This document shows, piece by piece, positions 1-64,000 of a stretch of 64,000 nucleotides of DNA (positions are counted from its first letter, which is position 1; each line of letters starts with the position of its first letter). Origin of the DNA: Archangium primigenium (GTDB taxonomy: Bacteria > Myxococcota > Myxococcia > Myxococcales > Myxococcaceae); the NCBI RefSeq assembly GCF_016904885.1, contig NZ_JADWYI010000001.1, forward strand, positions 8,117,224 to 8,181,223. Reading direction: 5' to 3'. The position numbers were made by a program, and so were the translations under genes. The notes beneath the pieces were generated by a model. That model made no database searches and was not told the origin of the DNA. It saw only the letters and a list, made by a program, of their open reading frames with translations.

Positions 1-684
1 CTCGGCACCATACAGGTCCACGCGCTCGCCCACCTTGAACAGGCCGGTGGGATCCTCCGGCGCGGGCGCCATCCACACGCTCCGCCGCGCGTCCAGGGGC
101 TCGAGGACCCGGCTCTCCTGGCTCTCGCCCAGCAGCATGAAGGTGCGGCCCTCGTGGGACTCCACGAAGCGCGGCGCGTCCCGGCGCGACAGGCTCTCGG
201 CGAGCGCCGTCCGGGCCTCGACCGCCGCCAGACAGGTGGCCTCCCGGGCCTCGCGCCCCTCTTCCAGGGGACCCGCGTACTTCACGTCCGCCGCCACCCC
301 GGCCTCACGCAACCGGGCCTGGTACGTCACCGCCTCCGCCCGCGTCGCGAACGCCTGGGCCACCACCACTTCCAGACACGGGCGCAGGTCGCGGAAGGCC
401 GTGGTGGACAGCCGCGCGGGCGCCGAGGGCAGTCCCGTGCGCGCGAGCGCCCGCAGGTCCTCGGCCCCCTCGCCCGGTGTGGACGAGGCGTGCAGGAGGA
501 CCAGCCACTGGCGCGCGTAGGGCGTCTCCGGGGGCAAGGGCACTCCCGTGGAGGGGGCCCACACATCGGGAGCGGGCGCGGCAACCCCCGGCGAGGGTGG
601 GGGCCTCGGCGCCTGTGGCTCCCCGGAGCGCGAGCACCCCGCGAGGGCCAGCAACACGGCGAGCGAGCGCGACGGACGAGGCAT
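1..684 (-). CDS. Lipoprotein with SPOR-like segment (C-terminus outside window)
   Basis: The frame opens at ATG 684 and is still open at base 1, so only the first 228 codons are visible. The N-terminus is a lipoprotein signal with the lipobox L-A-G-C at Cys17, which predicts anchoring in the inner or outer membrane. Residues 21-55 are a proline/alanine-rich linker. Residues about 104-135 (VVVAQAFATRAEAVTYQARL and the following GVAADV) resemble the strand-helix-strand pattern of SPOR peptidoglycan-binding repeats, and a weaker similar pattern starts near residue 58. The segment before base 1 is an SH3-like or linker sequence that I cannot identify. It is transcribed divergently from the thioesterase-like gene at 715, only 30 bases away. 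The lipoprotein call is firm; the SPOR relation is an inference from pattern. Confidence 0.7.
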   Translation of the reverse strand, partial: MPRPSRSLAVLLALAGCSRSGEPQAPRPPPSPGVAAPAPDVWAPSTGVPLPPETPYARQWLVLLHASSTPGEGAEDLRALARTGLPSAPARLSTTAFRDLRPCLEVVVAQAFATRAEAVTYQARLREAGVAADVKYAGPLEEGREAREATCLAAVEARTALAESLSRRDAPRFVESHEGRTFMLLGESQESRVLEPLDARRSVWMAPAPEDPTGLFKVGERVDLYGAE

Positions 685-714
685 GTCCGACCTTCTAGCA
701 GCTAGAGTCGCGCC

Positions 715-1185
715 ATGTCCGATGCCCAGAGCCCTCCCACCCAGGAACAACTCGACCGTTTCGCGGAACAATTCAACCAGAGCGCCACCATGCGGCACTT
801 CAACACCCGCCTGAGCTTCCCGGAGGGCAAGAAGGTCGTCATCGCCATCCCGGAGGTGCGACCCGAGCACCGGGGGGGCCTGGGAACGGACGCCGTGAAT
901 GGGGGCATCCTCGCCGCGCTCTTCGATCTGGCCATCGGCTGCACCCCCGCCCTGCGCGACCCCAGCCGCCGCGCCGCCACCATGCAGCTGTCCATGAGCT
1001 TCGAGCGCCCCGTGCGCGGCGACAGCGCGCGCGTGGAGGCGACCATCGACACCGCCGGCACCTCCAGCCTCTTCGCCTCCGCGCGCGTGTACGACGCCGA
1101 GGGCACGGTGTGTGCCCGGTGCCAGGGCGTGGTCAAGCTGTCCAAGATGAAGTGGGCCTCCGGCGACAGCCCCGCCGTCAACTGA
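715..1185 (+). CDS. PaaI/YiiD-type hotdog-fold thioesterase-like protein
   Basis: A 156-residue protein with the size and layout of single hotdog-domain acyl-CoA thioesterases. After a short N-terminal helix comes RPEHRGGLGTDAVNGGILAA: the V-N-G-G-I-L-A-A-L-F-D stretch (about residues 61-72) is the central hotdog helix, which in PaaI-like enzymes carries the catalytic Asp/Glu or Asn-Gly. Here Asp72 fits that place. A beta-rich half follows, with MQLSMSFERPVRGD and a final GVVKLSK strand. Family knowledge suggests hydrolysis of a small acyl- or aryl-CoA thioester, with unknown substrate. The ATG at 715 is the first in frame; the SD upstream is weak. It stands alone, divergent from the lipoprotein gene. 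Confidence 0.75.
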   Translation: MSDAQSPPTQEQLDRFAEQFNQSATMRHFNTRLSFPEGKKVVIAIPEVRPEHRGGLGTDAVNGGILAALFDLAIGCTPALRDPSRRAATMQLSMSFERPVRGDSARVEATIDTAGTSSLFASARVYDAEGTVCARCQGVVKLSKMKWASGDSPAVN

Positions 1186-1308
1186 CAGGCGCTCGCGCAC
1201 GGCGGCCGATATGCCCCGCGCCACCGGACGTTCCTGGGCCGGGAAGACATGAGGGCCATGACCTGGACACACTCCATTCCCGAATCGGGACAGCCGGCGG
1301 AGGAGCCG

Positions 1309-1869
1309 ATGGACGGCGAAGCCGCGCTCTCGCGACGCGCCTTGGAGGGGGACGCCGCCGCGTGGAACGCGTTGATCGCCCGACACCAGCACCGGGTGCT
1401 GGTGTCACTGCTCGCCCGGGGGGTTCGGGTGGATCGGGCCCGGGAGCTCGTCCAGGAGACGTGGGCGCGGCTGATCCAACAGCAGCGCAAGGGCGCCCTC
1501 ACCGAGCTGCGCCTGCCCCATCTGGCGCTCGCCCAGGCCGCCTTCCTCGCGGCCGATGACGCCCGGCGGGTGCGGCGCGAGGGAGGCGGGGCCCCCTTGG
1601 AAGCCCTGTCCGAGGCCCACCACCCCGAGGATCCCGGGGCCTCGGCCGAGCGGCGGTTGTTGTCCGAGGAGCAGTTGCGCCGGGCCCAGCAGGCGCTCGG
1701 CACCTGCTCTCCGAGTGCCCAGCGGGTGTTCCACCTGGCGTGTGACGGCCAGGAGCTGCCCCATGCCGAGGTGGCCGCGCGGGCGGGGTTGTCCGTGCAG
1801 CGCGTCCGGCAGATCCTGTGCGAGGTGCGCAAGAAGCTGCGCGGCGCCCTCGAGGAGGAAGGTCCATGA
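1309..1869 (+). CDS. ECF-type RNA polymerase sigma factor
   Basis: A small sigma-70 family protein (186 residues from this start) with region 2 and region 4 only. Region 2 is seen in ALSRRALEGDAAAWNALI and RARELVQETWARLIQ. The C-terminal region 4 has SPSAQRVFHLACDGQ followed by a helix-turn-helix (ELPHAEVAARAGLSVQRVRQ) that would read the -35 element. I chose ATG 1309 because GGAGGAG lies at the right distance and the protein then begins like other ECF factors; ATGs at 1249 and 1258 in the same frame would add 17-20 residues. The stop overlaps the start of the next gene by ATGA, so sigma factor and zinc-motif partner are probably translationally coupled. The signal sensed is unknown. Confidence 0.82.
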   Translation: MDGEAALSRRALEGDAAAWNALIARHQHRVLVSLLARGVRVDRARELVQETWARLIQQQRKGALTELRLPHLALAQAAFLAADDARRVRREGGGAPLEALSEAHHPEDPGASAERRLLSEEQLRRAQQALGTCSPSAQRVFHLACDGQELPHAEVAARAGLSVQRVRQILCEVRKKLRGALEEEGP

Positions 1870-2408
1870 GTCTCCCCCACCCGAGTCCGGCCGACCTCGA
1901 GCACTACGTGCTGGGGGCGCTCGAACCCCAGGCGGCGGCGCGTCTGGAGGCCCACACCCTGGAATGTCCCGACTGCGCGCGGCGCCTGCACCAGGAGGCC
2001 CTGTTGGAGGAGCACCTCCGGGAGGTGGCGCGCGCGCCGCTCGTGGCCGCGCGGGTGGTGCGTCCCGCGCGCTGGAATGCCCTCCGGCGGGCGGCGCCGG
2101 CGCTGGGGCTGATGGCGGCCGCGGCCCTGGCGCTGCTCCTCATGCCCGTCCGCACCGAGCGGCCCGCGGCCACGCCCCTCCTCGAGGAGGACGACTTCCC
2201 GATGATGGCGCCCCTGGGGAGCGCGCCCTCGACCGCCGAGCGGCTGGTGGCCTGTCCGGATCCCACCAGCCAGGACTCCTGCGCCTCGGAGGCCCTGGCT
2301 CGGGGCCTGTGGGTGCAATATCCCCGGGGGCTGGGAGCGATTCCCCGCTACGAGGGCCATGCGGGGCTGCCGCTGGACCGGCTCGCCGCGGGCCCCTCCG
2401 CGCTGTGA
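1866..2408 (+). CDS. Membrane-anchored zinc-motif anti-sigma factor
   Basis: A 180-residue protein coupled by an ATGA overlap to the ECF sigma gene, as is usual for anti-sigma partners. The N-terminal 50 residues contain H-x3-C-x2-C (HTLECPDC), the ZAS/zf-HC2 signature that in RsrA-type and ChrR-type anti-sigma factors binds zinc and clamps the sigma factor. One hydrophobic segment (ALGLMAAAALALLLMPV, about residues 78-94) predicts a single membrane pass with a roughly 85-residue periplasmic C-terminus. That C-terminus holds only two Cys (CPDPTSQDSC) and no domain I recognise; the pair could form a disulfide. Inference: it holds the upstream sigma factor at the membrane until an envelope or redox signal releases it. 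Confidence 0.78.
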   Translation: MSLPHPSPADLEHYVLGALEPQAAARLEAHTLECPDCARRLHQEALLEEHLREVARAPLVAARVVRPARWNALRRAAPALGLMAAAALALLLMPVRTERPAATPLLEEDDFPMMAPLGSAPSTAERLVACPDPTSQDSCASEALARGLWVQYPRGLGAIPRYEGHAGLPLDRLAAGPSAL

Positions 2409-2419
2409 AAGGCACCGTC

Positions 2420-3595
2420 ATGCGTTCGTGGATGAAATGGCTGGGGACATCGCTCGCGGGGGTGCTGCTCGCCACGGGAGGCGCCGCCCGGGCCGAGGAC
2501 TCGCAGAAGAGCCTGCCCAAGGGGTGGTTCGTCACCGAGAGCGCCCCCAAGCTCTACGCGTCCGGCCTGGACACGGGCGCGCCCTGCGAGGGCCCCCGCA
2601 GCGCGTACCTGCGCTCGGTGCAGGAGAGCCCGTCGGGCTATGGCACCTTCATGCAGGCCTTCGACGCGGAGGCCTTCCGGGGCAAGCGGCTGCGCTTCTC
2701 CGCCGTGGTGCGCACCGAGGACGTGAAGGGCTGGGCGGGCCTGTGGATGCGGGTGGAGGGCGCCGAGTCCCTGGAGCCCCTGGCCTTCGACAACATGCAG
2801 TCGCGCGCGCTCACGGGCACCACGGCCTGCAAGCGCCACGAGGTGGTGCTGGACGTGCCCCCGGAGGCCCGGGCCATCATGGCCGGACTGCTGCTCAGCG
2901 GCACGGGCACGGCGTGGATCGAAGCGGTGCGCTTCGAGCCGGTGGACACCCGCGTGCCCGTCACCAACCTGATCGCCGACACGGCGTCCCGCCGTCCGTC
3001 CGGGGGCCGCATCGGCGGCCTGAGCTTCAGCGCCGACGCCCTGGGCAACGGGCTGCGGCTGCAGCCGGACGGCTCCTGGAAGGACACGGACGCGAACGTC
3101 CTCACCCCGAAGACGACCGAGGACGGCGGCGTGCGCGTGGAGGGCTCGCTGCTGCACCGCGCCGTGCGCCTCACCGTGAAGACCACGGGCGGCACCACGC
3201 TCGTGCAGGGAGACTGGGGCAGCGACGCGGTGCACCTCACGCTCGGACCGGACAAGCTCGTGCTCAAGCGGGGCATCCACACGCGCGAGCTCGTGCCCGA
3301 GGAGGACACCCCCGCGGAGAAGGAGGCCTGCCGCCGCTACCGCACGCCCCCCGGCACCACGCGCGGCGTGCTCGACGTCTGTGGCCTGGCGCTCGACAAG
3401 GCCCCGCCCGTGATTCCCCTCGTCGTGGGCCTGCTGACCACGGACCTGGGCGCATCGCGCACGCCCACCCTGGGCCCCGGCGCCGCGCCCCCGGACCGGC
3501 TCACCCCCCGCACGGGCATGATTCCGAACATCCAGGGCCCGATGAACCCCGCGGATCGCGTCGCGCCCCTGCGCACTCCCGGAACCCAACGTTAG
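2420..3595 (+). CDS. Secreted protein with jelly-roll-like N-terminal domain, function unknown
   Basis: A 391-residue protein with a signal peptide (MRSWMKWLGTSLAGVLLATG, ending near AARA-ED). The mature N-terminal half (residues about 30-175) is beta-rich. It starts GWFVTESAPKLYASGLD and ends GLLLSGTGTAWIEAVRFEPV, a pattern like the carbohydrate-binding-type jelly rolls found in some myxobacterial secreted and regulatory proteins. The C-terminal half is less familiar and Pro/Thr-rich at the end. An in-frame GTG at 2405 overlapping the stop of the anti-sigma gene is an alternative start, so the gene may be the third of a sigma/anti-sigma operon and a candidate target or sensor. No catalytic motif is seen. 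Export is well supported; the fold is inferred. Confidence 0.6.
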   Translation: MRSWMKWLGTSLAGVLLATGGAARAEDSQKSLPKGWFVTESAPKLYASGLDTGAPCEGPRSAYLRSVQESPSGYGTFMQAFDAEAFRGKRLRFSAVVRTEDVKGWAGLWMRVEGAESLEPLAFDNMQSRALTGTTACKRHEVVLDVPPEARAIMAGLLLSGTGTAWIEAVRFEPVDTRVPVTNLIADTASRRPSGGRIGGLSFSADALGNGLRLQPDGSWKDTDANVLTPKTTEDGGVRVEGSLLHRAVRLTVKTTGGTTLVQGDWGSDAVHLTLGPDKLVLKRGIHTRELVPEEDTPAEKEACRRYRTPPGTTRGVLDVCGLALDKAPPVIPLVVGLLTTDLGASRTPTLGPGAAPPDRLTPRTGMIPNIQGPMNPADRVAPLRTPGTQR

Positions 3596-3645
3596 GCGGA
3601 CACGCTCCTGGCCGCCCGTGGGGGAATGTGCTGAGCATCTTCCCC

Positions 3646-4305
3646 ATGGAGACCTCCCCCCGTACCGCGCTCGTGGCCGGCGCGAGTGGTCTCGTGGGCG
3701 GCGCCCTCCTCGACACCCTGCTCGAGGACGCCCGCTACCGCGAGGTCCACTCCCTCGGCCGACGGCCCCTGCCCCACCAGCACCCGAAGCTCGTCCAACA
3801 CACGGTGGACTTCACCCGGCTGGACACCCAGGCCCTGCCCGCCGCCCAGGATGCGTTCTGCGCCCTCGGCACCACCCTCAAGAAGGCGGGCAGCCAGGCC
3901 GCCTTCCGCGCGGTGGACCATGACTATGTCCTGGCGTTCGCGCACGCGGCCCGGCACGCGGGGGCCCAGCGCTTCGTGCTCGTGTCGGCGCTGGGCGCCA
4001 ACGCGCGCTCGCGCATCTTCTACAACCGGGTGAAGGGCGAGGCCGAGGACGCGCTCGGCGCGGTGGGCTTCGAGTCCCTCGTCATCGTCCAGCCGTCCCT
4101 GTTGCTCGGAGCGCGAGAGGAGCCGCAGCCCGCGGAGCAGGTGATGGGCGCCGTCTCACGGGTGCTCGCCCCGCTGCTGCGGCCCCTGGCGGCGCGCCCC
4201 ATCGAGGGACGCACCGTGGCCCGGGCCATGGTGACGCTCGCCTGGCGGGACGCACCGGGCACGCGGGTGGTGCACTCGGGCGAATTGCACGCGCTGGGGG
4301 CGTAG
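3646..4305 (+). CDS. Atypical SDR, TIP30/HTATIP2-like NAD(P)H-binding protein
   Basis: A 219-residue Rossmann protein. The glycine motif is VAGASGLVGGALLDTL near the N-terminus (G-A-S-G-L-V-G), followed by a short-chain-type beta-alpha pattern. The mid region has DAFCALGTTLKKAGSQAAFR and then RFVLVSALGANARSRIFYNR with Tyr and Lys (YNRVKG), which fits the active-site layout of the SDR5-atypical (HTATIP2/YbjT-like) group. The segment LVIVQPSLLLGAREEP is also typical of that group. Substrate is unknown; these proteins are annotated as oxidoreductases or NAD-dependent epimerase-like. ATG 3646 is the first good start. It lies between two sigma/anti-sigma pairs without close linkage to either. Confidence 0.75.
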   Translation: METSPRTALVAGASGLVGGALLDTLLEDARYREVHSLGRRPLPHQHPKLVQHTVDFTRLDTQALPAAQDAFCALGTTLKKAGSQAAFRAVDHDYVLAFAHAARHAGAQRFVLVSALGANARSRIFYNRVKGEAEDALGAVGFESLVIVQPSLLLGAREEPQPAEQVMGAVSRVLAPLLRPLAARPIEGRTVARAMVTLAWRDAPGTRVVHSGELHALGA

Positions 4306-4307
4306 CG

Positions 4308-5489
4308 TCAGAAGGAGAAGTCGCGCTCGAAGATTTCGTTGTTGCCCACGCGCACCATCAGGTGCGCCGAGCGGCCGCCCGCGGTCCCCAGGTCGAACTG
4401 GAGACCCTCGGGGCCGGAGTGGGGCTTGAGGGAGGGTTTGCCGGGGGTCAGGAACACGGCCGCCGTCACGGCGCGACTCCCCAGGGGTTGGACCAGGAGC
4501 CGGGCCCGCTGACGCTCTCGCACGAGCACCACGCGGAAGTCCCGCCGCTCCTCCAGGACGTCGCGCTGCTCGGCGTGGCGCGCGGAGGTGGGGCCCCGGC
4601 GCGAGGGCTCGGCGGCGCGCGAGGTGCGGGCCGCGGGCACGGCGCGCTCCTGCTCGGCCAGTGCCCTGTCGATGGCCTCGTCCCCTTCCTCCAGGGCCCA
4701 GATGGCCTGGGCACACTCCAGGCACTTCTCCGTGTGCCCATCCACCCACTTGAGCTCCGCCGCGGACAGGGTGCCCATGTCGAAGCGCCACAGGTCCTCC
4801 GCGCTCAGGTGCCGCTTGGGTGGCGCGTCGACCAGGACACTCTGGTCCATGTCGCGCAGGCAGTCGGGGCAGGCGCGCAGGTGCGTGCCGGGACGTTCGC
4901 CGCGGGAATGGAGCACCGCGAGGAAGTCGTCACACTCGGCGCGCGCGGAGAACCACCAAGCCCGGGGACGTTCGCCCGCGTCCAGCAGGTCCCGCTCCGC
5001 GCGGCGCTGGGAGTTGAGGGGGATGAACCAACGGGCCTTGGGCGCCAGGGCGCCATCCAGCCGCCCGAAGGCCTCGCGCACGGTGTTCAGCCGCTCGGCC
5101 AGCGCTCCGGAGACCGCGCCGTGCAGGGACTCCCACGCGGCGATGGCGCGCAGGGCGGACTCGGCCCGGTCGCGCGCGGCGAGCCCCTCCAGCGAGGAGG
5201 CGCGCCATACCTCCGACTCCTCGACGTCCTCGCCCAGGGCGGCCTCGGCGGACTCCTCCGCGGCGCGCAGCAGCGCGGGCCTCAACGTCTCGGCGCTCTG
5301 CGCGCGCAGCCAGGCGTCGATCTCCGCGGAGCCCAGCGCGCGCAGCGCCTGGTCGACACCCTCTCGTCCCAACCGTTCGCCGCGCCGGAGGACTTCTCCA
5401 ATCAACTCCAGCGTGCCGTCCTTGGGAAATCCACCCCGCGCGAGCTGCTCACGGCGGGCCTGGTAACGAGAGAGTGGGTCAACGACCAT
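4308..5489 (-). CDS. Soluble protein with two HxxxCxxC zinc motifs, putative anti-sigma factor
   Basis: A 393-residue protein that starts at ATG 5489 behind a strong AAGGAGG site, 30 bases after the stop of the ECF sigma gene, so it is almost certainly co-transcribed with it. It contains two copies of the H-x3-C-x2-C motif: HLRACPDC and, about 45 residues later, HTEKCLEC. Both match the zinc-binding helix of anti-sigma factors. The long N-terminal part is helical and charged. The C-terminal 120 residues are beta-rich (RARLLVQPLGSRAVTAAVFL and a final VGNNEIFERDFSF). There is no convincing transmembrane segment, so it would act in the cytoplasm. Whether it binds the neighbouring sigma factor is inferred from synteny and motif. 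Confidence 0.65.
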   Translation of the reverse strand: MVVDPLSRYQARREQLARGGFPKDGTLELIGEVLRRGERLGREGVDQALRALGSAEIDAWLRAQSAETLRPALLRAAEESAEAALGEDVEESEVWRASSLEGLAARDRAESALRAIAAWESLHGAVSGALAERLNTVREAFGRLDGALAPKARWFIPLNSQRRAERDLLDAGERPRAWWFSARAECDDFLAVLHSRGERPGTHLRACPDCLRDMDQSVLVDAPPKRHLSAEDLWRFDMGTLSAAELKWVDGHTEKCLECAQAIWALEEGDEAIDRALAEQERAVPAARTSRAAEPSRRGPTSARHAEQRDVLEERRDFRVVLVRERQRARLLVQPLGSRAVTAAVFLTPGKPSLKPHSGPEGLQFDLGTAGGRSAHLMVRVGNNEIFERDFSF

Positions 5490-5519
5490 GGGGGTACCCT
5501 CCTTCGGGTACGGTGGGGC

Positions 5520-6182
5520 TCACTCCCGCTCGCCCTCCTGTTGGAGGTCGAGCAGGTAGAGGCGCAGATAGGCCTGTGCGCGGCTCACGCGCTTGTACGA
5601 ATTGACCACGCTGATGCTGAGGCGCCGGGCGCATTCCTCGTGGTCCTCTACGTCCTGGTGGTGGTACAGGTCCCACGCACCGGCTTCCTTGGGATGCTCC
5701 TGCTGCAGCCGCTCGTAGGCGCGCCAGTAGAGCTCCTGGGCCTCGGTGCGCTCCTCGCGCCGACGCGAGGACTCCACCGCCCGGGACACCTCCGCCGGAG
5801 ACTCCTCCGGAGCGTTGTCGGGATCCGTGGGAGCGGGCGCGAGGTCCTCGCGCTGACGCCGGTAGAAGTCGATGGCGACGTGCTTGACGATGCGCAGGAA
5901 GAACGTCTTGGGAGAAGCACTGCGCCCGGGCATCTGCTCGGACACGCCGCGGAACTGATCCAGCCCCCGGACGAGCAGCTTGCCCACCGCGTCCTGGTAG
6001 AGCTCCTCCGCGTCCGCGGGCGAGCCCCGGCCATAGCTGGCCTGGATCTTGGAAATGACGTAGCGGGCGGGCCGGACCCAGCGATCGCAGAGCGCGCCCA
6101 GGGGCTCGCCCACCGCCCCGCCCGAGGCGCGGCGCTGGAGTACCTCTGCGAACAGTTCGTCATCCGTGAGATCGTCGAACAC
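5520..6182 (-). CDS. ECF-type RNA polymerase sigma factor
   Basis: A 220-residue sigma-70 family protein. Region 2 is visible in ELYQDAVGKLLVRGLDQF and ASPKTFFLRIVKHVAIDFYR; the R-I-V-K-H-V-A-I-D-F-Y-R-R-Q segment is the -10-recognition helix and its basic tail. A charged linker follows, and the C-terminal part (VEDHEECARRLSISVVNSYK followed by RVSRAQAYLRLYL) is a region-4 helix-turn-helix. The start codon is GTG at 6182. It is followed after 30 bases by the double-zinc-motif gene, its probable regulator. Unlike the sigma factor at 1.3 kb, the linker is long and acidic, so the two belong to different ECF groups. Confidence 0.78.
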   Translation of the reverse strand: MFDDLTDDELFAEVLQRRASGGAVGEPLGALCDRWVRPARYVISKIQASYGRGSPADAEELYQDAVGKLLVRGLDQFRGVSEQMPGRSASPKTFFLRIVKHVAIDFYRRQREDLAPAPTDPDNAPEESPAEVSRAVESSRRREERTEAQELYWRAYERLQQEHPKEAGAWDLYHHQDVEDHEECARRLSISVVNSYKRVSRAQAYLRLYLLDLQQEGERE

Positions 6183-6480
6183 CGGAAGGTCCTTGGGGCG
6201 CCAGGAGGCACGAGCCCCCCACCCGAGCGGGGTGAGGTTCGGTGAAACGGCGGGTCAAGGTAGCACGACGGCATCCGAAGACGGCCTCCTGATGACACGA
6301 CCCCCGGATATGCGACAACCGGAGACGGGTCATGAACAGCGACGCCGGGGCGCGCGGATTCCTGACGGGGGATTCTTCCTTCCGGGTCTCGTCAGCAATT
6401 CCGGTGGGTTCGCGTCACTCGCGAGGCAAGGGAAGCGCCCCCGCGGGTGCCCCCTGCCTCTTCTTCCCAAGGAAATTCCC
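6183..6480. other. Intergenic region between divergent genes, no recognised element
   Basis: A stretch of 298 bases between the divergent sigma factor and phosphatase genes. It is less GC-rich than the flanks in places and must hold both promoters, but I see no convincing hairpin, repeat or operator. Confidence 0.5.
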
Positions 6481-7185
6481 ATGTCCCGAACCATCGTCAT
6501 CGGCGACCTCCACGGCTGTTACGACGAGGCCCTGGAGTTGCTCGCCCGCGTGGGCGCCACCTCCACGGATCGCATCATCTTCACCGGAGACCTCGTGGAC
6601 CGAGGGCCCCGGCGCCGCGAGTGCGTGGAGCTCGCCATGCGGCACGAGTGCATCCTCGGCAACCACGAGGAGAAACACCTCCAGCAGCGGCGCCGTCGGG
6701 ATGCGGACCTGCTGCCGGACCACCTCGAGACGCGGCAGGCGCTCGGGCCCGAGCACCTGGACTACTTCGCCACCCTGCCCCACTTCATCCGGCTGCCCGA
6801 GTACCAGGCCGTCGTCGTCCACGCGGGCGTGCTGCCGGGCAGGACCCTGGAGGAGCAGGAGCCCTACCACCTGCTGCACGTGCAGTGTGTCCGGCCTCCG
6901 GAGCGCAAGAGCTACTGGCCCTCCAAGGCGCCCGAGGGCTACCGCTTCTGGACGCACGACTGGAAGGGCCCGGAGCGCGTCATCTTCGGCCACACCGTGT
7001 TCGACCGGCCCCTGGTCACCGAGCACGCGGTGGGCATCGACACCGGCTGCGTCTACGGGCACTCGCTCACGGCGCTGGTGCTGCCCACGTGGGAGCTCGT
7101 CTCGGTGCCCGCGCGCAAGGCCTGGCGGGCGGGCAAGGACGTGGCGCTCCTGCCCGTGCATCCGGGCGTGGACGTGTTCTCCTGA
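6481..7185 (+). CDS. PPP-family metallophosphatase (Ser/Thr protein phosphatase-like)
   Basis: A 234-residue calcineurin-like phosphoesterase with the full PPP signature set: GDLHGC (residues 8-13), GDLVDRG (about 38-44), GNHE (about 60-63), a metal-binding His in VVVHAGVLPG, and GHTVFDRP with the last His ligand. These residues bind two metal ions that activate water for phosphoester hydrolysis. The small size and the -WTHDWKGPERVIFGHT- segment resemble bacterial PrpA/lambda-phosphatase-like and ApaH-like enzymes, so either a phosphoprotein or a diadenosine polyphosphate could be the substrate. The many Ser/Thr kinases of this kind of genome make protein dephosphorylation plausible. It converges on the phytochrome operon, whose last gene ends at the next base. 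Confidence 0.85.
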   Translation: MSRTIVIGDLHGCYDEALELLARVGATSTDRIIFTGDLVDRGPRRRECVELAMRHECILGNHEEKHLQQRRRRDADLLPDHLETRQALGPEHLDYFATLPHFIRLPEYQAVVVHAGVLPGRTLEEQEPYHLLHVQCVRPPERKSYWPSKAPEGYRFWTHDWKGPERVIFGHTVFDRPLVTEHAVGIDTGCVYGHSLTALVLPTWELVSVPARKAWRAGKDVALLPVHPGVDVFS

Positions 7186-8703
7186 CTAGACACGCTCGAG
7201 GGTCAGCAGGGTGGAGCGGCGCGGCAGGCTGACCCCGAAGGTCGTGCCGTCCGGAGCGCTGGAGCGCACGTCGACAGTGCCTCCGTGCGCCCGGATGAGG
7301 TGGTCCACGATGAAGAGCCCCAGGCCAATGCTGCGGCTGGTGCGATCCGCCTGCTCGTCGCCCCGCCGCATGGGCTGGAACAGGTGGCGCTGCACCTGCG
7401 GGGGGATGGGCTCGCCCTGGTTGTGGACCTCCAGACGCACCGTGTCCGCGTCGCCCAGGGTGCGCACCGTGACGGGCGAGCCCGCCGGGCTGTACTTGAG
7501 CGCGTTGGTGACCAGGTTGGTGATGACCTGGGCCACCCGGTCCGTGTCCCACGCGCCCAGGCCATCGCCCTCCATCTCGATGCGCACTTCCCGGTCGGGA
7601 AAGGACATCTGCACCTCGTCCACCACCAGGCGCAAGAGCGCGTACAGGTCCGAGGGCTCGCGGTGGATGACGATGCCGCCGCCCAGCCGCGCCTGGGTGA
7701 AGTCGAGCAGGTCGCGCACCATGCGGATGGTGCGCTCGGCCGAGGAGTGGACGCGCACGAGCGTCTTGAGCACCCGCTCGTCCAGGTCATCGCGGCGCAG
7801 CAGCAGGGACACGCCCAGGGAGATGGCGGTGATGGGATTGCGCAGGTCGTGGCTGACGATGCCGATGAGCTGCTGCTCGAACTCCGAGCGCCGCCGCTCC
7901 TCGCCCCGCGCGTGGTCCTCCGCCTGCTTCTTCTCGCTCACGTCGCGGAAGAAGATGGCCAGGCCCCCCTCGCGCGTGGGGTACACGCTCACGTCGAGCC
8001 AGCGATTCAGGGAGGAGAAGAACTCCTCGAAGTGGGCGGTCGTCCGCTCGCGCATGGCCCGGTGCAGCTCCGCCCACGTCCGGCTCTGGGGCGAGGCGGC
8101 CTCGGGCCACATGTCCCAGAGGGTGCGCGTGAGCGTGTCCTCGCGCCGGGTCCGGGAGATGCGCTCCTGGTTGGCGTTGACCAGCAGCAGGCGGAAGTCC
8201 TTGTCGAGGATGATGAGCGCCTCGCCCCGCTCCAACACCTCCAGGGCCGCCTGCAGTCGCGCCTCGACGATGCCCGTGAGGGCCTTCTGCTCGGTGAGCC
8301 GCTTGCGGATGTCCTCCTTCTCCACGGCGTTGCGCACGGCGCGGTAGAGGCTCTCCGGGGTCACCTCGGACTTGACCAGGTAGTCCGAGGCACCGCCCTT
8401 GAGCGCCGCGACGGCGATGCGCTCGTTCCCCCGCCCGGTCACCATGACCACGGGCGGTCGCAAGAGCCCTTCCTCGTCCACGAGCCGCTGGAGGAACTCC
8501 AGGCCACTGAGCGCGGGCAGGTCGTAATCCAGGAGGATGCAGTCCACATGCTCGCGCCTGCAGAGCGCGAGCGCGTCATCCGCCGATTCCTCCTCGAGGA
8601 ATCGGTAGGAATACTCCCCCATTTCCTCCAGGTAGGTTCGGAAGACATCCCGATCCTCGGGGCTGTCCTCGACCAGGAGCAGCGTCAACAATCGGGAATT
8701 CAT
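7186..8703 (-). CDS. Receiver-PAS-histidine kinase, last gene of phytochrome operon
   Basis: A 505-residue protein. Residues about 6-125 are a receiver domain (LLVEDSPEDRDVF at the N-terminus, phosphoacceptor Asp in CILLDYDLPALSG, and Lys in DYLVKSE). Residues about 150-260 are a PAS domain (ALIILDKDFRLLLVNANQER). The HisKA segment has His in IGIVSHDLRNPITAIS, and the C-terminus is a HATPase with NLVTNALKYSP and SIGLGLFIVDHLI. The start overlaps the stop of the preceding receiver gene by ATGA. A receiver at the front of a kinase suggests that it is itself controlled by phosphotransfer, possibly from the phytochrome through the small receiver protein. No membrane segment is visible, so it should be cytosolic. 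Confidence 0.88.
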   Translation of the reverse strand: MNSRLLTLLLVEDSPEDRDVFRTYLEEMGEYSYRFLEEESADDALALCRREHVDCILLDYDLPALSGLEFLQRLVDEEGLLRPPVVMVTGRGNERIAVAALKGGASDYLVKSEVTPESLYRAVRNAVEKEDIRKRLTEQKALTGIVEARLQAALEVLERGEALIILDKDFRLLLVNANQERISRTRREDTLTRTLWDMWPEAASPQSRTWAELHRAMRERTTAHFEEFFSSLNRWLDVSVYPTREGGLAIFFRDVSEKKQAEDHARGEERRRSEFEQQLIGIVSHDLRNPITAISLGVSLLLRRDDLDERVLKTLVRVHSSAERTIRMVRDLLDFTQARLGGGIVIHREPSDLYALLRLVVDEVQMSFPDREVRIEMEGDGLGAWDTDRVAQVITNLVTNALKYSPAGSPVTVRTLGDADTVRLEVHNQGEPIPPQVQRHLFQPMRRGDEQADRTSRSIGLGLFIVDHLIRAHGGTVDVRSSAPDGTTFGVSLPRRSTLLTLERV

Positions 8704-9164
8704 CCGCGCGAGACCTCACGGCCATCGTCTTCGGGCATCACGATGTGGTCCAGCCAGAACTCCTTGAAGAGCCGGATCATTCTCTCGAATCGCGGCAGAT
8801 CCACGGGCTTGAGCAGATAGCCACTGGCCCCGTGGTCATAGGCGCTCTGGACATCCTTGGGGTTGCCTGAGGTGGAGAACACGAGCACTGGAATGCTCTT
8901 GAGATGGCGGTCGCGCTTCACGTGCTCGAGCACCTGCCTGCCATCCAGGCCAGCGAGGTTCAGGTCCAGGAGAATGAGCCCCGGGCGCGGCGCGGCCTGG
9001 GTGTCGGCGTAGCGGCCCGTCTGACCCAGGAACTCCAGGGCCTCCTCCCCCTCCGAGCAGCGGTAGAGCGGGTTGGGGATGGCGACGGAGTGGAAGGTCA
9101 TCTGGAGCATGTCGAAGTCCTCGTCGTTGTCCTCCACGACGAGGATGGGCAGCCCGGAGTTCAT
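8700..9164 (-). CDS. Single-domain response regulator (Rcp1-like)
   Basis: A 154-residue stand-alone receiver. It has the acidic pair in ILVVEDNDEDFDML, the phosphoacceptor Asp in LILLDLNLAGLDG, Thr/Ser in VLVFSTSG and the conserved Lys in SGYLLKPVD. There is no output domain. Small receivers of this type (Rcp1 in cyanobacteria) are classical partners of phytochrome histidine kinases, and here the gene overlaps the phytochrome stop codon by ATGA and the next kinase gene by ATGA. The expected role is a phosphate carrier between phytochrome and the receiver-kinase, or a sink. That relay order is an inference from gene order and family. Confidence 0.9.
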   Translation of the reverse strand: MNSGLPILVVEDNDEDFDMLQMTFHSVAIPNPLYRCSEGEEALEFLGQTGRYADTQAAPRPGLILLDLNLAGLDGRQVLEHVKRDRHLKSIPVLVFSTSGNPKDVQSAYDHGASGYLLKPVDLPRFERMIRLFKEFWLDHIVMPEDDGREVSRG

Positions 9165-11470
9165 CGCAGATCCTCCAGCGCCGGCGGGCGCACCGTGGCC
9201 GGAGGGGCCGTCTCACCGCCCAGGGTGAAGAAGAAGGTGGTGCCCTCACCCGGCGTGGACTCCAGCCACAAGCGGCCGTTGTGCCGCTCGATGAGGCGCT
9301 TGACGATGGTGAGGCCGGTGCCGGTGCCCCCACCGTATTTGTCGCGCCCGTGCAGGCGCTTGAAGATGCGGAAGATGGCGTCGTGGTACTCGGGCTTGAT
9401 GCCGATGCCGTTGTCGCGCACGTAGTAGACGGTGCCCAGCTCCGGCTCCTGCCTGGAGCCGATCTCCACCCAACGCTTGTCCTTGTCGTTGTACTTGATG
9501 GCGTTGGTGATGAGGTTGGTGAAGGCCTCCATCATCCGCACCCGGTCGCAGCGCGCCGGAGGCAGCGGCGCGGGGATGCGCACCTCGGCCTGGGCCTCCT
9601 CGAGGCGCGGCTTGAGCAGCTCCAGCACCGAGGCGAGCACCTCGTTGAGGTCCGTCTCGCGCAGCGACAGCTCCATGCGGCCCACCTGCGCGTAGTGCAG
9701 GAGCGAGTTGATGAGGCTCTCCATGCGCTGGGTGAGCCGCACCACCGTGTCCATGCGCGTGCGGCTGGTGGGCTGGAGCGCCGCGGCGTCCTCGCGCAGC
9801 ACCAGGCTCGCGTAGTTGTGGATGCCGCGCAGCGGCTCCTTGAGGTCATGACTCGCGGCGTAGGCGAACGAGTCCAGCTCCACGTTGCTGCGCTCCAGCT
9901 CGGTGTTGAGCTTGAGCAGCTCCTCGCTGCGCTCCAGCACGATGTCGATGATGCTGCGGCGCAGGTCCTCGGCGCCCTCCAGCTCGTAGTCCTCCCAGGG
10001 CAGGGACTTGCCGCGCACCGTCTCCTGCCAGAGCGCGAAGGACTTGCGCGGATGCAGCCGGGGCTGATCGTCCTGGACGTCCACGGGCTTGTTCGGATTG
10101 CCGCCCCACTCCACCGTCTGCACCACCTCGGGACGGAACCACAGCACGTAGTTGTGGCGGCCCCGGGACATGGAGGCGGCGATGAGGCCCGCGGCCACGT
10201 CCTTGAACTCCTCGGACTCGGGGTACTCCTTGAGCAGGCAGTTGGTGGCGAAGATGTCCTGGGACACCGGCCGGCTCGCCAGCCAGCGGAACAGGCCCTG
10301 CAACTGCTCGTCCGAGGGCGCCTTGCCCAGCACGGTGGTGCGGCCGTTGAAGTAGACAGCGGCGCCCGCGGCCCCCGTGAGCTCAAGCAGCTCCGGCGGC
10401 GACTGGCAGAGCTGCGCGGCGAAGTCGAGGCCGCGCGTCATGCGCTCGAGCAGCCGGCCCTGGATGGACTTGGCGCGGATGCGCTGATCGTAGTTCTCGT
10501 AGCCCTCCTTGGTGGGGAGGAAGGAGGACATGAACTGGCCCACGAACTCGCACGCCGTGCGCACCTCGTAGGGCAGGTAGCGCGAGCCGGAGATGTGCGT
10601 GCAGGAGATGAGCCCCCAGAGCTTGCCCTCCTTGAGCAGGGAGATGCTCATGGAGCTGCCGGCGCCCATGTTGCGCAGGTACTCCATGTGCACCGGGGAC
10701 ACGCTGCGCAGCACGCAGAAGGACATGTCCAGGGGCCCGCCCTGGGCCTCCTCGGGCAGCGCCACCATGCGCGCGGGCACGTAGTCCACCGCCGGGATGA
10801 GGCGCAGCAGGTTGAGCAGGTACAGCTCGCGCGCCTGCCGGGGAATGTCCGAGGCGGGGAAGTGCAGCCCCAGGTAGGGGTCCGCGTCCTCCATGCGATC
10901 CTCGGCGAGCACCTGACCGTTCCAGTCGGCGTCGAAGCGGTAGATGATGACGCGATCGAAGCCCGTGAGCCGGCGCACCTCGCTCGCGGCCTCCATGCAC
11001 AGCGCATGCAGGTCCTTCGCGTCGCGCAGGCGCGACATGGCGCCCCGCGCCTGGTGGTAGAAGCCGAAGAACGGCAGATCCTTCTGCTCGGTCGAGGGCT
11101 CCAGCTCCAGGAAGAGGCGGCCCTGGTGGCGGTGCGCGATGCCGTCGAACTGCCGCGACCCACCGCTGCCCTGCTGGATGGAGAGCTTGAGGGGGTTGTT
11201 GTCCTCCAGGCGATCCGACAGGAGGCTCTCGCGGGTGCTCGCCACCTGCTCTGGCGGCAGCAGCTTCTCCAGGGACTGGCCCAGCAAGTCCTTCACGGCG
11301 ACACCGAGCAGGTCCTGCGTGTTCTCACTCGCCTGACAGATCGTCAGCGACGGCTCGCGCAGGACCAGCAGGACGCCGTGGGGCTGGATGGCCCCCGGGA
11401 TATGGATGGGCTCCCGGTCGCAGTTGGTGAGATCCGCCGCGGGATGCGTTCCAACTTTGTCCGTGCCCAT
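9161..11470 (-). CDS. bphP: Bacteriophytochrome histidine kinase
   Basis: A 769-residue red/far-red photoreceptor kinase. The N-terminal PAS domain contains NCDREPIHIPGAIQPHG, in which Cys17 is the expected biliverdin attachment site. The GAF domain has FPASDIPRQARELY with the canonical P-A-S-D-I-P, and SPVHMEYLRNMG with the conserved chromophore-contacting His. The PHY domain shows VLWFRPEVVQTVEWGG. HisKA has His541 (AASHDLKEPLRG) and the HATPase has NLITNAIKYN and GTGTGLTIVKRL. The site that reads C-H-H in most bacteriophytochromes (LWGLIxCHH) is C-T-H here, with Thr291. I chose ATG 11470 over an in-frame TTG at 11482 because GGAG sits 6 bases before it. It heads a three-gene operon with overlapping genes. 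Confidence 0.93.
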   Translation of the reverse strand: MGTDKVGTHPAADLTNCDREPIHIPGAIQPHGVLLVLREPSLTICQASENTQDLLGVAVKDLLGQSLEKLLPPEQVASTRESLLSDRLEDNNPLKLSIQQGSGGSRQFDGIAHRHQGRLFLELEPSTEQKDLPFFGFYHQARGAMSRLRDAKDLHALCMEAASEVRRLTGFDRVIIYRFDADWNGQVLAEDRMEDADPYLGLHFPASDIPRQARELYLLNLLRLIPAVDYVPARMVALPEEAQGGPLDMSFCVLRSVSPVHMEYLRNMGAGSSMSISLLKEGKLWGLISCTHISGSRYLPYEVRTACEFVGQFMSSFLPTKEGYENYDQRIRAKSIQGRLLERMTRGLDFAAQLCQSPPELLELTGAAGAAVYFNGRTTVLGKAPSDEQLQGLFRWLASRPVSQDIFATNCLLKEYPESEEFKDVAAGLIAASMSRGRHNYVLWFRPEVVQTVEWGGNPNKPVDVQDDQPRLHPRKSFALWQETVRGKSLPWEDYELEGAEDLRRSIIDIVLERSEELLKLNTELERSNVELDSFAYAASHDLKEPLRGIHNYASLVLREDAAALQPTSRTRMDTVVRLTQRMESLINSLLHYAQVGRMELSLRETDLNEVLASVLELLKPRLEEAQAEVRIPAPLPPARCDRVRMMEAFTNLITNAIKYNDKDKRWVEIGSRQEPELGTVYYVRDNGIGIKPEYHDAIFRIFKRLHGRDKYGGGTGTGLTIVKRLIERHNGRLWLESTPGEGTTFFFTLGGETAPPATVRPPALEDLR

Positions 11471-11579
11471 CACTCGCTCCAATCACCGCGTTGTCTCGAC
11501 CATCTCAGTGCTCTGCCCGTCCCGCGGGAGTCGCTCGGCGCGCCCTGTTTACCGCCGATCAACCATCCACGAAGACTGG

Positions 11580-11614
11580 AAAAAAAGCAGGGTCGCGCAG
11601 CGGCCGCGAACCTG
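11580..11614 (-). terminator. Rho-independent terminator after the hybrid kinase gene
   Basis: Read on the minus strand, 11614-11605 can pair with 11597-11588 (10 bp with one mismatch, 7-base loop). One C follows and then seven T (11586-11580). It lies about 20 bases after the stop of the kinase gene ending at 11633 and before the phytochrome gene, so it separates the two transcription units. Confidence 0.7.
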
Positions 11615-11632
11615 GACATACCCAGGACAGAC

Positions 11633-14600
11633 CTAAGACACATCGGCCTGGCGCAGAGGGAATCCCGGCAGTGTGACGCGGAAGCTCGCGCCTCCTCCCG
11701 GCGTGTCCATGACGGAAAGCTGGCCTCCGTGCGCCTCCACCCACTGTCGACTCACCCACAGTCCCAGCCCCAGGCCGCCGTAGCGGCGCACGGACACGGC
11801 CCGTTCGAAACGATCGAAGATGCGCGGCTTGTCCTCGGGCGCGATCCCCATGCCGTGATCGATGACACACAGGTCCAGCCACCCCCGTGCATCCTGCGTG
11901 AGCGTCACCTCCACGGGCTTGCCCGCGCCGTACTTGGTCGCGTTGTGCAACAGGTTCTCCACGATCTGATCCAGGCGGCGCCGATCGACCGTGCCCACCA
12001 CCACCCCCGAGGTCCGCAGCGCCACCGGACACTCGGCCTGCCGGAACTCCTCGCGCATGCGCGCCACGGTCTCGGCCACGAGCAGGGACAGGTCCGTCTC
12101 CTGCTGGCGCAGTTCCAGTCGGCCGCTGGTCAGCTCCGACACGTCCAGCAACATCTCCACCAGGCGGGCCAGACGGCGCACGTGTTTGCCCGCCTGGAGG
12201 ATGCGCTCTCCCACGTTCGTGCGGGCCTCGGGCGAGAGGTTGCGCTCGATGAGCTCGAGCTGGAGACGGAACGCCGCCAAGGGGGTCTTGAGCTCGTGGC
12301 TGGCCACCGAGAGGAACTCGTCCCGGGCCCGGAGGGACTGCTGGAGTCCCTCGGCGAAGGCCTCCTGGTGGGCCAGCGCCCGCCGCGCGCGAACCAGCTC
12401 CAGGTTCGAGCGGACGCGGGCCAGCAGCTCACGCGCGCTGAAGGGCTTGACGAGGTAGTCGTCCGCCCCCGCCTCCAGGCCCTCCACCGCGGACTCCTCG
12501 CCCGCGCGCGCCGACAACATGATGACGGGCAGCGTGCGCGTGGTGGGGGCCTCGCGCAGCGCGCGCAACAGCCCGAAGCCTCCCAGCCGCGGCATCATCA
12601 CGTCCGTGAGCACGAGATCGAAGGGACGCGCCAGGGCCCGCTCCAGCGCCTTCTGGCCATCCGCGACACACTCCACCTCGAAGGCGCCGGAGAGCACCCG
12701 CCGCACGTAGTCGCGCATGTCCGCGTTGTCGTCCGCGAGCAGCACCCGGCCCCGGAAGGACGCTCCCGGCACGGGGGCGGCCGCGGGCGGCTGCTCCGCG
12801 GGCGCGCGCTCGGACCAGCGCGAGGCCTCGTCGACGAAGAGCCGGGCCCCCGTGGCGGTGGACTCCGGTGACTCGGTCCGCACCTCCAACGCGGACGGCA
12901 CATGCGCCCAGGGGATGTCCACCGTGAAGCAGGTGCCTTGCCCCTCGGTGCTGCGCACGCCCACGACGCCGCCGTGCAGCCGCACGAGCTCGCGCACGAG
13001 CGACAAGCCGATGCCGGTGCCCTCATGGGTCCGGCTGCGCGCGCCCTGCACGCGGTGGAAGCGCTCGAAGACATGGGGCAGCTCGGCGGCGGGGATGCCC
13101 GTGCCCGTGTCCTCCACCCGCAGGCGCAGGTGCTCGGCCTCCTCGCGCAGCTCGACGCGGACCTCGCCCTCGAAGGTGAACTTGAGCGCGTTGGACAGCA
13201 GGTTGAGGACGATCTTCTCCCACATCTCCCGGTCCACCTGGACCGGCGCCGACAGGGGAGGACAGTCCACCACCCACCGCAGACCGGCCCGCTCGGCGGC
13301 CGAGCGGAAGGCGCTGGCGAGGTCCGCGGTGAACAGGGAGAGGTCCGTGGACTCGAAGAACGCCCGCGCCCGTCCGGACTCCAGCCGCGAGAAGTCCAGC
13401 AGGGAGTTGACCAGCCGCAGGAGCCGCCCGGCGTTGCGCTGCACGATGCTCAACTCGCGCTTGTCGTCCTCGCCCAGATGAGCCGAGGCCAGCAGGTCGT
13501 CCAAGGGCCCCAGGATGAGCGTGAGCGGCGTGCGGAACTCGTGGGAGATGTTGCTGAAGAACGCCGTCTTCGCCCGATCCAGCTCCGCGAGGGCCTCGGC
13601 CCGTCGGCGCTCCTCCTGGTAGGCGCGGGCGCTGGCGAGCGCCGTGGCGACGTGCCCCGCCACCAGCTCGAAGAAGTTGAGGTACTCGGAGTCCAGCCGC
13701 AGCCGCGCGCTCACCCCCAGCACCAGCAGGGCCACGGCCTCGGTGCCCCCGGCCAGTCCCCGGCCAGAGCGGGCCAGCGGCAGCACCAGCGCGCCCGGCG
13801 GACGCTCGGGCCACGGCCCCTCGGGCACGTCCTCGCCGAAGCGCTCCCGGAGCCCCTCCACCTGGACCGCCGCGCCCCGCTGGAGCGCCGAGGCGAACGG
13901 CCAGGGCACGTCCGCGTCGGACAGGGACACGGAGAGGGGCGCGAGCCGCGTGCCGGGGCGCACCCCACTGGTCGCCGTGAGCGACGCCCGCGCGCCGCCC
14001 GCCTCCAGCAGGTAGAGCGCGGCGAAGGGCACATCCGAGAGGTTGTCGCCCAGCACGCGCAGACAGGCGTGCGCCGCTTCCTCCAGCGAGCGCGCCTCGG
14101 GCGTGAGGGCCCGCAGCGTGGACAGCCGACGCGCGCCCAGCACGCCCCGCGTCACGTCGCTCACCGCCTGGAAGATGCCCCCCACCCGGCCCGTCTCGTC
14201 GCGCACGGGGCTATGGGAGAAGGTGAGGTAGACCTCCTCCACGAGCGCGCCCCGATCGAAGAGGAAGAGCTGGTTCTCCACCCAGCTCGCCTCGCCCCGG
14301 TGCAGCGCCCCATCCACCATGGGCCCCACGGTGGACCACACCTCGGGCCAGGTCTCGCGCGCGCTCAGGCCCAGGGCCTGGGGGTGCTTGGCGGGACCGA
14401 GGATGGGCCGGAAGGCGTCGTTGTAGATCTGCACCAGCTCCTCCCCCCAGAGGATGAGGTAGGGGAAGCGCGACCCCAGACAGATGCTCACCGCGGTGCG
14501 CAGACTCTGCGGCCACGCCGCCGCGGGACCGAGCGGCGTGCCGCTCCAATCCTTGGCACGGATGAGCGCTCCCATCTCCCCTCCGCCCGAGAGTGCCTCG

Positions 14601-14638
14601 TCCGTGGTGTGGTGCGGCGTGAGGTGCGGCTGCGTCAT
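11633..14638 (-). CDS. PAS-GAF-kinase-receiver-kinase hybrid sensor
   Basis: A 1001-residue cytosolic sensor with two complete kinase modules. Residues about 40-165 form a PAS domain (FPYLILWGEELVQIYNDAF), and about 185-355 a GAF-like domain. The first HisKA has His in FFSNISHEFRTPLTL, with its HATPase (LNLLSNALKFTFEG, GTGIGLSLVREL). A central receiver (about 640-755) has phosphoacceptor Asp in LVLTDVMMPRLGG and Lys in DYLVKPFS. The second HisKA has His781 (SVASHELKTPLAA), and its HATPase reads ENLLHNATKYGAG and LGLGLWVSRQW. ATG 14638 was preferred to an upstream in-frame start because AAGG is well placed and the added 59 residues do not look like protein. It may form an intramolecular His-Asp-His relay. 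Its signal is unknown. Confidence 0.88.
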   Translation of the reverse strand: MTQPHLTPHHTTDEALSGGGEMGALIRAKDWSGTPLGPAAAWPQSLRTAVSICLGSRFPYLILWGEELVQIYNDAFRPILGPAKHPQALGLSARETWPEVWSTVGPMVDGALHRGEASWVENQLFLFDRGALVEEVYLTFSHSPVRDETGRVGGIFQAVSDVTRGVLGARRLSTLRALTPEARSLEEAAHACLRVLGDNLSDVPFAALYLLEAGGARASLTATSGVRPGTRLAPLSVSLSDADVPWPFASALQRGAAVQVEGLRERFGEDVPEGPWPERPPGALVLPLARSGRGLAGGTEAVALLVLGVSARLRLDSEYLNFFELVAGHVATALASARAYQEERRRAEALAELDRAKTAFFSNISHEFRTPLTLILGPLDDLLASAHLGEDDKRELSIVQRNAGRLLRLVNSLLDFSRLESGRARAFFESTDLSLFTADLASAFRSAAERAGLRWVVDCPPLSAPVQVDREMWEKIVLNLLSNALKFTFEGEVRVELREEAEHLRLRVEDTGTGIPAAELPHVFERFHRVQGARSRTHEGTGIGLSLVRELVRLHGGVVGVRSTEGQGTCFTVDIPWAHVPSALEVRTESPESTATGARLFVDEASRWSERAPAEQPPAAAPVPGASFRGRVLLADDNADMRDYVRRVLSGAFEVECVADGQKALERALARPFDLVLTDVMMPRLGGFGLLRALREAPTTRTLPVIMLSARAGEESAVEGLEAGADDYLVKPFSARELLARVRSNLELVRARRALAHQEAFAEGLQQSLRARDEFLSVASHELKTPLAAFRLQLELIERNLSPEARTNVGERILQAGKHVRRLARLVEMLLDVSELTSGRLELRQQETDLSLLVAETVARMREEFRQAECPVALRTSGVVVGTVDRRRLDQIVENLLHNATKYGAGKPVEVTLTQDARGWLDLCVIDHGMGIAPEDKPRIFDRFERAVSVRRYGGLGLGLWVSRQWVEAHGGQLSVMDTPGGGASFRVTLPGFPLRQADVS

Positions 14639-14918
14639 CCTGGCTACCTTCTGGTTCCTGCTCGGGGGAGCGGACCTGACACGTTCCTGGACGGCGCGAC
14701 CGCCACCCAAACCGCTGGACTTGTAGGGGGGCGGACGCGGGACATGCAAGCGGGGGCCGCAGGGAGCACCCAGGCCGCCTCCGGCTTCCGACTCGTCGCT
14801 TTGTGTTTCATACAACGGCCCGTGCCTCGGATTGCTTCACTCCAGCGGACAGGGCGTGAAGGCGCCGCCTGCTCGCCTTCCTGTCAGGAATGCCCGGAGC
14901 GCGCGTCCCTCGGGCACC

Positions 14919-16700
14919 ATGAACACCGACGCGAACACCTCCTCTCAAGACACGCGCCTGCCCGAGGCGCAGCGTGGCCCCGCGGAGCGACTCCTGGAGC
15001 TGGTGCTCGGAGGCTCGGCGCACCTGTGGCACAACCGTCCGGGACTGGACGTTCAGGGGACCTGGCACCCGGCGCAGGGCGCCAGGCCCGGCCTCGTGCG
15101 CCTCGGCACCCCCGTGGCGCCGGGCCTGTTCGTGCCCGCGGCGGTGAAGCTCTACGGTCAACTGCTGGACATCTACCGGCTCAACACGGAGCTGCTCGCG
15201 CACTTCGCGTCCTACGCGCTGACCCAGACGGACTGGCGCGACCTCAAGGTGGCCACCTGCGCGTTGATGCTCGTGCAGGCGCACGCGGGCCAGCCCGTGC
15301 GCGAGCCGGACGGCCGCGTCGCCTTCCATGACGACGACCTGCGCGCCATTGGCGAGGCGATGCTCCTGCACTACGAGCGCAAGTCCACGCGCATGCTCAC
15401 GCCCAAGGCGGTGCTGCGGGTGGCCGAGCTGCTGGAGGTGCCGGAGATCGCCCGGCTCAATCGCGCGGCGGGTTTCGCGGACCCCGCGGGGCACAAGGCG
15501 CCGCTGGGCCGCTGGAAGGCGGTGGCCACGCGCTGGCTGCGCATGCGCGAGCAGAACCCCGCCCTGCTCCACGGCCTGGTGAAGGCGGGCTACAAGCACA
15601 CGCTGCGCGCCATCGCGCGCAAAGCGGGCTACAAGCCGCTGACGCAGGCGTTCTTCGAGGTGCTCGGCTGGAAGCAGAAGCAGGCGGCCACGGGCCACCG
15701 CACGGTGGGGCTCGGGGAGCTGCGGCTGCTCAAGCGCGAGCGCTTCGAGGGGCTGAGCGAGGCGGAGATCTGCGAGCGCATCGAGCACGAGCGCCTGTCG
15801 TTCAAGGAGGTCGTGGGCCGGTTGCCCCCGGACGTGGGGCTCACCCCGGCCATCCTGGCGGCGCTGTTGCCGTCGCTGTCCTCCAAGGACTTGCTGGTGA
15901 TGACGCCCACGCTCGAGGAGCTGGGGCTCATGGCGGACCCGGACATCCGCGCGCGCTGGGACGAGGCGGTGCGGGCGGCGAGCGACCAGCGGGCGCTGCA
16001 CATCGTGAAGAACGTCCGGGGCCAGGAGCTCCAGGCGAAGCTGGAGGAGGCGAGCGACAACGCGGCGCGGGCGGCGGTGAAGGAGGCGACGGCGGAGGCG
16101 GACGTGCGGGTGATGTTCCTCATCGACAAGTCCGGCTCCATGCAGGGCGCCATCGAGCAGTCCAAGGAAGCGCTCACGCGCATCCTCGCGGGCTTCCCGG
16201 TGGACAAGCTGCACGTGGCCTCGTTCGACACGGTGGGCACGGTGCTCAAGCCCAAGGCGGCCAGCCGTCTGGGCGTGCAGCACATGCTGAGCCACATCCA
16301 GGCGGGGGGCGGCACGGTGCATGGCGCGGCGGTGCGCGCCCTGCACCAGACGGGCGTGCGGGTGCCGGCGGACGCGAAGCTCATCGTCATCGTGGTGGGT
16401 GACGAGGAGGGCGAGGCGGGCGAGCAGCTCGCGCGGACCTTCCGCGACTGCGGCTACACGGTGAGTGCCCTGGCGCTCATCGTGAGCATGGCGTACGGCC
16501 GGGGCCGCAGCGTGCGCGGGTGCGCGTCGGCCCTGGGCGTGCCGTACAGCGAGGTGACGGTGGACCAGTTCTCGGACCCCTACCAGGTGACCCGGGTGCT
16601 GCGGACGCTGATGGAGGCCCCCGTGGCCCCGGGACAGACCGCCACCGTGGCCGGCTGGGTCGAGCGGGTCATGCGCACGCCCCTGTTGAAGGTGGCGTGA
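14919..16700 (+). CDS. TROVE-like/vWA-domain protein (Ro60-like), candidate Ubl-system partner
   Basis: A 593-residue protein. The C-terminal third is a von Willebrand A domain with an intact metal site: D403-K-S405-G-S407 (MFLIDKSGSMQGAI), AGGGTVHGAAVRAL and VIVVGDEEGE. The N-terminal 390 residues are helical. They contain stretches that match the style of TROVE modules (ALLHGLVKAGYKHTLRAIAR; ILAALLPSLSSKDLL followed by EELGLM), as in the RNA-binding Ro60/Rsr proteins, which also end in a vWA domain. I consider TROVE likely but not proven. ATG 14919 is the first ATG; an in-frame TTG at 14832 adds implausible sequence. The next gene overlaps or touches its stop and a JAMM peptidase follows, so these three genes form one operon. 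Possible roles are RNA quality control or assembly of a protein-modification complex. Confidence 0.7.
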   Translation: MNTDANTSSQDTRLPEAQRGPAERLLELVLGGSAHLWHNRPGLDVQGTWHPAQGARPGLVRLGTPVAPGLFVPAAVKLYGQLLDIYRLNTELLAHFASYALTQTDWRDLKVATCALMLVQAHAGQPVREPDGRVAFHDDDLRAIGEAMLLHYERKSTRMLTPKAVLRVAELLEVPEIARLNRAAGFADPAGHKAPLGRWKAVATRWLRMREQNPALLHGLVKAGYKHTLRAIARKAGYKPLTQAFFEVLGWKQKQAATGHRTVGLGELRLLKRERFEGLSEAEICERIEHERLSFKEVVGRLPPDVGLTPAILAALLPSLSSKDLLVMTPTLEELGLMADPDIRARWDEAVRAASDQRALHIVKNVRGQELQAKLEEASDNAARAAVKEATAEADVRVMFLIDKSGSMQGAIEQSKEALTRILAGFPVDKLHVASFDTVGTVLKPKAASRLGVQHMLSHIQAGGGTVHGAAVRALHQTGVRVPADAKLIVIVVGDEEGEAGEQLARTFRDCGYTVSALALIVSMAYGRGRSVRGCASALGVPYSEVTVDQFSDPYQVTRVLRTLMEAPVAPGQTATVAGWVERVMRTPLLKVA

Positions 16701-16711
16701 CGGGAGGCGTC

Positions 16712-17629
16712 GTGGACTACCGGAAGTTCCTCGGCCGGGTGGAGACGTGGGTGCTGCCCTACTTCGGCGGCGCCCACGTCGACCTGCCCACGCGGCGCCT
16801 CCGGGTGTCCACGCCGCCGCCCTCGCCGGGGTGGTGGTGCTTCGAGATTCAAGGGCGCACCGCCACCGCGCGGGCCCCCGCGCAGCCGGAGGGGCTGGAG
16901 GGCCTGCCGCTCGTGCGGGGCCACTTCTGGTCGGACCGGCTCGTACACACCCGCGCCCAGGCCGAGCCGGTGCGCCTGCTGCCCGAGGACGCGCCGCCGC
17001 GCTTCTCGCCCGTGAGGGCCCGGCGCTGGCATGACGGCACGCTCGTGTACGAGGCCCTGGACTTCGAGGACGAGGCGGAGGGCGTCGCCCGCGAGCGCTG
17101 GGAGGCGCACGGCACGCTCGCGGACGTGCGCGCCGTGCCCGCCTCCCTGCGGGCCGCCTTCGGCTACGCACGGGTGGAGACCGTGGCCCGGACGCTCGGC
17201 ATCCGTTTCGTGCCCGCCGAGGTGCGCGGTCAGGTCCTCGCCGTGGCGGAGACCGGCGACGCCGCGGCCGAGGCCCGGCTCCGGGCGCTCGCGCGGGAGC
17301 GGAGCCGGGGCGGCGCGTCCCCGTGGCGGGTGAGCGCTCCTTCGGACCGTCCGACCGAGTCCCGGCCCGAGCCTCGGGTGCGCCATGCGCTGGAGTCGGC
17401 GGGGGCGCGGCTGCTGGACCTGCGCGCGCGCGGCTCGGGTGTGTGGGAGGTGACGTTCGGCTTCATGGGCGAGCGCTTCCAGAGCCTCGTGGAGGGGGAC
17501 ACGCTGGGCGTGGTGGACGCGGGCATCTGCCTGGCGGGAGAGGACCGGCGCGTGACCCTGGACAGCCTGCCCTCGGTCATCCGCGAGGCCATCGAGGAGG
17601 ACGTGCTGGTCATCACCCGGCACGCCTGA
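16712..17629 (+). CDS. Unknown protein between vWA and JAMM genes
   Basis: A 305-residue protein that I do not recognise. The start could be GTG 16712, preceded by GGGAGG at 4 bases, or GTG 16697, which overlaps the vWA gene stop as GTGA. The protein is soluble. The N-terminal 120 residues are beta-rich with many aromatic residues, the middle is helical and Ala/Arg-rich, and residues about 195-230 look like a linker. The last 85 residues form a compact unit: a helix, two or three strands (VWEVTFGFMGERFQSLVEGD), then DAGICLAGEDRRVTLDSLP and a final helix. Cys273 in G-I-C-L followed by a helix recalls the active-site region of E2 ubiquitin-conjugating folds, but the unit is too short for a full E2, so this is only a suggestion. 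It is 3 bases from the JAMM gene. Confidence 0.55.
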   Translation: MDYRKFLGRVETWVLPYFGGAHVDLPTRRLRVSTPPPSPGWWCFEIQGRTATARAPAQPEGLEGLPLVRGHFWSDRLVHTRAQAEPVRLLPEDAPPRFSPVRARRWHDGTLVYEALDFEDEAEGVARERWEAHGTLADVRAVPASLRAAFGYARVETVARTLGIRFVPAEVRGQVLAVAETGDAAAEARLRALARERSRGGASPWRVSAPSDRPTESRPEPRVRHALESAGARLLDLRARGSGVWEVTFGFMGERFQSLVEGDTLGVVDAGICLAGEDRRVTLDSLPSVIREAIEEDVLVITRHA

Positions 17630-17632
17630 GCC

Positions 17633-17968
17633 ATGACCCCCCACGAGATCTTCCTGCTCATCGGCCGGCGGGGCGAGGTGTTGTGGAGCGACGCCTCCGA
17701 CAGCCCCGTGTTCCTGCCGGACTCCCGTGAGCGCTGGGAGGCCCTCTGGCGCCTGCGCGCGGACGTGGAGGAGATCGCCCACACCCATCCGCTCGGCCCC
17801 CTGGCGTTCAGCGCCGAGGACGAGACGACGATGGAGGCGATCCTCCTGGCGCTCGGGCGGCCCGTGCGCTTCTGCGTGGTGGCGCCGGACGGCGTGCTCC
17901 GGCGCGAGCACGGACGGGACATCCGCCTCACGGAAGAGCCCGCCTGGGTGGCGGCGCTGCGCGCCTAG
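17633..17968 (+). CDS. JAB/MPN+ (JAMM) metallopeptidase, deubiquitinase-like
   Basis: A 111-residue protein with the complete zinc motif of JAMM peptidases: His50-x-His52-x7-Ser60-x2-Asp63 (HTHPLGPLAFSAED). A Glu upstream (Glu15 or Glu5) could complete the catalytic set, and a following strand reads RFCVVAPDGVLRR. Prokaryotic JAB proteins of this size cleave after the C-terminal Gly of ubiquitin-like proteins or remove Cys from sulfur-carrier proteins such as CysO. The gene follows the vWA gene and an unknown gene with almost no spacing. A beta-grasp-like protein and an E1-like enzyme lie 4.3 kb downstream on the same strand. Its stop codon shares the palindrome ctag with the stop of the convergent glucosidase gene. 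Confidence 0.82.
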   Translation: MTPHEIFLLIGRRGEVLWSDASDSPVFLPDSRERWEALWRLRADVEEIAHTHPLGPLAFSAEDETTMEAILLALGRPVRFCVVAPDGVLRREHGRDIRLTEEPAWVAALRA

Positions 17969-20367
17969 AAGCGGACCTCCAGCCGCGTCCAGTCCGCCGC
18001 GACGTCCACCAGCAGCACCCCATCGACGAAGCGGTGCTCCCGCCCGCCGCTCAGCTCCCGCGGCTCGGGCAGGCCGTACAGGCACAGCGTCTCCTTCTCG
18101 CGCGACACGGGCAGGGCGCCCTCCGTGCTCCGCTCCAGGACGAAGCGGTCCGCCGTCTTGTCGCCGCGCAGCCGCGTGATGCGGGAGGCGCCGTAGCCCT
18201 CGCCCGCGTCCTCGTACAACTGGCCCTCCACCTGGGGGCCCACGTGGATGTGCCAGGTCAGGTGCGTCCAGTTGGCCGAGGTGGTGTGGAGCGCCGGCTC
18301 GGTGAGGGCGAGCACCCCGCCCTCGCGCAGCCACATGGGCACCGTGCCCAGGGGCGTCTCGGCGAGCACGTGCCGCGGGCCCTCGACGGGCGCTCCCGTC
18401 TGGCCGAGGTCGAAGAACGGCAGCCACCGGCCCTCGGGCAGGTACACGTGCCGACGCGAGCGGCCCTGGCGCACCACCGGCGCCACGAGCAGGTCCCGCC
18501 CGAAGAAGAACGCGTCGTCCATGCGCAGCGCCTCGCGGTCACCCGGCGCGTACATGACGAGCGGGCGCAGCGCGGGCAGGCCCTCCTGGGAGGACTCCCA
18601 CATGAGCGAGTAGAGCGTGGGCAAGAGCCGGTAGCGGCGCTCCAGCCACTCGCGGGCGAGTCCCAGACAGGCCTCCCCGAAGCGCCACGGCTCCTGGTAG
18701 GGCGTGCCCTTGGCGGAGTGGTTGCGCATGAGCGGGTAGAAGGTCCCCAGCTGCATCCAGCGCACGAACAGCTCTCCGCTCGCGCGGCCCATGAAGCCCG
18801 GAATGTCCGCGCCGGTGAAGGACACGCCGGACAGGCCCAGGCCCAGCATCATCGGAATGGACAGCTCCAGGTGCGACCAGTAGCTGGAGTTGTCGCCCGT
18901 CCACACGGCCGAGTAGCGCTGGATGCCGGCGAAGCCCGCGCGCGTCAGCAGGAAGGGCCGCTTCTCGGGCGCGAGTCGGCGCAGGCCCTCGAAGGCCGCG
19001 CGCGCCATGCCGAGCGCGTACACGTTGTGCACCTCCAGGTGACGCTTGTCCCCGTGCCGCGCGTCGTGCGGCAGCGTGGGCCCCTCCACCTTGTCCTTGT
19101 CCAGCGCCGGCGCGGAGTTGATGTGGAAGGTCTCGTGGGCGTTGACGAGCCGGAAGCACGCGGGCTCGTTCATGTCGTTCCAGAAGCCGGCGATGCCCGC
19201 CTCCACGAAGGGCCGGTGCAGGCCGCCCCACCACGTGCGCACGCTCTCGCGCGAAAAGTCCGGGAACACCGCGGGCTTGGGCCACACCTCCCCCACCAGC
19301 ACGCTGCCCCGGTCGTTGCGCACCAGGTGGTCGCCCGCGACCGCCTCCTCGTAGACGCGGTAGCCCGCCTCCTGCTTCACGCCCGGGTCGATGATGGGGA
19401 CGAGCTTCACGCCCAGCTGGGCGGCCTCGCTCACCAGGCCCGCCGGGTCCGGATAGCGCGCCTTGTCCCACGTCCAGACCTTGTAGCCCTCCATGTAGTC
19501 GATATCGAGGTACACGCAGTCCAGCGGCAGGCCGCGCGAGCGGTAGCCGTGGATGACGGCGCGGATCTCCTCCGCGTTCTCGTAGCCCCAGCGCGACTGC
19601 TGCGCGCCCAGGCTCCAGAGCGGCGGCAGCGCCTGGCGTCCGGTGAGCGCGGTGTAGCGGCGCACGACGTCCTCGGGACGCGGGCCCACGAAGAGGTAGA
19701 CGTCCAGCTCGGGGCCCGTGGACTCCCAGCGCACCAGCGAGGGCTCCTCGGACGCGACGTCCACCTCCATGCGCCACGACTCGTCGACGAACAGGCCCCA
19801 GGCCACGCCCTCGCGCAGGCCGATACTGACGGGAATGGACTGGTAGAGCGGATCCGTGTCCGGGTGGTGCGGCACCACGTCCGTGTTCCAGAAGGTGAAG
19901 CGCATGCCGCGCTTGTCGAGCGCGCCCACCTTCTCGCCAAAGCCCAGCCACGCCTCGTCCGCGGGCGAGTGCAGCGCGAACCGGGAGCGGTAGCGCGTCA
20001 CCGGGTAGTCCGGCATCGCCTCGCCCGAGAAGCCCTCGCAGCGCGACAGCTCGCGCCCGGAGGCATCCCGCAGGCACCACGTGCCCTGGTCCAGCCGCAC
20101 CTCCACGGACAGCTCCGCGGTGCCCACCACCACCACGTTCGACCCGGGCTCGTGGCCGAAGGTCAACGGGCGCTGACCCTCCTCCACCACCGCGAAGGAG
20201 TGCTTGGCGGGCAGCTGCCGGGTCCCGTGCGCGCGAAAGGAATGCACGAAGGTGGGCAGGTGGCGCAGGCGCAGCACGCCGGGCAGGGGGCTGCGGACTT
20301 CCAGCGCGGAGCGCGCCCCCCAGAAAGTGACACGGTTCGGTTCGATGGACAGGTCGTCGAAGCGCAT
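17965..20367 (-). CDS. GH31 family alpha-glucosidase-like glycoside hydrolase
   Basis: An 800-residue protein with the standard GH31 layout: an N-terminal beta-sandwich, a TIM barrel and C-terminal beta domains. The nucleophile Asp lies in the family signature GFWNDMNEP, and further barrel motifs are VYLDIDYMEGYKVWTWD, GVSFTGADIPGFMG with the acid/base region, and FVRWMQLGTFYPLMRNHS. GH31 enzymes of this type remove alpha-linked glucose (or xylose) from oligosaccharides. There is no signal peptide, so it is likely cytosolic and may work on glycogen- or trehalose-derived sugars. ATG 20367 is used; an in-frame GTG at 20388 would add seven residues. It lies 77 bases after the DUF2231 gene on the same strand and interrupts the putative Ubl gene set. 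Confidence 0.92.
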   Translation of the reverse strand: MRFDDLSIEPNRVTFWGARSALEVRSPLPGVLRLRHLPTFVHSFRAHGTRQLPAKHSFAVVEEGQRPLTFGHEPGSNVVVVGTAELSVEVRLDQGTWCLRDASGRELSRCEGFSGEAMPDYPVTRYRSRFALHSPADEAWLGFGEKVGALDKRGMRFTFWNTDVVPHHPDTDPLYQSIPVSIGLREGVAWGLFVDESWRMEVDVASEEPSLVRWESTGPELDVYLFVGPRPEDVVRRYTALTGRQALPPLWSLGAQQSRWGYENAEEIRAVIHGYRSRGLPLDCVYLDIDYMEGYKVWTWDKARYPDPAGLVSEAAQLGVKLVPIIDPGVKQEAGYRVYEEAVAGDHLVRNDRGSVLVGEVWPKPAVFPDFSRESVRTWWGGLHRPFVEAGIAGFWNDMNEPACFRLVNAHETFHINSAPALDKDKVEGPTLPHDARHGDKRHLEVHNVYALGMARAAFEGLRRLAPEKRPFLLTRAGFAGIQRYSAVWTGDNSSYWSHLELSIPMMLGLGLSGVSFTGADIPGFMGRASGELFVRWMQLGTFYPLMRNHSAKGTPYQEPWRFGEACLGLAREWLERRYRLLPTLYSLMWESSQEGLPALRPLVMYAPGDREALRMDDAFFFGRDLLVAPVVRQGRSRRHVYLPEGRWLPFFDLGQTGAPVEGPRHVLAETPLGTVPMWLREGGVLALTEPALHTTSANWTHLTWHIHVGPQVEGQLYEDAGEGYGASRITRLRGDKTADRFVLERSTEGALPVSREKETLCLYGLPEPRELSGGREHRFVDGVLLVDVAADWTRLEVRF

Positions 20368-20444
20368 AGGGCCGCGGAGCCTAAGCACCGCGACCCGTTC
20401 CGAGACAATCCTTCCGTTGTCCGCGTCGTTATCCGTCCGGAGTG

Positions 20445-21107
20445 CTACATCGGACGCGGTTCGAACCCGAACGGCGCCGGATCGGCGGGCACCCGGGGCT
20501 CGACCGCCTTCTCGATCGAGGTGAAGCCGAAGGCCCGGGGCTCGATGCGCTCACGGCCCGAGAAGACCTGGCGCGCGCGACCCACCAACCAGCGCAGACC
20601 CCGCACCGCGTCCCGAGCGATGCGCCGGGGCGCCTCCCGCGACATCAGGGGCGGGCTGCGCTGCTCGATCTCCACCCGGCCCATGGTCAGCCCGTTGACG
20701 CCCACGCCCTCGGAGTACACCAGCTCTCCACCGAGCCACGCGCTGTAGCCCACGAGCGCGAGCGAGCCCAGGCCCATCATCCCCGAGGCCCATGAGGCAC
20801 GGTGGCCCGTGCGCCAGGCGGCGACGCCGATCGCGCCCAGGACGATGACGGCATTGGCGAAGCCGTGCAGGAAGATCATGTCGCGCGTCTTCGGCGTGTC
20901 GGCCTTCACCTCCTGCGAGGCGGCCAGCCCGGCGATCCCCGCCACCACGCCGCCCGCGGCGGTGCTCCACCACAGGATGCGGGCCGTCTTGTCCAGGGTC
21001 CGTCCCCCGGAGAACGCCGCCGCCACGTCGATGGCCACCGCCGAGGGCAGCAGCGTCAAGGGGGCGTGGATCAACATCGGATGAAGTTCCTGAACCCGCA
21101 TCTTCAT
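20445..21107 (-). CDS. DUF2231-type membrane protein
   Basis: A 220-residue integral membrane protein with about four transmembrane helices in the first 150 residues: HPMLIHAPLTLLPSAVAID, WSTAAGGVVAGIAGLAASQ, FLHGFANAVIVLGAIGVAAW and GMMGLGSLALVGYSAWLGGE. The H-P-M-L-I-H-A-P start and the W-L-G-G-E-L-V-Y end of the last helix are typical for DUF2231. The cytosolic tail of about 70 residues is basic and ends Pro-rich. The start at ATG 21107 is supported by GAGGAGG at 7 bases; longer frames upstream are unlikely. The molecular role of the family is not known to me; it is often near heme or redox genes, which is not the case here. Confidence 0.8.
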   Translation of the reverse strand: MKMRVQELHPMLIHAPLTLLPSAVAIDVAAAFSGGRTLDKTARILWWSTAAGGVVAGIAGLAASQEVKADTPKTRDMIFLHGFANAVIVLGAIGVAAWRTGHRASWASGMMGLGSLALVGYSAWLGGELVYSEGVGVNGLTMGRVEIEQRSPPLMSREAPRRIARDAVRGLRWLVGRARQVFSGRERIEPRAFGFTSIEKAVEPRVPADPAPFGFEPRPM

Positions 21108-21271
21108 GGACAATCCTCCTCGTCCCGAGAAGCTTGGGGCGGAGGCGTCCCCGGACAACCCGCCTCACGGGCAACCCACGGGCCGAGGCCCCCGTCCGGG
21201 CAGCGAGGGAGTGAGCCCGGCGCCCATGGGACGGCCCTTGCCAGCCGCTCGGGTCGTGACATGGTCCGCGC

Positions 21272-22204
21272 ATGCGACTCGCCCGTCTGCTCACCCTGTC
21301 GGCGCTGTCCCTCGCGACACCCGCCCTCGCCGCGCCTCCCGCCAAGCCCAAGCCACCCGCCATGACCGCTCCCGCCCCGACGACCCCCTCCTCCCTGGAA
21401 GCCGAGACCCGCGCCTGGCACCAGAAGCGTCTGGCCAACCTCACCTCCGAGGAGGGCTGGCTGTCCCTGGTGGGCCTGTTCTGGTTGCAGGAAGGCGACA
21501 ACCGTCTGGGCTCGGGCGAGGACAACGACTTCGTCTTCCCCGCCGGCACGCCCGCGCGCATCGGCACGCTGACGCGCCAGGGCACCCAGGTGACGTTCAC
21601 GCCCGCCGCCGGCGTCTCCCTCACGAAGGGCGGCCAGCCCTTCACGGGCGGCGCGGTGGGCACCGGCGAGGGCCCCGCGGACACGCTCGGGCTCGGCGCG
21701 CTGCGCTTCTACCTCATCCCCCGGGGCGACAAGCTGGGCCTGCGGGTGAAGAACCCCGAGGCCCCGGCGCGCAAGCAGTTCCATGGCATCCCCACGTGGC
21801 CGGTCGACGCCGCCTGGCGCATCGAGGGCCGCTTCGAGCCCTCCCCCACCCCGAAGAAGCTGGCGGTGCCCACGGTGCTCGGCACGGTGGAGGACATGGA
21901 CTCGCCGGGCACGCTCGTGTTCCAGGTCCAGGGACAGGAGTACCGGTTGGACCCCGTGCTGGAGTCGCCCACCGGGCCCTTCTTCGTCATCTTCGGGGAC
22001 CAGACCAACCGCGATGCCTCCTACGGGGCGGGCCGCTTCCTCTACGTGGACCCGCCGAAGGATGGCCGCGTGGTCCTCGACTTCAACCGCGCCTACAACC
22101 CGCCCTGCGCCTTCTCGCCCTACGCGACGTGCCCGCTGCCGCCCGCGCAGAACCGGCTGAAGCTGCGCGTGGAGGCGGGCGAGAAGCGCTACGGCGACCA
22201 CTGA
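21272..22204 (+). CDS. Secreted DUF1684 family protein
   Basis: A 310-residue protein with a cleavable signal peptide (MRLARLLTLSALSLATPALA-AP) and a Pro/Ala linker. The DUF1684 signature is very clear: GWLSLVGLFWLQEGDNRLGS near residue 65, and the C-terminal block FGDQTNRDASYGAGRFLYVD, DFNRAYNPPCAFSPYATCPL and NRLKLRVEAGEKRY. The function of the family is unknown to me; the invariant N-P-P-C-A-F and C-P-L-P motifs suggest a structural disulfide or a metal-free binding pocket. It is exported, so its position 48 bases before the Ubl-like gene need not mean common function. The first ATG is used. Confidence 0.88.
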   Translation: MRLARLLTLSALSLATPALAAPPAKPKPPAMTAPAPTTPSSLEAETRAWHQKRLANLTSEEGWLSLVGLFWLQEGDNRLGSGEDNDFVFPAGTPARIGTLTRQGTQVTFTPAAGVSLTKGGQPFTGGAVGTGEGPADTLGLGALRFYLIPRGDKLGLRVKNPEAPARKQFHGIPTWPVDAAWRIEGRFEPSPTPKKLAVPTVLGTVEDMDSPGTLVFQVQGQEYRLDPVLESPTGPFFVIFGDQTNRDASYGAGRFLYVDPPKDGRVVLDFNRAYNPPCAFSPYATCPLPPAQNRLKLRVEAGEKRYGDH

Positions 22205-22252
22205 GCCCAGGCGGTGGTGTCAGGGCGCCCGTCCCCGGACCGTCTCCGGGGC

Positions 22253-22468
22253 ATGGCGACCTTGAACATCACCTACAACGGCCTGTCCTCGGATGTGCCG
22301 CTCGAGTCGGATGGCCCGCTGGCGGACGCGGACGTGCGGCGCATCGCGGCGGAGCTGCTCGGGCTCGCGCGCGCGGACACCTTCCAGCACTACGTGGTGG
22401 ACCGCTTCCCCGGTCCCCGGGGCGAGGAGCGCATCTACCTGCGCCCCAAGGTCCCCTTCGGCGCCTGA
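22253..22468 (+). CDS. Small beta-grasp (ubiquitin-like) candidate protein
   Basis: A 71-residue protein directly upstream (12-base gap) of an E1-like gene. The pattern fits a beta-grasp fold: strand LNITYNG, strand DVPLESD, a helix (DADVRRIAAELLGLA), strand QHYVVDRF, a Gly-rich turn (PGPRGEE) and strand RIYLRPKVPFGA. Length and order agree with ubiquitin-like modifiers and with the multi-ubiquitin type domains of bacteria. The C-terminus is F-G-A instead of Gly-Gly. If it is conjugated, the JAMM peptidase at 17.6 kb could trim Ala71 and expose Gly70. The Ubl identity rests on pattern, size and neighbourhood and is not proven; it could also be a regulatory subunit of the E1-like enzyme. Confidence 0.6.
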   Translation: MATLNITYNGLSSDVPLESDGPLADADVRRIAAELLGLARADTFQHYVVDRFPGPRGEERIYLRPKVPFGA

Positions 22469-22480
22469 GGAGCCCACCCC

Positions 22481-23059
22481 ATGCGCATCCTCTTCTGTGG
22501 CGTGGGCGCGGTGGGCTCCACGGCGGCGGTGCTGTGCCGCAACCTGGAGGCCACGCTCGTCTTCATCGACTTCGACCGCGTCGAGTCGCGCAACCTCCTG
22601 GCCCAGGCCTACGTGAAGCCCTCGGTGGGCCGCAACAAGGCCGAGGCGCTCAAGCTCCAGCTGCTCAACCTGTACGGCGTGAAGGCCGAGGCCGTGGGCG
22701 TGCGGCTCACGCGCGACAACGTGGCGGCGCTCTGCCAGGGCGCGGACCTGCTCGTGGACGGCTTCGACAACCAGGCGAGCCGCCACGTGCTCAGCGCGTT
22801 CGCGCGGGAGAAAGGCCTGCCCCTGGTGCACGGCGCGCTCGCGGCGGACGGCACCTTCGGCCTGGTGCGCTGGGAGGAGCGCTTCGTGGCGGACGCCGAG
22901 GACACGGCGGGTCAGGCCACCTGCGAGGGCGGCGAGCACCTGCCGCTCATCGGCCAGCTCGCGGCCACGCTCGCCCGGGCGATCCAGGACTTCGTGAAGC
23001 ACGGCGCGCGCCGCGATGCCCTGGTGGGACTCGCGGCGGTGACGCCCACGACGGCGTGA
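22481..23059 (+). CDS. ThiF/E1-like adenylyltransferase, short form
   Basis: A 192-residue Rossmann protein of the ThiF/MoeB/E1 superfamily. Visible motifs are the nucleotide loop G7-V-G9-A-V-G12, Asp30/Asp32 in VFIDFDRVESRN, Asn38, Lys53 after VGRNKAEAL, and Asp93/Asp96 (LLVDGFDNQASRHVLSAFA). The C-terminal ATCEGGEHLPLIGQLAATLA corresponds to the Cys-x3-G-x-x-x-x-x-I-G helix of MoeB, so Cys148 is a candidate catalytic cysteine. The Arg of the usual N-L-x-R-Q motif is Ala41, which may reduce or alter adenylation. The Cys4 zinc site of MoeB and a rhodanese tail are absent. Expected chemistry is adenylation of a C-terminal Gly, and the 71-residue protein just upstream is the obvious partner. 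Confidence 0.8.
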   Translation: MRILFCGVGAVGSTAAVLCRNLEATLVFIDFDRVESRNLLAQAYVKPSVGRNKAEALKLQLLNLYGVKAEAVGVRLTRDNVAALCQGADLLVDGFDNQASRHVLSAFAREKGLPLVHGALAADGTFGLVRWEERFVADAEDTAGQATCEGGEHLPLIGQLAATLARAIQDFVKHGARRDALVGLAAVTPTTA

Positions 23060-23060
23060 C

Positions 23061-23291
23061 TCAGCGCGCCGCTTCCTTGGAGCCCACCACGGTCATGTTC
23101 ATGCCGATCTGCACCGACACGGGCTTGCCATCCACGGTGACGGTCGTCTTGCCGTTGATGTACCAGCCGAAGGAACCCGTCGAGAACGACTTCACCTCGG
23201 CGAGCATCTCCTGGCCGTTGATGCTGACCTTCAGCGGCTCGGCCTTCTCGAGGAACTGCGCAAGGGACACGGGGCAAGGGGACTTGGCCAT
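23061..23291 (-). CDS. Small conserved-looking protein of unknown function
   Basis: A 76-residue protein that ends one base after the stop of the convergent E1-like gene. It starts MAKSPCPVSLAQFLEKAEPL and then alternates short strands: KVSINGQEM, FSTGSFGWYINGKTTVTVDG and VSVQIGMNMTVVGSKE. This suggests a small all-beta fold. There is no signal peptide, membrane segment or catalytic motif. I do not know a function. The regular codon use and the well-formed beta pattern argue for a real gene. Its position between the E1-like gene and the graspetide genes may be accidental. Confidence 0.6.
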   Translation of the reverse strand: MAKSPCPVSLAQFLEKAEPLKVSINGQEMLAEVKSFSTGSFGWYINGKTTVTVDGKPVSVQIGMNMTVVGSKEAAR

Positions 23292-23353
23292 GGGGCGGGG
23301 AGCCTAGCACCGGGGGCTCGCGCCCGGCCACGGTTTCACGCCCCGCGCGTGCG

Positions 23354-24271
23354 TCACCCGGAGGATGGCCAGGGGCTCTCCGGAAGGAAGCCGGACCGGG
23401 GAAGCGGGGCCGACAGGGCCTCGGCCAGGGCCTCGGAGATGGGCAGCCCCAGGTCCCGCTCGAGCATGCCCCACTCCCCGCCGGGGTTGACCTCGAGGAA
23501 GACGCAGCGTCCCTCGGGGGTGACGATGAAGTCCGCGGCGGCGCAGACGAGCCCCAGCGCCGCCACCAGGCGCACGAGCCGTCCGGCCACCGCCGAGGGC
23601 AGCACCCCGTGCGTCCAGGGACGCGCCTCGGGGCCCGCCGCGGAGCACGAGGCCTCCACGGCACCCGTGAAGCAGCGCGCCCCCACCACCGCGACCCGCA
23701 GCGCGTACGCCGTGTCCAGCCGCTCCTGGAACACTAAGGGGCCATGGCGCAGGTCGGCCAGGTGCTCGAAAGGCGAGTCCCCGCCCAGGAACGGGCTCGT
23801 GGGCGTGAGCCTCTTGGCCACCATCCGGCCCTGGACCTCCTCGAAGAAGGCGCGCACCCGGGCCGGATCGTTGGTCACCACGGTGCGGGGCACCTCCAGT
23901 CCCAGCTGGCGGGCCAGGCGCAATTGGCGGGCCGTGTTCTCCGCCGCCGCGTCCGCCTCCAAGGGGTTGATGAAGCGGCAGCCCGCGGCCGCCAAGCCGT
24001 CCAGGGCCCCCTCCAGCCGGAGCGGGGGCCGTCGGCGCAGCCACACCGCGTGCACCTGCCAGGCATGCACCGCTCCGGCGGGCGTGTGCAGCACCACGTC
24101 CTCGCCCGAGGGCCCCAGCACCGAGGTCAGCGCCCAGCGGGAAGGAACGCCCTCCACGTCGATGCGCACGGGGCGGGCCCCCCGGCGCGACACGGCCGCC
24201 GCGACCCGGTCCACGCTGAAGGGGTCCGCGTCGTGGGTGAGCAACAGGACGGTGTCGCGCGAGGAGCCCAT
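23354..24271 (-). CDS. ATP-grasp peptide ligase of the MvdD/MdnC graspetide type
   Basis: A 305-residue ATP-grasp enzyme. The N-terminus (VLLLTHDADPFSVDRVAAAV and VRIDVEGVPSRWAL) matches the pre-ATP-grasp domain of graspetide macrocyclases such as MvdD. The Mg/ATP-binding end is AADFIVTPEGRCVFLEVNPG followed by GEWGMLERDLGLPIS, the N-P-G-G-x-W-x-x-x-E form typical for the group. ATG 24271 is chosen because the core fold starts there; ATG 24325 would overlap the precursor gene. Just upstream (16 bases) lies a 27-codon gene whose product has the leader motif recognised by these ligases. Expected reaction: ATP-dependent ester or amide bonds between Asp/Glu and Ser/Thr/Lys side chains of the precursor. 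No GNAT acetyltransferase or transporter is nearby. Confidence 0.83.
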   Translation of the reverse strand: MGSSRDTVLLLTHDADPFSVDRVAAAVSRRGARPVRIDVEGVPSRWALTSVLGPSGEDVVLHTPAGAVHAWQVHAVWLRRRPPLRLEGALDGLAAAGCRFINPLEADAAAENTARQLRLARQLGLEVPRTVVTNDPARVRAFFEEVQGRMVAKRLTPTSPFLGGDSPFEHLADLRHGPLVFQERLDTAYALRVAVVGARCFTGAVEASCSAAGPEARPWTHGVLPSAVAGRLVRLVAALGLVCAAADFIVTPEGRCVFLEVNPGGEWGMLERDLGLPISEALAEALSAPLPRSGFLPESPWPSSG

Positions 24272-24287
24272 ACCCGACCGGCGCCGG

Positions 24288-24371
24288 TCAGACCCCCGCG
24301 TCGCGGTCCGAGGGATGCTGTTCATCGAGCAGACGCGCGAAGAACGGTCTGGGCTCGGGGGGCGTCGTCAT
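24288..24371 (-). CDS. Miniature graspetide (microviridin-like) precursor peptide
   Basis: A 27-residue peptide read from ATG 24371 behind a perfect AGGAGG site at 6 bases. It contains R-P-F-F-A-R-L-L-D-E-Q at residues 8-18, which matches the P-F-F-A-R-F-L leader helix that microviridin ligases recognise. Only nine residues follow (HPSDRDAGV); they keep the P-S-D of the microviridin core (Y-P-S-D) but have no Thr and no Lys, and Ser22 is the only hydroxyl donor there. The ATP-grasp ligase gene starts 16 bases after the stop. The gene is very short, and its reality rests on the strong ribosome site, the motif and the ligase. It may be a leader without core, or a one-ring peptide. Confidence 0.75.
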   Translation of the reverse strand: MTTPPEPRPFFARLLDEQHPSDRDAGV

Positions 24372-24377
24372 GGGCTG

Positions 24378-24383
24378 CCTCCT
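24378..24383 (-). promoter_or_regulatory. Strong ribosome binding site of the graspetide precursor
   Basis: AGGAGG on the minus strand, 6 bases before ATG 24371. It decides the start of the 27-codon gene and supports its translation. Confidence 0.8.
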
Positions 24384-24594
24384 GACTGGGGCGTGGGGGT
24401 GGAGATGACCGCCCGACCTATGTACGAGCCGCCTCTCCTCCGGGGGAAGTCCGGGGGCCACCGACCCCGCCCGCTGGTGAACGGCGCGCCGGGAAGTGGG
24501 GAATGCGCGACGGGAGGCCCACCCGAAGTCGCGAATGGAAATGAACGGAGGCGGGGGCCTAGAGTGAGGCCCCGTCCGCGAGGCACGCCCGACC

Positions 24595-27423
24595 ATGGTC
24601 ACCCGACGAAGCGAGGACAATGAGCGACTGATCGACCGGGACCTCACCGCCTTGGCCCGGGAAGGACGGCTCGAGGCGGCGCATGGCGTGGACACGGCCG
24701 TCACCGAGGTCATGTCGCTGCTGGCCCGGGGCGGCAAGCACCCCCTGCTGTCCGGCGAGCCCGGGGTCGGCAAGTCCGCGCTCGTGCAGGAGGTCGCGCG
24801 CCGCATCGCCGAGGGCCGCGTGGACGCGGAGCTCGGCACCGCGCGCATGGTGGAGGTCTCCGTCGCCAACATCCTGGCGCGCAGCACCCAGCGGCAGGCC
24901 GCCGAGACCTTCGAGGAGCTGCTCGAATGGCTCGGCCGGCACCCGCGCACCATCATCTATATCCGCGACCTGCACGCCGTCATCGGCGGGCCCCTGGCGC
25001 CCGTGGCCTTCCGCGCCCTGCGCACCGGGAGCGTGCGCTTCATCTTCGAGACCGAGCCCAAGCGCGTGCAGGAGCTCCTGCGCGCGGACGAGTCCTTCGC
25101 CGAGCGGCTGCACCTGGTGCCCATCCACGAGCCGCCCCCCGAGCGCGCGCGGTGGATTCTCGGCCGGGTGGCCGAGGAGCTGGAGCGCGAGCTGCGCCTG
25201 CCCATCGATCCGGCGGCGTGTGACCTGTCCTTGCGCCTGGCCTCCAAGTTCCTGCTCGCCCAGCGCCTGCCGCGCAAGGCCATCGAGCTGCTCAAGGAGA
25301 CGGCCGCCGAGGCCGCCGGCGCGGCGCGGGACAAGGTGGGCCCCGAGGACGTGCTCACGCGCTTCTGCACCACCACCCGGCTGCCGCGCTTCGTGGTGGA
25401 CGACGCCATGGCGCTCGACCTGGACGAGACGGAGCGCTTCTTCGGCGAGCGGCTGCTCGGGCAGACCGACGCGGTGCAGGCCGTGCTGCGCTCGGTGGCG
25501 CTGCTCAAGGCGGGCCTGAACGATCCGCGCCGACCCCTGGGCGTGTTCCTCTTCGCCGGCCCCACGGGCGTGGGCAAGACGCAGCTGGCCAAGCTGCTCG
25601 CCGAGTACCTCTTCGGCTCGCAGGACCGGCTGGTGCGGCTGAACATGGTGGACTACCCGAACGACGGCGACGAGAGCGTGCCGTTCGGCGCCGCGTGGGC
25701 CCCCGCCATCGAGACCAAGCGCGGCGAGCTCACGGCGCTCCTGGAGGGCAAGGTCTTCACCGTGCTCTTGCTCGACGAGTTCGAGAAGGCGGCGCGCAGC
25801 GTGCACGACCGCTTCCTGCAGCTCTTCGACGAGGGCACGTTCGTCAACGGCGCGGGAGAAACAATCTCCTGCAACAACACCGTCATCGTGGCCACGTCCA
25901 ACGTGGGCGCCGAGGTGTACCGCACGCCCTCCATGGGCTTCAACACAGCGCGCCGGGCCGAGGACTTCATCAACGAGGTGGACAAGCGCATGGCCACCGT
26001 CTTCCGCCCCGAGTTCCTCAACCGCTTCGACGCCATCTGCCACTTCCAGCCGCTGAGCAAGGTGGAGATCCGCAAAATCGCCCAGCGCGAGGTGGGCCGG
26101 GTGCTCGAGCGCGAGGGCATCCGCGTGCGCGGGCTGGACGTGGAGGTGACGCCCGCGGTGGTGGACCTGCTGGTGGAGCGGGGCTACTCGCCGGAGTTCG
26201 GCGCGCGCTACCTGCAGCGGGAGATCGAGAAGACGCTCACCGCGGCGCTGGCGGTGGAGATCGCCCGCCGGCAGTTGCGGCCGGGCACGCCCGTGCGCGT
26301 GGAGGTGCGGCCTCCGGGCAACCGCGTGGTGGCGGTGGCCGAGGTGCTGGCGCCCGTGCGCGAGGAGACAACCCGGCTCGCCCTGCCCACGGAGAAGTCG
26401 GTGGCGGCGGTGAAGCGGCGGCTGGACAAGAAGTCGCTGCTCGCGGAGATGGACCGGCTGGTGGGGCGGGCACGGGCGCTGTCGGTGTCGGCCAACCGGC
26501 CCCGGCTGGAGGAGCGCCGCGCGGAGCTGCTCGCGGCCACCCAGGCCCCCAACCTGTGGGACGACCCCGAGCGCGCCGCGTCCACCCTGCGCGCCTTCCG
26601 GCCGCTGGAGGCCCAGCTCAACGAGCTGGACCGGCTGGAGGAGCGCGCCACGTTCGCGCGGCGGCTGGTGCGCGAGGCCAAGGGCGAGCCGCAGCTCGCG
26701 TCGGCGGCCAAGCACGTGGAGGAGGTGGCTCGCGAGGTCCAGATGGCCGAGGTGCTGGGCACCGCGGGCACCATGGGCCAGGGCGACGAGGCCCTGGTGG
26801 ACATCAGCAGCCACGACACCTTCGAGGGCCAGGCGGCGTGGATCCGCGAGCTGGCCACCATGTACGCGGGCTGGGCCGAGCGCCGGGGCTACGCGGTGGA
26901 GACGGTGGCCGAGGCGGAGGAGCCCGTGCGCGTGGTCTTGCGCATCGTGGGCCCCGGGGCCTACGGCTACCTGTCCGGCGAGTCGGGCCTGCACCGGCGG
27001 CTGGAGGAGGAGAAGCGCCAGCGCGCCTACGTGCGGGTGCACTCGGGCGACTCGCTGGAGGACCTGCGCGACATCCAGGTGAGCGGCCGCGAGGTGCGGC
27101 GGCGCGAGGGCGCGTTCGTGGACAAGGTGCGCGCCGAGGCCTCCGTGCGCGACGAGACGAGCGGCCGCGTGCTCACGCTGGTGGGCGGCGTCGAGCTGGA
27201 GGACCTCAAGGACATCGCCTCGCGGGTGGTCAAGGGCCAGGGCGGCCACGTCAGCGTGGACGAGGCCCGGCGCTACCACCTCGGCCGGGGCGCCCGCGTG
27301 GAGGATCCCCGCACGGGCGCGGGCACGCCGCGGGTGAAGGACGTGCTGCGCGGCGAGCTGGATGTCTTCATCGCCGCGTGGATCTCCCGTCCGCCCCCGG
27401 GCGGCAACCCCCTCACCCCCTGA
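24595..27423 (+). CDS. Clp-type double AAA+ ATPase fused to RF2-like domain lacking GGQ
   Basis: A 942-residue fusion. The first AAA+ module (about 20-260) has Walker A GEPGVGKSALVQ and a modified Walker B (IIYIRDLHAV instead of I-D-E). The second (about 285-600) is ClpA/ClpB-like: GPTGVGKTQLAK (322-333), VLLLDEFEKA, ATSNVGAE and the C-terminal GYSPEFGARYLQREIEKTL. There is no N-domain or M-domain. From about residue 610 the chain resembles release factor 2: a helical PCRF part (ATQAPNLWDDPERAAS), then GPGAYGYLSGESGLHRRLEE and at the end VEDPRTGAGTPRVKDVLRGE, all close to RF2 equivalents. At the GGQ site it reads GAFVDK, so peptide release is not expected. It could remodel ribosome complexes or nascent chains in the cytosol. 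It is divergent from the graspetide genes. Confidence 0.85.
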   Translation: MVTRRSEDNERLIDRDLTALAREGRLEAAHGVDTAVTEVMSLLARGGKHPLLSGEPGVGKSALVQEVARRIAEGRVDAELGTARMVEVSVANILARSTQRQAAETFEELLEWLGRHPRTIIYIRDLHAVIGGPLAPVAFRALRTGSVRFIFETEPKRVQELLRADESFAERLHLVPIHEPPPERARWILGRVAEELERELRLPIDPAACDLSLRLASKFLLAQRLPRKAIELLKETAAEAAGAARDKVGPEDVLTRFCTTTRLPRFVVDDAMALDLDETERFFGERLLGQTDAVQAVLRSVALLKAGLNDPRRPLGVFLFAGPTGVGKTQLAKLLAEYLFGSQDRLVRLNMVDYPNDGDESVPFGAAWAPAIETKRGELTALLEGKVFTVLLLDEFEKAARSVHDRFLQLFDEGTFVNGAGETISCNNTVIVATSNVGAEVYRTPSMGFNTARRAEDFINEVDKRMATVFRPEFLNRFDAICHFQPLSKVEIRKIAQREVGRVLEREGIRVRGLDVEVTPAVVDLLVERGYSPEFGARYLQREIEKTLTAALAVEIARRQLRPGTPVRVEVRPPGNRVVAVAEVLAPVREETTRLALPTEKSVAAVKRRLDKKSLLAEMDRLVGRARALSVSANRPRLEERRAELLAATQAPNLWDDPERAASTLRAFRPLEAQLNELDRLEERATFARRLVREAKGEPQLASAAKHVEEVAREVQMAEVLGTAGTMGQGDEALVDISSHDTFEGQAAWIRELATMYAGWAERRGYAVETVAEAEEPVRVVLRIVGPGAYGYLSGESGLHRRLEEEKRQRAYVRVHSGDSLEDLRDIQVSGREVRRREGAFVDKVRAEASVRDETSGRVLTLVGGVELEDLKDIASRVVKGQGGHVSVDEARRYHLGRGARVEDPRTGAGTPRVKDVLRGELDVFIAAWISRPPPGGNPLTP

Positions 27424-27431
27424 GTCTCCGC

Positions 27432-28553
27432 ATGACCCGCTCTCCCCCGCCTCGCCTCCTTCTCGGCCTCGCCCTGGCCACGCTCGCGGGCTGCCAGCAC
27501 GGCGCCCCCGTCCAGGTGTCTCCCCGCGCCTTGGAGCTGCGCTTCAGTGGTCGGGTGGACCAGCGCGACCCCCAGGGCCCCCGGCTCGCCTGGGGCGGCA
27601 CGTCCCTCACCGCGCGCTTCACCGGCACGTCGCTCGGCGTGCGGCTGCTGGACCTGGGCAAGCTGGAGGAGGCCGCGCCCAACCGCTTCCGCTTCAGCGT
27701 GGACGGCGCCCCCTTTCGCGACCTGTACGTGGGCGAGGGCCCCCTGCTCTACCGCCTCGCCGAGGGCCTGCCCTCGGGCGAGCACACCCTGCGGCTGGAG
27801 AAGGAGACCGAGCCCGCGGTGGGCGAGACCCAGGTGCTCGGACTGGAGCTGGACCCCGAGGCGCGCCTGCTGCCCGCGCCCCCGCGCCTGGAGCGCCGCC
27901 TGGAGTTCATCGGCGACTCGGGCCTCACCGGCTTCGGCATCGAGGGCAAGAGCGCCCAGTGCAGCTTCAACGCGGAGACCCAGCGCCACTCGCTCACCTG
28001 GGCGGCCCTCACCGCGCACGCGCTCGAGGCCGAGCTGTCCGTCGTCGCGTATTCGGGCAAGGGCGTGGCCGTCAACTACGCCAACGATCCCACGCCCACC
28101 GTGCCCGAGCTCTACACGCGCACCCTGCCGCGCCGCGAGGACGGGCCGTGGGACTTCACCGCCTGGGTGCCCGACGCCGTGGTCATCCAGCTGGGCGCCA
28201 ACGACTTCTGGAAGGAGCACCCGGGCGAGGCGCGCTTCCGTGACGCCTACCACTCGCTCGTGACGAGCATCCGCGGCCACTACCCCCAGGCCCACATCGT
28301 CTGCGTGCTCGGCTCGGGCGTGTCCGATTCCCACCCCAAGGACCTGCAGGCCCGCACGCTCGTGCGCGGGCTCGTCTCGGGGCTCGTGGAGGGCCTGCGC
28401 CAGGCCGGGGACACCCGGGTGCACTTCGCCGAGGTCCCCGCCAACCGCGAGGACGAGGGGCTGGGCTGCCTGTGGCACCCCAGCCGGAAGACCCACCAGC
28501 GCACCGCCGAGCAGATGACCCCCCTGCTGCGCGACTGGCTCGGCTGGCGGTAG
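27432..28553 (+). CDS. SGNH-hydrolase lipoprotein, CE2-like carbohydrate esterase
   Basis: A 373-residue lipoprotein: the signal MTRSPPPRLLLGLALATLAG-C gives the lipobox L-A-G-C. The N-terminal domain (about 40-150) is a beta-sandwich. The second is an SGNH hydrolase with block I FIGDSGLTGFGIEG (Ser of G-D-S), block III VVIQLGANDFWKEHPG (G-A-N-D) and block V CLWHPSRKTHQRTAE (His in W-H-P-S). This order of jelly-roll then SGNH domain is that of CE2 acetyl-xylan esterases, which deacetylate plant or cell-surface polysaccharides. The catalytic residues are all present. It starts 9 bases after the Clp-RF2 gene but has no evident functional link. Confidence 0.85.
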   Translation: MTRSPPPRLLLGLALATLAGCQHGAPVQVSPRALELRFSGRVDQRDPQGPRLAWGGTSLTARFTGTSLGVRLLDLGKLEEAAPNRFRFSVDGAPFRDLYVGEGPLLYRLAEGLPSGEHTLRLEKETEPAVGETQVLGLELDPEARLLPAPPRLERRLEFIGDSGLTGFGIEGKSAQCSFNAETQRHSLTWAALTAHALEAELSVVAYSGKGVAVNYANDPTPTVPELYTRTLPRREDGPWDFTAWVPDAVVIQLGANDFWKEHPGEARFRDAYHSLVTSIRGHYPQAHIVCVLGSGVSDSHPKDLQARTLVRGLVSGLVEGLRQAGDTRVHFAEVPANREDEGLGCLWHPSRKTHQRTAEQMTPLLRDWLGWR

Positions 28554-28556
28554 GCG

Positions 28557-30782
28557 TCAGGGCCGGGGCGTCTGCGGCAGCAGGGACTCGCACGCGCTCC
28601 GGGGCAACCACCCGCGCTTGCAGGCCTCGCGCGACAGGGGCTCGCGCACCTGCCAGAGCAGCGCGAACACCGCCACGAGGATGACGACCGTCCACACGCC
28701 CCACTGGCGCGGCTCCTCCTCGTCGTCCTCGTGCACCGACACCAGCGCCGAGCGCAGCACGTCCACCCGGTCCACCGTGGCGTGCTTGGGCAGGCGGGGT
28801 CGGCGGGTGATGATGGCGGCCAGATCCCGCGTGAGCTTGAGCCCGTCATTGAGCGCCCAGCCCGAGCCCTCCAAGAGGAGCGCCAGGTTGCGCTTGCGCA
28901 GCTTGAGCCAGCCGAGCAGGCCCGAGGGCAGCATCACCACCGCGATGGCGAGCAGCACCGCGGAGAGCACGTTGAAGAGCGTGAGCGAGCGCACCTGGGA
29001 CACGATGAACGCCAGCGACGAGCCCACCGCCGCGAGCGCGATGCCGCCCGCCGCGAGGAAGCCACCGGGCCCCGTCACCGAGGGAGGCGGGGCGGGAGGC
29101 GCCTTGGGCGCCGTGGGCGCCGTGGCCGGAGCCGCCACCGCCGCGTTGGCCACCTCGGAGCCTTGCACGAAGCTCTTCTCCAGCGAGGCATCGAGCGACT
29201 GCTCGCCCGAGGCCGCCAGGCTCTCCACCTTCTGGGAGATGAACTTGCCGATGCGCTCGAAGGGCATCGTCATCGACTCCCACAACGACACGGGCTGGCG
29301 CACCACCTGGGTGACCACGGCGTCGAACTCGCGATGGTCCACGTCGTAGAAGATGCCGCGCTTGCCCACCGTCAGCTCGGTGCTGCGCCCGCGCGTGGCG
29401 GGCACCGCCACCTCGAACTGCTCGCCTTCCTTGGAGACCACCTGGACGTAGAGGGTGCAGGTGGTGCCCTGGCTGGTGAGCGCCGAGTGCGCCGCCCGAT
29501 CCTTCACCAGCACCGACAGCCGGTAGCGCCGCCCACCGAGGATGAGCGTGCCCTTCTCCATCAGCGCGCGCCGCTTGGTCTGGTACAGGTCCGGCATGCT
29601 GATGAAGTTGTTGGCGAACGCGAGCAGCCAGCGCTGGTAGAGCATCAGCCGCTCCAGCTCCACCACCGTGTCCAGCCGCTCCTTGAGCGCCAGGTCCGCC
29701 CGGCACGCCGCCTCGATCGCGTCCAATTGCGACTCGGGCACCGCCGCCAGCGCGTCCACCTGCGCGCGCAGGGGGCTCGCGTCCAGCCGCGCCTGCCACG
29801 CCAGGATGGCATCGGCCCGGGCCGTCATGTCCCGCCAGGCCGCGTCCGTGAGGGTCGCCAGGTCGTTGGTGATGGGCAGCGCCACGTCCTTGCGGAAGTT
29901 CTCCAGCCGCTCGAAGGCCGGCCCCCGGTACAGCCGCGACCAGCGCAGCACCCCGCCGGGCTCCGGCGGCGCCACGGGCAGTTCCGCCACCACGCGCGAG
30001 AGCGACTGCAAGTCCCCCAGCGCCCCCTGCACCCGCGTCGCCTCCAGCTTGAGGCTCGTGACGGCCTCGGGCTGGGCCGCGATGAGCCGGCACTGCAGGA
30101 AGTAGGTGTCCAAGAGGGGGCGGATCTCCTGGACGCGCCGGGCCCGCTCCACGCTCTGCGGCCCCCAGGCGAGCAGGGCGTCCTTGCCGGACAGGTGCCC
30201 GAGCAGCACGCCCCGCTCCTCCCGGAAGCGCTGGAGCGTGGGCAGATCGATGCCCGGCTGGCCCGCGCGGTTCTTCACCTCGGGAAAGGACGCCATGATG
30301 GCGAGGGCCAGGGAGCGCAGCGGCTCGGCCAGGAAGGCCGGGGCGACGATGCCATCCCCGTTCTGGCCCGAACCCCGGAACGACTGCTCGCTGGCGCGCA
30401 CCTGCGCCAGGGAGATGCGCGAGCGGTCCTCGACCTTCAGGGTGTCGAGCAGCGTGTCCGCCGCGGCCCGGAGCTTCTGTCCCTCGTCGGACAGCGCGTC
30501 CAACACCAGCACGTCGCTCGCGTCGTTCACGCCCTGGTAGGACTTGAGCCACTTCGCCGTGGTCTCCACCGCGGCGCGCACCTCCATGACCCGGATGCGC
30601 CCGTTGCGGTCCGTATCCAGGAATTCGAGGAAGCGCCGGTCACAATTGAGCCCCTCGACCGGGCACGCGGTGGCGAGCCACTGGGTTTCGGGGATGTGGA
30701 TGGCCTCGGTGAGCACCTCGAACGAGGGGATGGAGACCTGAAGGGAGCCGCCATAGCGGCGATAGACGAGATGACGCGCCAT
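28557..30782 (-). CDS. Membrane protein with EF-hand, function unknown
   Basis: A 741-residue protein. Residues 56-67 (DTDRNGRIRVME) form a canonical calcium-binding EF-hand loop with Asp1, Asp3, Asn5, Gly6, Ile8 and Glu12, followed by a helix. A second, degenerate loop (GSGQNGDGIVAPAFL) lies about 90 residues later. The middle is long and helical, then a beta-rich part and an Ala/Pro-rich linker (about 540-570). Three hydrophobic segments follow near the C-terminus: GGFLAAGGIALAAVGSSLAF, LFNVLSAVLLAIAVVMLPSG and WGVWTVVILVAVFALLW. There is no signal peptide, so the long N-terminal part is probably cytosolic. ATG 30782 is preferred over upstream in-frame starts. I know no function; calcium sensing at the membrane is an inference. 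Confidence 0.65.
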   Translation of the reverse strand: MARHLVYRRYGGSLQVSIPSFEVLTEAIHIPETQWLATACPVEGLNCDRRFLEFLDTDRNGRIRVMEVRAAVETTAKWLKSYQGVNDASDVLVLDALSDEGQKLRAAADTLLDTLKVEDRSRISLAQVRASEQSFRGSGQNGDGIVAPAFLAEPLRSLALAIMASFPEVKNRAGQPGIDLPTLQRFREERGVLLGHLSGKDALLAWGPQSVERARRVQEIRPLLDTYFLQCRLIAAQPEAVTSLKLEATRVQGALGDLQSLSRVVAELPVAPPEPGGVLRWSRLYRGPAFERLENFRKDVALPITNDLATLTDAAWRDMTARADAILAWQARLDASPLRAQVDALAAVPESQLDAIEAACRADLALKERLDTVVELERLMLYQRWLLAFANNFISMPDLYQTKRRALMEKGTLILGGRRYRLSVLVKDRAAHSALTSQGTTCTLYVQVVSKEGEQFEVAVPATRGRSTELTVGKRGIFYDVDHREFDAVVTQVVRQPVSLWESMTMPFERIGKFISQKVESLAASGEQSLDASLEKSFVQGSEVANAAVAAPATAPTAPKAPPAPPPSVTGPGGFLAAGGIALAAVGSSLAFIVSQVRSLTLFNVLSAVLLAIAVVMLPSGLLGWLKLRKRNLALLLEGSGWALNDGLKLTRDLAAIITRRPRLPKHATVDRVDVLRSALVSVHEDDEEEPRQWGVWTVVILVAVFALLWQVREPLSREACKRGWLPRSACESLLPQTPRP

Positions 30783-30891
30783 GCCGCGCAACAGACCACA
30801 GCCGCCCGCACGCTGTCCTGGCTGACAATCGAGCCTCCCCTGGGCCGGTTTCTCCCCAGGGATGGCTTGCATCCCCCGGGGGGCTCGGGGC

Positions 30892-31437
30892 ATGTCAGAG
30901 GGCGTGACCCCGCCCGAGCCCCGGATGCACGGCAACCCGCTGAGTGCCGCCCAGCACGAGTACCTCTTCAGCGCCTACACCGACCCGCGGCGCATCCGCC
31001 TGCGGCCCCGGCACCTGCTCTACCCCCTGGGGGCGCTGCTGGTCATGGCGGTGGGCTACGTGACGGTGACGTACCGCTCGGAGGCCACGCCCTTCCGCAT
31101 GGACACGTACCGGGGCCTGCGCACGGTGCACAAGGGCATGTCCCCCCAGGACGTGTCCGGCATCCTCGGGCCGCCGGTGAGCCGGGAGCAGCGCGGCACC
31201 CAGGAGTGCTTCCAGTACGGCAAGCCGAGCCTCAAGGTGCCCTCCTTCACGCTGCACACCCTCTGCTACGAGGACGGCAAGCTGCTGGAGGTGCAACAGC
31301 GGCGCTACAACTCCTGGGTCGTCACGCGCGATGGCGCCATCAACCCCGCGCCGCTGGAGCCCGGGGAGCTGGACGCCGCGCCCGAGCCGACGGCGCCGGA
31401 CAGCGCCCCCGGGATCGCCGGGCCCACCGCGCCCTGA
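30892..31437 (+). CDS. SmpA/OmlA-like membrane-anchored protein
   Basis: A 181-residue protein with one transmembrane segment (LLYPLGALLVMAVGYVTVTY, about residues 43-62) and a periplasmic domain. The segment TVHKGMSPQDVSGILGPPVS has the K-G-M-S-x-x-D-V-x-x-x-L-G-x-P pattern of SmpA/OmlA (BamE-like) folds. The rest of the domain is beta-rich with Cys (ECFQYGKPSLKV, HTLCYEDGKLLEV), and the C-terminal 40 residues are Pro/Ala-rich. BamE proteins help outer-membrane protein assembly, but this small fold is also found in unrelated envelope proteins, so the role is not assigned. ATG 30862 in the same frame is an alternative start. It is divergent from the EF-hand protein gene. Confidence 0.6.
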   Translation: MSEGVTPPEPRMHGNPLSAAQHEYLFSAYTDPRRIRLRPRHLLYPLGALLVMAVGYVTVTYRSEATPFRMDTYRGLRTVHKGMSPQDVSGILGPPVSREQRGTQECFQYGKPSLKVPSFTLHTLCYEDGKLLEVQQRRYNSWVVTRDGAINPAPLEPGELDAAPEPTAPDSAPGIAGPTAP

Positions 31438-31619
31438 GCCGTGCCCCGGGCCAGGCCCCGGGGTGACAGCGGCATTGCATCAGGGGCCGGATTGCGGCAG
31501 CAAGCGGGTGTTCCTTCGCCCGAGGTCGCACCATTCCCAGCACGCACCTGACGTTTTCGTCCGCCGAGGCCCACCGCTCCTGGCTGGAGGGCCAGTCCGC
31601 CCTGCCCCGGGGCTTCCGG

Positions 31620-32852
31620 GTGGGGCGCACGCGCTTCGACTTCATGCCCGCCGAGGTGGCCAAGCCGGCGAAGATGAACCTCACGCTGGTGGTGCTCGAC
31701 GAGCCGACCCCGGCGTTCGCGGCGGTGTTCACGAAGAACGCCTTTCCCGGGGCGCCGGTGCTCGTGGGCCGCGAGCGGCTGGAGTCGCCCACCCTGGGCG
31801 CGCTCGTCATCAACAACAAGGTGAGCAACGTGTGCGCGCCGGGCGGGCGCGAGGCCAGCGAGCGCGTGTGCGCGGCGGTGGCGGCGGGCCTCGGCCTCAC
31901 GCCCGGGCAGGTGCTGCCCTGCTCCACGGGCGTCATCGGCTGGCGGCTGCCGGTGGACGCCATGGAGCGCGCGGTGCCCGCGGCGGTGGCCTCGCTCGCC
32001 GGGGGCTCGGTGATGCCCGCGGCCGAGGGCATCATGACCACGGACCTCTACCCCAAGGTGCGCCGCGCCCAGGTGGGCGAGGGCAGCATCGTGGGCATCG
32101 CCAAGGGCGCGGGGATGATCGAGCCCAACCTGGCCACCATGCTCGTCTTCCTGCTCACGGACCTGGACGTGCCCCGGGACGCCCTGCGCTCAAGCCTGCG
32201 CGCGGTGGCCTCGCGCACCTTCGGCTGCATCAGCGTGGACAGCGACACGAGCACCTCGGACACGGTGGCCGTCGTGTCCTCGCGCCGGGTGCCCTGCCCG
32301 GACCTCGCCCGCTTCGAGGCGGCGCTGGAGCAGGTGTGCGCGGACCTGGCCGAGGACATCGTGCGCAACGGCGAGGGCGTGCACCACGTCATGCGCGTGC
32401 GGGTGCGCGGGGCGCTGGACGAGCGCGTGGCGCGCGGCGTGGGCAAGTCCGTCGTCAACTCGCCGCTCTTCCAGTGCGCGGTGAACGGCAATGATCCCAA
32501 CGTGGGCCGGCTGGTGGCGGCCATTGGCAAGTACGTGGGCGAGCACCACCCGGGCCTGGACCTGTCGCGCAGCACCCTGCGCATGGGCGGCCGGGTGCTC
32601 TTGGAGCAGGGCACCTTCCGGCTGGACCAGGAGGCCGAGATGGCGCTGGTGGCCCACATGAAGGACGCGGAGCTCTACACGAGCGTGCCTCCGCCCGACG
32701 GGCTCACCTTCCGCCCGCCGGTGACGTTCCCCCCGCACGAGCGCGCGGTGGAGATCGACGTGGACCTGGGCGCGGGCCCGGCCGAGTGCACCGTGCTGGG
32801 CGCGGACCGCAGCCACGAGTACATCAGCGAGAACGCGGACTACCGCAGCTAG
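31620..32852 (+). CDS. argJ: Bifunctional ornithine acetyltransferase/N-acetylglutamate synthase
   Basis: A 410-residue ArgJ. Hallmarks are AAVFTKNAFPGAPVLVGRER, LVINNKVSNVCAPGG, STGVIGWRLPVDAME, and the autoproteolysis site IAKGAGMIEPNLATMLVFLL, where cleavage before Thr makes the two chains. The conserved C-terminal block NDPNVGRLVAAIGKYVG is also present. The enzyme recycles the acetyl group from N-acetylornithine to glutamate in arginine synthesis, in the cytosol. The first recognised start codon, GTG 31620, appears late: the frame continues upstream with protein-like sequence (AEAHRSWLEGQSALPRGFRV) to an ATT at 31533 that has GAGG 7 bases ahead. The true start may therefore be upstream with an unusual codon. 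No other arginine genes are adjacent. Confidence 0.92.
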   Translation: MGRTRFDFMPAEVAKPAKMNLTLVVLDEPTPAFAAVFTKNAFPGAPVLVGRERLESPTLGALVINNKVSNVCAPGGREASERVCAAVAAGLGLTPGQVLPCSTGVIGWRLPVDAMERAVPAAVASLAGGSVMPAAEGIMTTDLYPKVRRAQVGEGSIVGIAKGAGMIEPNLATMLVFLLTDLDVPRDALRSSLRAVASRTFGCISVDSDTSTSDTVAVVSSRRVPCPDLARFEAALEQVCADLAEDIVRNGEGVHHVMRVRVRGALDERVARGVGKSVVNSPLFQCAVNGNDPNVGRLVAAIGKYVGEHHPGLDLSRSTLRMGGRVLLEQGTFRLDQEAEMALVAHMKDAELYTSVPPPDGLTFRPPVTFPPHERAVEIDVDLGAGPAECTVLGADRSHEYISENADYRS

Positions 32853-32877
32853 GGGCCCGCGCGCCCGGCCTCGGACC

Positions 32878-33831
32878 TCACATCTTGCGCATGCGCACGC
32901 GGCGCACCTTGTGGTCCGAGCCCTTCATGAGGATGAGCCGGGCGCGCGAGCGCGTGGGCGCGATGTTCTGCGCCAGGTTCGGGCCGTTGATCTCCGCCCA
33001 CACGCTCACGGCGCGATGGACGGCCTGCTCCTCGGTGAGGTCCGCGAAGCGCCGGAAGAAGGAGCGCTCGTCGCGAAACGCCGTCTGCCGCAGGTGCAGG
33101 AAGCGCTCCACGTACCAGCCGCGGATGTCCTGCTCGTGCGCGTCCACGTAGATGGAGAAGTCGAAGAAGTCCGACAGGAAGGTGTGCGGCATCTTCCCGC
33201 CCTCCAAGGGCCCCGTCTGCAGCACGTTGAGCCCCTCGAGGATGAGGATGTCGGGCCGGCGGATGGTCAGCGCCTCGTCGGGCACGATGTCGTAGACAAG
33301 GTGCGAGTAGACCGGGGCGCTCACCGCGGCGCGGCCGGATTTGATCTCCGCGAGGAAGCGCACCAGGGCGCGCCGGTCGTAGCTCTCCGGAAAGCCCTTG
33401 CGCTGCATGAGGCCGCGCTCGGCCAGGATCCGGTTGGGAAAGAGGAAGCCGTCCGTGGTGACCAGCTCCACGTGCGGGTGGTCCGGCCAGCGCGACAGCA
33501 GGGCCTGGAGGATGCGCGCCGTGGTGCTCTTGCCCACCGCCACGCTGCCCGCGATGCCGATGACGAAGGGCACCTTCTGGGCGAAGCCGCCCAGGAACGC
33601 CTGCTGCGCCGTGCCCAGGCTCTGGGTGGCCGCCACGTGCAGGTTGAGCAGCCGCGACAGCGGCAGGTACACGTCCGCCACCTCTTCCAGGTCCAGGTGC
33701 TCCCCGAGGCCCCGGAGGCCCTCCACCTCCGACGCATCGAGCGTCAGCGGGGTCGCGGCGCGCAAGGCCCGCCACGCCTCGCGCTCGAAGTCGACGAACA
33801 TGGACGCGGCCTGGTGTCTGGAGACGGACAT
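32878..33831 (-). CDS. coaA: Type I pantothenate kinase
   Basis: A 317-residue CoaA, the usual length. Motifs: the P-loop [16 protein letters not shown] (G-S-V-A-V-G-K-S), [15 protein letters not shown] with the catalytic Asp, [12 protein letters not shown], the pantothenate-binding [10 protein letters not shown] and [11 protein letters not shown], and [20 protein letters not shown]. The enzyme phosphorylates pantothenate in the first step of coenzyme A synthesis and is normally inhibited by CoA. It is a cytosolic housekeeping protein. The gene lies convergent to argJ with 25 bases between stops, and divergent from the repeat lipoprotein gene. The first ATG at 33831 is used. Confidence 0.95.
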
Positions 33832-34010
33832 GACCCCCCCATCCTAGCCAAGTGTCCTCTGGCGGACGGCGTCCTCTTTCACCCTCACCGCACATATCCA
33901 GCGGGCGACAGTTCGCCGCGACCCTCGCCCGCTGGCACTCACCAGAATCCAACACGCGACTGACTTTCCGACTGTACCCGCTATCCCAGGTATTCGTTGG
34001 AGGAGAGAGC

Positions 34011-34904
34011 ATGCCGCGCGCGATGAACCCGTGGGGACTGGTGCTGTGGGGGGTGGTGGCGTGTGGCCCGGTTCCGGACGCGCCCGAGGGGGATGAGGTG
34101 TCGCTCACGGCGCACCAGGCCCTCGCCTCCGACAATGGGGAGAGCCTCAATGGCCTCGCGTTCAACGGGCTCGCGTTCAATGGCCTGGCCTTCAACGGGC
34201 TCGCCTTCAACGGGCTGAACAGCGCGGCGTTCTCCGGCTGGTACGAGCAGGATCCGGCGCTGGCCGACACCGTCATGAAGTACGTGACGGCCTGCGCGCT
34301 GGCCGCGGGCGAGACGCGCACCTACACCGACGCGCGGGGCCAGACGCGGGTGTGGGCGGGGGGCTTGGGACTCGCGCCGGACTGGGGCGCGGGGCAGCCG
34401 GCCACCGTGCGCGAGCAGCAGCTCGTCTCCGGGTGCCTGGCCGCGCACGTGAACAAGTTCGGGCGCACCGTGCCCATCTCCGTGCAGGCGCGTGACGGGC
34501 GGGGCCAGCCCATCGCCACCGCCCCGGGCGAGCTGTCCACCTTCGCCCAGCGCGAGGGGTGCTTCTTCGGCAACCTCTTCACCCAGAGCGGGGTCTTCGT
34601 GGGCAACGACGCCCCCCCGCTGCGGCCTCACGAGAGCAGCGTGCGCGCCTGCGCGCTGGAGACGGGCAAGGACGCCTGCGAGCCCATCGCCCGGGTCGGC
34701 GCCTGCGAGACGCTGTGCACCAAGGATCCCTCGGGCACGTTCTACACCCAGTGCACCCACAAGGGCGTGAGCTACGCCCCCGTCACCACCCGCATCCGCA
34801 CCCAGGACATCTACGCGTGCGGGGACGGGGTGTGCCAGTTCACCGAGCGAGCGGGGCTCGGTCTGGGTATCCATCACTGCACCCTGGACTGTGGCCTGTT
34901 CTAA
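34011..34904 (+). CDS. Lipoprotein with NGLAF pentapeptide repeats
   Basis: A 297-residue lipoprotein: the signal MPRAMNPWGLVLWGVVAC gives a lipobox V-V-A-C. Residues about 46-70 are five tandem copies of a five-residue unit (L/F-N-G-L-A), followed by SAAFSGWYEQDPALADTVMK and a globular part of about 200 residues with at least ten Cys, e.g. GCFFGNLF, RACALETGKDACEP, GACETLCTKD and CGDGVCQFTE. The Cys content suggests disulfides and a surface location. The last motif, C-G-D-G-V-C-x-x-x-E and the final C-T-L-D-C, is like myxobacterial Cys-rich repeats. ATG 34011 follows GGAGGAGAG. The 3' end overlaps the convergent GGDEF-EAL gene by 65 bases. The function is unknown to me. Confidence 0.75.
   Translation: MPRAMNPWGLVLWGVVACGPVPDAPEGDEVSLTAHQALASDNGESLNGLAFNGLAFNGLAFNGLAFNGLNSAAFSGWYEQDPALADTVMKYVTACALAAGETRTYTDARGQTRVWAGGLGLAPDWGAGQPATVREQQLVSGCLAAHVNKFGRTVPISVQARDGRGQPIATAPGELSTFAQREGCFFGNLFTQSGVFVGNDAPPLRPHESSVRACALETGKDACEPIARVGACETLCTKDPSGTFYTQCTHKGVSYAPVTTRIRTQDIYACGDGVCQFTERAGLGLGIHHCTLDCGLF
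34146..34220 (+). repeat. Five tandem 15-base repeats coding NGLAF units
   Basis: Five in-frame copies of a 15-base unit (consensus ttcaacgggctcgcg, with third-position changes) inside the lipoprotein gene. Copies differ by synonymous aac/aat, ggg/ggc and gcg/gcc, so the peptide repeat is kept while DNA identity drifts. Confidence 0.9.
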
Positions 34905-36786
34905 GCGCGGGCTCCAGGAAGCGCGCGCAGTCGTCGGGCGCCAGCGGCCGGCTGAAGTGGAAGCCCTGGAGCATCTCCACCCCCAGCTCGCGCAGCATCT
35001 CCGCCGTCTCCGCGTCCTCCACGCCCTCGGCCACCAGCACCAGGTCCAGGTGGTGCGCCATGTCCACGATCGCCTTCACGATGGCCCGCCCCTCGCGCGT
35101 GGGCAGCCGCCGCACGAAGGACCGGTCGATCTTCAACTCGTCCACGGGCAGCACGTGCAGCTGGGACAGGGAGGAGAAGCCCGTCCCGAAGTCGTCGATG
35201 GACAGGAGGAAGCCCTCCTCGGACAGCGTGCGCAGCAGCCCGCTCGCCGAGGCCACGCCCTCCATGGCGATGCTCTCGGTGATTTCCAGCTTCACCTGCT
35301 CGGGGCGCAGGCCGTGGCGCCGCACGCGCTCGATGAGGGAGGTGGCGAAGTCCGCCGTCACCTGCTGGCGGTTGGACACGTTGATGGACAGCCGCAGGTC
35401 TCCCCCGCGCGCCCGCGGGCTGAACCACGCGAGCGACTGCTCCATCATCACCTCGCCCAGCTCGCGGATGAGTCCCAGCTGCTCGGCCAGGGGGATGAAG
35501 AGGTCCGGCCCCACCTGCCCGTACTTCTCGTCGCACCAGCGCGACAGCGCCTCCACGCCCACCACGGCGCCGCTGCGCGCGTCCACCACCGGCTGGTAGT
35601 GCACCGTCAACAGCTTCTGGCGGATGGCGCGGTCCAGGCGTGACGCCAGCTCGAAGTCGCGGAACGCCCGGCCGGTGTCGTGCATGTCGCCGTGCACCTG
35701 CACGTTGTCGCGGCCCTGCGCCTTGGCGAAGAAGAGCGCCTGCTCGGCCTGGGTGAAGAGCCCCCCCGCGGAGACGCACTCGTCCGTCTGCACCGTCACC
35801 CCGATGCTCGACGTGAGCCGCGCCTGGGGCCACTGCTCGAGCACGAGCGAGCGCACCGCCTGGCGCAGCCGCTCGCCCACCTCGCGCGGCGAGTCCTCGC
35901 GCCGCACCTCGGGCAGGAGCACCACGAACTCGTCCCCGCCCCAGCGCGCCAGCCAGTCACTCTCGCGCAGGCAGTCGCGCAGCCGCTGGCTCACCGCGAG
36001 GAGCAGCGCGTCCCCCGCCCGGTAGCCATGCGCGTCGTTGAGCTGCTTGAAGTGATCCAGGTCGATGAAGACCAGGGCCACGCGGCACTGCTGCTGCGGC
36101 GCGCGCGCGAGCGCCTGCTCCACCCAGGACTCGAACCGGGAGCGGTTGGGCAGTCCCGTCAGCACGTCATGGCTGGCCAGGTGGTGGATGCGCTGCTCCT
36201 GCAACTCCCAGTCGGTGATGTCGTGCACCACCCCGTGGATGCCCTGGGGGCGGCCCTCCACCCGGCGCAGCACGAAGCGCCCCTCCAACCACCGGGGACG
36301 CGCCTCCGGCAGCCGCGCGCGAAAGCGGGTGTCGAGCAGCTCCAGCTCCCCGTCCGCCAGCGTCCGCAGGCACTCCTCCACGCCCCTCCGGTCGTCCGGA
36401 TGGACCAGCTCGAGGAAGCACCCGCCCGGCCTGGCGCCCGGACCGAACAGCGCGCCGCCGCGCTCCGAGGCCCGCAGCCACGTGCCCTCCAGGGACAGCT
36501 CCAGCACCACCTCGCGCAGGAGGCCCAGGGTCGACAGGTACTCCGCCTGGACATGCTCCCGGTGGCACTCGTGCTCGCCGCGCAGGCCCCAGCGCCGCAA
36601 GCGCCGCTCCAGGGGACGCAGCCCCGTGAACGCGGACAGCAGCCAGAACAGCCCCCAGACCAGGGGCACCCAGCGCCAGGGCCCGCCCGCTCCTGGCTCC
36701 AGGAGCAGCGGCACGCCCGACGCCACCATGAGTCCCCCGGCGAGCGCGCGCACCACGGGCTCGATGTGGACAGGTCGCCTCGACAT
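34840..36786 (-). CDS. Membrane GGDEF-EAL (diguanylate cyclase/phosphodiesterase) protein
   Basis: A 648-residue c-di-GMP protein. Two hydrophobic segments at the N-terminus (VRALAGGLMVASGVPLLLEP and WVPLVWGLFWLLSAFTG) form a hairpin anchor. A PAS domain follows (LELVHPDDRRGVEECLRTL, VVHDITDWELQ), then a GGDEF domain with intact R-W-G-G-D-E-F and LVFIDLDHFKQLND, and an EAL domain with VGVEALSRW, LRLSINVSNRQQ, KLEITES and LSIDDFGTGFSSLSQL. Both catalytic motifs are intact, so it could make or degrade c-di-GMP. ATG 36786 is chosen for GAGGGGG 5 bases ahead; upstream ATGs in frame lack a well-spaced site. It converges with and overlaps the lipoprotein gene, and is divergent from the lanthipeptide precursor. 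Confidence 0.93.
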   Translation of the reverse strand: MSRRPVHIEPVVRALAGGLMVASGVPLLLEPGAGGPWRWVPLVWGLFWLLSAFTGLRPLERRLRRWGLRGEHECHREHVQAEYLSTLGLLREVVLELSLEGTWLRASERGGALFGPGARPGGCFLELVHPDDRRGVEECLRTLADGELELLDTRFRARLPEARPRWLEGRFVLRRVEGRPQGIHGVVHDITDWELQEQRIHHLASHDVLTGLPNRSRFESWVEQALARAPQQQCRVALVFIDLDHFKQLNDAHGYRAGDALLLAVSQRLRDCLRESDWLARWGGDEFVVLLPEVRREDSPREVGERLRQAVRSLVLEQWPQARLTSSIGVTVQTDECVSAGGLFTQAEQALFFAKAQGRDNVQVHGDMHDTGRAFRDFELASRLDRAIRQKLLTVHYQPVVDARSGAVVGVEALSRWCDEKYGQVGPDLFIPLAEQLGLIRELGEVMMEQSLAWFSPRARGGDLRLSINVSNRQQVTADFATSLIERVRRHGLRPEQVKLEITESIAMEGVASASGLLRTLSEEGFLLSIDDFGTGFSSLSQLHVLPVDELKIDRSFVRRLPTREGRAIVKAIVDMAHHLDLVLVAEGVEDAETAEMLRELGVEMLQGFHFSRPLAPDDCARFLEPALRTGHSPGCSDGYPDRAPLAR

Positions 36787-37069
36787 CTTCGCCCCCTCGG
36801 CTCCAGAAGACATGGGATTCCCAGACCCCCACGTCTCACCCATACCTCCTGAAGACCCGGTGGAGACATCGCCCTCGCGTCGGGTCGCGCCGTCCACGGC
36901 GAACCCAATCCCAGACGCGCGCACAATCCCTCTCAACACGCAAGTCCCACCCCTCGGGAATGGAGGCGGCAGGATCCTCGCCCACCCCGGAGTGCAGGTT
37001 GAGACAGAGCAGGCCGTTCATACCATTCCATCACCGTCAATCGAGACGGACCTGACAAGGCGAACAACC
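36787..37069. promoter_or_regulatory. Divergent promoter region before the lanthipeptide precursor
   Basis: These 283 bases separate the GGDEF-EAL gene from the precursor gene and are lower in GC than the surroundings. Promoters for both must lie here. I see no clear -35/-10 pair, operator or hairpin. AAGG lies 9-10 bases before the precursor ATG. Confidence 0.5.
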
Positions 37070-37264
37070 ATGAAGAACACGAAGAAGCTGAGCCTCAACA
37101 AGCAGACCATTCGCAACCTGTCCGACGAGACCCTGGATCAGGTGAACGGTGGCAACGGCGACTCGGCGGGTGTCATCTGCATCTTCTCGGTGCTCATCAT
37201 CTGCGGCGACTCCATCATCTGCTCCGTGCTCGCGGGCGCCTGCAACAACGAGAACGGCGACTGA
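37070..37264 (+). CDS. lanA: Class I lanthipeptide precursor (double-glycine leader)
   Basis: A 64-residue precursor. Residues 1-28 are a leader (KKLSLNKQTIRNLSDETLDQ then VNGG); L-S-L-N-K-x-T-I-R-N-L is the motif by which class I dehydratases recognise the leader, and the G-G at 27-28 is the C39 peptidase site. The 36-residue core has four Ser (core 4, 12, 20, 24) and four Cys (9, 17, 23, 30), each Ser lying before a Cys, and no Thr. This predicts up to four lanthionine rings in a hydrophobic peptide with acidic ends (N-G-D at the start and N-E-N-G-D at the end). LanB and LanC are encoded 3.3 kb downstream, the exporter next door on the opposite strand. Function as antibiotic or signal is unknown. 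Confidence 0.93.
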   Translation: MKNTKKLSLNKQTIRNLSDETLDQVNGGNGDSAGVICIFSVLIICGDSIICSVLAGACNNENGD

Positions 37265-37348
37265 GAGGCTTCACCGCGGTACAGTTTCTCTCCTCCTGAA
37301 TGAATCAAACGTCCACCGGGCCATCCCGGTGGCGTCGAGCAGGGAAGA

Positions 37349-37386
37349 CCTCCGAGCGCGACCCACGCGCCCGGAGGTTTTCGTTT
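37349..37386 (+). terminator. Rho-independent terminator after lanthipeptide precursor
   Basis: Arms 37349-37360 and 37366-37377 pair over 12 bp with one mismatch (5-base loop), followed by TTTTCGTTT. It lies 85 bases after the precursor stop. The short monocistronic transcript would let the precursor be made in excess over the enzymes. Confidence 0.8.
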
Positions 37387-37438
37387 GGGGAGTCATCACC
37401 CGACAGGGCCGAGCCCGACAGGGCCCGGCCCCTGGAAC

Positions 37439-39688
37439 TCACGCGCTCTCGGCGCGCGGCTCCTCGCGGCGGGCCGCGGCGGCCGGAGCGCTCGCGAGCT
37501 GGGCGGCCACCAGCGCGGCATACACCCCGCCCCGGGCGACCAGCTCCTCGTGCGTCCCCGCCTCCACGAGCGCGCCGTCCTCCATGGTGAGGATGAGGTC
37601 CGCGTGGACCACGGTGCTCAAGCGATGGGCGATGACCACCCGGGTGCAGCGGATGGAGGCCAGGGCGCGGTGCACCTCGCCCTCGGTGATGGAGTCCAGG
37701 GCGCTCGTCGCCTCGTCGAGCAGCAGGATGGCGGGCTTGCGCACCAGGGCGCGGGCGAGCGCGAGCCGCTGCCGCTGCCCTCCGGACAGGGACGCGCCAC
37801 GCTCGAGCAGCAGCGTCTCGTAGCCCATGGGCATGGCGAGGATCTCCTTGTGCAGCCTGGCCAGCCGCGCCGCCTCGATGATGGCGTCCATGGGCAGGGA
37901 GGGGTCCGCCAGCGCGATGTTGGAGCGGATGCTGGAGCTGAACAGCGCGGGGCTCTGCATGACGATGCCCACCTGCTGGCGCACCGAGCGCAAGTCCAGC
38001 TCCGTCAGGTCCACCCCGTCATAGAGGATGCGCCCGGAGCTGGGCACGTACATGCCGAGCAGGAGGTTGGCGAGCGTGGACTTGCCCGCGCCCGAGCGCC
38101 CCACGATGGCCACCATCTGTCCGGGCTGGACGTCCACCGACACGCCCCGCGTCACCAGGGGCGAGTGGGGGCCGTAGCGGAAGGAGACGTCCTCCAGCGT
38201 GATGTGGCCCGCGAGCGTGTGCGCCGGGCGCACCTTTTCCGTCTCCTGCTCCTGCGGGGTGTCCAGCACGTCATGGATGCGCTCGAAGTAGCTGCCCAAG
38301 AGCTGGAACTGCATGAGCGTGGAGACCAGGTTGGACAGCGGGCCCAAAAAGCCCATGGCCACCGCGTTGAGCGCGAGCATGCCACCCAGGGTGAGCGCCC
38401 CGCGCAGCACCTGCCAGGCGCCAAAACACATGATGACCAGCGGGGCGCCGAGCCGCAGCGCGCTCATCAGCGCGTCCGTCAGGGTGCTGAGCTTGCCGCG
38501 CGCCAGGGAGATGTTGAGCACGTCCACGAACATGCCCGACCAGCGGTCCATCGCCCGGTGCTCGCCGCCCATGGCCTTGAGGTTCTGCATGCCGATGAGG
38601 AACTCCACCTGGTAGGCCTGGGACTTGGACTCCGCCTCCAGGCTCCGGGACATGAGCTCCGCCTGACGACGGCGGGACCAGATGAACACGCCCACCTGGA
38701 GCACGCCCACCCCCACCACCAGCAGCGCCAGGGGCCCGTTGGCGAAGAAGAGCACCATCAGGTAGAGCGTCACCAGCGAGCCGTCCAAGAGTCCCGACAG
38801 CGCCCCCGAGGTGAGCAGCTCGCGGATGGTGGCGTTGCTGTTGAGGCGGTTCATCAGGTCGCCCGGCGAGCGCCGCTGGAAGAAGGCGTAGGGCAGCTCC
38901 ACCAGGTGCTCCACGAAGCCCAGCGTCATGCGCGCGTCCATCTCCGTGCGCAGCCGCAAGAGCAGGTAGGAGCGCACCATGGAGGCCAGGAACTGGAAGC
39001 CCACGAGCGACGCCATGGCCACCGCCAGGACGACGAGCAGATCCGCGTCCCCGCGGGGCACCACCCGGTCCGTGAGCGCCCCGGTGAGCACCGGCAGCCC
39101 CAGCGCGAAGAGCTGCACGAGCGCCGAGGTGACGAGGATGCGCGAGAGCAGCCCGGACTGGAACATCAACTGCTTGAGGTGTCGGAGGATGGGCCGGGGC
39201 TGGCCCTCCTCCTTGACGAAGTGGTCCCCGGGCTCGAGCACCAGGGCCACGCCCGTGAACGAGCGGCGCACCTGCTCGAGCGGCACGCGGCGCCGGCCGA
39301 TCGCCGGATCCACCAGGTCCACCCACCCGCGCCCCATGCGCTCGAAGACCACGAAGTGGCGGAACTCCCAGTGCAGGATGGAGCCCCGGGGCAGGAAGTG
39401 CAGATCCTCCGGCTCCAGGGACACCCCCCGGCTGCGCAGCCCGTAGTGGCGCGCGGCCCCGAGCAGCTGCAAGGCATTGGACCCGTCCCGGCCGGTGCCC
39501 AATATCTCCCGCACCTCGTGCAGGCGCACCACCTTTCCATGGAAGGCGAGCACCATGGCCAGACACGTGGCCCCACAATCATTGGCATCCAACTGCTGCA
39601 GGAAGGGAATGCGCCGCGCGAGGCCGGGCAGACCCAGCCGCTGCAGCGCGGGAAAACGGCTCATCAACGCGTCAAGGGAGCTGGACAT
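37439..39688 (-). CDS. lanT: C39 peptidase-containing ABC exporter for the lanthipeptide
   Basis: A 749-residue peptidase-ABC protein. The N-terminal C39 domain has the catalytic Cys38 in QLDANDCGATCLAMVLAFHG, His in WEFRHFVVFERMG and the Asp in VDLVDPAIG. A membrane domain with six predicted helices follows (e.g. LVTSALVQLFALGLPVLTGA). The nucleotide-binding domain has Walker A GRSGAGKSTLANLL, signature LSGGQRQRLALARAL and Walker B AILLLDEATSALDS. The protein cleaves after the Gly-Gly of the leader and exports the core peptide. It lies 18 bases after the membrane-fusion gene on the same strand and is transcribed toward the precursor gene. Confidence 0.95.
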   Translation of the reverse strand: MSSSLDALMSRFPALQRLGLPGLARRIPFLQQLDANDCGATCLAMVLAFHGKVVRLHEVREILGTGRDGSNALQLLGAARHYGLRSRGVSLEPEDLHFLPRGSILHWEFRHFVVFERMGRGWVDLVDPAIGRRRVPLEQVRRSFTGVALVLEPGDHFVKEEGQPRPILRHLKQLMFQSGLLSRILVTSALVQLFALGLPVLTGALTDRVVPRGDADLLVVLAVAMASLVGFQFLASMVRSYLLLRLRTEMDARMTLGFVEHLVELPYAFFQRRSPGDLMNRLNSNATIRELLTSGALSGLLDGSLVTLYLMVLFFANGPLALLVVGVGVLQVGVFIWSRRRQAELMSRSLEAESKSQAYQVEFLIGMQNLKAMGGEHRAMDRWSGMFVDVLNISLARGKLSTLTDALMSALRLGAPLVIMCFGAWQVLRGALTLGGMLALNAVAMGFLGPLSNLVSTLMQFQLLGSYFERIHDVLDTPQEQETEKVRPAHTLAGHITLEDVSFRYGPHSPLVTRGVSVDVQPGQMVAIVGRSGAGKSTLANLLLGMYVPSSGRILYDGVDLTELDLRSVRQQVGIVMQSPALFSSSIRSNIALADPSLPMDAIIEAARLARLHKEILAMPMGYETLLLERGASLSGGQRQRLALARALVRKPAILLLDEATSALDSITEGEVHRALASIRCTRVVIAHRLSTVVHADLILTMEDGALVEAGTHEELVARGGVYAALVAAQLASAPAAAARREEPRAESA

Positions 39689-39706
39689 GGCGAGCGGGAC
39701 CGGCGG

Positions 39707-40291
39707 TCAGGGAAGGAGGAGCTTGAGGCCGGGGACCAGCGTCGTCGCGAGGCGCTCGGAGCGCACCCGCACGGACACCGTGCCCTGCATGCCCTGGAAG
39801 AACGCGAGGCGCTGGCCCTGGGCCTCGAACGAGCGCGAGGGCACCCGGGCGCGCACCACCACCACGGACGTGCCTGGCACCAGCCGGTCCGCGAGCCCCG
39901 CGCCCCACGTCTGGCGCACCTCGCGGGGGTCCACCAGCGCGTCCCCCAGCTCCTCGATGGGCAGGTCCTGGTATTGATAGGGAAAGCCTTGCAACTCCAG
40001 CCGCATCGTCGCGCCCCGCGCGAGCAGCGGACGGAAGCTGCCGGGCAGCGTGGCGATGATGTCCACCGGCGCCTCGGCGTCACCCAGCTGCACCAGCGCG
40101 GGCCCCGTGGCGTATTCGGACACACGGCCCAGCAGGCCAAACGCGCCGTAGAAGCCCACCACCGCCAACAGGAGCCAGAACGCCCAGTAGGTCCACGCGG
40201 GAGACAGACGCAGCACCGCGCCCCCATCCTGCGTGCCCACTTCCTGATGCTTCACAGCCTCTCGTCGGAAAATCTGAGCTGGATTCTCCAT
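39707..40291 (-). CDS. Short HlyD-like membrane fusion protein
   Basis: A 194-residue protein starting at ATG 40291. After 37 cytosolic residues (NPAQIFRREAVKHQEVGTQD) there is one transmembrane segment (WTYWAFWLLLAVVGFYGAFG), then a periplasmic beta-rich part with GPALVQLGDAEAPVDIIATL and a final VRSERLATTLVPGLKLLLP. The order matches HlyD-family adaptors that connect peptidase-ABC exporters to an outer-membrane channel, and the gene is directly upstream of the exporter. It is far shorter than usual (about 400 residues): the coiled-coil hairpin and most of the lipoyl half-domains are missing, and I see no frameshift in the flanks. It may act as a minimal adaptor. Confidence 0.75.
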   Translation of the reverse strand: MENPAQIFRREAVKHQEVGTQDGGAVLRLSPAWTYWAFWLLLAVVGFYGAFGLLGRVSEYATGPALVQLGDAEAPVDIIATLPGSFRPLLARGATMRLELQGFPYQYQDLPIEELGDALVDPREVRQTWGAGLADRLVPGTSVVVVRARVPSRSFEAQGQRLAFFQGMQGTVSVRVRSERLATTLVPGLKLLLP

Positions 40292-40555
40292 GAAGACCCC
40301 CCCGGTCGAGAAGAACGCGACAACCCTTACCAGAGAAAAACCCGGGTGTCCCCGCGGGCGCTTCCGGGATTCACCAGATGTCGCGAGTCCAACGCTGACC
40401 TGCCCCGCGATCTCATTTCCGACCGGGACGGGAACCGCTAATCCTGGAAACACATGAGAGGACCTGTCGAGTCCTCATCGGCACCAAGGCACCGGGGCCG
40501 GGGATAGAGCAATCCAGAGCACGGACAGCCGATGGCTGGGTAGGGGGGACATGCC
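40292..40555. promoter_or_regulatory. Divergent promoter region of exporter and lanC-lanB operons
   Basis: These 264 bases lie between the divergent adaptor and lanC starts. Both maturation and export operons would be started here. A GGGGGG run lies close before lanC. No clear operator, hairpin or extra gene was found. Confidence 0.5.
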
Positions 40556-41800
40556 ATGAAGACTTGGACCACACTGCTGGAAGGCACGCTGCGGGAGCAG
40601 GCACTCGGAGCCGTGGAGGACATCGCGCGCGCGCTCCAGGAAAGTCAGACGTTCGACAGTCCCACGCTCTCCGGGGGCCTCGCCGGACGCGCGCTGTTCT
40701 TCGCCGAACTCGGGCGGGACCGGCCCCAACTGGGCCACGCGAGCCACGCCGAGCGGCTCATCCAGCAGGCGGCGCTCGCCATCGAGGAGCAGCCGCTCCT
40801 GCCCTGGCTCCACGCGGGCTTCGCCGGCATCGCCTGGTCCATCGAGCGGCTCAACACGCTCGGCGTGCACTCGCTCGACGACATGGACGAGATCGACGAG
40901 GCCCTGCTCGGCATCACCTCGCGCAAGCCCTGGGGCGGTGAGTACGATCTCATCCGGGGCCTGGTGGGGCTGGGCGTCTACGCGCTCGAGCGCCTGCCGC
41001 GGCCCATGGCGGCGCGGTGCCTGGAGTCCATCGTCCAGCGGCTGGAGGAGCGCTCCACGCGCGCCGGCCCCGGCCTGTCCTGGTGGACCCCGTCCCACCA
41101 CCTGCCCGCGCACCAGCGCGCCCTGTACCCGGAGGGCTACTTCAACCTGGGCGCCGCGCACGGCGTGCCCGCGGTGGTGGCCCTGCTCGCGCTGATCGCC
41201 CGGGCGGGCGTGGCCGAGAAGAAGGCGCGGGAGCTCGCCACGGGCGGGGCGCGCTGGATGCTGTCCACGGTGCTGCCCAACAGCCCCGGGGCGCGCTTCG
41301 CCTCGGCGGTGGCGCCCGGCGTGGACCTCAAGCCCTGCCGCTCGGCGTGGTGCTACGGCGACCCGGGCGTGGTGCTGTGCCTGGCCGTCACCGCCCAGGC
41401 CCTGGGCGACGCGGAGCTGGAGAAGGCGGCCCTGGACATCGCGCGCGAGGCCGCCACGCGCCCCATGGACCATGCCGGCGTGCGCGACGCCAACCTCTGC
41501 CACGGCTCCGCGGGGCTCGGCCACATCTACAACCGCCTGTACCAGGTGTCCGGCGACGCCGTCTTCAAGGAGGCCGCCACCGCCTGGTTCACCCGCACGC
41601 TGCAGATGCGCCGCCCCGGCGAGGGCATCGCGGGCTTCCTCTTCTGGACCAGCCCCACCGGCCAGGACAAGGACCTGGGCTGGTTCGGCGACAAGAGCCT
41701 GCTCAATGGCGTCACCGGCACGGGCCTCGCCCTGCTCGCCGCCGCCCAACCCCTGTCCCCCTCCTGGGACGGAATGCTCATGGCCTCCATCCCCGCCTGA
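40556..41800 (+). CDS. lanC: Lanthionine synthetase C-like cyclase
   Basis: A 414-residue LanC cyclase with the alpha-toroid pattern of repeated Gly-rich helices (GGLAGRALFFAELG, HAGFAGIAWSIE, GLVGLGVYALER, GAAHGVPAVVALL). The zinc ligands are present: Cys266 in S-A-W-C-Y-G-D-P-G, and Cys315-His316 in N-L-C-H-G-S-A-G. The zinc activates Cys thiols for addition to dehydroalanine residues, closing lanthionine rings. It starts at ATG 40556 and is followed after 15 bases by lanB, an unusual order (C before B) but clearly one operon. Confidence 0.95.
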   Translation: MKTWTTLLEGTLREQALGAVEDIARALQESQTFDSPTLSGGLAGRALFFAELGRDRPQLGHASHAERLIQQAALAIEEQPLLPWLHAGFAGIAWSIERLNTLGVHSLDDMDEIDEALLGITSRKPWGGEYDLIRGLVGLGVYALERLPRPMAARCLESIVQRLEERSTRAGPGLSWWTPSHHLPAHQRALYPEGYFNLGAAHGVPAVVALLALIARAGVAEKKARELATGGARWMLSTVLPNSPGARFASAVAPGVDLKPCRSAWCYGDPGVVLCLAVTAQALGDAELEKAALDIAREAATRPMDHAGVRDANLCHGSAGLGHIYNRLYQVSGDAVFKEAATAWFTRTLQMRRPGEGIAGFLFWTSPTGQDKDLGWFGDKSLLNGVTGTGLALLAAAQPLSPSWDGMLMASIPA

Positions 41801-41815
41801 CCCGGACCCTCCCCC

Positions 41816-44800
41816 ATGACCTCGCCCCAGACCGACACCGCCTCGCGGGAGTTCCCCTTCGCCCCCTCGGGCTTCTTCGTGCTGCGCACGCCCCTCTTGC
41901 CCTTCGGCGAGCTGGACGCGTGGGGACAGGACCTGGAGTCGCCCCGCCTCGCGCCGGGCCAGGCGCTCGCCCCCGCGCTCCAGCGCGACCGCGCCCTCTT
42001 GCGCGCGCGCCTGGCCTCCCTCATCCAGCGGCCCGAGGTGCGCGAGGCGCTCTTCGTGGCCTCGCCCGGCTTCCACGAGCACCTGGCCGCCTGGGAGAAG
42101 AACCCCGAGAGCGAGCACGGCGAGAAGCTGGAGCGCAGCCTGGTGCGCTACGTGTCGCGCATGGCGGGCCGCCCCACGCCCTTCGGCCTGTTCGCGGGCT
42201 ACTCCGTGGGCGCGATCGGCGAGCGCACCCGGCTGCGCACCGGCCCCCGCGCCCACTACCAGCGCCACACGCGCCTGGACATGGACTACGCGTGCCTGCT
42301 CGCCGAGTCGTTCTCCCGCGCCCCCGAGCTGCGCCCCCACATCCCCCACCGGCCGAGCACCAGCCTGTACCGCGCCAACAACCAGCTGCGCTACGCCGAG
42401 GGCCGGATGGTGGCGCGCCACCGCACCTACCACCTCGTCGTGCTCGAGCCGACCGACTACCTGGAGGCCACGCTCGCCCGCGCCCGCGACGGCGCCCGGC
42501 CCGAGGAGCTGGCGCGCTTCCTCGTGGAGATGGACGCGGACGTGTCCTTCGACGAGGCCATGGCCTACATCGGCGAGCTCATCGACAATCAAATCCTCGT
42601 GTCCGACCTGTCGCCCGCGGTGACGGGACCCGAGGCCCTGCCGGAGCTCATCTCCCAGCTGCGCCGCCTGCCGGGCACCACGCCCTTCACCGAGACGCTG
42701 GGCGCGGTGCAGTCCTGCCTGGAGCACCTGGACCGGGACGGCGTGGGCGCCTCGAGCACGCGCTACCTGGAGGTGGCGCGCATGCTCTCCAAGCTGCCCG
42801 CGCCGGTGGAGCTGCCCCGGCTCTTCCAGGTGGACCTGGTCAAGCCCGCCCCGGAGGCGGTGCTCGGGCGCGAGGTGCTGCGCGAGCTGGAGCGGGGCGT
42901 GCGCCTCATGCACCGCATCCTCCCCGCCCCGCCCCCGGACGCCCTGGACCACTTCCGCGACGCCTTCGTCCAGCGCTACGAGGGGCGCGAGCTGCCCCTC
43001 CTGGAGGCCCTGGACGAGGAGTCCGGCATCGGCTTCATGAAGTCCCAGACGCCCGGCGCCGAGGCGAGCCCCCTGCTCGCGGGCCTGGCCCTGGGCGGCG
43101 CGGGCGAGGGGCGCCAGAGCTTCGGCGAGCGCGCCGCGCAGCTGCTGCACAAGCTGGAGCACGCCCAGCGCACGGGCAGCCAGGTCATCGAGCTGACGGA
43201 CGAGGACGTGACGCGCCTGGAGGCCCGCTCGCGCGCGCCCATGCCGGACTCGTTCATGGCCATGGCCACGGTGGTCTCCGAGTCCGAGGAGGCGCTCGGC
43301 CGGGGCCGCTTCCAGCTGCGCATGCACATGGTGGCCGGACCCTCCGGCGCCAACATGCTCGGGCGCTTCTGCCTGGGAGACCCCCAGCTGCACCAGGAGG
43401 TGGAGAAGCACCTGCGCGCCGAGGAGGCCCTGCGCCCGGACGCCGTGTACGCGGAGATCGTCCACCTGCCCCAGGGCCGGGTGGGCAACATCCTCGCGCG
43501 CCCCGTGCTGCGCGGCCATGAAATCACCTACCTGGGCCACTCCGGCGCCCCGCCCGAGCAGCGCATCGAGGCGTCCGACCTGCGCGTGTCCGTGCAGGGC
43601 CGCCGCATCGTGCTGCGCTCGGCGCGCCTGGGCCGGGAGGTGATTCCCCGCATGACCAACGCGCACAACTACGGGGCACGGGGCCTGGGCCTCTACAAGT
43701 TCCTGTGCGCGCTGTCCGGCCAGAGCCAGAGCGGAGGCCTGCAGTGGAACTGGGGCCCGCTCGCCCACGCGCGCTTCCTGCCGCGCGTCACCCACGGCCG
43801 CCTGGTGCTGTCCGTGGCCAGGTGGAACTTCTGGCGCGACACCCTGGAGGGGCTCGGCACCGTCACCGGCCCCCAGCGCTTCGCCGCCGTGCAGGCGCTC
43901 CGGGCCGAGCACCGCATGCCCCGCTTCATCGCCCTGGAGGAGGGCGACCAGCTCTTGCCCGTGGACCTGGACAACGCGCTGAGCGTGGACACCCTGGTGC
44001 AGCTCATCAAGGACCGGCCCCGGGTGTCGCTCGTGGAGATGTACCCCCGGCCCGACGAGCTGTGCGCCGAGGGTCCCGAGGGCCGCTTCGTGCACGAGGT
44101 GGTGGTGCCCTACGGCCGCACCCGCCCGGCGCCCTCGGCCCAGGCGCCCGCGGACCGGCCTCACGTCGTGCCCGCGCCCCGTCCCGAGCAGCCCGCGCGC
44201 AGCTTCCTGCCCGGCTCGGAGTGGCTCTACGCCAAGCTCTACACCGGCGCGGCCACCGCGGACCGGCTGCTCACCGAGGTGGTCGCTCCCCTGGTGCGCT
44301 CGGCGCTCGGCGCGGGCACGGCGGACAGCTGGTTCTTCATCCGCTACGGCGACCCGGACTGGCACCTGCGGCTGCGCTTCCACGGCGACCCGGAGCGGCT
44401 CCACCACCTGTCGCGCGAGCTGATGAACGCCGTGCGCGCGCACCACCAGGACCGGCTCCTGTGGAAGGTCCAGCTGGACACCTACGAGCGCGAGGTGGAG
44501 CGCTACGGGGGCCCCGAGGCCATGCTGCTGTGCGAGCGCCTCTTCCAGGCCGACAGCGAGGCGGCGCTCCAGCTGCTGGAGCTGGTGCCCGGGGACGAGG
44601 GCGCGGACGCGCGCTGGCGGCTGCTGCTCGTCGGCATGGACCAGCTGCTCGATGACCTGGGGCTCAACCTGGACGCGCGCCAGCGGCTGCTCGTGGCGCT
44701 GCGCGATGGCTTCGGCCGTGAATTCCATGCCGAGCGCGGCACGGACCGTCAGCTCGCGGACCGCTACCGCCGCGAGCGCAAGGGCATCGAGGAGCTGCTG

Positions 44801-45106
44801 GTGGGCCGCAAGGTGCGCCACCCGGTGCTCGCCCGGGGCATGGGGGTGCTCCAGCGGCGCTCGGAGCGGCTCGTGCCGCTGGTCGCCGGGCTCCACAACC
44901 TCGCGGAGACGGGTCGGCTCGCCGTCTCCCTCCCCGAGCTGGCGAGCAGCCTGCTGCACATGTCCGCCAACCGGCTCGCCCGCTCGGCCGCTCGCGCCCA
45001 GGAGTTCGTCCTCTACGACTACCTGAGCCGCCACTACACCTCGCTCCAGGCCCGCCAGCGCAAGGCCCCCCAGGAGCCAGGCGTGGTGCTCAGCAGCGCC
45101 AGTTAG
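41816..45106 (+). CDS. lanB: Full-length lantibiotic dehydratase
   Basis: A 1096-residue class I dehydratase of the long form. The N-terminal part (to about residue 750) is the glutamylation domain, with PSGFFVLRTPLLPFGEL, RYVSRMAGRPTPFGLFAGYS and MTNAHNYGARGLGLYKFLCA. It uses glutamyl-tRNA to activate Ser/Thr. The C-terminal domain (from about residue 795: SEWLYAKLYTGAATADRLL, SWFFIRYGDPDWHLRLRFHG) is the elimination domain, which releases glutamate to give dehydroalanine. The R-P-T-P-F-G-L-F motif is strong for the family. Target: the four Ser of the adjacent precursor core. The protein is cytosolic or membrane-associated through the exporter complex. A terminator follows the stop. Confidence 0.95.
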   Translation: MTSPQTDTASREFPFAPSGFFVLRTPLLPFGELDAWGQDLESPRLAPGQALAPALQRDRALLRARLASLIQRPEVREALFVASPGFHEHLAAWEKNPESEHGEKLERSLVRYVSRMAGRPTPFGLFAGYSVGAIGERTRLRTGPRAHYQRHTRLDMDYACLLAESFSRAPELRPHIPHRPSTSLYRANNQLRYAEGRMVARHRTYHLVVLEPTDYLEATLARARDGARPEELARFLVEMDADVSFDEAMAYIGELIDNQILVSDLSPAVTGPEALPELISQLRRLPGTTPFTETLGAVQSCLEHLDRDGVGASSTRYLEVARMLSKLPAPVELPRLFQVDLVKPAPEAVLGREVLRELERGVRLMHRILPAPPPDALDHFRDAFVQRYEGRELPLLEALDEESGIGFMKSQTPGAEASPLLAGLALGGAGEGRQSFGERAAQLLHKLEHAQRTGSQVIELTDEDVTRLEARSRAPMPDSFMAMATVVSESEEALGRGRFQLRMHMVAGPSGANMLGRFCLGDPQLHQEVEKHLRAEEALRPDAVYAEIVHLPQGRVGNILARPVLRGHEITYLGHSGAPPEQRIEASDLRVSVQGRRIVLRSARLGREVIPRMTNAHNYGARGLGLYKFLCALSGQSQSGGLQWNWGPLAHARFLPRVTHGRLVLSVARWNFWRDTLEGLGTVTGPQRFAAVQALRAEHRMPRFIALEEGDQLLPVDLDNALSVDTLVQLIKDRPRVSLVEMYPRPDELCAEGPEGRFVHEVVVPYGRTRPAPSAQAPADRPHVVPAPRPEQPARSFLPGSEWLYAKLYTGAATADRLLTEVVAPLVRSALGAGTADSWFFIRYGDPDWHLRLRFHGDPERLHHLSRELMNAVRAHHQDRLLWKVQLDTYEREVERYGGPEAMLLCERLFQADSEAALQLLELVPGDEGADARWRLLLVGMDQLLDDLGLNLDARQRLLVALRDGFGREFHAERGTDRQLADRYRRERKGIEELLVGRKVRHPVLARGMGVLQRRSERLVPLVAGLHNLAETGRLAVSLPELASSLLHMSANRLARSAARAQEFVLYDYLSRHYTSLQARQRKAPQEPGVVLSSAS

Positions 45107-45113
45107 TCCCGCC

Positions 45114-45146
45114 CGCGGCCTGTTCTGTTCACCAGGCCGCGTTTCA
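45114..45146 (+). terminator. Rho-independent terminator after lanB
   Basis: CGCGGCCTG (45114-45122) pairs perfectly with CAGGCCGCG (45133-45141) across a 10-base loop and is followed by TTTCATT. It closes the lanC-lanB operon 7 bases after the stop. Confidence 0.75.
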
Positions 45147-45294
45147 TTCCCGCGCGGATTCTCACCAGCGGACACCGAGTCAAGAAACCGTCCACGGTGC
45201 GCACGCGTCGGGCGCGATTCTTGCCCAGTCGCACTGGACGGATCACCCCACTCTCCCCACCCTTTCGTATCAACCCGTGATCGCGAGGTGGGGG

Positions 45295-46857
45295 ATGGCC
45301 GTGTGGCGGAAAGCTCTACTGCTCTGCTCGATGCTGATCGGCTGTGGGGGACCCATGGACGGCCCGGGGGCTGACGACCCGGCGAGCGACCCCTCGGCGG
45401 ACGGCTCCGGCAATCGCGACGGCACCACGCAGCCGGGGGGCAATGTCCCGGCGCCTGGCACTCCCACGGAGCCCACCGAGCCCACGCCCCCACCCGCGCC
45501 CGACACCTCGGTCTCGCTGGGCACCGCCTATCAGGTGAAGGCCATCCAGCCGCCGGGCGATTACCTCCCGCGCCTGGCCCCGCGGCCCACGTCGCTGGTG
45601 GGCCTGGGGAGCACGCTCTTCTTCTCCATCGACTCCGACGGGGCGATCGGCGGCCTGTGGAAGAGCGATGGCACCGAGGCCGGCACCGTCCAGGTGCAGA
45701 CCACGCGGGGCGGCGTCTGGGAAGTGCTCCCCGTGGGCGGTCGGCTCTTCTTCAACGGGGCGGACGCGGCCAGCGGCCGGGAGCTGTGGGTGACCGATGG
45801 CACCGCGGCGGGCACGCGCCTGGTCAAGGACGTCACGCCGGGCACGACGGGCAGTGGCCTCGCCAACTTCGCCGCCCTCGGCGACACCCTGCTCTTCTTC
45901 CGCTACGTCCCGGGACCCAGCGACGAGGACCCCGGCCGCTACGAGCTGTGGCGCAGCGACGGCACCGAGGCGAACACCCGGCTCGTCGTGGACCTGGGCG
46001 CCGACGTGTCGCTGACCAACTTCTGGCGGACCGTGGGCTCCACGCTCTTCTTCAGCCTCCGCGACCCGGTGCACGGCACCGAGCTGTGGAAGACCGATGG
46101 CACCCCGGAGGGGACGGGGCTCGTGCGGGACATCGCGCCGGGCGCCGCCGACTCCTGGCCCTCGGACTTCCAGGTGGTGGGCTCCAGCCTCTTCTTCCTC
46201 ACGACGTCCACCCACCAGGTGTGGCGCACGGATGGCTCCGAGGCCGGCACCCAGCCCGTGTTCACCTGGCCCACGACCCAGGACAGCGCCCACCTGTCGG
46301 CGGGGACGAACGGCAACGTGTTCTTCTCCCGGTCGTCCACCGAGACGCAGCTGCTGAGCCTGTCCTCCCTGGAGGTCGACTCGGCGGGCGGCGTCCAGGA
46401 GCGGGCCATCGCGACCCTGCCCAATCCCTACGCCAACCAGGCGGACGCGCTGCCCTACATCGACACCGCCACGGTGGCCGGGGGCAAGCTCTTCTTCAGC
46501 CTGACCATCACCTCTCCGGGCCCCGCGCCTCGTGACGTGCAGCTGTGGGTCACCGATGGCACCGAAGCGGGCACCACCCAGGTGATGCGGCCCTTGAGCC
46601 TGTCGGACGAGTTCGCCAGCACGCTCTTCACGCTGGACGAGCGCATCCTCTACAGCGCGCCCCAGAGCGGCCGGGGCATCGAGCTGTGGGTGAGCGATGG
46701 AACCCCGGCGGGCACGGGCCTCGCGCAGGACATCGACCCGGGCGAGTCCGGCTCCTACCCGGCGGACTTCGTGCGCGTGGGCTCGCGGGTCTTCTTCACC
46801 GCCTACACGCAGGAGGCCAGCGCCATGCAGCTCTGGGCGCTCCCGCTCGAGGACTGA
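45295..46857 (+). CDS. Lipoprotein with seven ELWxTDGTxxGT propeller repeats
   Basis: A 520-residue lipoprotein: MAVWRKALLLCSMLIG-C gives a lipobox, followed by a Pro/Thr/Asp-rich linker to about residue 75. The body contains seven copies of the motif (E/x)-L-W-x-(T/S)-D-G-T-x-x-G-T, for example GLWKSDGTEAGTVQV, ELWVTDGTAAGTRLV and ELWKTDGTPEGTGLV, spaced 45-75 residues, each with preceding strands such as STLFFS and RLFFNG. This suggests a seven-bladed beta-propeller. Such 'hyalin-like/ELWxxDGT' proteins are common in myxobacteria; ligand and role are unknown. ATG 45295 follows GAGG at 6 bases; GTG 45277 is an alternative. It is separated from the lanthipeptide genes by a terminator. Confidence 0.82.
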   Translation: MAVWRKALLLCSMLIGCGGPMDGPGADDPASDPSADGSGNRDGTTQPGGNVPAPGTPTEPTEPTPPPAPDTSVSLGTAYQVKAIQPPGDYLPRLAPRPTSLVGLGSTLFFSIDSDGAIGGLWKSDGTEAGTVQVQTTRGGVWEVLPVGGRLFFNGADAASGRELWVTDGTAAGTRLVKDVTPGTTGSGLANFAALGDTLLFFRYVPGPSDEDPGRYELWRSDGTEANTRLVVDLGADVSLTNFWRTVGSTLFFSLRDPVHGTELWKTDGTPEGTGLVRDIAPGAADSWPSDFQVVGSSLFFLTTSTHQVWRTDGSEAGTQPVFTWPTTQDSAHLSAGTNGNVFFSRSSTETQLLSLSSLEVDSAGGVQERAIATLPNPYANQADALPYIDTATVAGGKLFFSLTITSPGPAPRDVQLWVTDGTEAGTTQVMRPLSLSDEFASTLFTLDERILYSAPQSGRGIELWVSDGTPAGTGLAQDIDPGESGSYPADFVRVGSRVFFTAYTQEASAMQLWALPLED

Positions 46858-46863
46858 GCCGGC

Positions 46864-47307
46864 CTAATCCCCCAGGCGCGTGAGCGTGGCGCGCTGGAGG
46901 AACTGGCCCGGGGACAGGGTGCCCCGGGCCGTGGCCGTCACGTGGCCCGCCATGTCGAAGTGGCCCGAGCCCTCGCGCCACTCCACCCGGCCCTGGGCCA
47001 CCGTCAGCAGGAAGTGCACGCCGTTCTCGTTCCAGCCACAGGACGCGCCCCGCTCCAGCACCAGCGCCGCGTCCTCGGCCCGCGCGTACAGCCGGCAGCG
47101 TCCCGTCTCGTCGGCGAGCTCGAAGTCCGCGCCCTTCCCCGGCGCGATGCGGAACGTGTCGGGCACGGGGAACGCGCCCGAGCCCATCCCCGGAATGCTG
47201 TAGTGGATGAGCCCCTCCACGGCATACAGGCCCTCCATCCGCTCGCCGCCCGGACAGCACCGGATGAAGGCGAGCCAACTCCAGACGAACACCAGCCAGT
47301 GTCTCAT
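46864..47307 (-). CDS. Small secreted protein, function unknown
   Basis: A 147-residue protein with an N-terminal hydrophobic signal (MRHWLVFVWSWLAFIRCCPG). The mature part is beta-rich and ends GTLSPGQFLQRATLTRLGD, with HYSIPGMGSGAFPVPDTFRI and GRCRLYARAEDAALVLERG. Cys pairs (C-C at the signal end, one in GRC, one in SCGW) could bond. I recognise no family. It is convergent with the propeller lipoprotein gene (6-base gap). Confidence 0.6.
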   Translation of the reverse strand: MRHWLVFVWSWLAFIRCCPGGERMEGLYAVEGLIHYSIPGMGSGAFPVPDTFRIAPGKGADFELADETGRCRLYARAEDAALVLERGASCGWNENGVHFLLTVAQGRVEWREGSGHFDMAGHVTATARGTLSPGQFLQRATLTRLGD

Positions 47308-47417
47308 GAGATCCCTCGCGCCATGCTTCGCGCGAGGGGCCCGTGCAGCATTCCCGCCAACCCACCACCGAGCGGAGCGCGTCGGGGCTCACGTCCCGGG
47401 GGCCGGGCGCGGGTCGC

Positions 47418-49064
47418 TCAGCAGGGACAGCACTCGGGGCTGTGGAACCGGGTGATGTTCTGGTGGAAGCCCGGCAGCCAGCGCGGCAGCGGCACCGTGT
47501 CCTCCACTCCGGGCGCCTCGGCCTCCGTCTCCGGCGCGGGCGTCGGCGCGGGCGCGACGTCCGCCTCCGGCGCCGCCTCCTCCTCGGACGCCTCCTCGCG
47601 CCTGGGCTCGTGTTCCGAGGAGGTATCGGCGCAGTGCTCGTTCTCGCAGGGGCTCGACTCCCCCCGGACGGTCAGCGCGTCCTTCGCCCAGGACACGACC
47701 TGGGCCTTGTACGACGGCAGCGGCACCGCCCACTCCGCGTCTTCGATCATCTCCGCGGCGGCGACGTCCTTCTCCCGCACCCAGCCCTCGTCGAGCTGCA
47801 ACCAGCCATCCCGCTGGCCCTGGATGCGGGTGGTGGGGAGCGCCGCGGTCTCGCCGAAGTCCAGCTCGCACTTGCGCACCTTCGCCACCTCCGCGCCGTC
47901 CGGCGCGTCCAGGACCGGCACCTCCCCCGCGGGTCCACACAGGGGATAGGACCCGTGGGGATCGACGATCCACATGCGGGCCTCGGAGTCGGCGGGGATG
48001 CCCCGCGCATGCCGCGCCAGGGCCACCCGCATGCCGTCGCGCTCCACCTCCCCGGGCCGCCAGCTCCAGTCCGCGCCGGGAATCTCGGGAAGCAGGGCGG
48101 AGGCAGGCACGCGTCGGCTGAGGGCACGCATCACCCGGGGCTCTCCGCTCGTCACCACGGACCGGGTCAGCGTCAGGGGACTGCCCGTGACGTTGAACCA
48201 CAGGCCGCCCGCGAACACGGACTCCTCGATGGTGAGGGAGCGGTCCAGCGGCTCGTCGTCCGGCGTCGTGGGCGCGGCGGGCTGGAGGGGCAGCTCCACC
48301 CAGACCTTCGGGTCCTCCCAGTCCACGCCCTCCTCGACCATGGCCACGGGGTGCCCGCGCGAGGGAAACCACGAGTGCCGGATGGCCACGGGGCCCAGGG
48401 GGAACTCGACCCGCAGGTCCTCCTCGGAGTGCTCGTCCGAGAGGATGTCCTCGAGCGACAGGCCCTCCGCCAGGGAGGCCTGGATGCCCCGCTGCCCGGG
48501 ACCCACGTAGAGGGAGCGCAGCCGCACCTCCGACGACTCCTCGATGTCGACCAAGGGCGCGGGCTCCTCCCACCCCGGGGCCCACTCCAACCAGAGCCCC
48601 TCGATGCGGATGCGCTCGCAGTTGGAGACCTTCAGGATCGGCTCGGACGCGTCCTCCACGACGAACCAGGCGGGGCCCTCGCGCGCGACGATCTGGAGGT
48701 CCTTCTTGCCCGACAGCTTCATCCCAGAGGAGTAGACCCCCTCCGCGAGCAGGAGGGTCTGTCCGGGCTGGGCGGCATCGATCGCCGCCTGGACGGTGGG
48801 GAACGTCTCGCCCGTGGACAAGCGCACGGGGGGAGAGACCACCCAGGGCGCATCGGACAGCGGTGTCCGGGCGAAGGACGCCGCCGCCACCTGGCCCGCG
48901 TCTGGCGTCCCCGCGTCGGCGATGGGGGACGGGACGGCGACGACGGGGGCGGCGACGACGGGCGCGGCGGGCGCGGGGGGCGTCGTGGACTTCAAACCGA
49001 TGACCACGGCTCCCGCCGCGACCAACAGACAGACCGCGACCCCGATCCAGATCCCCTTGCGCAC
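47418..49064 (-). CDS. Membrane-anchored right-handed beta-helix protein
   Basis: A 548-residue protein with one N-terminal transmembrane/signal segment (IWIGVAVCLLVAAGAVVIGL) and an Ala/Pro/Val linker to about residue 65. The body begins with the pectate-lyase-like opening FPTVQAAIDAAQPGQTLLLA followed by repeating short strands (LKVSNCERIRIEGLWLEW, SEVRLRSLYVGPGQRGIQ, LTIEESVFAGGLWFNVTG), which suggests a right-handed beta-helix of parallel coils. The C-terminal third contains an acidic low-complexity tail (EEASEEEAAPEADVAP) and ends in an unusual Cys cluster, S-P-E-C-C-P-C. No catalytic Asp triad is evident. The ATP-grasp gene lies 12 bases upstream on the same strand, so the two are an operon. 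Function is not known. Confidence 0.7.
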   Translation of the reverse strand: MRKGIWIGVAVCLLVAAGAVVIGLKSTTPPAPAAPVVAAPVVAVPSPIADAGTPDAGQVAAASFARTPLSDAPWVVSPPVRLSTGETFPTVQAAIDAAQPGQTLLLAEGVYSSGMKLSGKKDLQIVAREGPAWFVVEDASEPILKVSNCERIRIEGLWLEWAPGWEEPAPLVDIEESSEVRLRSLYVGPGQRGIQASLAEGLSLEDILSDEHSEEDLRVEFPLGPVAIRHSWFPSRGHPVAMVEEGVDWEDPKVWVELPLQPAAPTTPDDEPLDRSLTIEESVFAGGLWFNVTGSPLTLTRSVVTSGEPRVMRALSRRVPASALLPEIPGADWSWRPGEVERDGMRVALARHARGIPADSEARMWIVDPHGSYPLCGPAGEVPVLDAPDGAEVAKVRKCELDFGETAALPTTRIQGQRDGWLQLDEGWVREKDVAAAEMIEDAEWAVPLPSYKAQVVSWAKDALTVRGESSPCENEHCADTSSEHEPRREEASEEEAAPEADVAPAPTPAPETEAEAPGVEDTVPLPRWLPGFHQNITRFHSPECCPC

Positions 49065-49076
49065 GAGCGACCTCCC

Positions 49077-50195
49077 TCAGTCCAAGCGCCAGGCCTGGTG
49101 AAGCATGTTGAGCAGCAGGTCCGGGTAGGACCACCCCACGCCCGCGGCGGCCAGGGAGCATAGACTGTCCTGATCCTCGCGTCCGGGTCGGCCCGGTCCC
49201 GTCAGGTTGGGCTTCATGTTCAGGTCGAACAGGAAGAACAGACCCTCGTCGTTGGAACGGCAATCGATCCGGATGGGCGCGCGCGCGTCCACCCGCGCCG
49301 CCGCCTGGACACACGCGTCCTCCAGCCGTCGCAGGGCGGGCTCCCGCAGTTCGGACGCGGAGAGGCACACACTGTTGTTCACGACGGCGACCACGCCATT
49401 GTAGGGCGCGACGCCGTCGTGGTGGTTGAAGCGCCGGATGGCGGGCAGACACCAGTGCGTGTCGAAGGTCCGCACGGCGCCGTCGAGCAGATAGCCCCCG
49501 GGCGGCATCACCGTCAGGGTGAGCTCGGTGCCGGAGAGGAATTGTTCCACCATCACGCGGTGGCCATAGCGGGGGGCGCCGTCGGGGTCCCGGGCGGAGA
49601 GCAGCGCGGTCGCATGGGCCTGGAGCTCGGCGAGCGACGCGACCCGCCGGACCCCTTCACTGCCGCGTCCCCGGAGGGGCTTGACCACCAGCGGCAAGCG
49701 CAGGCCGCGCGCGTCGAGCACGGCCTCGCTCAGCGACGCCACGGCGAGGGCCCCGGAAGTGGCCTCGAGGGATACCAGGGAGCAGGCGGGAACGGGACAG
49801 CCGCTGGCGCGCAGCTCCTCGTTGGTGAGCCACTTGTCGTCGTAGCGGTCCACGCGCGCGGGGTGCTGGCCGACGATGGACACGCCTCGTCCGGCCACGC
49901 GCTCCAGCGGGTGCCCGGAGAAGAGCACCGTGTTGGCCCACAGGACGCGGGCCCCGAGGTCGAGCGCCTGGGCGATGCCCTCGGCGGTATCGGGGAACAC
50001 CCAATCCAGCGCCCGCGCGGGCTCGGGAGGATGCCGGGGCGTGGCGACGGGCACGCCCAGGGAGCGCAAGGCGTGGGCGATGTCCGCCCCCCCGTCGCTG
50101 TAGCCGCCCGGCTTCATGGGCTTGCGGAGGCCATCGATCTCGGGCGGCGGGGTGGCCTGGTACAGCAAGGCGACGGGCTCATGGGTGGAAGGCAT
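49077..50195 (-). CDS. ATP-grasp enzyme, D-Ala-D-Ala ligase-like
   Basis: A 372-residue ATP-grasp protein. The N-terminal Rossmann-like part has VALLYQATPPPEIDGL and ends at VGQHPARVDRYDDKWL. The ATP-grasp core shows LPLVVKPLRGRGSEGVRRVA (lysine and Gly loop), RVMVEQFLSGTELTLTVMPP and FFLFDLNMKPNLTGPG with the Mg-binding Asp/Asn. The N-M-K-P-N-x-x-G-P-G end resembles D-alanine-D-alanine ligases and carbamoyl-phosphate synthase-type ligases, not the N-P-G-G-x-W of graspetide enzymes. Substrate is unknown. It starts an operon with the beta-helix protein; modification of that protein or of a small molecule is an open inference. Confidence 0.8.
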   Translation of the reverse strand: MPSTHEPVALLYQATPPPEIDGLRKPMKPGGYSDGGADIAHALRSLGVPVATPRHPPEPARALDWVFPDTAEGIAQALDLGARVLWANTVLFSGHPLERVAGRGVSIVGQHPARVDRYDDKWLTNEELRASGCPVPACSLVSLEATSGALAVASLSEAVLDARGLRLPLVVKPLRGRGSEGVRRVASLAELQAHATALLSARDPDGAPRYGHRVMVEQFLSGTELTLTVMPPGGYLLDGAVRTFDTHWCLPAIRRFNHHDGVAPYNGVVAVVNNSVCLSASELREPALRRLEDACVQAAARVDARAPIRIDCRSNDEGLFFLFDLNMKPNLTGPGRPGREDQDSLCSLAAAGVGWSYPDLLLNMLHQAWRLD

Positions 50196-50415
50196 GCCCC
50201 CATTCCACCCGCTTTCGAGCCAGTGCCCTGCACTTTTCCACCCTCACTTTCCGGGCGCCGTCCGGGATGCTCACTGGGCGAATCCGTGACGGATTCCCCG
50301 ACCTGTACCCGGGACCAGGTCACAGTAGGATGCGCCGCCGGGGGAAGCGTGAAGCACACAGGAACGTCGCGCGCGGGGATTGCGCGCTCCCCCAGAGAGT
50401 CGGAGCGCTCCGGAC

Positions 50416-53400
50416 ATGTTCAGCCTTCCTGGCTACACCCTTCGCGGTTCCCTCAAGGCCACGGGAACCAACCTGCTCTTCCACGCCCTGCGGGACGCGG
50501 ACGGCCTGTCGCTCATCCTCAAGACGCCGGTGACCTCCAGTGGCCCCCGGGAGAGCGAGCGCTACCGCCGCGAGTTCGACATCCTCCAGCACCTGCGGGA
50601 CGTGCGGGGCGTGCTCCGGGCGCACGCGTGTGAGCAGCTCGCGGATCGCCCGAGCCTGCTCTTGGAGACGGTGGAAGGCGACGTGTTGTCCACGCTCACG
50701 GGCGAGCCCTTCGAGGTGGCGCGGGTGCTGGACATCGCCATCGGCCTGACCGCCACGCTGGCGGAGATCCACCGCCGCGGCGTCATCCACAAGGACATCA
50801 AGCCCTCCAACATCGTCCTGACGCCCTCGGGCGAGGCGCGGCTCATCGACTTCGGCACGGCGACGCTCCAGCGCGTGGAGCATGTGGACGCGGCGCCCAC
50901 CTCGCTCATCGAGGGAACCCTGGCCTACATGTCACCCGAGCAGACCGGGCGCATGAACCGCTCGGTGGACTACCGCACGGACTTCTACTCGCTGGGCATC
51001 ACCCTCTACGAGCTGCTCGCGGGCCACCGCCCCTTCCAGGGCAAGGACGCGCTCGAGTGGTTCCATGTCCACATGGCGGTGGTGCCCCCGCCGCTCCTGG
51101 GGCGGGTCGAGGGGCTGCCGCCGGTGCTGGCCGCCATCGTGGACAAGCTGCTCGCCAAGGTGGCCGAGGAGCGCTACCAGAGCGCCGACGGCCTCAAGGC
51201 CGACCTGGAGCGCTGCCGGGACGACCTGCGCCGGGGCGTGCACCAGGACTTCCCGCTGGGCGTGCACGACTTCCCCACCCGCTTCCAACTGCCCCAACGG
51301 CTGTATGGCCGGGACACCCACGCGGCGGCGCTGATCCAGGCCTTCGAGCGCGTGGCGCGCACCCAGCGGCCCGAGTTCATCCTGGTCCGGGGCTACTCGG
51401 GCTGTGGGAAGTCCGCGGTGGTGCACGAGTTGCACAAGCCGGTGGTGCGCCACCGCAGCTTCTTCCTCAGTGGCAAGTTCGACCAGTTCCAGCAGGCCAG
51501 TCCCTACGCCACCCTGGCCCAGGCCATTCGCGGGCTGACGCAGCAGCTGCTCGCGGGCAGCGACGAGGCCCTGGCGCACTGGCGCGAGCGCCTGTTGCAG
51601 GCCTGGGAGGGCCAGGGCCAGGTGCTCGTGGACGTGGTGCCCCAGTTGGAGCTCATCGTCGGCAAGCAGCCGCCGGTGGCGGAGCTGCCCACCGCCGAGG
51701 CGACCCAGCGCTTCAACCGCGTGTTCCGGCGCTTCCTCGCCCTGTTCAGTCCCCTGGAGCACCCGCTCGTGCTCTTCCTGGATGATTTGCAGTGGGCGGA
51801 CCCGGCCAGCCTCGAGCTGCTCCAGCACCTGCTCACCCACGAGGATCCCGCGCCCCTGCTGCTCATCGGGGCCTACCGCGACAACGAGGTGAAGCCCTCG
51901 CACCCCCTGGAGCGCGCGCTCGAGCGGATGCGCGAGGCCGGCGCCCGGCTGCACGCCCTGCGGCTCGAGCCGCTGAGCCTCGAGGACGTGCGGCAGTTCG
52001 TCGCGGACGCGCTCCCCGGCGCGAGCGCGGAGCTGCTCGGCCCCCTCGCCGCGCTGGCCCGCGAGAAGACCGGGGGCAATCCCTTCTTCCTGCTGCACTT
52101 CATGCTGACGCTGCACCAGGACGGGCTGCTGGTGCGCACCTCCTTGGGCGCCTGGCGCTGGGACGAGGCGGGGGTGCGGGCCCGGGGCTACTCGAACAAC
52201 GTCGTCGACTTCCTCGTGGACAAGCTGCGCCAGCTCGCCTCGGGCACCCAGCACCTGCTGTGGCAGGCCGCCTGCATGGGCCACACCTTTCCGCTCCAGG
52301 CCCTGCGCGCGCTCACCGAGGGCACGTCGAGCACCGGACTGGAGCGCGACCTGGAGCCCGCCTTCCTGGAGAACCTGCTGGTGCGCGTGGACCCCGAGCG
52401 CGTCCGGTTCATCCACGACCGGGTGCACCAGGCCGCCTACGCGCTCGTGGGCGAGGACGAGCGCAAGCGCATCCACCTGCGCATCGGCCGGCTGATGCTG
52501 CGGCACTTCTCACCGGAGGCGCTGCACGAGCGGCTCTTCGACGTGGTGAGCCAGTTCAGCGCCGGGGGCGCGCACCTGAAGGAGGACGCCGAGCGGCTGG
52601 AGGTGGCGCGACTGAACGCCGCGGCGGGCAGGCGGGCCAAGGCCTCCATCGCCCTGCGCTCGGCCATCACCTACTTCGAGCGGGCCTTCCAGCTCATCCC
52701 CGGGGACCCCTGGGAGACGGAGCCCGCGCTGGCCTTCCGGCTCCAGTTGGAGCACGCGAGCTGCCAGTTCATGACGGGCAACGCCGGGGGGGCCTTGCGG
52801 CTGGTGAATGCCTTCCAGGCCCGGGCCCGCACGCGCTGGGACACCGCGGAGGTGTACGGCCTCAAGACCGACATCCTCATCGGCATGGGGGACATCCAGA
52901 CCGCGGTGACGTGCCTGCTGGAGGGCCTGGCGCGGCTGGGCATGCCCATGTCCCCCACCCCCTCGTGGGAGGAGGTGGAGGCGGCCAACGCCGAGGTCTG
53001 GGCGCTGCTGGGCGAGCGCTCCATCGCGAGCCTCGTGGAGCTGCCGCTCATGACCGATCCGGACATGGAGGCGGTCATGCACCTGCTGGGCGCCATGTAC
53101 GCGCCCGCGTTCGTCACCAACACCCACCTGCTCATCCTCACGCTCAGCCGGATGACGGCGCTCAGCCTGCGCCACGGCAACACGAGCGCCTCGGTGCACG
53201 GCTACTCCTGGTACGGACTGGTGCTGGGCTCCGCCTTCAAGCGCTACCTGGAGGGCGAGGCCTTCGGGCAGCTCGCGTGCGCGCTCGTCGAGCGCCGGGG
53301 CTTCACCGCGCTCCGGGGCAAGGCGCTCTACGGCCTGGAGCTCGTGAGCTACTGGACCCAGCCGCTCTCCGAGGCGCTGAAGTTCGTGCGCGAGGCCTTC

Positions 53401-55701
53401 CAGCAGGCGCTGATGAGCAGCGACAGCCAGGTGGCCGGCTACTGCTGCAACCACATCGTCATGGACCGCTTCCTCCTGGGGGACGAGCTGGAGGAGGTCT
53501 ACCGGGAGTCGGTGGCCAGCCTGCACTTCGCCCGGGGCACCGAGTTCATCGACTCGCGCGACATCATCCACTTCACCCAGCGCCACGTGCAGCAGCTGCG
53601 CGGCCTGGCCCCCACGTTCGGCGTGCTGTCGGGCGAGGACTTCGACGAGGAGGCCTTCGAGGCGGGCCTCACCGAGCAGCGCATGAGCACCATGCGCTGC
53701 TGGTACTGGCTCATCAAGGCCCAGGCGCGCTTCATGAGTGGCGCGTACGCGGAGGCCCTGGCGTGCCTGGACCGGTGCGCCGGGCTGAGCTGGTCCTCGC
53801 TCGGCCACATCCAGCTCTTGGACCTGCACCTGTTTCGCGCCCTGGCCCTGGCCGCCTGCCTCGGCGGCAAGACGGGCGAGGCGCGCGAGCGGGCCCTCCA
53901 GGAAATGGAGCGCCACCGGCGCCAGCTCGAGGAGTGGGCCCAGCACTGCCCCTCGACCTTCTTCACCGCCGAGCGGCTCGTCGCCGCGGAGCTCGCCCGG
54001 CTCACCGGCCGCAAGGACGACGCGCTGCATGCCTACGAGCAGGCGCACCAGAGCGCCTGGGAGCACGGCTTCATCCAGCGGGCCGCGCTCGCGTGTGAGC
54101 TGGCCGCGCGCTTCTGGCGCGAGCACCGGATGCTCACGCTCGCCGAGGCCTACGCGCGCAAGGCCCGCGAGGCCTACCTGCGCTGGGGCGCCCGCGGCAA
54201 GGTGCGCCACCTGGACATGCAGTGGCCCGCGCTGACCCTGCCGGAGAGCGGCACCCAGGGCACCCTGGACACGGACTCCACCCAGATCGACGCGCTCACC
54301 CTGGTGAAGGCCCAGCAGGCCATCTCCGAGGAGATCGTCCTCGAGCGGCTGGCGGCCACGCTCCTGCGCATCGCCATGGAGAACGCCGGCGCCCAGCGCG
54401 GCGCGCTGCTCCTGCCCCGGGGAGAAGCGCTCACCATCGCGGCGCTCTCCGGCACCGTCGCCGCCGAGCACGAGGGCCCGGCCGAGTCGTGCTTCCCCCA
54501 GTCCGTCATCGCCTACGTGCGGCGCACCCACGAGCACGTGCTCATCGGGGACGCCACCCGGCCCCACCCCTTCTCGGCCGACGCCTGGCTCGAGCACAGC
54601 CAGGCGCGCTCGGTGCTCTGCCTGCCCATGCTGCGGCGCGAGCAGTTCCGCGGGGTGCTGTACCTGGAGAACACGCTCGCCACCAACGCCTTCACCCCGG
54701 CGCGCATCGGCCTGCTCGACCACCTGGCCTCCCAGGCCGCCATCTCCATCGAGAACGCGCGGCTGTACGCCGACGTCCAGAACGCCGAGGCCGCCCTGCG
54801 CCGCGCCAACGACGACCTGGAGAAGCGCGTGGAGGAGCGCACCCGCGAGCTCAAGCAGACCCAGGTGCGGCTGGTGGACGCCGCGCGCGCGGCCGGCATG
54901 GCGGAGATCGCCGCCAACGTGCTGCACAACGTGGGCAACGTCCTCACCAGCGCCGTCATCAACCTGCAGACGGTGCGCGAGTCGCTGGGCACCTCGCGCA
55001 TGGGACGGCTCAAGCAGGCCACGCGGATGCTCGAGGAGCACCACGACGACCTGGCCACCTTCTTCACCCGGGATCCCCGCGGCGCCCGGCTGCCGGATTA
55101 CCTCTCCGCGCTCGCCGACGAGCTGCTGCGCGAGCAGTCCTCCATCCAGGAGGGCATGGCCGCCATGGACAAACACCTGGAGCACATCCGCGCCATCGTC
55201 CAGGTCCAGCAGACCTACGCCCACAGCACCCTCGTCACCGAGGAGTGCGACCTCACCCGGCTCGTCGAGGATGCCTTGAGCCTGCAATGGGCCTCGCTCC
55301 AGCGCCACGGCATCACCGTCACCCGGGAGCTCACCTGCCTGCCCCAGGTGCGCGTGGACAAACACAAGGTCCTGCAAATCCTCATCAACCTGCTCAGCAA
55401 TGCCAAACAAGCCATGCTCCCGCTGCCCGAGCCCCAGCGCCGACTGCACGTGAAGCTGGACCGGGACGAGGGCTTCGCGCGCATCCAGATCGTCGACAAC
55501 GGCATGGGCATCGAGCCCGGAATCCGAGGACGTCTGTTTGGACAGGGCTTCACCACCCGCGAGGGAGGACATGGCCTGGGCCTGCACTCCAGCGCCCTGG
55601 AAGCGCGGCTGTTGGGCGGAAGCATCGCGCTGGAGAGCGAGGGGCCCGGACGGGGCGCCACGGCCCTGCTCAAGCTGCCTTTGGGTCCGGTGGAGATGTG
55701 A
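50416..55701 (+). CDS. Ser/Thr kinase-AAA ATPase-GAF-histidine kinase hybrid
   Basis: A 1761-residue signalling protein. Residues about 1-260 are a Ser/Thr kinase with the ATP Lys in LILKTPV, the catalytic loop GVIHKDIKPSNIVL (H-K-D instead of H-R-D, residues 125-127), DFGTAT and the EGTLAYMSPEQTG segment. Residues about 290-600 are an AAA/STAND-type ATPase (GYSGCGKSAVVHEL, 326-332; LVLFLDDLQWADPASLELLQ) followed by a long helical repeat region. A GAF domain (about 1310-1455), a coiled coil (EEALRRANDDLEKRVEERTR-type) and a histidine kinase follow, with His1504 in ANVLHNVGNVLTSAV and a HATPase (NLLSNAKQAM, GHGLGLHSSALEA). This order is known from cyanobacterial and myxobacterial hybrids. ATG 50416 is used; a TTG at 50380 is unlikely. 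Confidence 0.9.
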   Translation: MFSLPGYTLRGSLKATGTNLLFHALRDADGLSLILKTPVTSSGPRESERYRREFDILQHLRDVRGVLRAHACEQLADRPSLLLETVEGDVLSTLTGEPFEVARVLDIAIGLTATLAEIHRRGVIHKDIKPSNIVLTPSGEARLIDFGTATLQRVEHVDAAPTSLIEGTLAYMSPEQTGRMNRSVDYRTDFYSLGITLYELLAGHRPFQGKDALEWFHVHMAVVPPPLLGRVEGLPPVLAAIVDKLLAKVAEERYQSADGLKADLERCRDDLRRGVHQDFPLGVHDFPTRFQLPQRLYGRDTHAAALIQAFERVARTQRPEFILVRGYSGCGKSAVVHELHKPVVRHRSFFLSGKFDQFQQASPYATLAQAIRGLTQQLLAGSDEALAHWRERLLQAWEGQGQVLVDVVPQLELIVGKQPPVAELPTAEATQRFNRVFRRFLALFSPLEHPLVLFLDDLQWADPASLELLQHLLTHEDPAPLLLIGAYRDNEVKPSHPLERALERMREAGARLHALRLEPLSLEDVRQFVADALPGASAELLGPLAALAREKTGGNPFFLLHFMLTLHQDGLLVRTSLGAWRWDEAGVRARGYSNNVVDFLVDKLRQLASGTQHLLWQAACMGHTFPLQALRALTEGTSSTGLERDLEPAFLENLLVRVDPERVRFIHDRVHQAAYALVGEDERKRIHLRIGRLMLRHFSPEALHERLFDVVSQFSAGGAHLKEDAERLEVARLNAAAGRRAKASIALRSAITYFERAFQLIPGDPWETEPALAFRLQLEHASCQFMTGNAGGALRLVNAFQARARTRWDTAEVYGLKTDILIGMGDIQTAVTCLLEGLARLGMPMSPTPSWEEVEAANAEVWALLGERSIASLVELPLMTDPDMEAVMHLLGAMYAPAFVTNTHLLILTLSRMTALSLRHGNTSASVHGYSWYGLVLGSAFKRYLEGEAFGQLACALVERRGFTALRGKALYGLELVSYWTQPLSEALKFVREAFQQALMSSDSQVAGYCCNHIVMDRFLLGDELEEVYRESVASLHFARGTEFIDSRDIIHFTQRHVQQLRGLAPTFGVLSGEDFDEEAFEAGLTEQRMSTMRCWYWLIKAQARFMSGAYAEALACLDRCAGLSWSSLGHIQLLDLHLFRALALAACLGGKTGEARERALQEMERHRRQLEEWAQHCPSTFFTAERLVAAELARLTGRKDDALHAYEQAHQSAWEHGFIQRAALACELAARFWREHRMLTLAEAYARKAREAYLRWGARGKVRHLDMQWPALTLPESGTQGTLDTDSTQIDALTLVKAQQAISEEIVLERLAATLLRIAMENAGAQRGALLLPRGEALTIAALSGTVAAEHEGPAESCFPQSVIAYVRRTHEHVLIGDATRPHPFSADAWLEHSQARSVLCLPMLRREQFRGVLYLENTLATNAFTPARIGLLDHLASQAAISIENARLYADVQNAEAALRRANDDLEKRVEERTRELKQTQVRLVDAARAAGMAEIAANVLHNVGNVLTSAVINLQTVRESLGTSRMGRLKQATRMLEEHHDDLATFFTRDPRGARLPDYLSALADELLREQSSIQEGMAAMDKHLEHIRAIVQVQQTYAHSTLVTEECDLTRLVEDALSLQWASLQRHGITVTRELTCLPQVRVDKHKVLQILINLLSNAKQAMLPLPEPQRRLHVKLDRDEGFARIQIVDNGMGIEPGIRGRLFGQGFTTREGGHGLGLHSSALEARLLGGSIALESEGPGRGATALLKLPLGPVEM

Positions 55702-55804
55702 AGGCCCGGCAGAACAGACATGCGGGCCTGGAGCGCGGCCCGCGCTTTTGTTAAGCTGACAACCGCTGCCATCGTGTCTGGATGTCACCGGGGGGGGGAA
55801 GACC

Positions 55805-56533
55805 ATGCAGAGCTTGAAGGGGAAGATCGCCGTCATCACCGGAGGAGGCTCGGGGATTGGCTTCGCCATCGCCGAGCGCTACGCGCACGCGGGCGCCACG
55901 GTGGTGCTCGCCGGGCGGGGCCAGCAGCGGCTCGACGAGGCCGTGCAGAAGCTCGGCCACGGCGCGCGGGGCATCGTCACGGATGTCGCGGACGAGGCCC
56001 AGGTCAAACGGCTCATCGACGCGGTGCCTCGGGTCGACCTGCTGGTGACGTGCGCGGGCGGCGCGGTGTTCGGTCCGGTGGACCAGGTGCCGTCCCGCTC
56101 CTGGCGCGACCTGTTCGACGCGCGCTTCTTCGGCCAACTCTCCGCCTGTCATCACGCCGTGCCCAAGATGCCCGCGGGCGGCGCCATCGTGCTGTGCTCG
56201 GGCGTGGCCGGCCATGCCTCGCTGGTGAACTACGCGGGAGGCGCGGGCCTGTGCGGCGCGGTCAACGCCATGGGCCGCTCGCTCGCGGTGGAGCTCGCCC
56301 CCAAGGGCATCCGGGTGAACGTCCTCTCCCCGGGCCTCACCCGGGGCACCGCCATCGACTGGAAGGTGCCGCCCGAGAAGATCGACGACTTCATGGCCGG
56401 CCTCATGGACCGCATCCCGCTCAAGCGCAGCGCCTCCGCCCCGGAGATGGCCGAGGCCGCCTACTTCCTCGCCACGAGCGCCTACACCACGGGCCAGGTG
56501 CTCGACATCGACGGAGGCTGGACGGCGGTCTAG
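55805..56533 (+). CDS. SDR-family protein with atypical active site
   Basis: A 242-residue short-chain dehydrogenase/reductase. The cofactor motif GGGSGIGFAIAERY, the Asp in GIVTDVADEAQ and the N-A-G equivalent LLVTCAGGAVFG are present, as is the C-terminal TTGQVLDIDGGWTAV. The usual Y-x3-K catalytic pair is not: the aligned segment reads HASLVNYAGGAGLCGAVNA, with Tyr followed by no Lys. This implies either a reductase with changed chemistry or a non-catalytic binding protein. It begins an apparent pair with the epoxide-hydrolase-like gene 10 bases downstream. Substrate unknown. Confidence 0.8.
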   Translation: MQSLKGKIAVITGGGSGIGFAIAERYAHAGATVVLAGRGQQRLDEAVQKLGHGARGIVTDVADEAQVKRLIDAVPRVDLLVTCAGGAVFGPVDQVPSRSWRDLFDARFFGQLSACHHAVPKMPAGGAIVLCSGVAGHASLVNYAGGAGLCGAVNAMGRSLAVELAPKGIRVNVLSPGLTRGTAIDWKVPPEKIDDFMAGLMDRIPLKRSASAPEMAEAAYFLATSAYTTGQVLDIDGGWTAV

Positions 56534-56543
56534 AAGGACGGGC

Positions 56544-57500
56544 ATGTCCCACGTGACCCACCGCACCGTCGAGACCCACGGCATCCGCCTCCACATCGCC
56601 GAGGCCGGCCAGGGCCCGCTCGTGCTCTTGCTCCATGGCTGGCCGGAGTCCTGGTACTCGTGGCGCCACCAGCTCCCGGCGCTCGCCGCGGCGGGCTACC
56701 ACGCCGTGGCCCCGGACGTGCGGGGCTATGGCCAGAGCGACAAACCCTGGCCTGTCGAGGCCTATAGCATGAAGACCCTGCTCGCCGACCTCACCGGCCT
56801 GCTGGACGCGCTCGGCGAGAAGACGGCCGTCGTGGTGGGCCATGACTGGGGCGCGGCGATGGCGTGGAACTGCGCGGCGCTGCGCCCGGAGCGGTTCCGG
56901 GCCGTGGTGGGCATGAGCGTGCCCTTCCTGGGCCGCGCGCCCCTGCCGCCCACCCAGCTCTTCAAGCAGATGTTCCAGGACGACTGGGTCTACATCCTCC
57001 ACTTCCAGAAGCCCGGCGTCGCCGAGGCGGAGTTCGAGGCGGACATCCCCCGCACGCTCCGGACCCTCTTCGCGGGCAGCACCGGCACCCACGCCAGTGC
57101 CCTGGTCTCGCGCACGAAGAAGAAGGGCGCGGGCTTCCTCGAGGGGCTCGACACGCCCACCACGCTGCCGGACTGGCTCACCGAGGCGGACCTCGCGTAC
57201 ATGGTCGAGGAGGCCCGCGGCAGTGGCTTCCGGGGGGGACTCAACCGCTACCGCAACATGGACCGGGATTGGGAGGAGCTGCCCGAGCTCGCTACGGTGC
57301 GCATCCTCCAGCCCGCGCTCTTCCTGGTGGGCGAGCAGGACTCGACACGCGCCTACTCCCCGACCGAGCCCATGCGCGCGCTGGTGCCCCACCTCCAGGA
57401 CCTCCGCGTCGTTTCCGGCGCGGGGCACTGGCTCCAGCAGGAGAAGCCCCAGGAGGTGAATGCCGCGCTGGTGGCCTTCCTCCAGGGCCTGCCCGCCTGA
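56544..57500 (+). CDS. Alpha/beta hydrolase, epoxide hydrolase-like
   Basis: A 318-residue alpha/beta hydrolase. The oxyanion-side motif is LLHGWPESWYSWRHQLPAL, the nucleophile Asp lies in VVGHDWGAAMAW (the H-D-W-G form of epoxide hydrolases and haloalkane dehalogenases), an acidic residue lies in LVGEQDSTR and the base His in GAGHWLQQEKP. APDVRGYGQSDKP is also typical. The reaction would be ring opening of an epoxide through an ester intermediate. Tyr residues of the lid (e.g. in FRGGLNRYRNMDRDW) fit epoxide hydrolases. It is cytosolic and follows the SDR gene closely. Confidence 0.88.
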   Translation: MSHVTHRTVETHGIRLHIAEAGQGPLVLLLHGWPESWYSWRHQLPALAAAGYHAVAPDVRGYGQSDKPWPVEAYSMKTLLADLTGLLDALGEKTAVVVGHDWGAAMAWNCAALRPERFRAVVGMSVPFLGRAPLPPTQLFKQMFQDDWVYILHFQKPGVAEAEFEADIPRTLRTLFAGSTGTHASALVSRTKKKGAGFLEGLDTPTTLPDWLTEADLAYMVEEARGSGFRGGLNRYRNMDRDWEELPELATVRILQPALFLVGEQDSTRAYSPTEPMRALVPHLQDLRVVSGAGHWLQQEKPQEVNAALVAFLQGLPA

Positions 57501-57618
57501 CACGAGAGCGGCCGGCCAGGCGTCATGTGTCCATTTGTCGCGGCCAGGGATGTGGGTGGGAGTAGCCCTGGGACCGGCGGGTGCCTAGTTCGTCTGGAGG
57601 AACTCCAGGGGAGGAACC

Positions 57619-58197
57619 ATGACGCTTTGGGCACGGGTGGGTTGTTGGGTGTTGAGCGTGAGCGTGGTGGCGTGTGGAAGCCAGTGGGCGCGGTCTCCCG
57701 CGCCCTCGGAGCCGGTGCCCGACGTCGCGGCGAGCTCCGGCGGCGGCGGCGCGGCCACCGCGGACACGGGCCGCTTCCCCACCGAGGACGAGGGGGACGC
57801 CCGCACGCGCGCCAAGCGCGGCTTCTACACCCAGGTGGCCCGGGAGCTGGGGCTCAAGCGTGGCCTCCCCATGGACGAGCAGCAGGGCACGGGCGGCTCG
57901 GGCATCTCGGCGGGGGAGAAGCGGCTGTGTGTCGAGGCACTCGACTCGCGCGAGCCCGTCACGGTGGTCTCCGGCATCATCCGCTTCCGGACCCAGGGGC
58001 TCGTCGTGGTGGAGGTACCGGGCACGGGGCCGGTGAAGCTGCGCACGGATGACGTCACGTGCGCGGTCCAGTCCGGCAAGGCCCTGCCGAGCCTGTCCCT
58101 GAGCGAGGGCACCGAGGCGCGCGTGGCCTACGTGGGGGAAGGCGAGGAGGCCACGGCGCGGGTGATTCGCGCCGAGCCCATGCGGCCCCAGCGCTAG
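57619..58197 (+). CDS. Lipoprotein, function unknown
   Basis: A 192-residue lipoprotein: MTLWARVGCWVLSVSVVAC gives a lipobox V-V-A-C, followed by a Ser/Gly/Pro-rich linker. The domain from about residue 90 contains KRLCVEALDSREPVTVVSGI and TDDVTCAVQSGKALPSLSL, a beta-strand-rich unit with two Cys. I do not recognise a family. GGAGG at 5 bases supports ATG 57619. It stands alone. Confidence 0.65.
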   Translation: MTLWARVGCWVLSVSVVACGSQWARSPAPSEPVPDVAASSGGGGAATADTGRFPTEDEGDARTRAKRGFYTQVARELGLKRGLPMDEQQGTGGSGISAGEKRLCVEALDSREPVTVVSGIIRFRTQGLVVVEVPGTGPVKLRTDDVTCAVQSGKALPSLSLSEGTEARVAYVGEGEEATARVIRAEPMRPQR

Positions 58198-58221
58198 CCG
58201 CGCCGGGGACGAGGAGCGGGC

Positions 58222-59043
58222 TCAGTCCAGGAAGAAGTCCGGCAGGGGCTGGGTGCCGGGCTTGACCAGGTACTTGTCGAAGTTCGTCTCCCCGCCCTCG
58301 CGCAGCAGGTCCTCGTCGAGGAAGAAGTTGCCCGTGCAGGAGCGACTGTCGCGGGTGAGGATGGCGTACGCCGCGTCGGCCATGATGTCCGGGGTGCGGC
58401 TGGCCTCCATCATGTCCTGGCCGCCGAGCATGTTGACCGCGGCGGTGGCGATGGTGGTGCGCGGCCAGAGCGCGTTGAAGGCCACGCCCTGCGAGCGGAA
58501 CTCCTCGGCCATGCCCAGCACGCACATGCTCATGCCGTACTTGGCCATGGTGTAGGCCACGTGGTTCTCGAACCACTTGGGCTTCATGTTCAGCGGCGGC
58601 GAGAGCGTGAGCACGTGCGGGTTCTTACCCTTGAGCAGCTCGGGCAGACACGCCTGGGTGGTGGCGTAGGTGCCGCGCACGTTGACGCCGAACATCAGGT
58701 CGAACTTCTTCATGGGCGTCTGCAACGTGCCCGTGAGGCTGATGGCGCTCGCGTTGTTCACCAGGATGTCGATGCCGCCAAAGCGCTCCACGGCCTGCTT
58801 CACCGCGGCCTGCACCTGGTCGTCATGGCGGATGTCCACCATGAGGGGCAGCGCCTTGCCGCCCGCCTTCTCGATCTCCTCGGCGGCCGAGTGGATGGTG
58901 CCCGGCAGCTTCGGGTGGGGCTCGGCCGTCTTGGCGGCGACGACCACGTTGGCGCCATCGCGCGCGGCGCGCAGGGCGATGGCCAGGCCGATGCCGCGGC
59001 TCGCGCCGGTGATGAAGAGGGTCTTTCCCTGGAGCGTGCTCAC
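58222..59043 (-). CDS. SDR-family oxidoreductase, HSDL2-like
   Basis: A 273-residue short-chain dehydrogenase with an intact active site. The cofactor loop is ITGASRGIGLAIALRAARDG, N-A-S in VNNASAISLTG, a Ser in LTLSPPLNM, and the catalytic Y-x3-K in AYTMAKYGMS. The segments VVVAAKTAEPHPKLPGTIHS and FNALWPRTTIATAAVNMLGG are typical for the HSDL2/SDR13C group, whose members act on fatty-acyl or steroid-like carbonyls. Only the reductase domain is present; the SCP2 domain of HSDL2 is absent. ATG 59043 is the first start. Confidence 0.88.
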   Translation of the reverse strand: MSTLQGKTLFITGASRGIGLAIALRAARDGANVVVAAKTAEPHPKLPGTIHSAAEEIEKAGGKALPLMVDIRHDDQVQAAVKQAVERFGGIDILVNNASAISLTGTLQTPMKKFDLMFGVNVRGTYATTQACLPELLKGKNPHVLTLSPPLNMKPKWFENHVAYTMAKYGMSMCVLGMAEEFRSQGVAFNALWPRTTIATAAVNMLGGQDMMEASRTPDIMADAAYAILTRDSRSCTGNFFLDEDLLREGGETNFDKYLVKPGTQPLPDFFLD

Positions 59044-59163
59044 TGTGCGGGTCCTTTCGCGGGGGCGTCCTCACGGAAGCCCGGGGTCCGGGAACGTGCC
59101 TACTGCGTCCCGACAGCGAGCGCCAGCGCCTCCGCGCGGGATTCGTCTTCCCAAGGCCCCGAC

Positions 59164-60483
59164 TCAGTCATCGCAGCTGACGGGCGCCGGTGAAGCGGAG
59201 TCGGAGGGTTGGAAGAAGCCCGTGGTGTTCCCACGCCGATTCACGCCGTTGCACCGCCCGGAGGCGTTCGGCCCCCGCCGGTTGTCCCGGTAGGTATTGA
59301 ACTGAAAGGTGTCGAAGAGCGAGTCCTTCAGCACGGCGCCGCCATGCCGCGAGCGGGTGATGAGGTTGCCGTCGAAGAGCGAGAAGTCCGTCCCCGAGGG
59401 CTGGCCCGTGTTGACGAGGTCCAAGCCCCATTCGTTCGCGTCCTGGATCGTGTTGCTCAGCACCATCGCGCGGTCGCAGTTCACGAGGTACATCCCGCTG
59501 GCCCCGCTCCGCGAGACCGTCACGTTCTGCACGAGCAGGTTCGGCGTGTTGTAACAGGCGAGTTCCCCATCTCCCTCGGGACCCACGCCCACGTTGGTGA
59601 AGGTGCCGCCCATGAGCCGGACGTTGTTGGAGTCGGTGATCCACACGGACGGCTGCGCGCACCCCGGACAGGCCCGGCCGTCACCCGCGGAGACGACACG
59701 TGTGTTCCTGAGCTCGACGTTGCCGGGGCTCTGGTTGACCCCCACGCCGATCAACGCGTACGAGACGGCGACATTGTCGAGGAGCACGTTCCCGCTCCGG
59801 TAGACCAGCACACCGTACTGGGGCCGCGCGGTCGCGGTGCCCTCCACGAGCAGATCCTTGAGCGTCACGTTGGATTCGAGCACCTCGAGGACTCTCGCGT
59901 CCGACAGGAAGGCCGTCCGCCGCAGGACCGCGGGCGCCTGGGGCGACAGGCTCCGCAGGGTCTGGTTCGCGTGGGGCCGCACGCTCGCCGCGGTCGGATA
60001 GAGCCCTCCTTGCAAGCACACGGTGCCATGCCCCGCGTCCAGGGCGGCCTGGATGTCCGCGCCGGGAGACAGGACGACGCCGCAAGGCGCGAGGGGCGGT
60101 GAGAAGGACACGGTGGCGACGTACTTGGAGGCCAGCAGCCGCCCCTTGAGCCGCACGGCCCTGGCATCCGGCCAGGCGGGGTCCTGCGTGGGCCAGATCG
60201 TGTGGCGACGAAACTCCAGGGTCGCGCCCGGAGGGCTCACCCACTCGAAGCCACCGCCCCACATCGTGCGGCCCTCACACGCATGCACGCTGTCGCCCGA
60301 CCAGAGGCAGACGATGTTGTTCGCCGGGTTGTCCTTCACCTGGTAGGAGGCGGTGCAGCGGCCCTCCGTCTTGGGTCCAGGCAGGTAGCACTGGTCACCA
60401 ACGGTGAAGGTCTGACTCCTGGAGACACCGCCGACCGCGAGCCAGACCAACCCCACCACCCTCGCCAGGTCATTCACTCTCAT
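59164..60483 (-). CDS. Secreted right-handed beta-helix protein
   Basis: A 439-residue protein with a signal peptide (MRVNDLARVVGLVWLAVGGV). After a Cys-containing N-terminal part (VGDQCYLPGPKTEGRCTASY) comes a parallel beta-helix: DIQAALDAGHGTVCLQGGLY opens it, followed by coils such as NVTLKDLLVEGTATARPQYG, NVLLDNVAVSYALIGVGVNQ, NLLVQNVTVSRSGASGMYLV and MVLSNTIQDANEWGLDLVN. This is the NosD/pectate-lyase-3 type that often binds or cleaves polysaccharides. No catalytic residues can be assigned. ATG 60483 has GAGG 4 bases ahead; longer frames are rejected. Divergent from the MarR gene. Confidence 0.78.
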   Translation of the reverse strand: MRVNDLARVVGLVWLAVGGVSRSQTFTVGDQCYLPGPKTEGRCTASYQVKDNPANNIVCLWSGDSVHACEGRTMWGGGFEWVSPPGATLEFRRHTIWPTQDPAWPDARAVRLKGRLLASKYVATVSFSPPLAPCGVVLSPGADIQAALDAGHGTVCLQGGLYPTAASVRPHANQTLRSLSPQAPAVLRRTAFLSDARVLEVLESNVTLKDLLVEGTATARPQYGVLVYRSGNVLLDNVAVSYALIGVGVNQSPGNVELRNTRVVSAGDGRACPGCAQPSVWITDSNNVRLMGGTFTNVGVGPEGDGELACYNTPNLLVQNVTVSRSGASGMYLVNCDRAMVLSNTIQDANEWGLDLVNTGQPSGTDFSLFDGNLITRSRHGGAVLKDSLFDTFQFNTYRDNRRGPNASGRCNGVNRRGNTTGFFQPSDSASPAPVSCDD

Positions 60484-60603
60484 GGATCCTCGCTCCCGTG
60501 GGCACCCTGCCCGTGGCGATGGACGCGGGCCCCGGGACATGTGACAGAGGAGGGACGCCAGGAACGGAGAAGTCCGCCGCACGCGCTGGCTATACTCCGC
60601 GCG

Positions 60604-61071
60604 ATGAGCCGAGCGCGCCCCGCGACCCTGACCCTCGATGCGTTCATTCCCTACCGCCTCTCGGTCGCGGCGAACGCGGTCAGCCAACGGGTCGCGCGCG
60701 TCTACGCGGAGCAGTACGGCTTGAGCACCCAGGAGTGGCGGCTCATCGCGGTGCTCGGGGAAGACGGGGAGCGCACCCAGCTCGACCTCGTCAAGCGCAC
60801 GCGCATGGAGAAGGTTCCGGTCAGTCGCGCCGCGCGCGCCCTGGAGGACCGCGGCCTGGTGCGGCGCACCCAGAGCGAGCACGATGCCCGCTCGCGGCGC
60901 TTGTCATTGACCCCCTCGGGTCGCCGCATCTACGAGCGTGTGGCACCCGCCGCCCTGGAGGCCGAGGCGGAGGTACTCGCCGAGCTCGCCCCCCGGGAGC
61001 GCGCGACGCTGCGCACCCTGCTCGAGCGTGTCGAGCGCTCGGCGATTCGCGCCCTGCGGCCCACCCCTTGA
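60604..61071 (+). CDS. MarR-family transcriptional regulator
   Basis: A 155-residue MarR protein. The winged helix is seen in [40 protein letters not shown] and [20 protein letters not shown], and the wing in [17 protein letters not shown]. It binds DNA as a dimer and is expected to repress the homogentisate genes that follow 40 bases downstream, releasing DNA in response to an aromatic ligand such as homogentisate. The ligand and the operator are inferred; I could not see a clear inverted repeat in the 40-base gap, where only a direct repeat gttggt occurs. Confidence 0.85.
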
Positions 61072-61111
61072 GTTGGTCCAGTTGGTTTCATCTGTTACCA
61101 TCCCGCCCCCC

Positions 61112-62422
61112 ATGGACATGATCCGCCCCCTCACTGGCTTCGGAAACGAGCACGCATCGGAGGCGCTCCCCGGTGCGCTGCCCATTGGCCAGAACACGCC
61201 GCAGAAGGTCGCCTTCGGGCTCTACGCCGAGCAGATCTCCGGTACGGCCTTCACCGCCCCCCGCGCGGAGAACCGGCGCACCTGGTTCTACCGGCTGCGG
61301 CCCACGGCCTCCCACCCGCCCTACCGGCGGACCGAGGCCCGGAGCCTGTGCAGCGGACCGTTCACCGAGGTCCCCCCGAGCCCCAACCGGCTGCGCTGGA
61401 GCCCGCTGCCCATGCCCACCGCGCCCACCACGTTCCTCGAGGGGCTGTTCACGCTCGGCGGCAACGGCTCTCCCGCCCACGGCGACGGCGCGGCCATCCA
61501 CGCCTACCTCGCCAACACCTCCATGGTGGACACGGCGTTCTTCAACGCCGACGGCGAGCTGCTCATCGTGCCCCAGTCCGGCACGCTGCGGATCGTGACC
61601 GAGCTGGGCGTGCTCCAGGTGCCCCCGGGACACATCGCGCTCATCCCGCGCGGCCTGCGCCTGCGCGTGGAGCTGCCCGACGGCCCGGTGCGCGGCTACG
61701 TCTGCGAGAACCACGGCGCGCCCTTCCGGCTGCCCGAGCTGGGTCCCATCGGCTCCAATGGCCTGGCCAACCCGCGCGACTTCATCGCCCCCACGGCGAG
61801 CTACGAGGACGTCGAGCGGCCCACGCGCCTGGTGCAGAAGTTCCAGGGCCACCTCTGGGAGACGACGCTCGACCACTCCCCCTTCGATGTCGTCGCGTGG
61901 CACGGCAGCCACGTGCCGTACACGTATGACCTGGCGCGCTTCAACACCGTCAACACGGTGAGCTTCGACCACCCGGATCCCTCCATCTTCACGGTGCTCA
62001 CCTCGCCGAGCGACACGCCGGGGACGGCCAACTGCGACTTCGTCATCTTCCCGCCCCGGTGGATGGTGGCCGAGCACACCTTCCGGCCGCCCTGGTTCCA
62101 CCGCAACGTGATGAGCGAGCTGATGGGCCTGGTGCACGGCGTCTACGACGCCAAGGCGGATCAGTTCGTGCCCGGCGGCGTGTCGCTGCACAACTGCATG
62201 AGCTCGCACGGCCCCGACCGCAAGACCTACGAGGCGGCCGTGGCCGCGGAGCTCGCGCCGAAGAAGATCGACAACACCCTCGCGTTCATGTTCGAGACGC
62301 GCTGGGTGATTTCCCCCACCCGCGCGGCGATGGAGAGCCCGTCGCTGCAATCCGATTACGACACCTGCTGGGCGGACCTCCGCAAGGCCCAGGTGCCCGC
62401 GCCGAAAGGCTCCGCGCAATGA
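61112..62422 (+). CDS. hmgA: Homogentisate 1,2-dioxygenase
   Basis: A 436-residue enzyme, the usual length. Characteristic segments are [57 protein letters not shown] with the iron ligands His and Glu ([12 protein letters not shown]), and [20 protein letters not shown] with the last His. It opens the ring of homogentisate with oxygen to give maleylacetoacetate in tyrosine and phenylalanine breakdown. It overlaps the fumarylacetoacetase gene by ATGA and follows the MarR gene. A maleylacetoacetate isomerase gene is not in the window. Confidence 0.97.
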
Positions 62423-63429
62423 AGCTCGCATCACTGAAGGAGGGGCGGGATGGCCGCCTCGTCGTCGTGTCCAGGGATCTCTCGCGGCGGGCCGATGCGT
62501 CGGCCATCGCCCCCACGCTCCAGGCCGCGCTGGATGACTGGGAGCGCCACGCCCCGGCGCTGCGCGCGCTCGCCGAGCGGCTGGAGAGCGGCGCGCTCGC
62601 GGGCGAGCCCTTCGACCCCACCCGGTGCGCGGCGCCCCTGCCCCGGGCCTACCAGTGGGCGGACGGCTCGGCGTACGTGAACCACGTGGAGCTGGTGCGC
62701 AAGGCGCGCAAGGCGGAGATGCCCGCGTCGTTCTGGACGGATCCGCTGATGTACCAGGGCGGCTCGGATGGCTTCCTCGGCCCGTGCCAGCCCATTCCGC
62801 TCGCCGACGAGGCGTGGGGCTGCGACCTGGAGGGCGAGGTCGTGGTCGTCACGCGCGACGTGCCGCTCGGGATCACCCGCGAGCAGGCGCTCGAGGCCGT
62901 GGTCCTGGTGGGGCTCGTCAACGACGTGTCGCTGCGCAACCTCATCCCCAACGAGCTGGCCAAGGGCTTCGGCTTCTTCCAGTCCAAGCCCGCCTCGGCG
63001 CTCTCACCGGTGTTCGTCACCCCGGACGAGCTGGGCGGCGCGTGGCGCGAGGGCAAGCTGCACCGCCCCCTGGAGGTCTTCCTCGACGGTCAGCCCTTCG
63101 GCCGCGCCAACGCCGGGGTGGACATGACGTTCGACTTCGGCACGCTGGTGGCGCACGCGGCCCGCACCCGCACGCTGTGCGCCGGCACGGTCATCGGCTC
63201 GGGCACGGTGTCCAACCGGGGTCCGGATGGCGGCCCCGGGACGACCATCGCCGAGGGCGGCGCGGGCTACTCGTGCCTCGCGGAGTTGCGCACGGTCGAG
63301 ACGCTCCAGGGCGGCGCGCCCCGCACGCCCTTCCTCAAGCGGGGCAGTCGGGTGCGCATCGAGATGCGCGACGAGGCCGGCGCCTCCATCTTCGGCGCCA
63401 TCGACCAGGTGGTCGGCGAGGGCGCCTGA
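62419..63429 (+). CDS. Fumarylacetoacetate hydrolase family protein
   Basis: A 336-residue FAH-family enzyme. The N-terminal domain starts [20 protein letters not shown], as in bacterial hydrolases from homogentisate operons. The FAH domain has the metal ligands Glu and Asp in [53 protein letters not shown] and the final C-terminal G-S-G-T-V-S-N region. With hmgA directly upstream (ATGA overlap), the expected reaction is cleavage of fumarylacetoacetate to fumarate and acetoacetate. The family is broad and also includes other C-C hydrolases, but context is decisive. Confidence 0.9.
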
Positions 63430-63549
63430 GGGCTCCCCCCCACCCGGGGGCCTCGTGTCTCCGGGTCGGCGGGGGTCCAACCTGGCGGACCCCGGACGGG
63501 CGGTCGATTCCTGAGGTCTCCTGACGGCACTGCCCTTATATGTGGGGGC

Positions 63550-64000
63550 ATGCTCCACGTCATACCGCTGGGCGGGCTGGGCGAGATTGGCCTCAATGCG
63601 ATGGTCGTCGCCTGCCGGGGGGAGATGCTGCTCGTCGACTGCGGCTTGATGTTCCCGCCCGTGGGCAACCTGGGGGTGGACATCGTCGTCCCGGACTTCA
63701 CCCACCTGCGCCAGAACGCCGCCCTGATGAAGGGGGTCCTGCTCACCCATGGGCACGAGGACCACATTGGCGCCCTGCCCTTCCTGCTGGCCGAGGTGCC
63801 CGTCCCCGTCTATGGCACCCGCTTCACCCTGGGCATGGTGCGCCACCGGCTCAACGAGCTGGGGGTGGAGGCGGACCTGCGGGAGATCGAGCCCCGGCAC
63901 CCCCTGCGACTGGGCGAGCACTTCACCGTGGAGGCCACCCGGGTCACCCACACGGTGCCGGACGCGGTGGGCTACATCATCCGCACCCCCGAGGGCCCCC
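63550..64000 (+). CDS. rnj: Ribonuclease J, 5' part only
   Basis: The frame opens at ATG 63550 and runs off the window (150 codons visible). The N-terminus is a metallo-beta-lactamase fold of the beta-CASP RNase J type: VIPLGGLGEIGLNAMVVACR, MLLVDCGLMFPP, the zinc motif GVLLTHGHEDHIGALPFLLA and ATRVTHTVPDAVGYIIRT with the next His. RNase J has 5'-3' exonuclease and endonuclease activity in mRNA turnover and ribosomal RNA processing. The C-terminal two-thirds (beta-CASP and the rest) lie outside. It follows the homogentisate operon after 120 bases. Confidence 0.93.
   Translation, partial: MLHVIPLGGLGEIGLNAMVVACRGEMLLVDCGLMFPPVGNLGVDIVVPDFTHLRQNAALMKGVLLTHGHEDHIGALPFLLAEVPVPVYGTRFTLGMVRHRLNELGVEADLREIEPRHPLRLGEHFTVEATRVTHTVPDAVGYIIRTPEGP

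What the first reader, a model, noticed from the sequence alone, without database searches (positions are those of the whole stretch)
14919..23059. Split ubiquitin-like system: TROVE-like/vWA, unknown, JAMM, then Ubl-like and E1-like
Seen: a JAMM motif H-x-H-x7-S-x2-D (17633-17968), an E1/ThiF-like fold with candidate Cys148 (22481-23059), and directly before it a 71-residue protein with a beta-grasp pattern ending F-G-A. Upstream of the JAMM gene lie a vWA protein with a helical TROVE-like N-terminus and an unknown gene in one operon. Known: JAMM, E1 and Ubl genes cluster in prokaryotic conjugation systems. Inference: here the set is split by a glucosidase, a DUF2231 and a DUF1684 gene but is functionally one system, possibly linked to RNA quality control through the TROVE-like protein. 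The E1 lacks the N-L-x-R-Q arginine and the Ubl ends in Ala, so the chemistry may be unusual.
Basis: partly seen in the sequence, partly recalled or inferred. Interest (0 to 1): 0.88.

Follow-up and report, generated by a model that had tools for sequence, protein, structure and literature searches.

The report
Ubiquitin-like system beside a Ro60-like protein
Myxobacteria and some very large phages share a five-gene set that looks like a small ubiquitin-type protein-tagging system tied to a distant relative of the RNA-handling protein Ro60, often with a Y-RNA-like gene beside it in the bacteria.

Summary
In detail: vWA protein, unknown gene, JAMM, Ubl candidate and ThiF/E1 lie where stated, and they form one system. 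In 58 family genomes the unknown gene, E1 and Ubl occur in the same 37. Eleven loci from other families carry all five as one compact operon, so the split is probably secondary. The order recurs in phage contigs (18 of 22 loci hold all five, all collinear). The 'Ala ending' is probably not the mature end: 47 of 48 Ubls carry (P/A)FG, then 0 to about 60 variable residues. All three loci without an intact JAMM end at Gly, so JAMM probably trims the tail. The vWA protein's N-terminus is TROVE-like by profile comparison, though Pfam TROVE misses it. Upstream of it, 35 of 60 bacterial loci have a structured-RNA motif, often enclosing a tRNA mimic; one copy matches Rfam YrlA (Y RNA) full length, below cut-off. 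The window's locus, phages and cyanobacterial relatives lack the motif. The unknown protein has an invariant G-x-C; its E2 test was inconclusive. Best reading: a Ubl-conjugation system working on or with a Ro60-like RNP.

The parts
14919..16700 (+). Ro60-like protein: TROVE-like helical N-terminus (about 1-390) plus vWA domain (about 396-515)
   Evidence: vWA: Pfam VWA_2 34.8 bits, cut-off 27. TROVE-like: hhalign of the family N-terminus (bacteria, phages and one cyanobacterial row) against 8 Myxococcota TROVE proteins, probability 88.7% (95.4% with roles swapped), score 52.9 against at most 20.4 in 40 shuffles; with bacterial rows and L149 only, 13%, score 32.1 against at most 21.5 in 20 shuffles. 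No Pfam TROVE match.
16712..17629 (+). Unknown protein with invariant G-x-C (Gly271, Cys273) in its C-terminal part; candidate E2-like conjugating enzyme
   Evidence: G271 and C273 in 78 of 78 aligned rows; D269 also invariant in 44 rows. hhalign places C273 on the Cys of bacterial Prok-E2_B proteins but scores no better than shuffles. No Pfam match.
17633..17968 (+). JAMM/Prok-JAB metallopeptidase, proposed Ubl tail-trimming and/or deconjugating enzyme
   Evidence: H50, H52, S60, D63 in 73 of 73 rows; Prok-JAB in 22 of 22 members
22253..22468 (+). Ubl candidate, 71 aa, ends RPKVPFG-A; Gly70 proposed as mature C-terminus after JAMM removes the tail
   Evidence: F69 in 50 of 50 and G70 in 49 of 49 aligned rows; tail/JAMM association
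22481..23059 (+). Short E1/ThiF adenylating enzyme with candidate catalytic Cys148; lacks the N-L-x-R-Q Arg
   Evidence: Pfam ThiF 71.8 bits; alignment with MoeB; family conservation

Best explanation
The five genes are one ubiquitin-like conjugation system that works on or with a Ro60-like ribonucleoprotein. Proposed steps: (1) the Ubl (71 aa in the window, 71-82 aa in its family) is made with a short variable tail after (P/A)FG (tail seen; trimming inferred from coevolution with JAMM); (2) the JAMM peptidase trims it to Gly (inferred); (3) the small E1 adenylates Gly and probably takes the Ubl onto Cys148 (inferred from homology); (4) the unknown protein, through Cys273, acts as or in place of an E2 (hypothesis); (5) the Ubl is attached to the TROVE/vWA protein or to clients it presents, and JAMM may also remove it (inference). 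The TROVE/vWA protein would bind structured RNA, in many bacterial relatives the Y-RNA-like, often tRNA-mimicking, transcript encoded just upstream. So the system could control a Ro60/Y RNA particle, or mark proteins on RNA it captures, for instance damaged or foreign tRNA. In phages the same set often lies near tRNA genes.
For: One system: unknown gene, E1 and Ubl in the same 37 of 58 family genomes, also where the halves are on different contigs; unknown and vWA genes each in 76 of 193 phylum genomes, same listing. 26 of 59 bacterial loci hold all five (one, L201, with a truncated JAMM), 26 of 26 in the order vWA-unknown-JAMM-Ubl-E1, 11 within 5.5 kb; 18 of 22 phage loci hold all five, 18 of 18 collinear. 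Tail: 41 loci with intact JAMM have a tail, 3 intact without; 3 of 3 without intact JAMM end at PFG; no tail without intact JAMM (Fisher p 0.0012, not corrected for kinship). Two of those three genomes have no JAMM match at E up to 0.01, the third only a partial one. TROVE. RNA: of 22 further model hits (E up to 0.5, most weak), 20 lie within 800 nt upstream of the vWA gene on its strand; motif upstream in 35 of 60 loci; full-length YrlA match, 44.1 bits, E 1.4e-6.
Against: Ubl fold unconfirmed: hhalign against ThiS/MoaD is no better than shuffles. E2 assignment not above shuffles. No Pfam TROVE hit in 22 of 22 members, and the profile match was weak (13%) before phage rows were added. The YrlA match is below the gathering score. 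25 of 60 bacterial loci (the window among them), 23 of 23 phage loci and 3 of 3 cyanobacterial stretches show no motif upstream; 32 of 80 motif places in bacterial loci lie elsewhere. Cyanobacterial relatives have vWA, unknown and E1 but no detected Ubl or JAMM. Three loci keep JAMM without a tail, and phage L272 ends RFA. The window Ubl has one Lys; no substrate is known.
Confidence: 0.6

Rival explanations
1. Sulfur-carrier pathway: E1 and Ubl make a thiocarboxylate for tRNA thiolation or another metabolite; JAMM only trims the tail, as in JAMM/sulfur-carrier pairs that I recall.
For: E1 is closest to MoeB/ThiF/Uba4-type enzymes; Ubl with an apparently trimmed tail; tRNA genes near many phage copies.
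Against: E1 has no rhodanese match. Crude ORF clustering of 13 bacterial and 22 phage loci showed no recurrent extra gene that I recognised as a sulfur enzyme (not searched by profile). The constant TROVE/vWA partner and the invariant Cys of the unknown protein are unexplained.
Confidence: 0.17
2. Antiphage or conflict system of the CBASS/Bil type: the Ubl tags phage or toxin proteins; phages carry it for competition or counter-defence.
For: Known bacterial Ubl systems act in defence (PMC10097602, search listing; PMC12660748, passage). Patchy presence within genera (g15: 1 of 5 genomes). Phage copies.
Against: PADLOC gives only generic E1-E2 matches, to the E1. Bacterial vWA sequences form one clade. 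No recognised effector in the set (crude clustering).
Confidence: 0.15
3. The two halves are unrelated neighbours (vWA-unknown-JAMM operon, and Ubl-E1 pair).
For: About 4.3 kb apart in the window, and on different contigs in several relatives.
Against: Same 37 of 58 genomes; 11 compact operons; same order in phages.
Confidence: 0.02

Closest known systems
Ro60/Rsr (TROVE plus vWA) with Y RNA / YrlA
   Same: Helical TROVE-like N-terminus then vWA; Y-RNA-like, often tRNA-mimicking RNA motif next to it in many bacterial loci; one copy matches Rfam YrlA full length below cut-off. PMC7790460 (passages seen) describes rsr-yrlBA-rtcBA operons and YrlA's tRNA-like domain.
   Different: No Pfam TROVE match; constant partners are Ubl, E1, JAMM and the unknown protein. 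RtcB/RtcA were not searched for by profile.
Prokaryotic Ubl operons of type 6d (Ubl, JAB, E1, E2-like, helical protein; Iyer 2006, PMC1779556, section 14 read); their link to PRTRC is recalled
   Same: Separate small Ubl ending in a conserved Gly, JAB, E1 and a Cys-bearing protein that may be E2-like.
   Different: No Prok-E2 or Prok_Ub match and PRTRC ThiF far below cut-off; adds the TROVE/vWA protein; the JAMM is short (111-142 aa), without room for the JAB-N domain described there.
FtsH ternary vWA-MoxR systems with Ubl conjugation (PMC7159879, passages seen)
   Same: A vWA protein genetically tied to a Ubl/E1/JAB set, in bacteria with multicellular stages.
   Different: MoxR, FtsH, RING or EAD genes did not stand out among recurrent neighbours in a crude clustering; not searched by profile.
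BilABCD and CBASS Cap2/Cap3
   Same: E1, JAMM and Ubl logic; the DUB BilC processes BilA to free its C-terminal Gly (PMC11354881, passages seen).
   Different: Here a short single-domain E1 and a single small Ubl, no E2 fusion to E1; Bil has a two-domain Ubl and a larger E1.

Membership tests
Ubl-conjugation system (prokaryotic) | E1/ThiF enzyme with adenylation motifs and a Cys | tested here: met
   Pfam ThiF above cut-off; G7, G9, G12, D30, K53, D93, D96 and C148 conserved. The N-L-x-R-Q Arg is absent in 50 of 50 rows.
Ubl-conjugation system (prokaryotic) | Ubl with beta-grasp fold | tested here: inconclusive
Ubl-conjugation system (prokaryotic) | Ubl with a conserved C-terminal Gly, exposed directly or by trimming | tested here: met
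   G70 in 49 of 49 aligned rows; naked PFG in 6 of 48 loci. Exception: L272 ends RFA. Trimming itself was not tested.
Ubl-conjugation system (prokaryotic) | E2-like enzyme | tested here: inconclusive
   C273 invariant; hhalign with ten Prok-E2_B proteins scores 18.0, 50 shuffles reach 22.7
JAMM/JAB peptidase | H-x-H-x7-S-x2-D | tested here: met
   73 of 73 rows
Ro60/TROVE | Pfam TROVE match | tested here: not met
   0 of 22 members at E up to 1
Ro60/TROVE | Remote homology of the N-terminus to TROVE, followed by vWA | tested here: met
   Probability 13%, 49-91%, 89-95% as rows were added; scores above all shuffles each time
Ro60/TROVE | RNA binding | not testable with these tools
   needs CLIP or a binding assay
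YrlA Y RNA (RF02553) | Rfam gathering score (69 bits) | tested here: not met
   L160 44.1 bits full length, L195 26.9 bits, L152 none; none at gathering score in 6 other loci
PRTRC | PRTRC ThiF above cut-off | tested here: not met
   26.7 of 144.75 bits

The most novel reading that the evidence does not exclude
A ubiquitin-like modifier dedicated to a Ro60/Y RNA particle: the particle captures tRNA-like or damaged RNA, and an E1, a new E2-like enzyme with Cys273, and JAMM reversibly attach a Ubl to it or to what it holds. Myxococcota and some huge phages would share this tRNA-surveillance device.
Probability: 0.4. Interest if true: 0.95.

Novelty: new variant of a known kind. Interest (0 to 1): 0.88.

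Why it matters
It joins two subjects that no paper I found joins: prokaryotic ubiquitin-like conjugation, and Ro60/Y RNA biology, whose role in bacteria is largely open. It gives cultured hosts (Myxococcus, Archangium) with small genes for direct tests, a Ubl maturation site predicted from evolution, a candidate unrecognised E2, and a phage counterpart often near tRNA genes.

Tried and rejected
So no structure and no fold search exist.

Ubl against ThiS/MoaD profiles: nothing above shuffles (one search used some wrong-strand sequences and is void). Three TROVE loci were first read on the wrong strand and corrected. Unknown protein against Prok-E2_B: right Cys aligned, score not above shuffles. 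Weak Sharpin PH and PAS hits dropped as chance.

The ORF clustering is crude: it recovered the known members in only 7 to 12 of 13 bacterial loci. It also showed a kinase-like family in 6 bacterial loci (my reading of the sequence) and further families, some HNH-like, in up to 9 of 22 phage loci. It cannot exclude a sixth partner.

Papers: ten searches listed no paper describing this set. Two papers looked up by recalled DOI are not held. Work by Burroughs and Aravind on RNA repair, which I recall, was not looked up. An earlier mention cannot be excluded.

The motif pattern was written after seeing 14 upstream regions; 23 of the 35 positive loci were not among those 14, though the tRNA-like cores of L192, L195 and L196 had been seen. 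Its control is a plain letter shuffle of 30 loci. In one search I set aside the four model-building sequences and L156, L250 and L283, which carry tRNA arrays or plain tRNAs. The set comparison used hand-copied lists of the unknown gene and E1; the Ubl list, and the 76 against 76, were compared by eye. In one search L260 was dropped as a copy of L259, and L272 was left out of the 2 x 2 table. The tRNA counts near phage copies (16 of 20 loci scanned have at least one) have no background control; huge phages are tRNA-rich (PMC7162821, passages). The chance estimates assume 80 tRNA genes in 9 Mb. Rfam was run on 6 of the 8 loci.
Full report
The five genes are real. Translations at the stated coordinates give a vWA protein (593 aa), an unknown protein (305 aa), a JAMM protein (111 aa), a 71-aa small protein and a 192-aa ThiF/E1. 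Pfam finds VWA_2 and ThiF above their cut-offs and Prok-JAB below its cut-off; all 22 aligned JAMM relatives match Prok-JAB. The unknown protein and the Ubl have no convincing family.

They are one system. In 58 genomes of the family, the unknown gene, E1 and Ubl are each found in 37, the same 37 (two lists compared by script, the third by eye). In 193 genomes of the phylum, the unknown and vWA genes are each in 76, with the same genomes listed. The Ubl profile finds 78, the two extra being partial weak matches. In several relatives the halves lie on different contigs, yet both are kept. G014 has E1 directly after JAMM with the Ubl elsewhere; G014 and G052 carry a second vWA copy 3 to 5 kb before the Ubl.

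The split is probably secondary. Eleven loci hold all five genes within 5.5 kb in the order vWA, unknown, JAMM, Ubl, E1. One (L143) is from another family of the same order; the other ten carry titles outside Myxococcaceae, or none that name a family. Of 59 bacterial loci examined, 26 hold all five, all collinear, L201 with a truncated JAMM; some of the others end at a contig edge, and in others the second half was not found within the stretch fetched. The scan of genome contigs rests on two short peptide patterns, so it cannot show that other phyla lack the system. Its titles are Myxococcota, deltaproteobacterial or unplaced MAG names, plus one 'Comamonas' record whose contig has the length of a same-family genome's.

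Phages have it too. One phage record, Rctr197k (197 kb), and 21 IMG/VR contigs carry the vWA gene; nine of the 21 contigs exceed 200 kb, the longest 618 kb. That they are viral is the collections' assignment. Of 22 phage loci counted (L260 dropped as a copy of L259; Rctr197k and L149 added), 18 hold all five, all in the same order; the other four are L149 without JAMM and three where genes run off the stretch or were not found in it. A quick tree puts the bacterial vWA proteins in one clade (SH-aLRT 100) and L149, a MAG contig, among the phages. Sixteen of 20 such loci scanned have tRNA genes nearby, without a background control. Two cyanobacterial plasmids carry vWA, unknown and E1 relatives with no detected Ubl or JAMM.

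The Ubl end. Of 48 loci, 47 keep (P/A)FG, followed by a tail of 0 to about 60 residues; L272 ends RFA. With an intact JAMM, 41 loci have a tail and 3 (L186, L257, L261) do not. Without an intact JAMM, 3 of 3 have none (Fisher p 0.0012, kinship not corrected). Two of these three genomes have no JAMM match at E up to 0.01 and the third only a fragment. L149 is probably a phage contig in an incomplete assembly, so its absence is weaker evidence. The missing Arg in E1 is real in 50 of 50 rows.

The vWA protein. Its N-terminus does not reach Pfam TROVE; phage and cyanobacterial relatives do not either, though the cyanobacterial vWA part gives a weak Ro60-vWA hit (E 0.019). Profile comparison was made with eight Myxococcota TROVE proteins, five above Pfam's cut-off and three close relatives of these. 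The bacterial rows with L149 give 13% probability and score 32.1, above 20 shuffles; adding phage rows gives 49 to 91%; adding a cyanobacterial row gives 89 to 95%, score 52.9 against at most 20.4 in 40 shuffles and 16.1 and 14.8 for unrelated profiles. The cyanobacterial relative links both (99.9% to this family, 89.9% to TROVE). A remote Ro60-like relation is likely.

The RNA. Four tRNA-like genes within 1.2 kb upstream of the vWA gene (L192, L194, L195, L196) gave a covariance model. Of 22 further matches at E up to 0.5, most individually weak, 20 lie within 800 nt upstream of the vWA gene on its strand, in 12 loci. Printed sequences show an outer stem, in several loci around a tRNA-like module in which the T arm comes before the D arm. 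L160 and L168 fold this way, L206 and L161 only in part, and L150 and L152 are simpler hairpins. A motif written from these sequences finds 80 places in 60 bacterial loci: 48 within 1 kb upstream of the vWA gene, in 35 loci, up to five in tandem, and 32 elsewhere. A letter shuffle of 30 loci gives 9 in 530 kb. None lies upstream in 23 phage or 3 cyanobacterial stretches. Rfam YrlA matches one L160 copy over its whole length at 44.1 bits (cut-off 69) and an L195 copy at 26.9 bits; L152 gives none. The window lacks the RNA; a short hairpin just before the vWA start could be a remnant, which is a guess.

The unknown protein. G271 and C273 are invariant in 78 of 78 aligned rows. The stretch G-I-C-L followed by a predicted helix (my reading) resembles an E2 active site. 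The profile test aligned the right Cys but did not beat shuffles. I treat E2 as a hypothesis.

Mechanism and novelty. The parts fit trimming, activation and attachment of a Ubl, with a Ro60-like protein as constant partner. Known relatives are type 6d Ubl operons (PMC1779556, section 14 read), FtsH ternary vWA systems (PMC7159879, passages), Bil (PMC11354881, passages) and rsr-yrlBA operons (PMC7790460, passages). PMC7824862 (passages) reports TROVE proteins in some jumbo phages; its text holds none of the terms JAB, ThiF or E2-like. I found this combination in none of these passages; most subscription papers were not searchable. I file it as a new variant of prokaryotic Ubl systems, with the Ro60/Y RNA coupling as its new feature.

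Noticed in passing
L195, L143, L190 upstream of the vWA gene: Five, four and three copies of the YrlA-like/tRNA-mimic RNA motif within 1 kb, with differing inner arms.
   Followed up: partly
window 14892-14915: Short hairpin GCCCGG..CTCGGGC just before the vWA start, possibly a remnant of the RNA found upstream in Archangium relatives L150, L152 and L155.
   Followed up: no
L156: Bacterial locus with 12 tRNA genes around the compact operon.
   Followed up: no
L249, L250: Cyanobacterial plasmids with vWA, unknown and E1 relatives; L250 has four tRNAs upstream.
   Followed up: partly
L149 (same contig as L144): Contig binned in a Deltaproteobacteria MAG whose vWA protein falls among phage sequences: probably phage.
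   Followed up: partly
   Followed up: no
window 23061-23291 (-): Small convergent gene next to E1, 87-97% identical in five relatives, no Pfam match above cut-off.
   Followed up: no
window 21272-22204: DUF1684 gene also found before the Ubl in nine related loci.
   Followed up: no
window 10681-10753: Sub-threshold Rfam SorX match, E 0.018.
   Followed up: no
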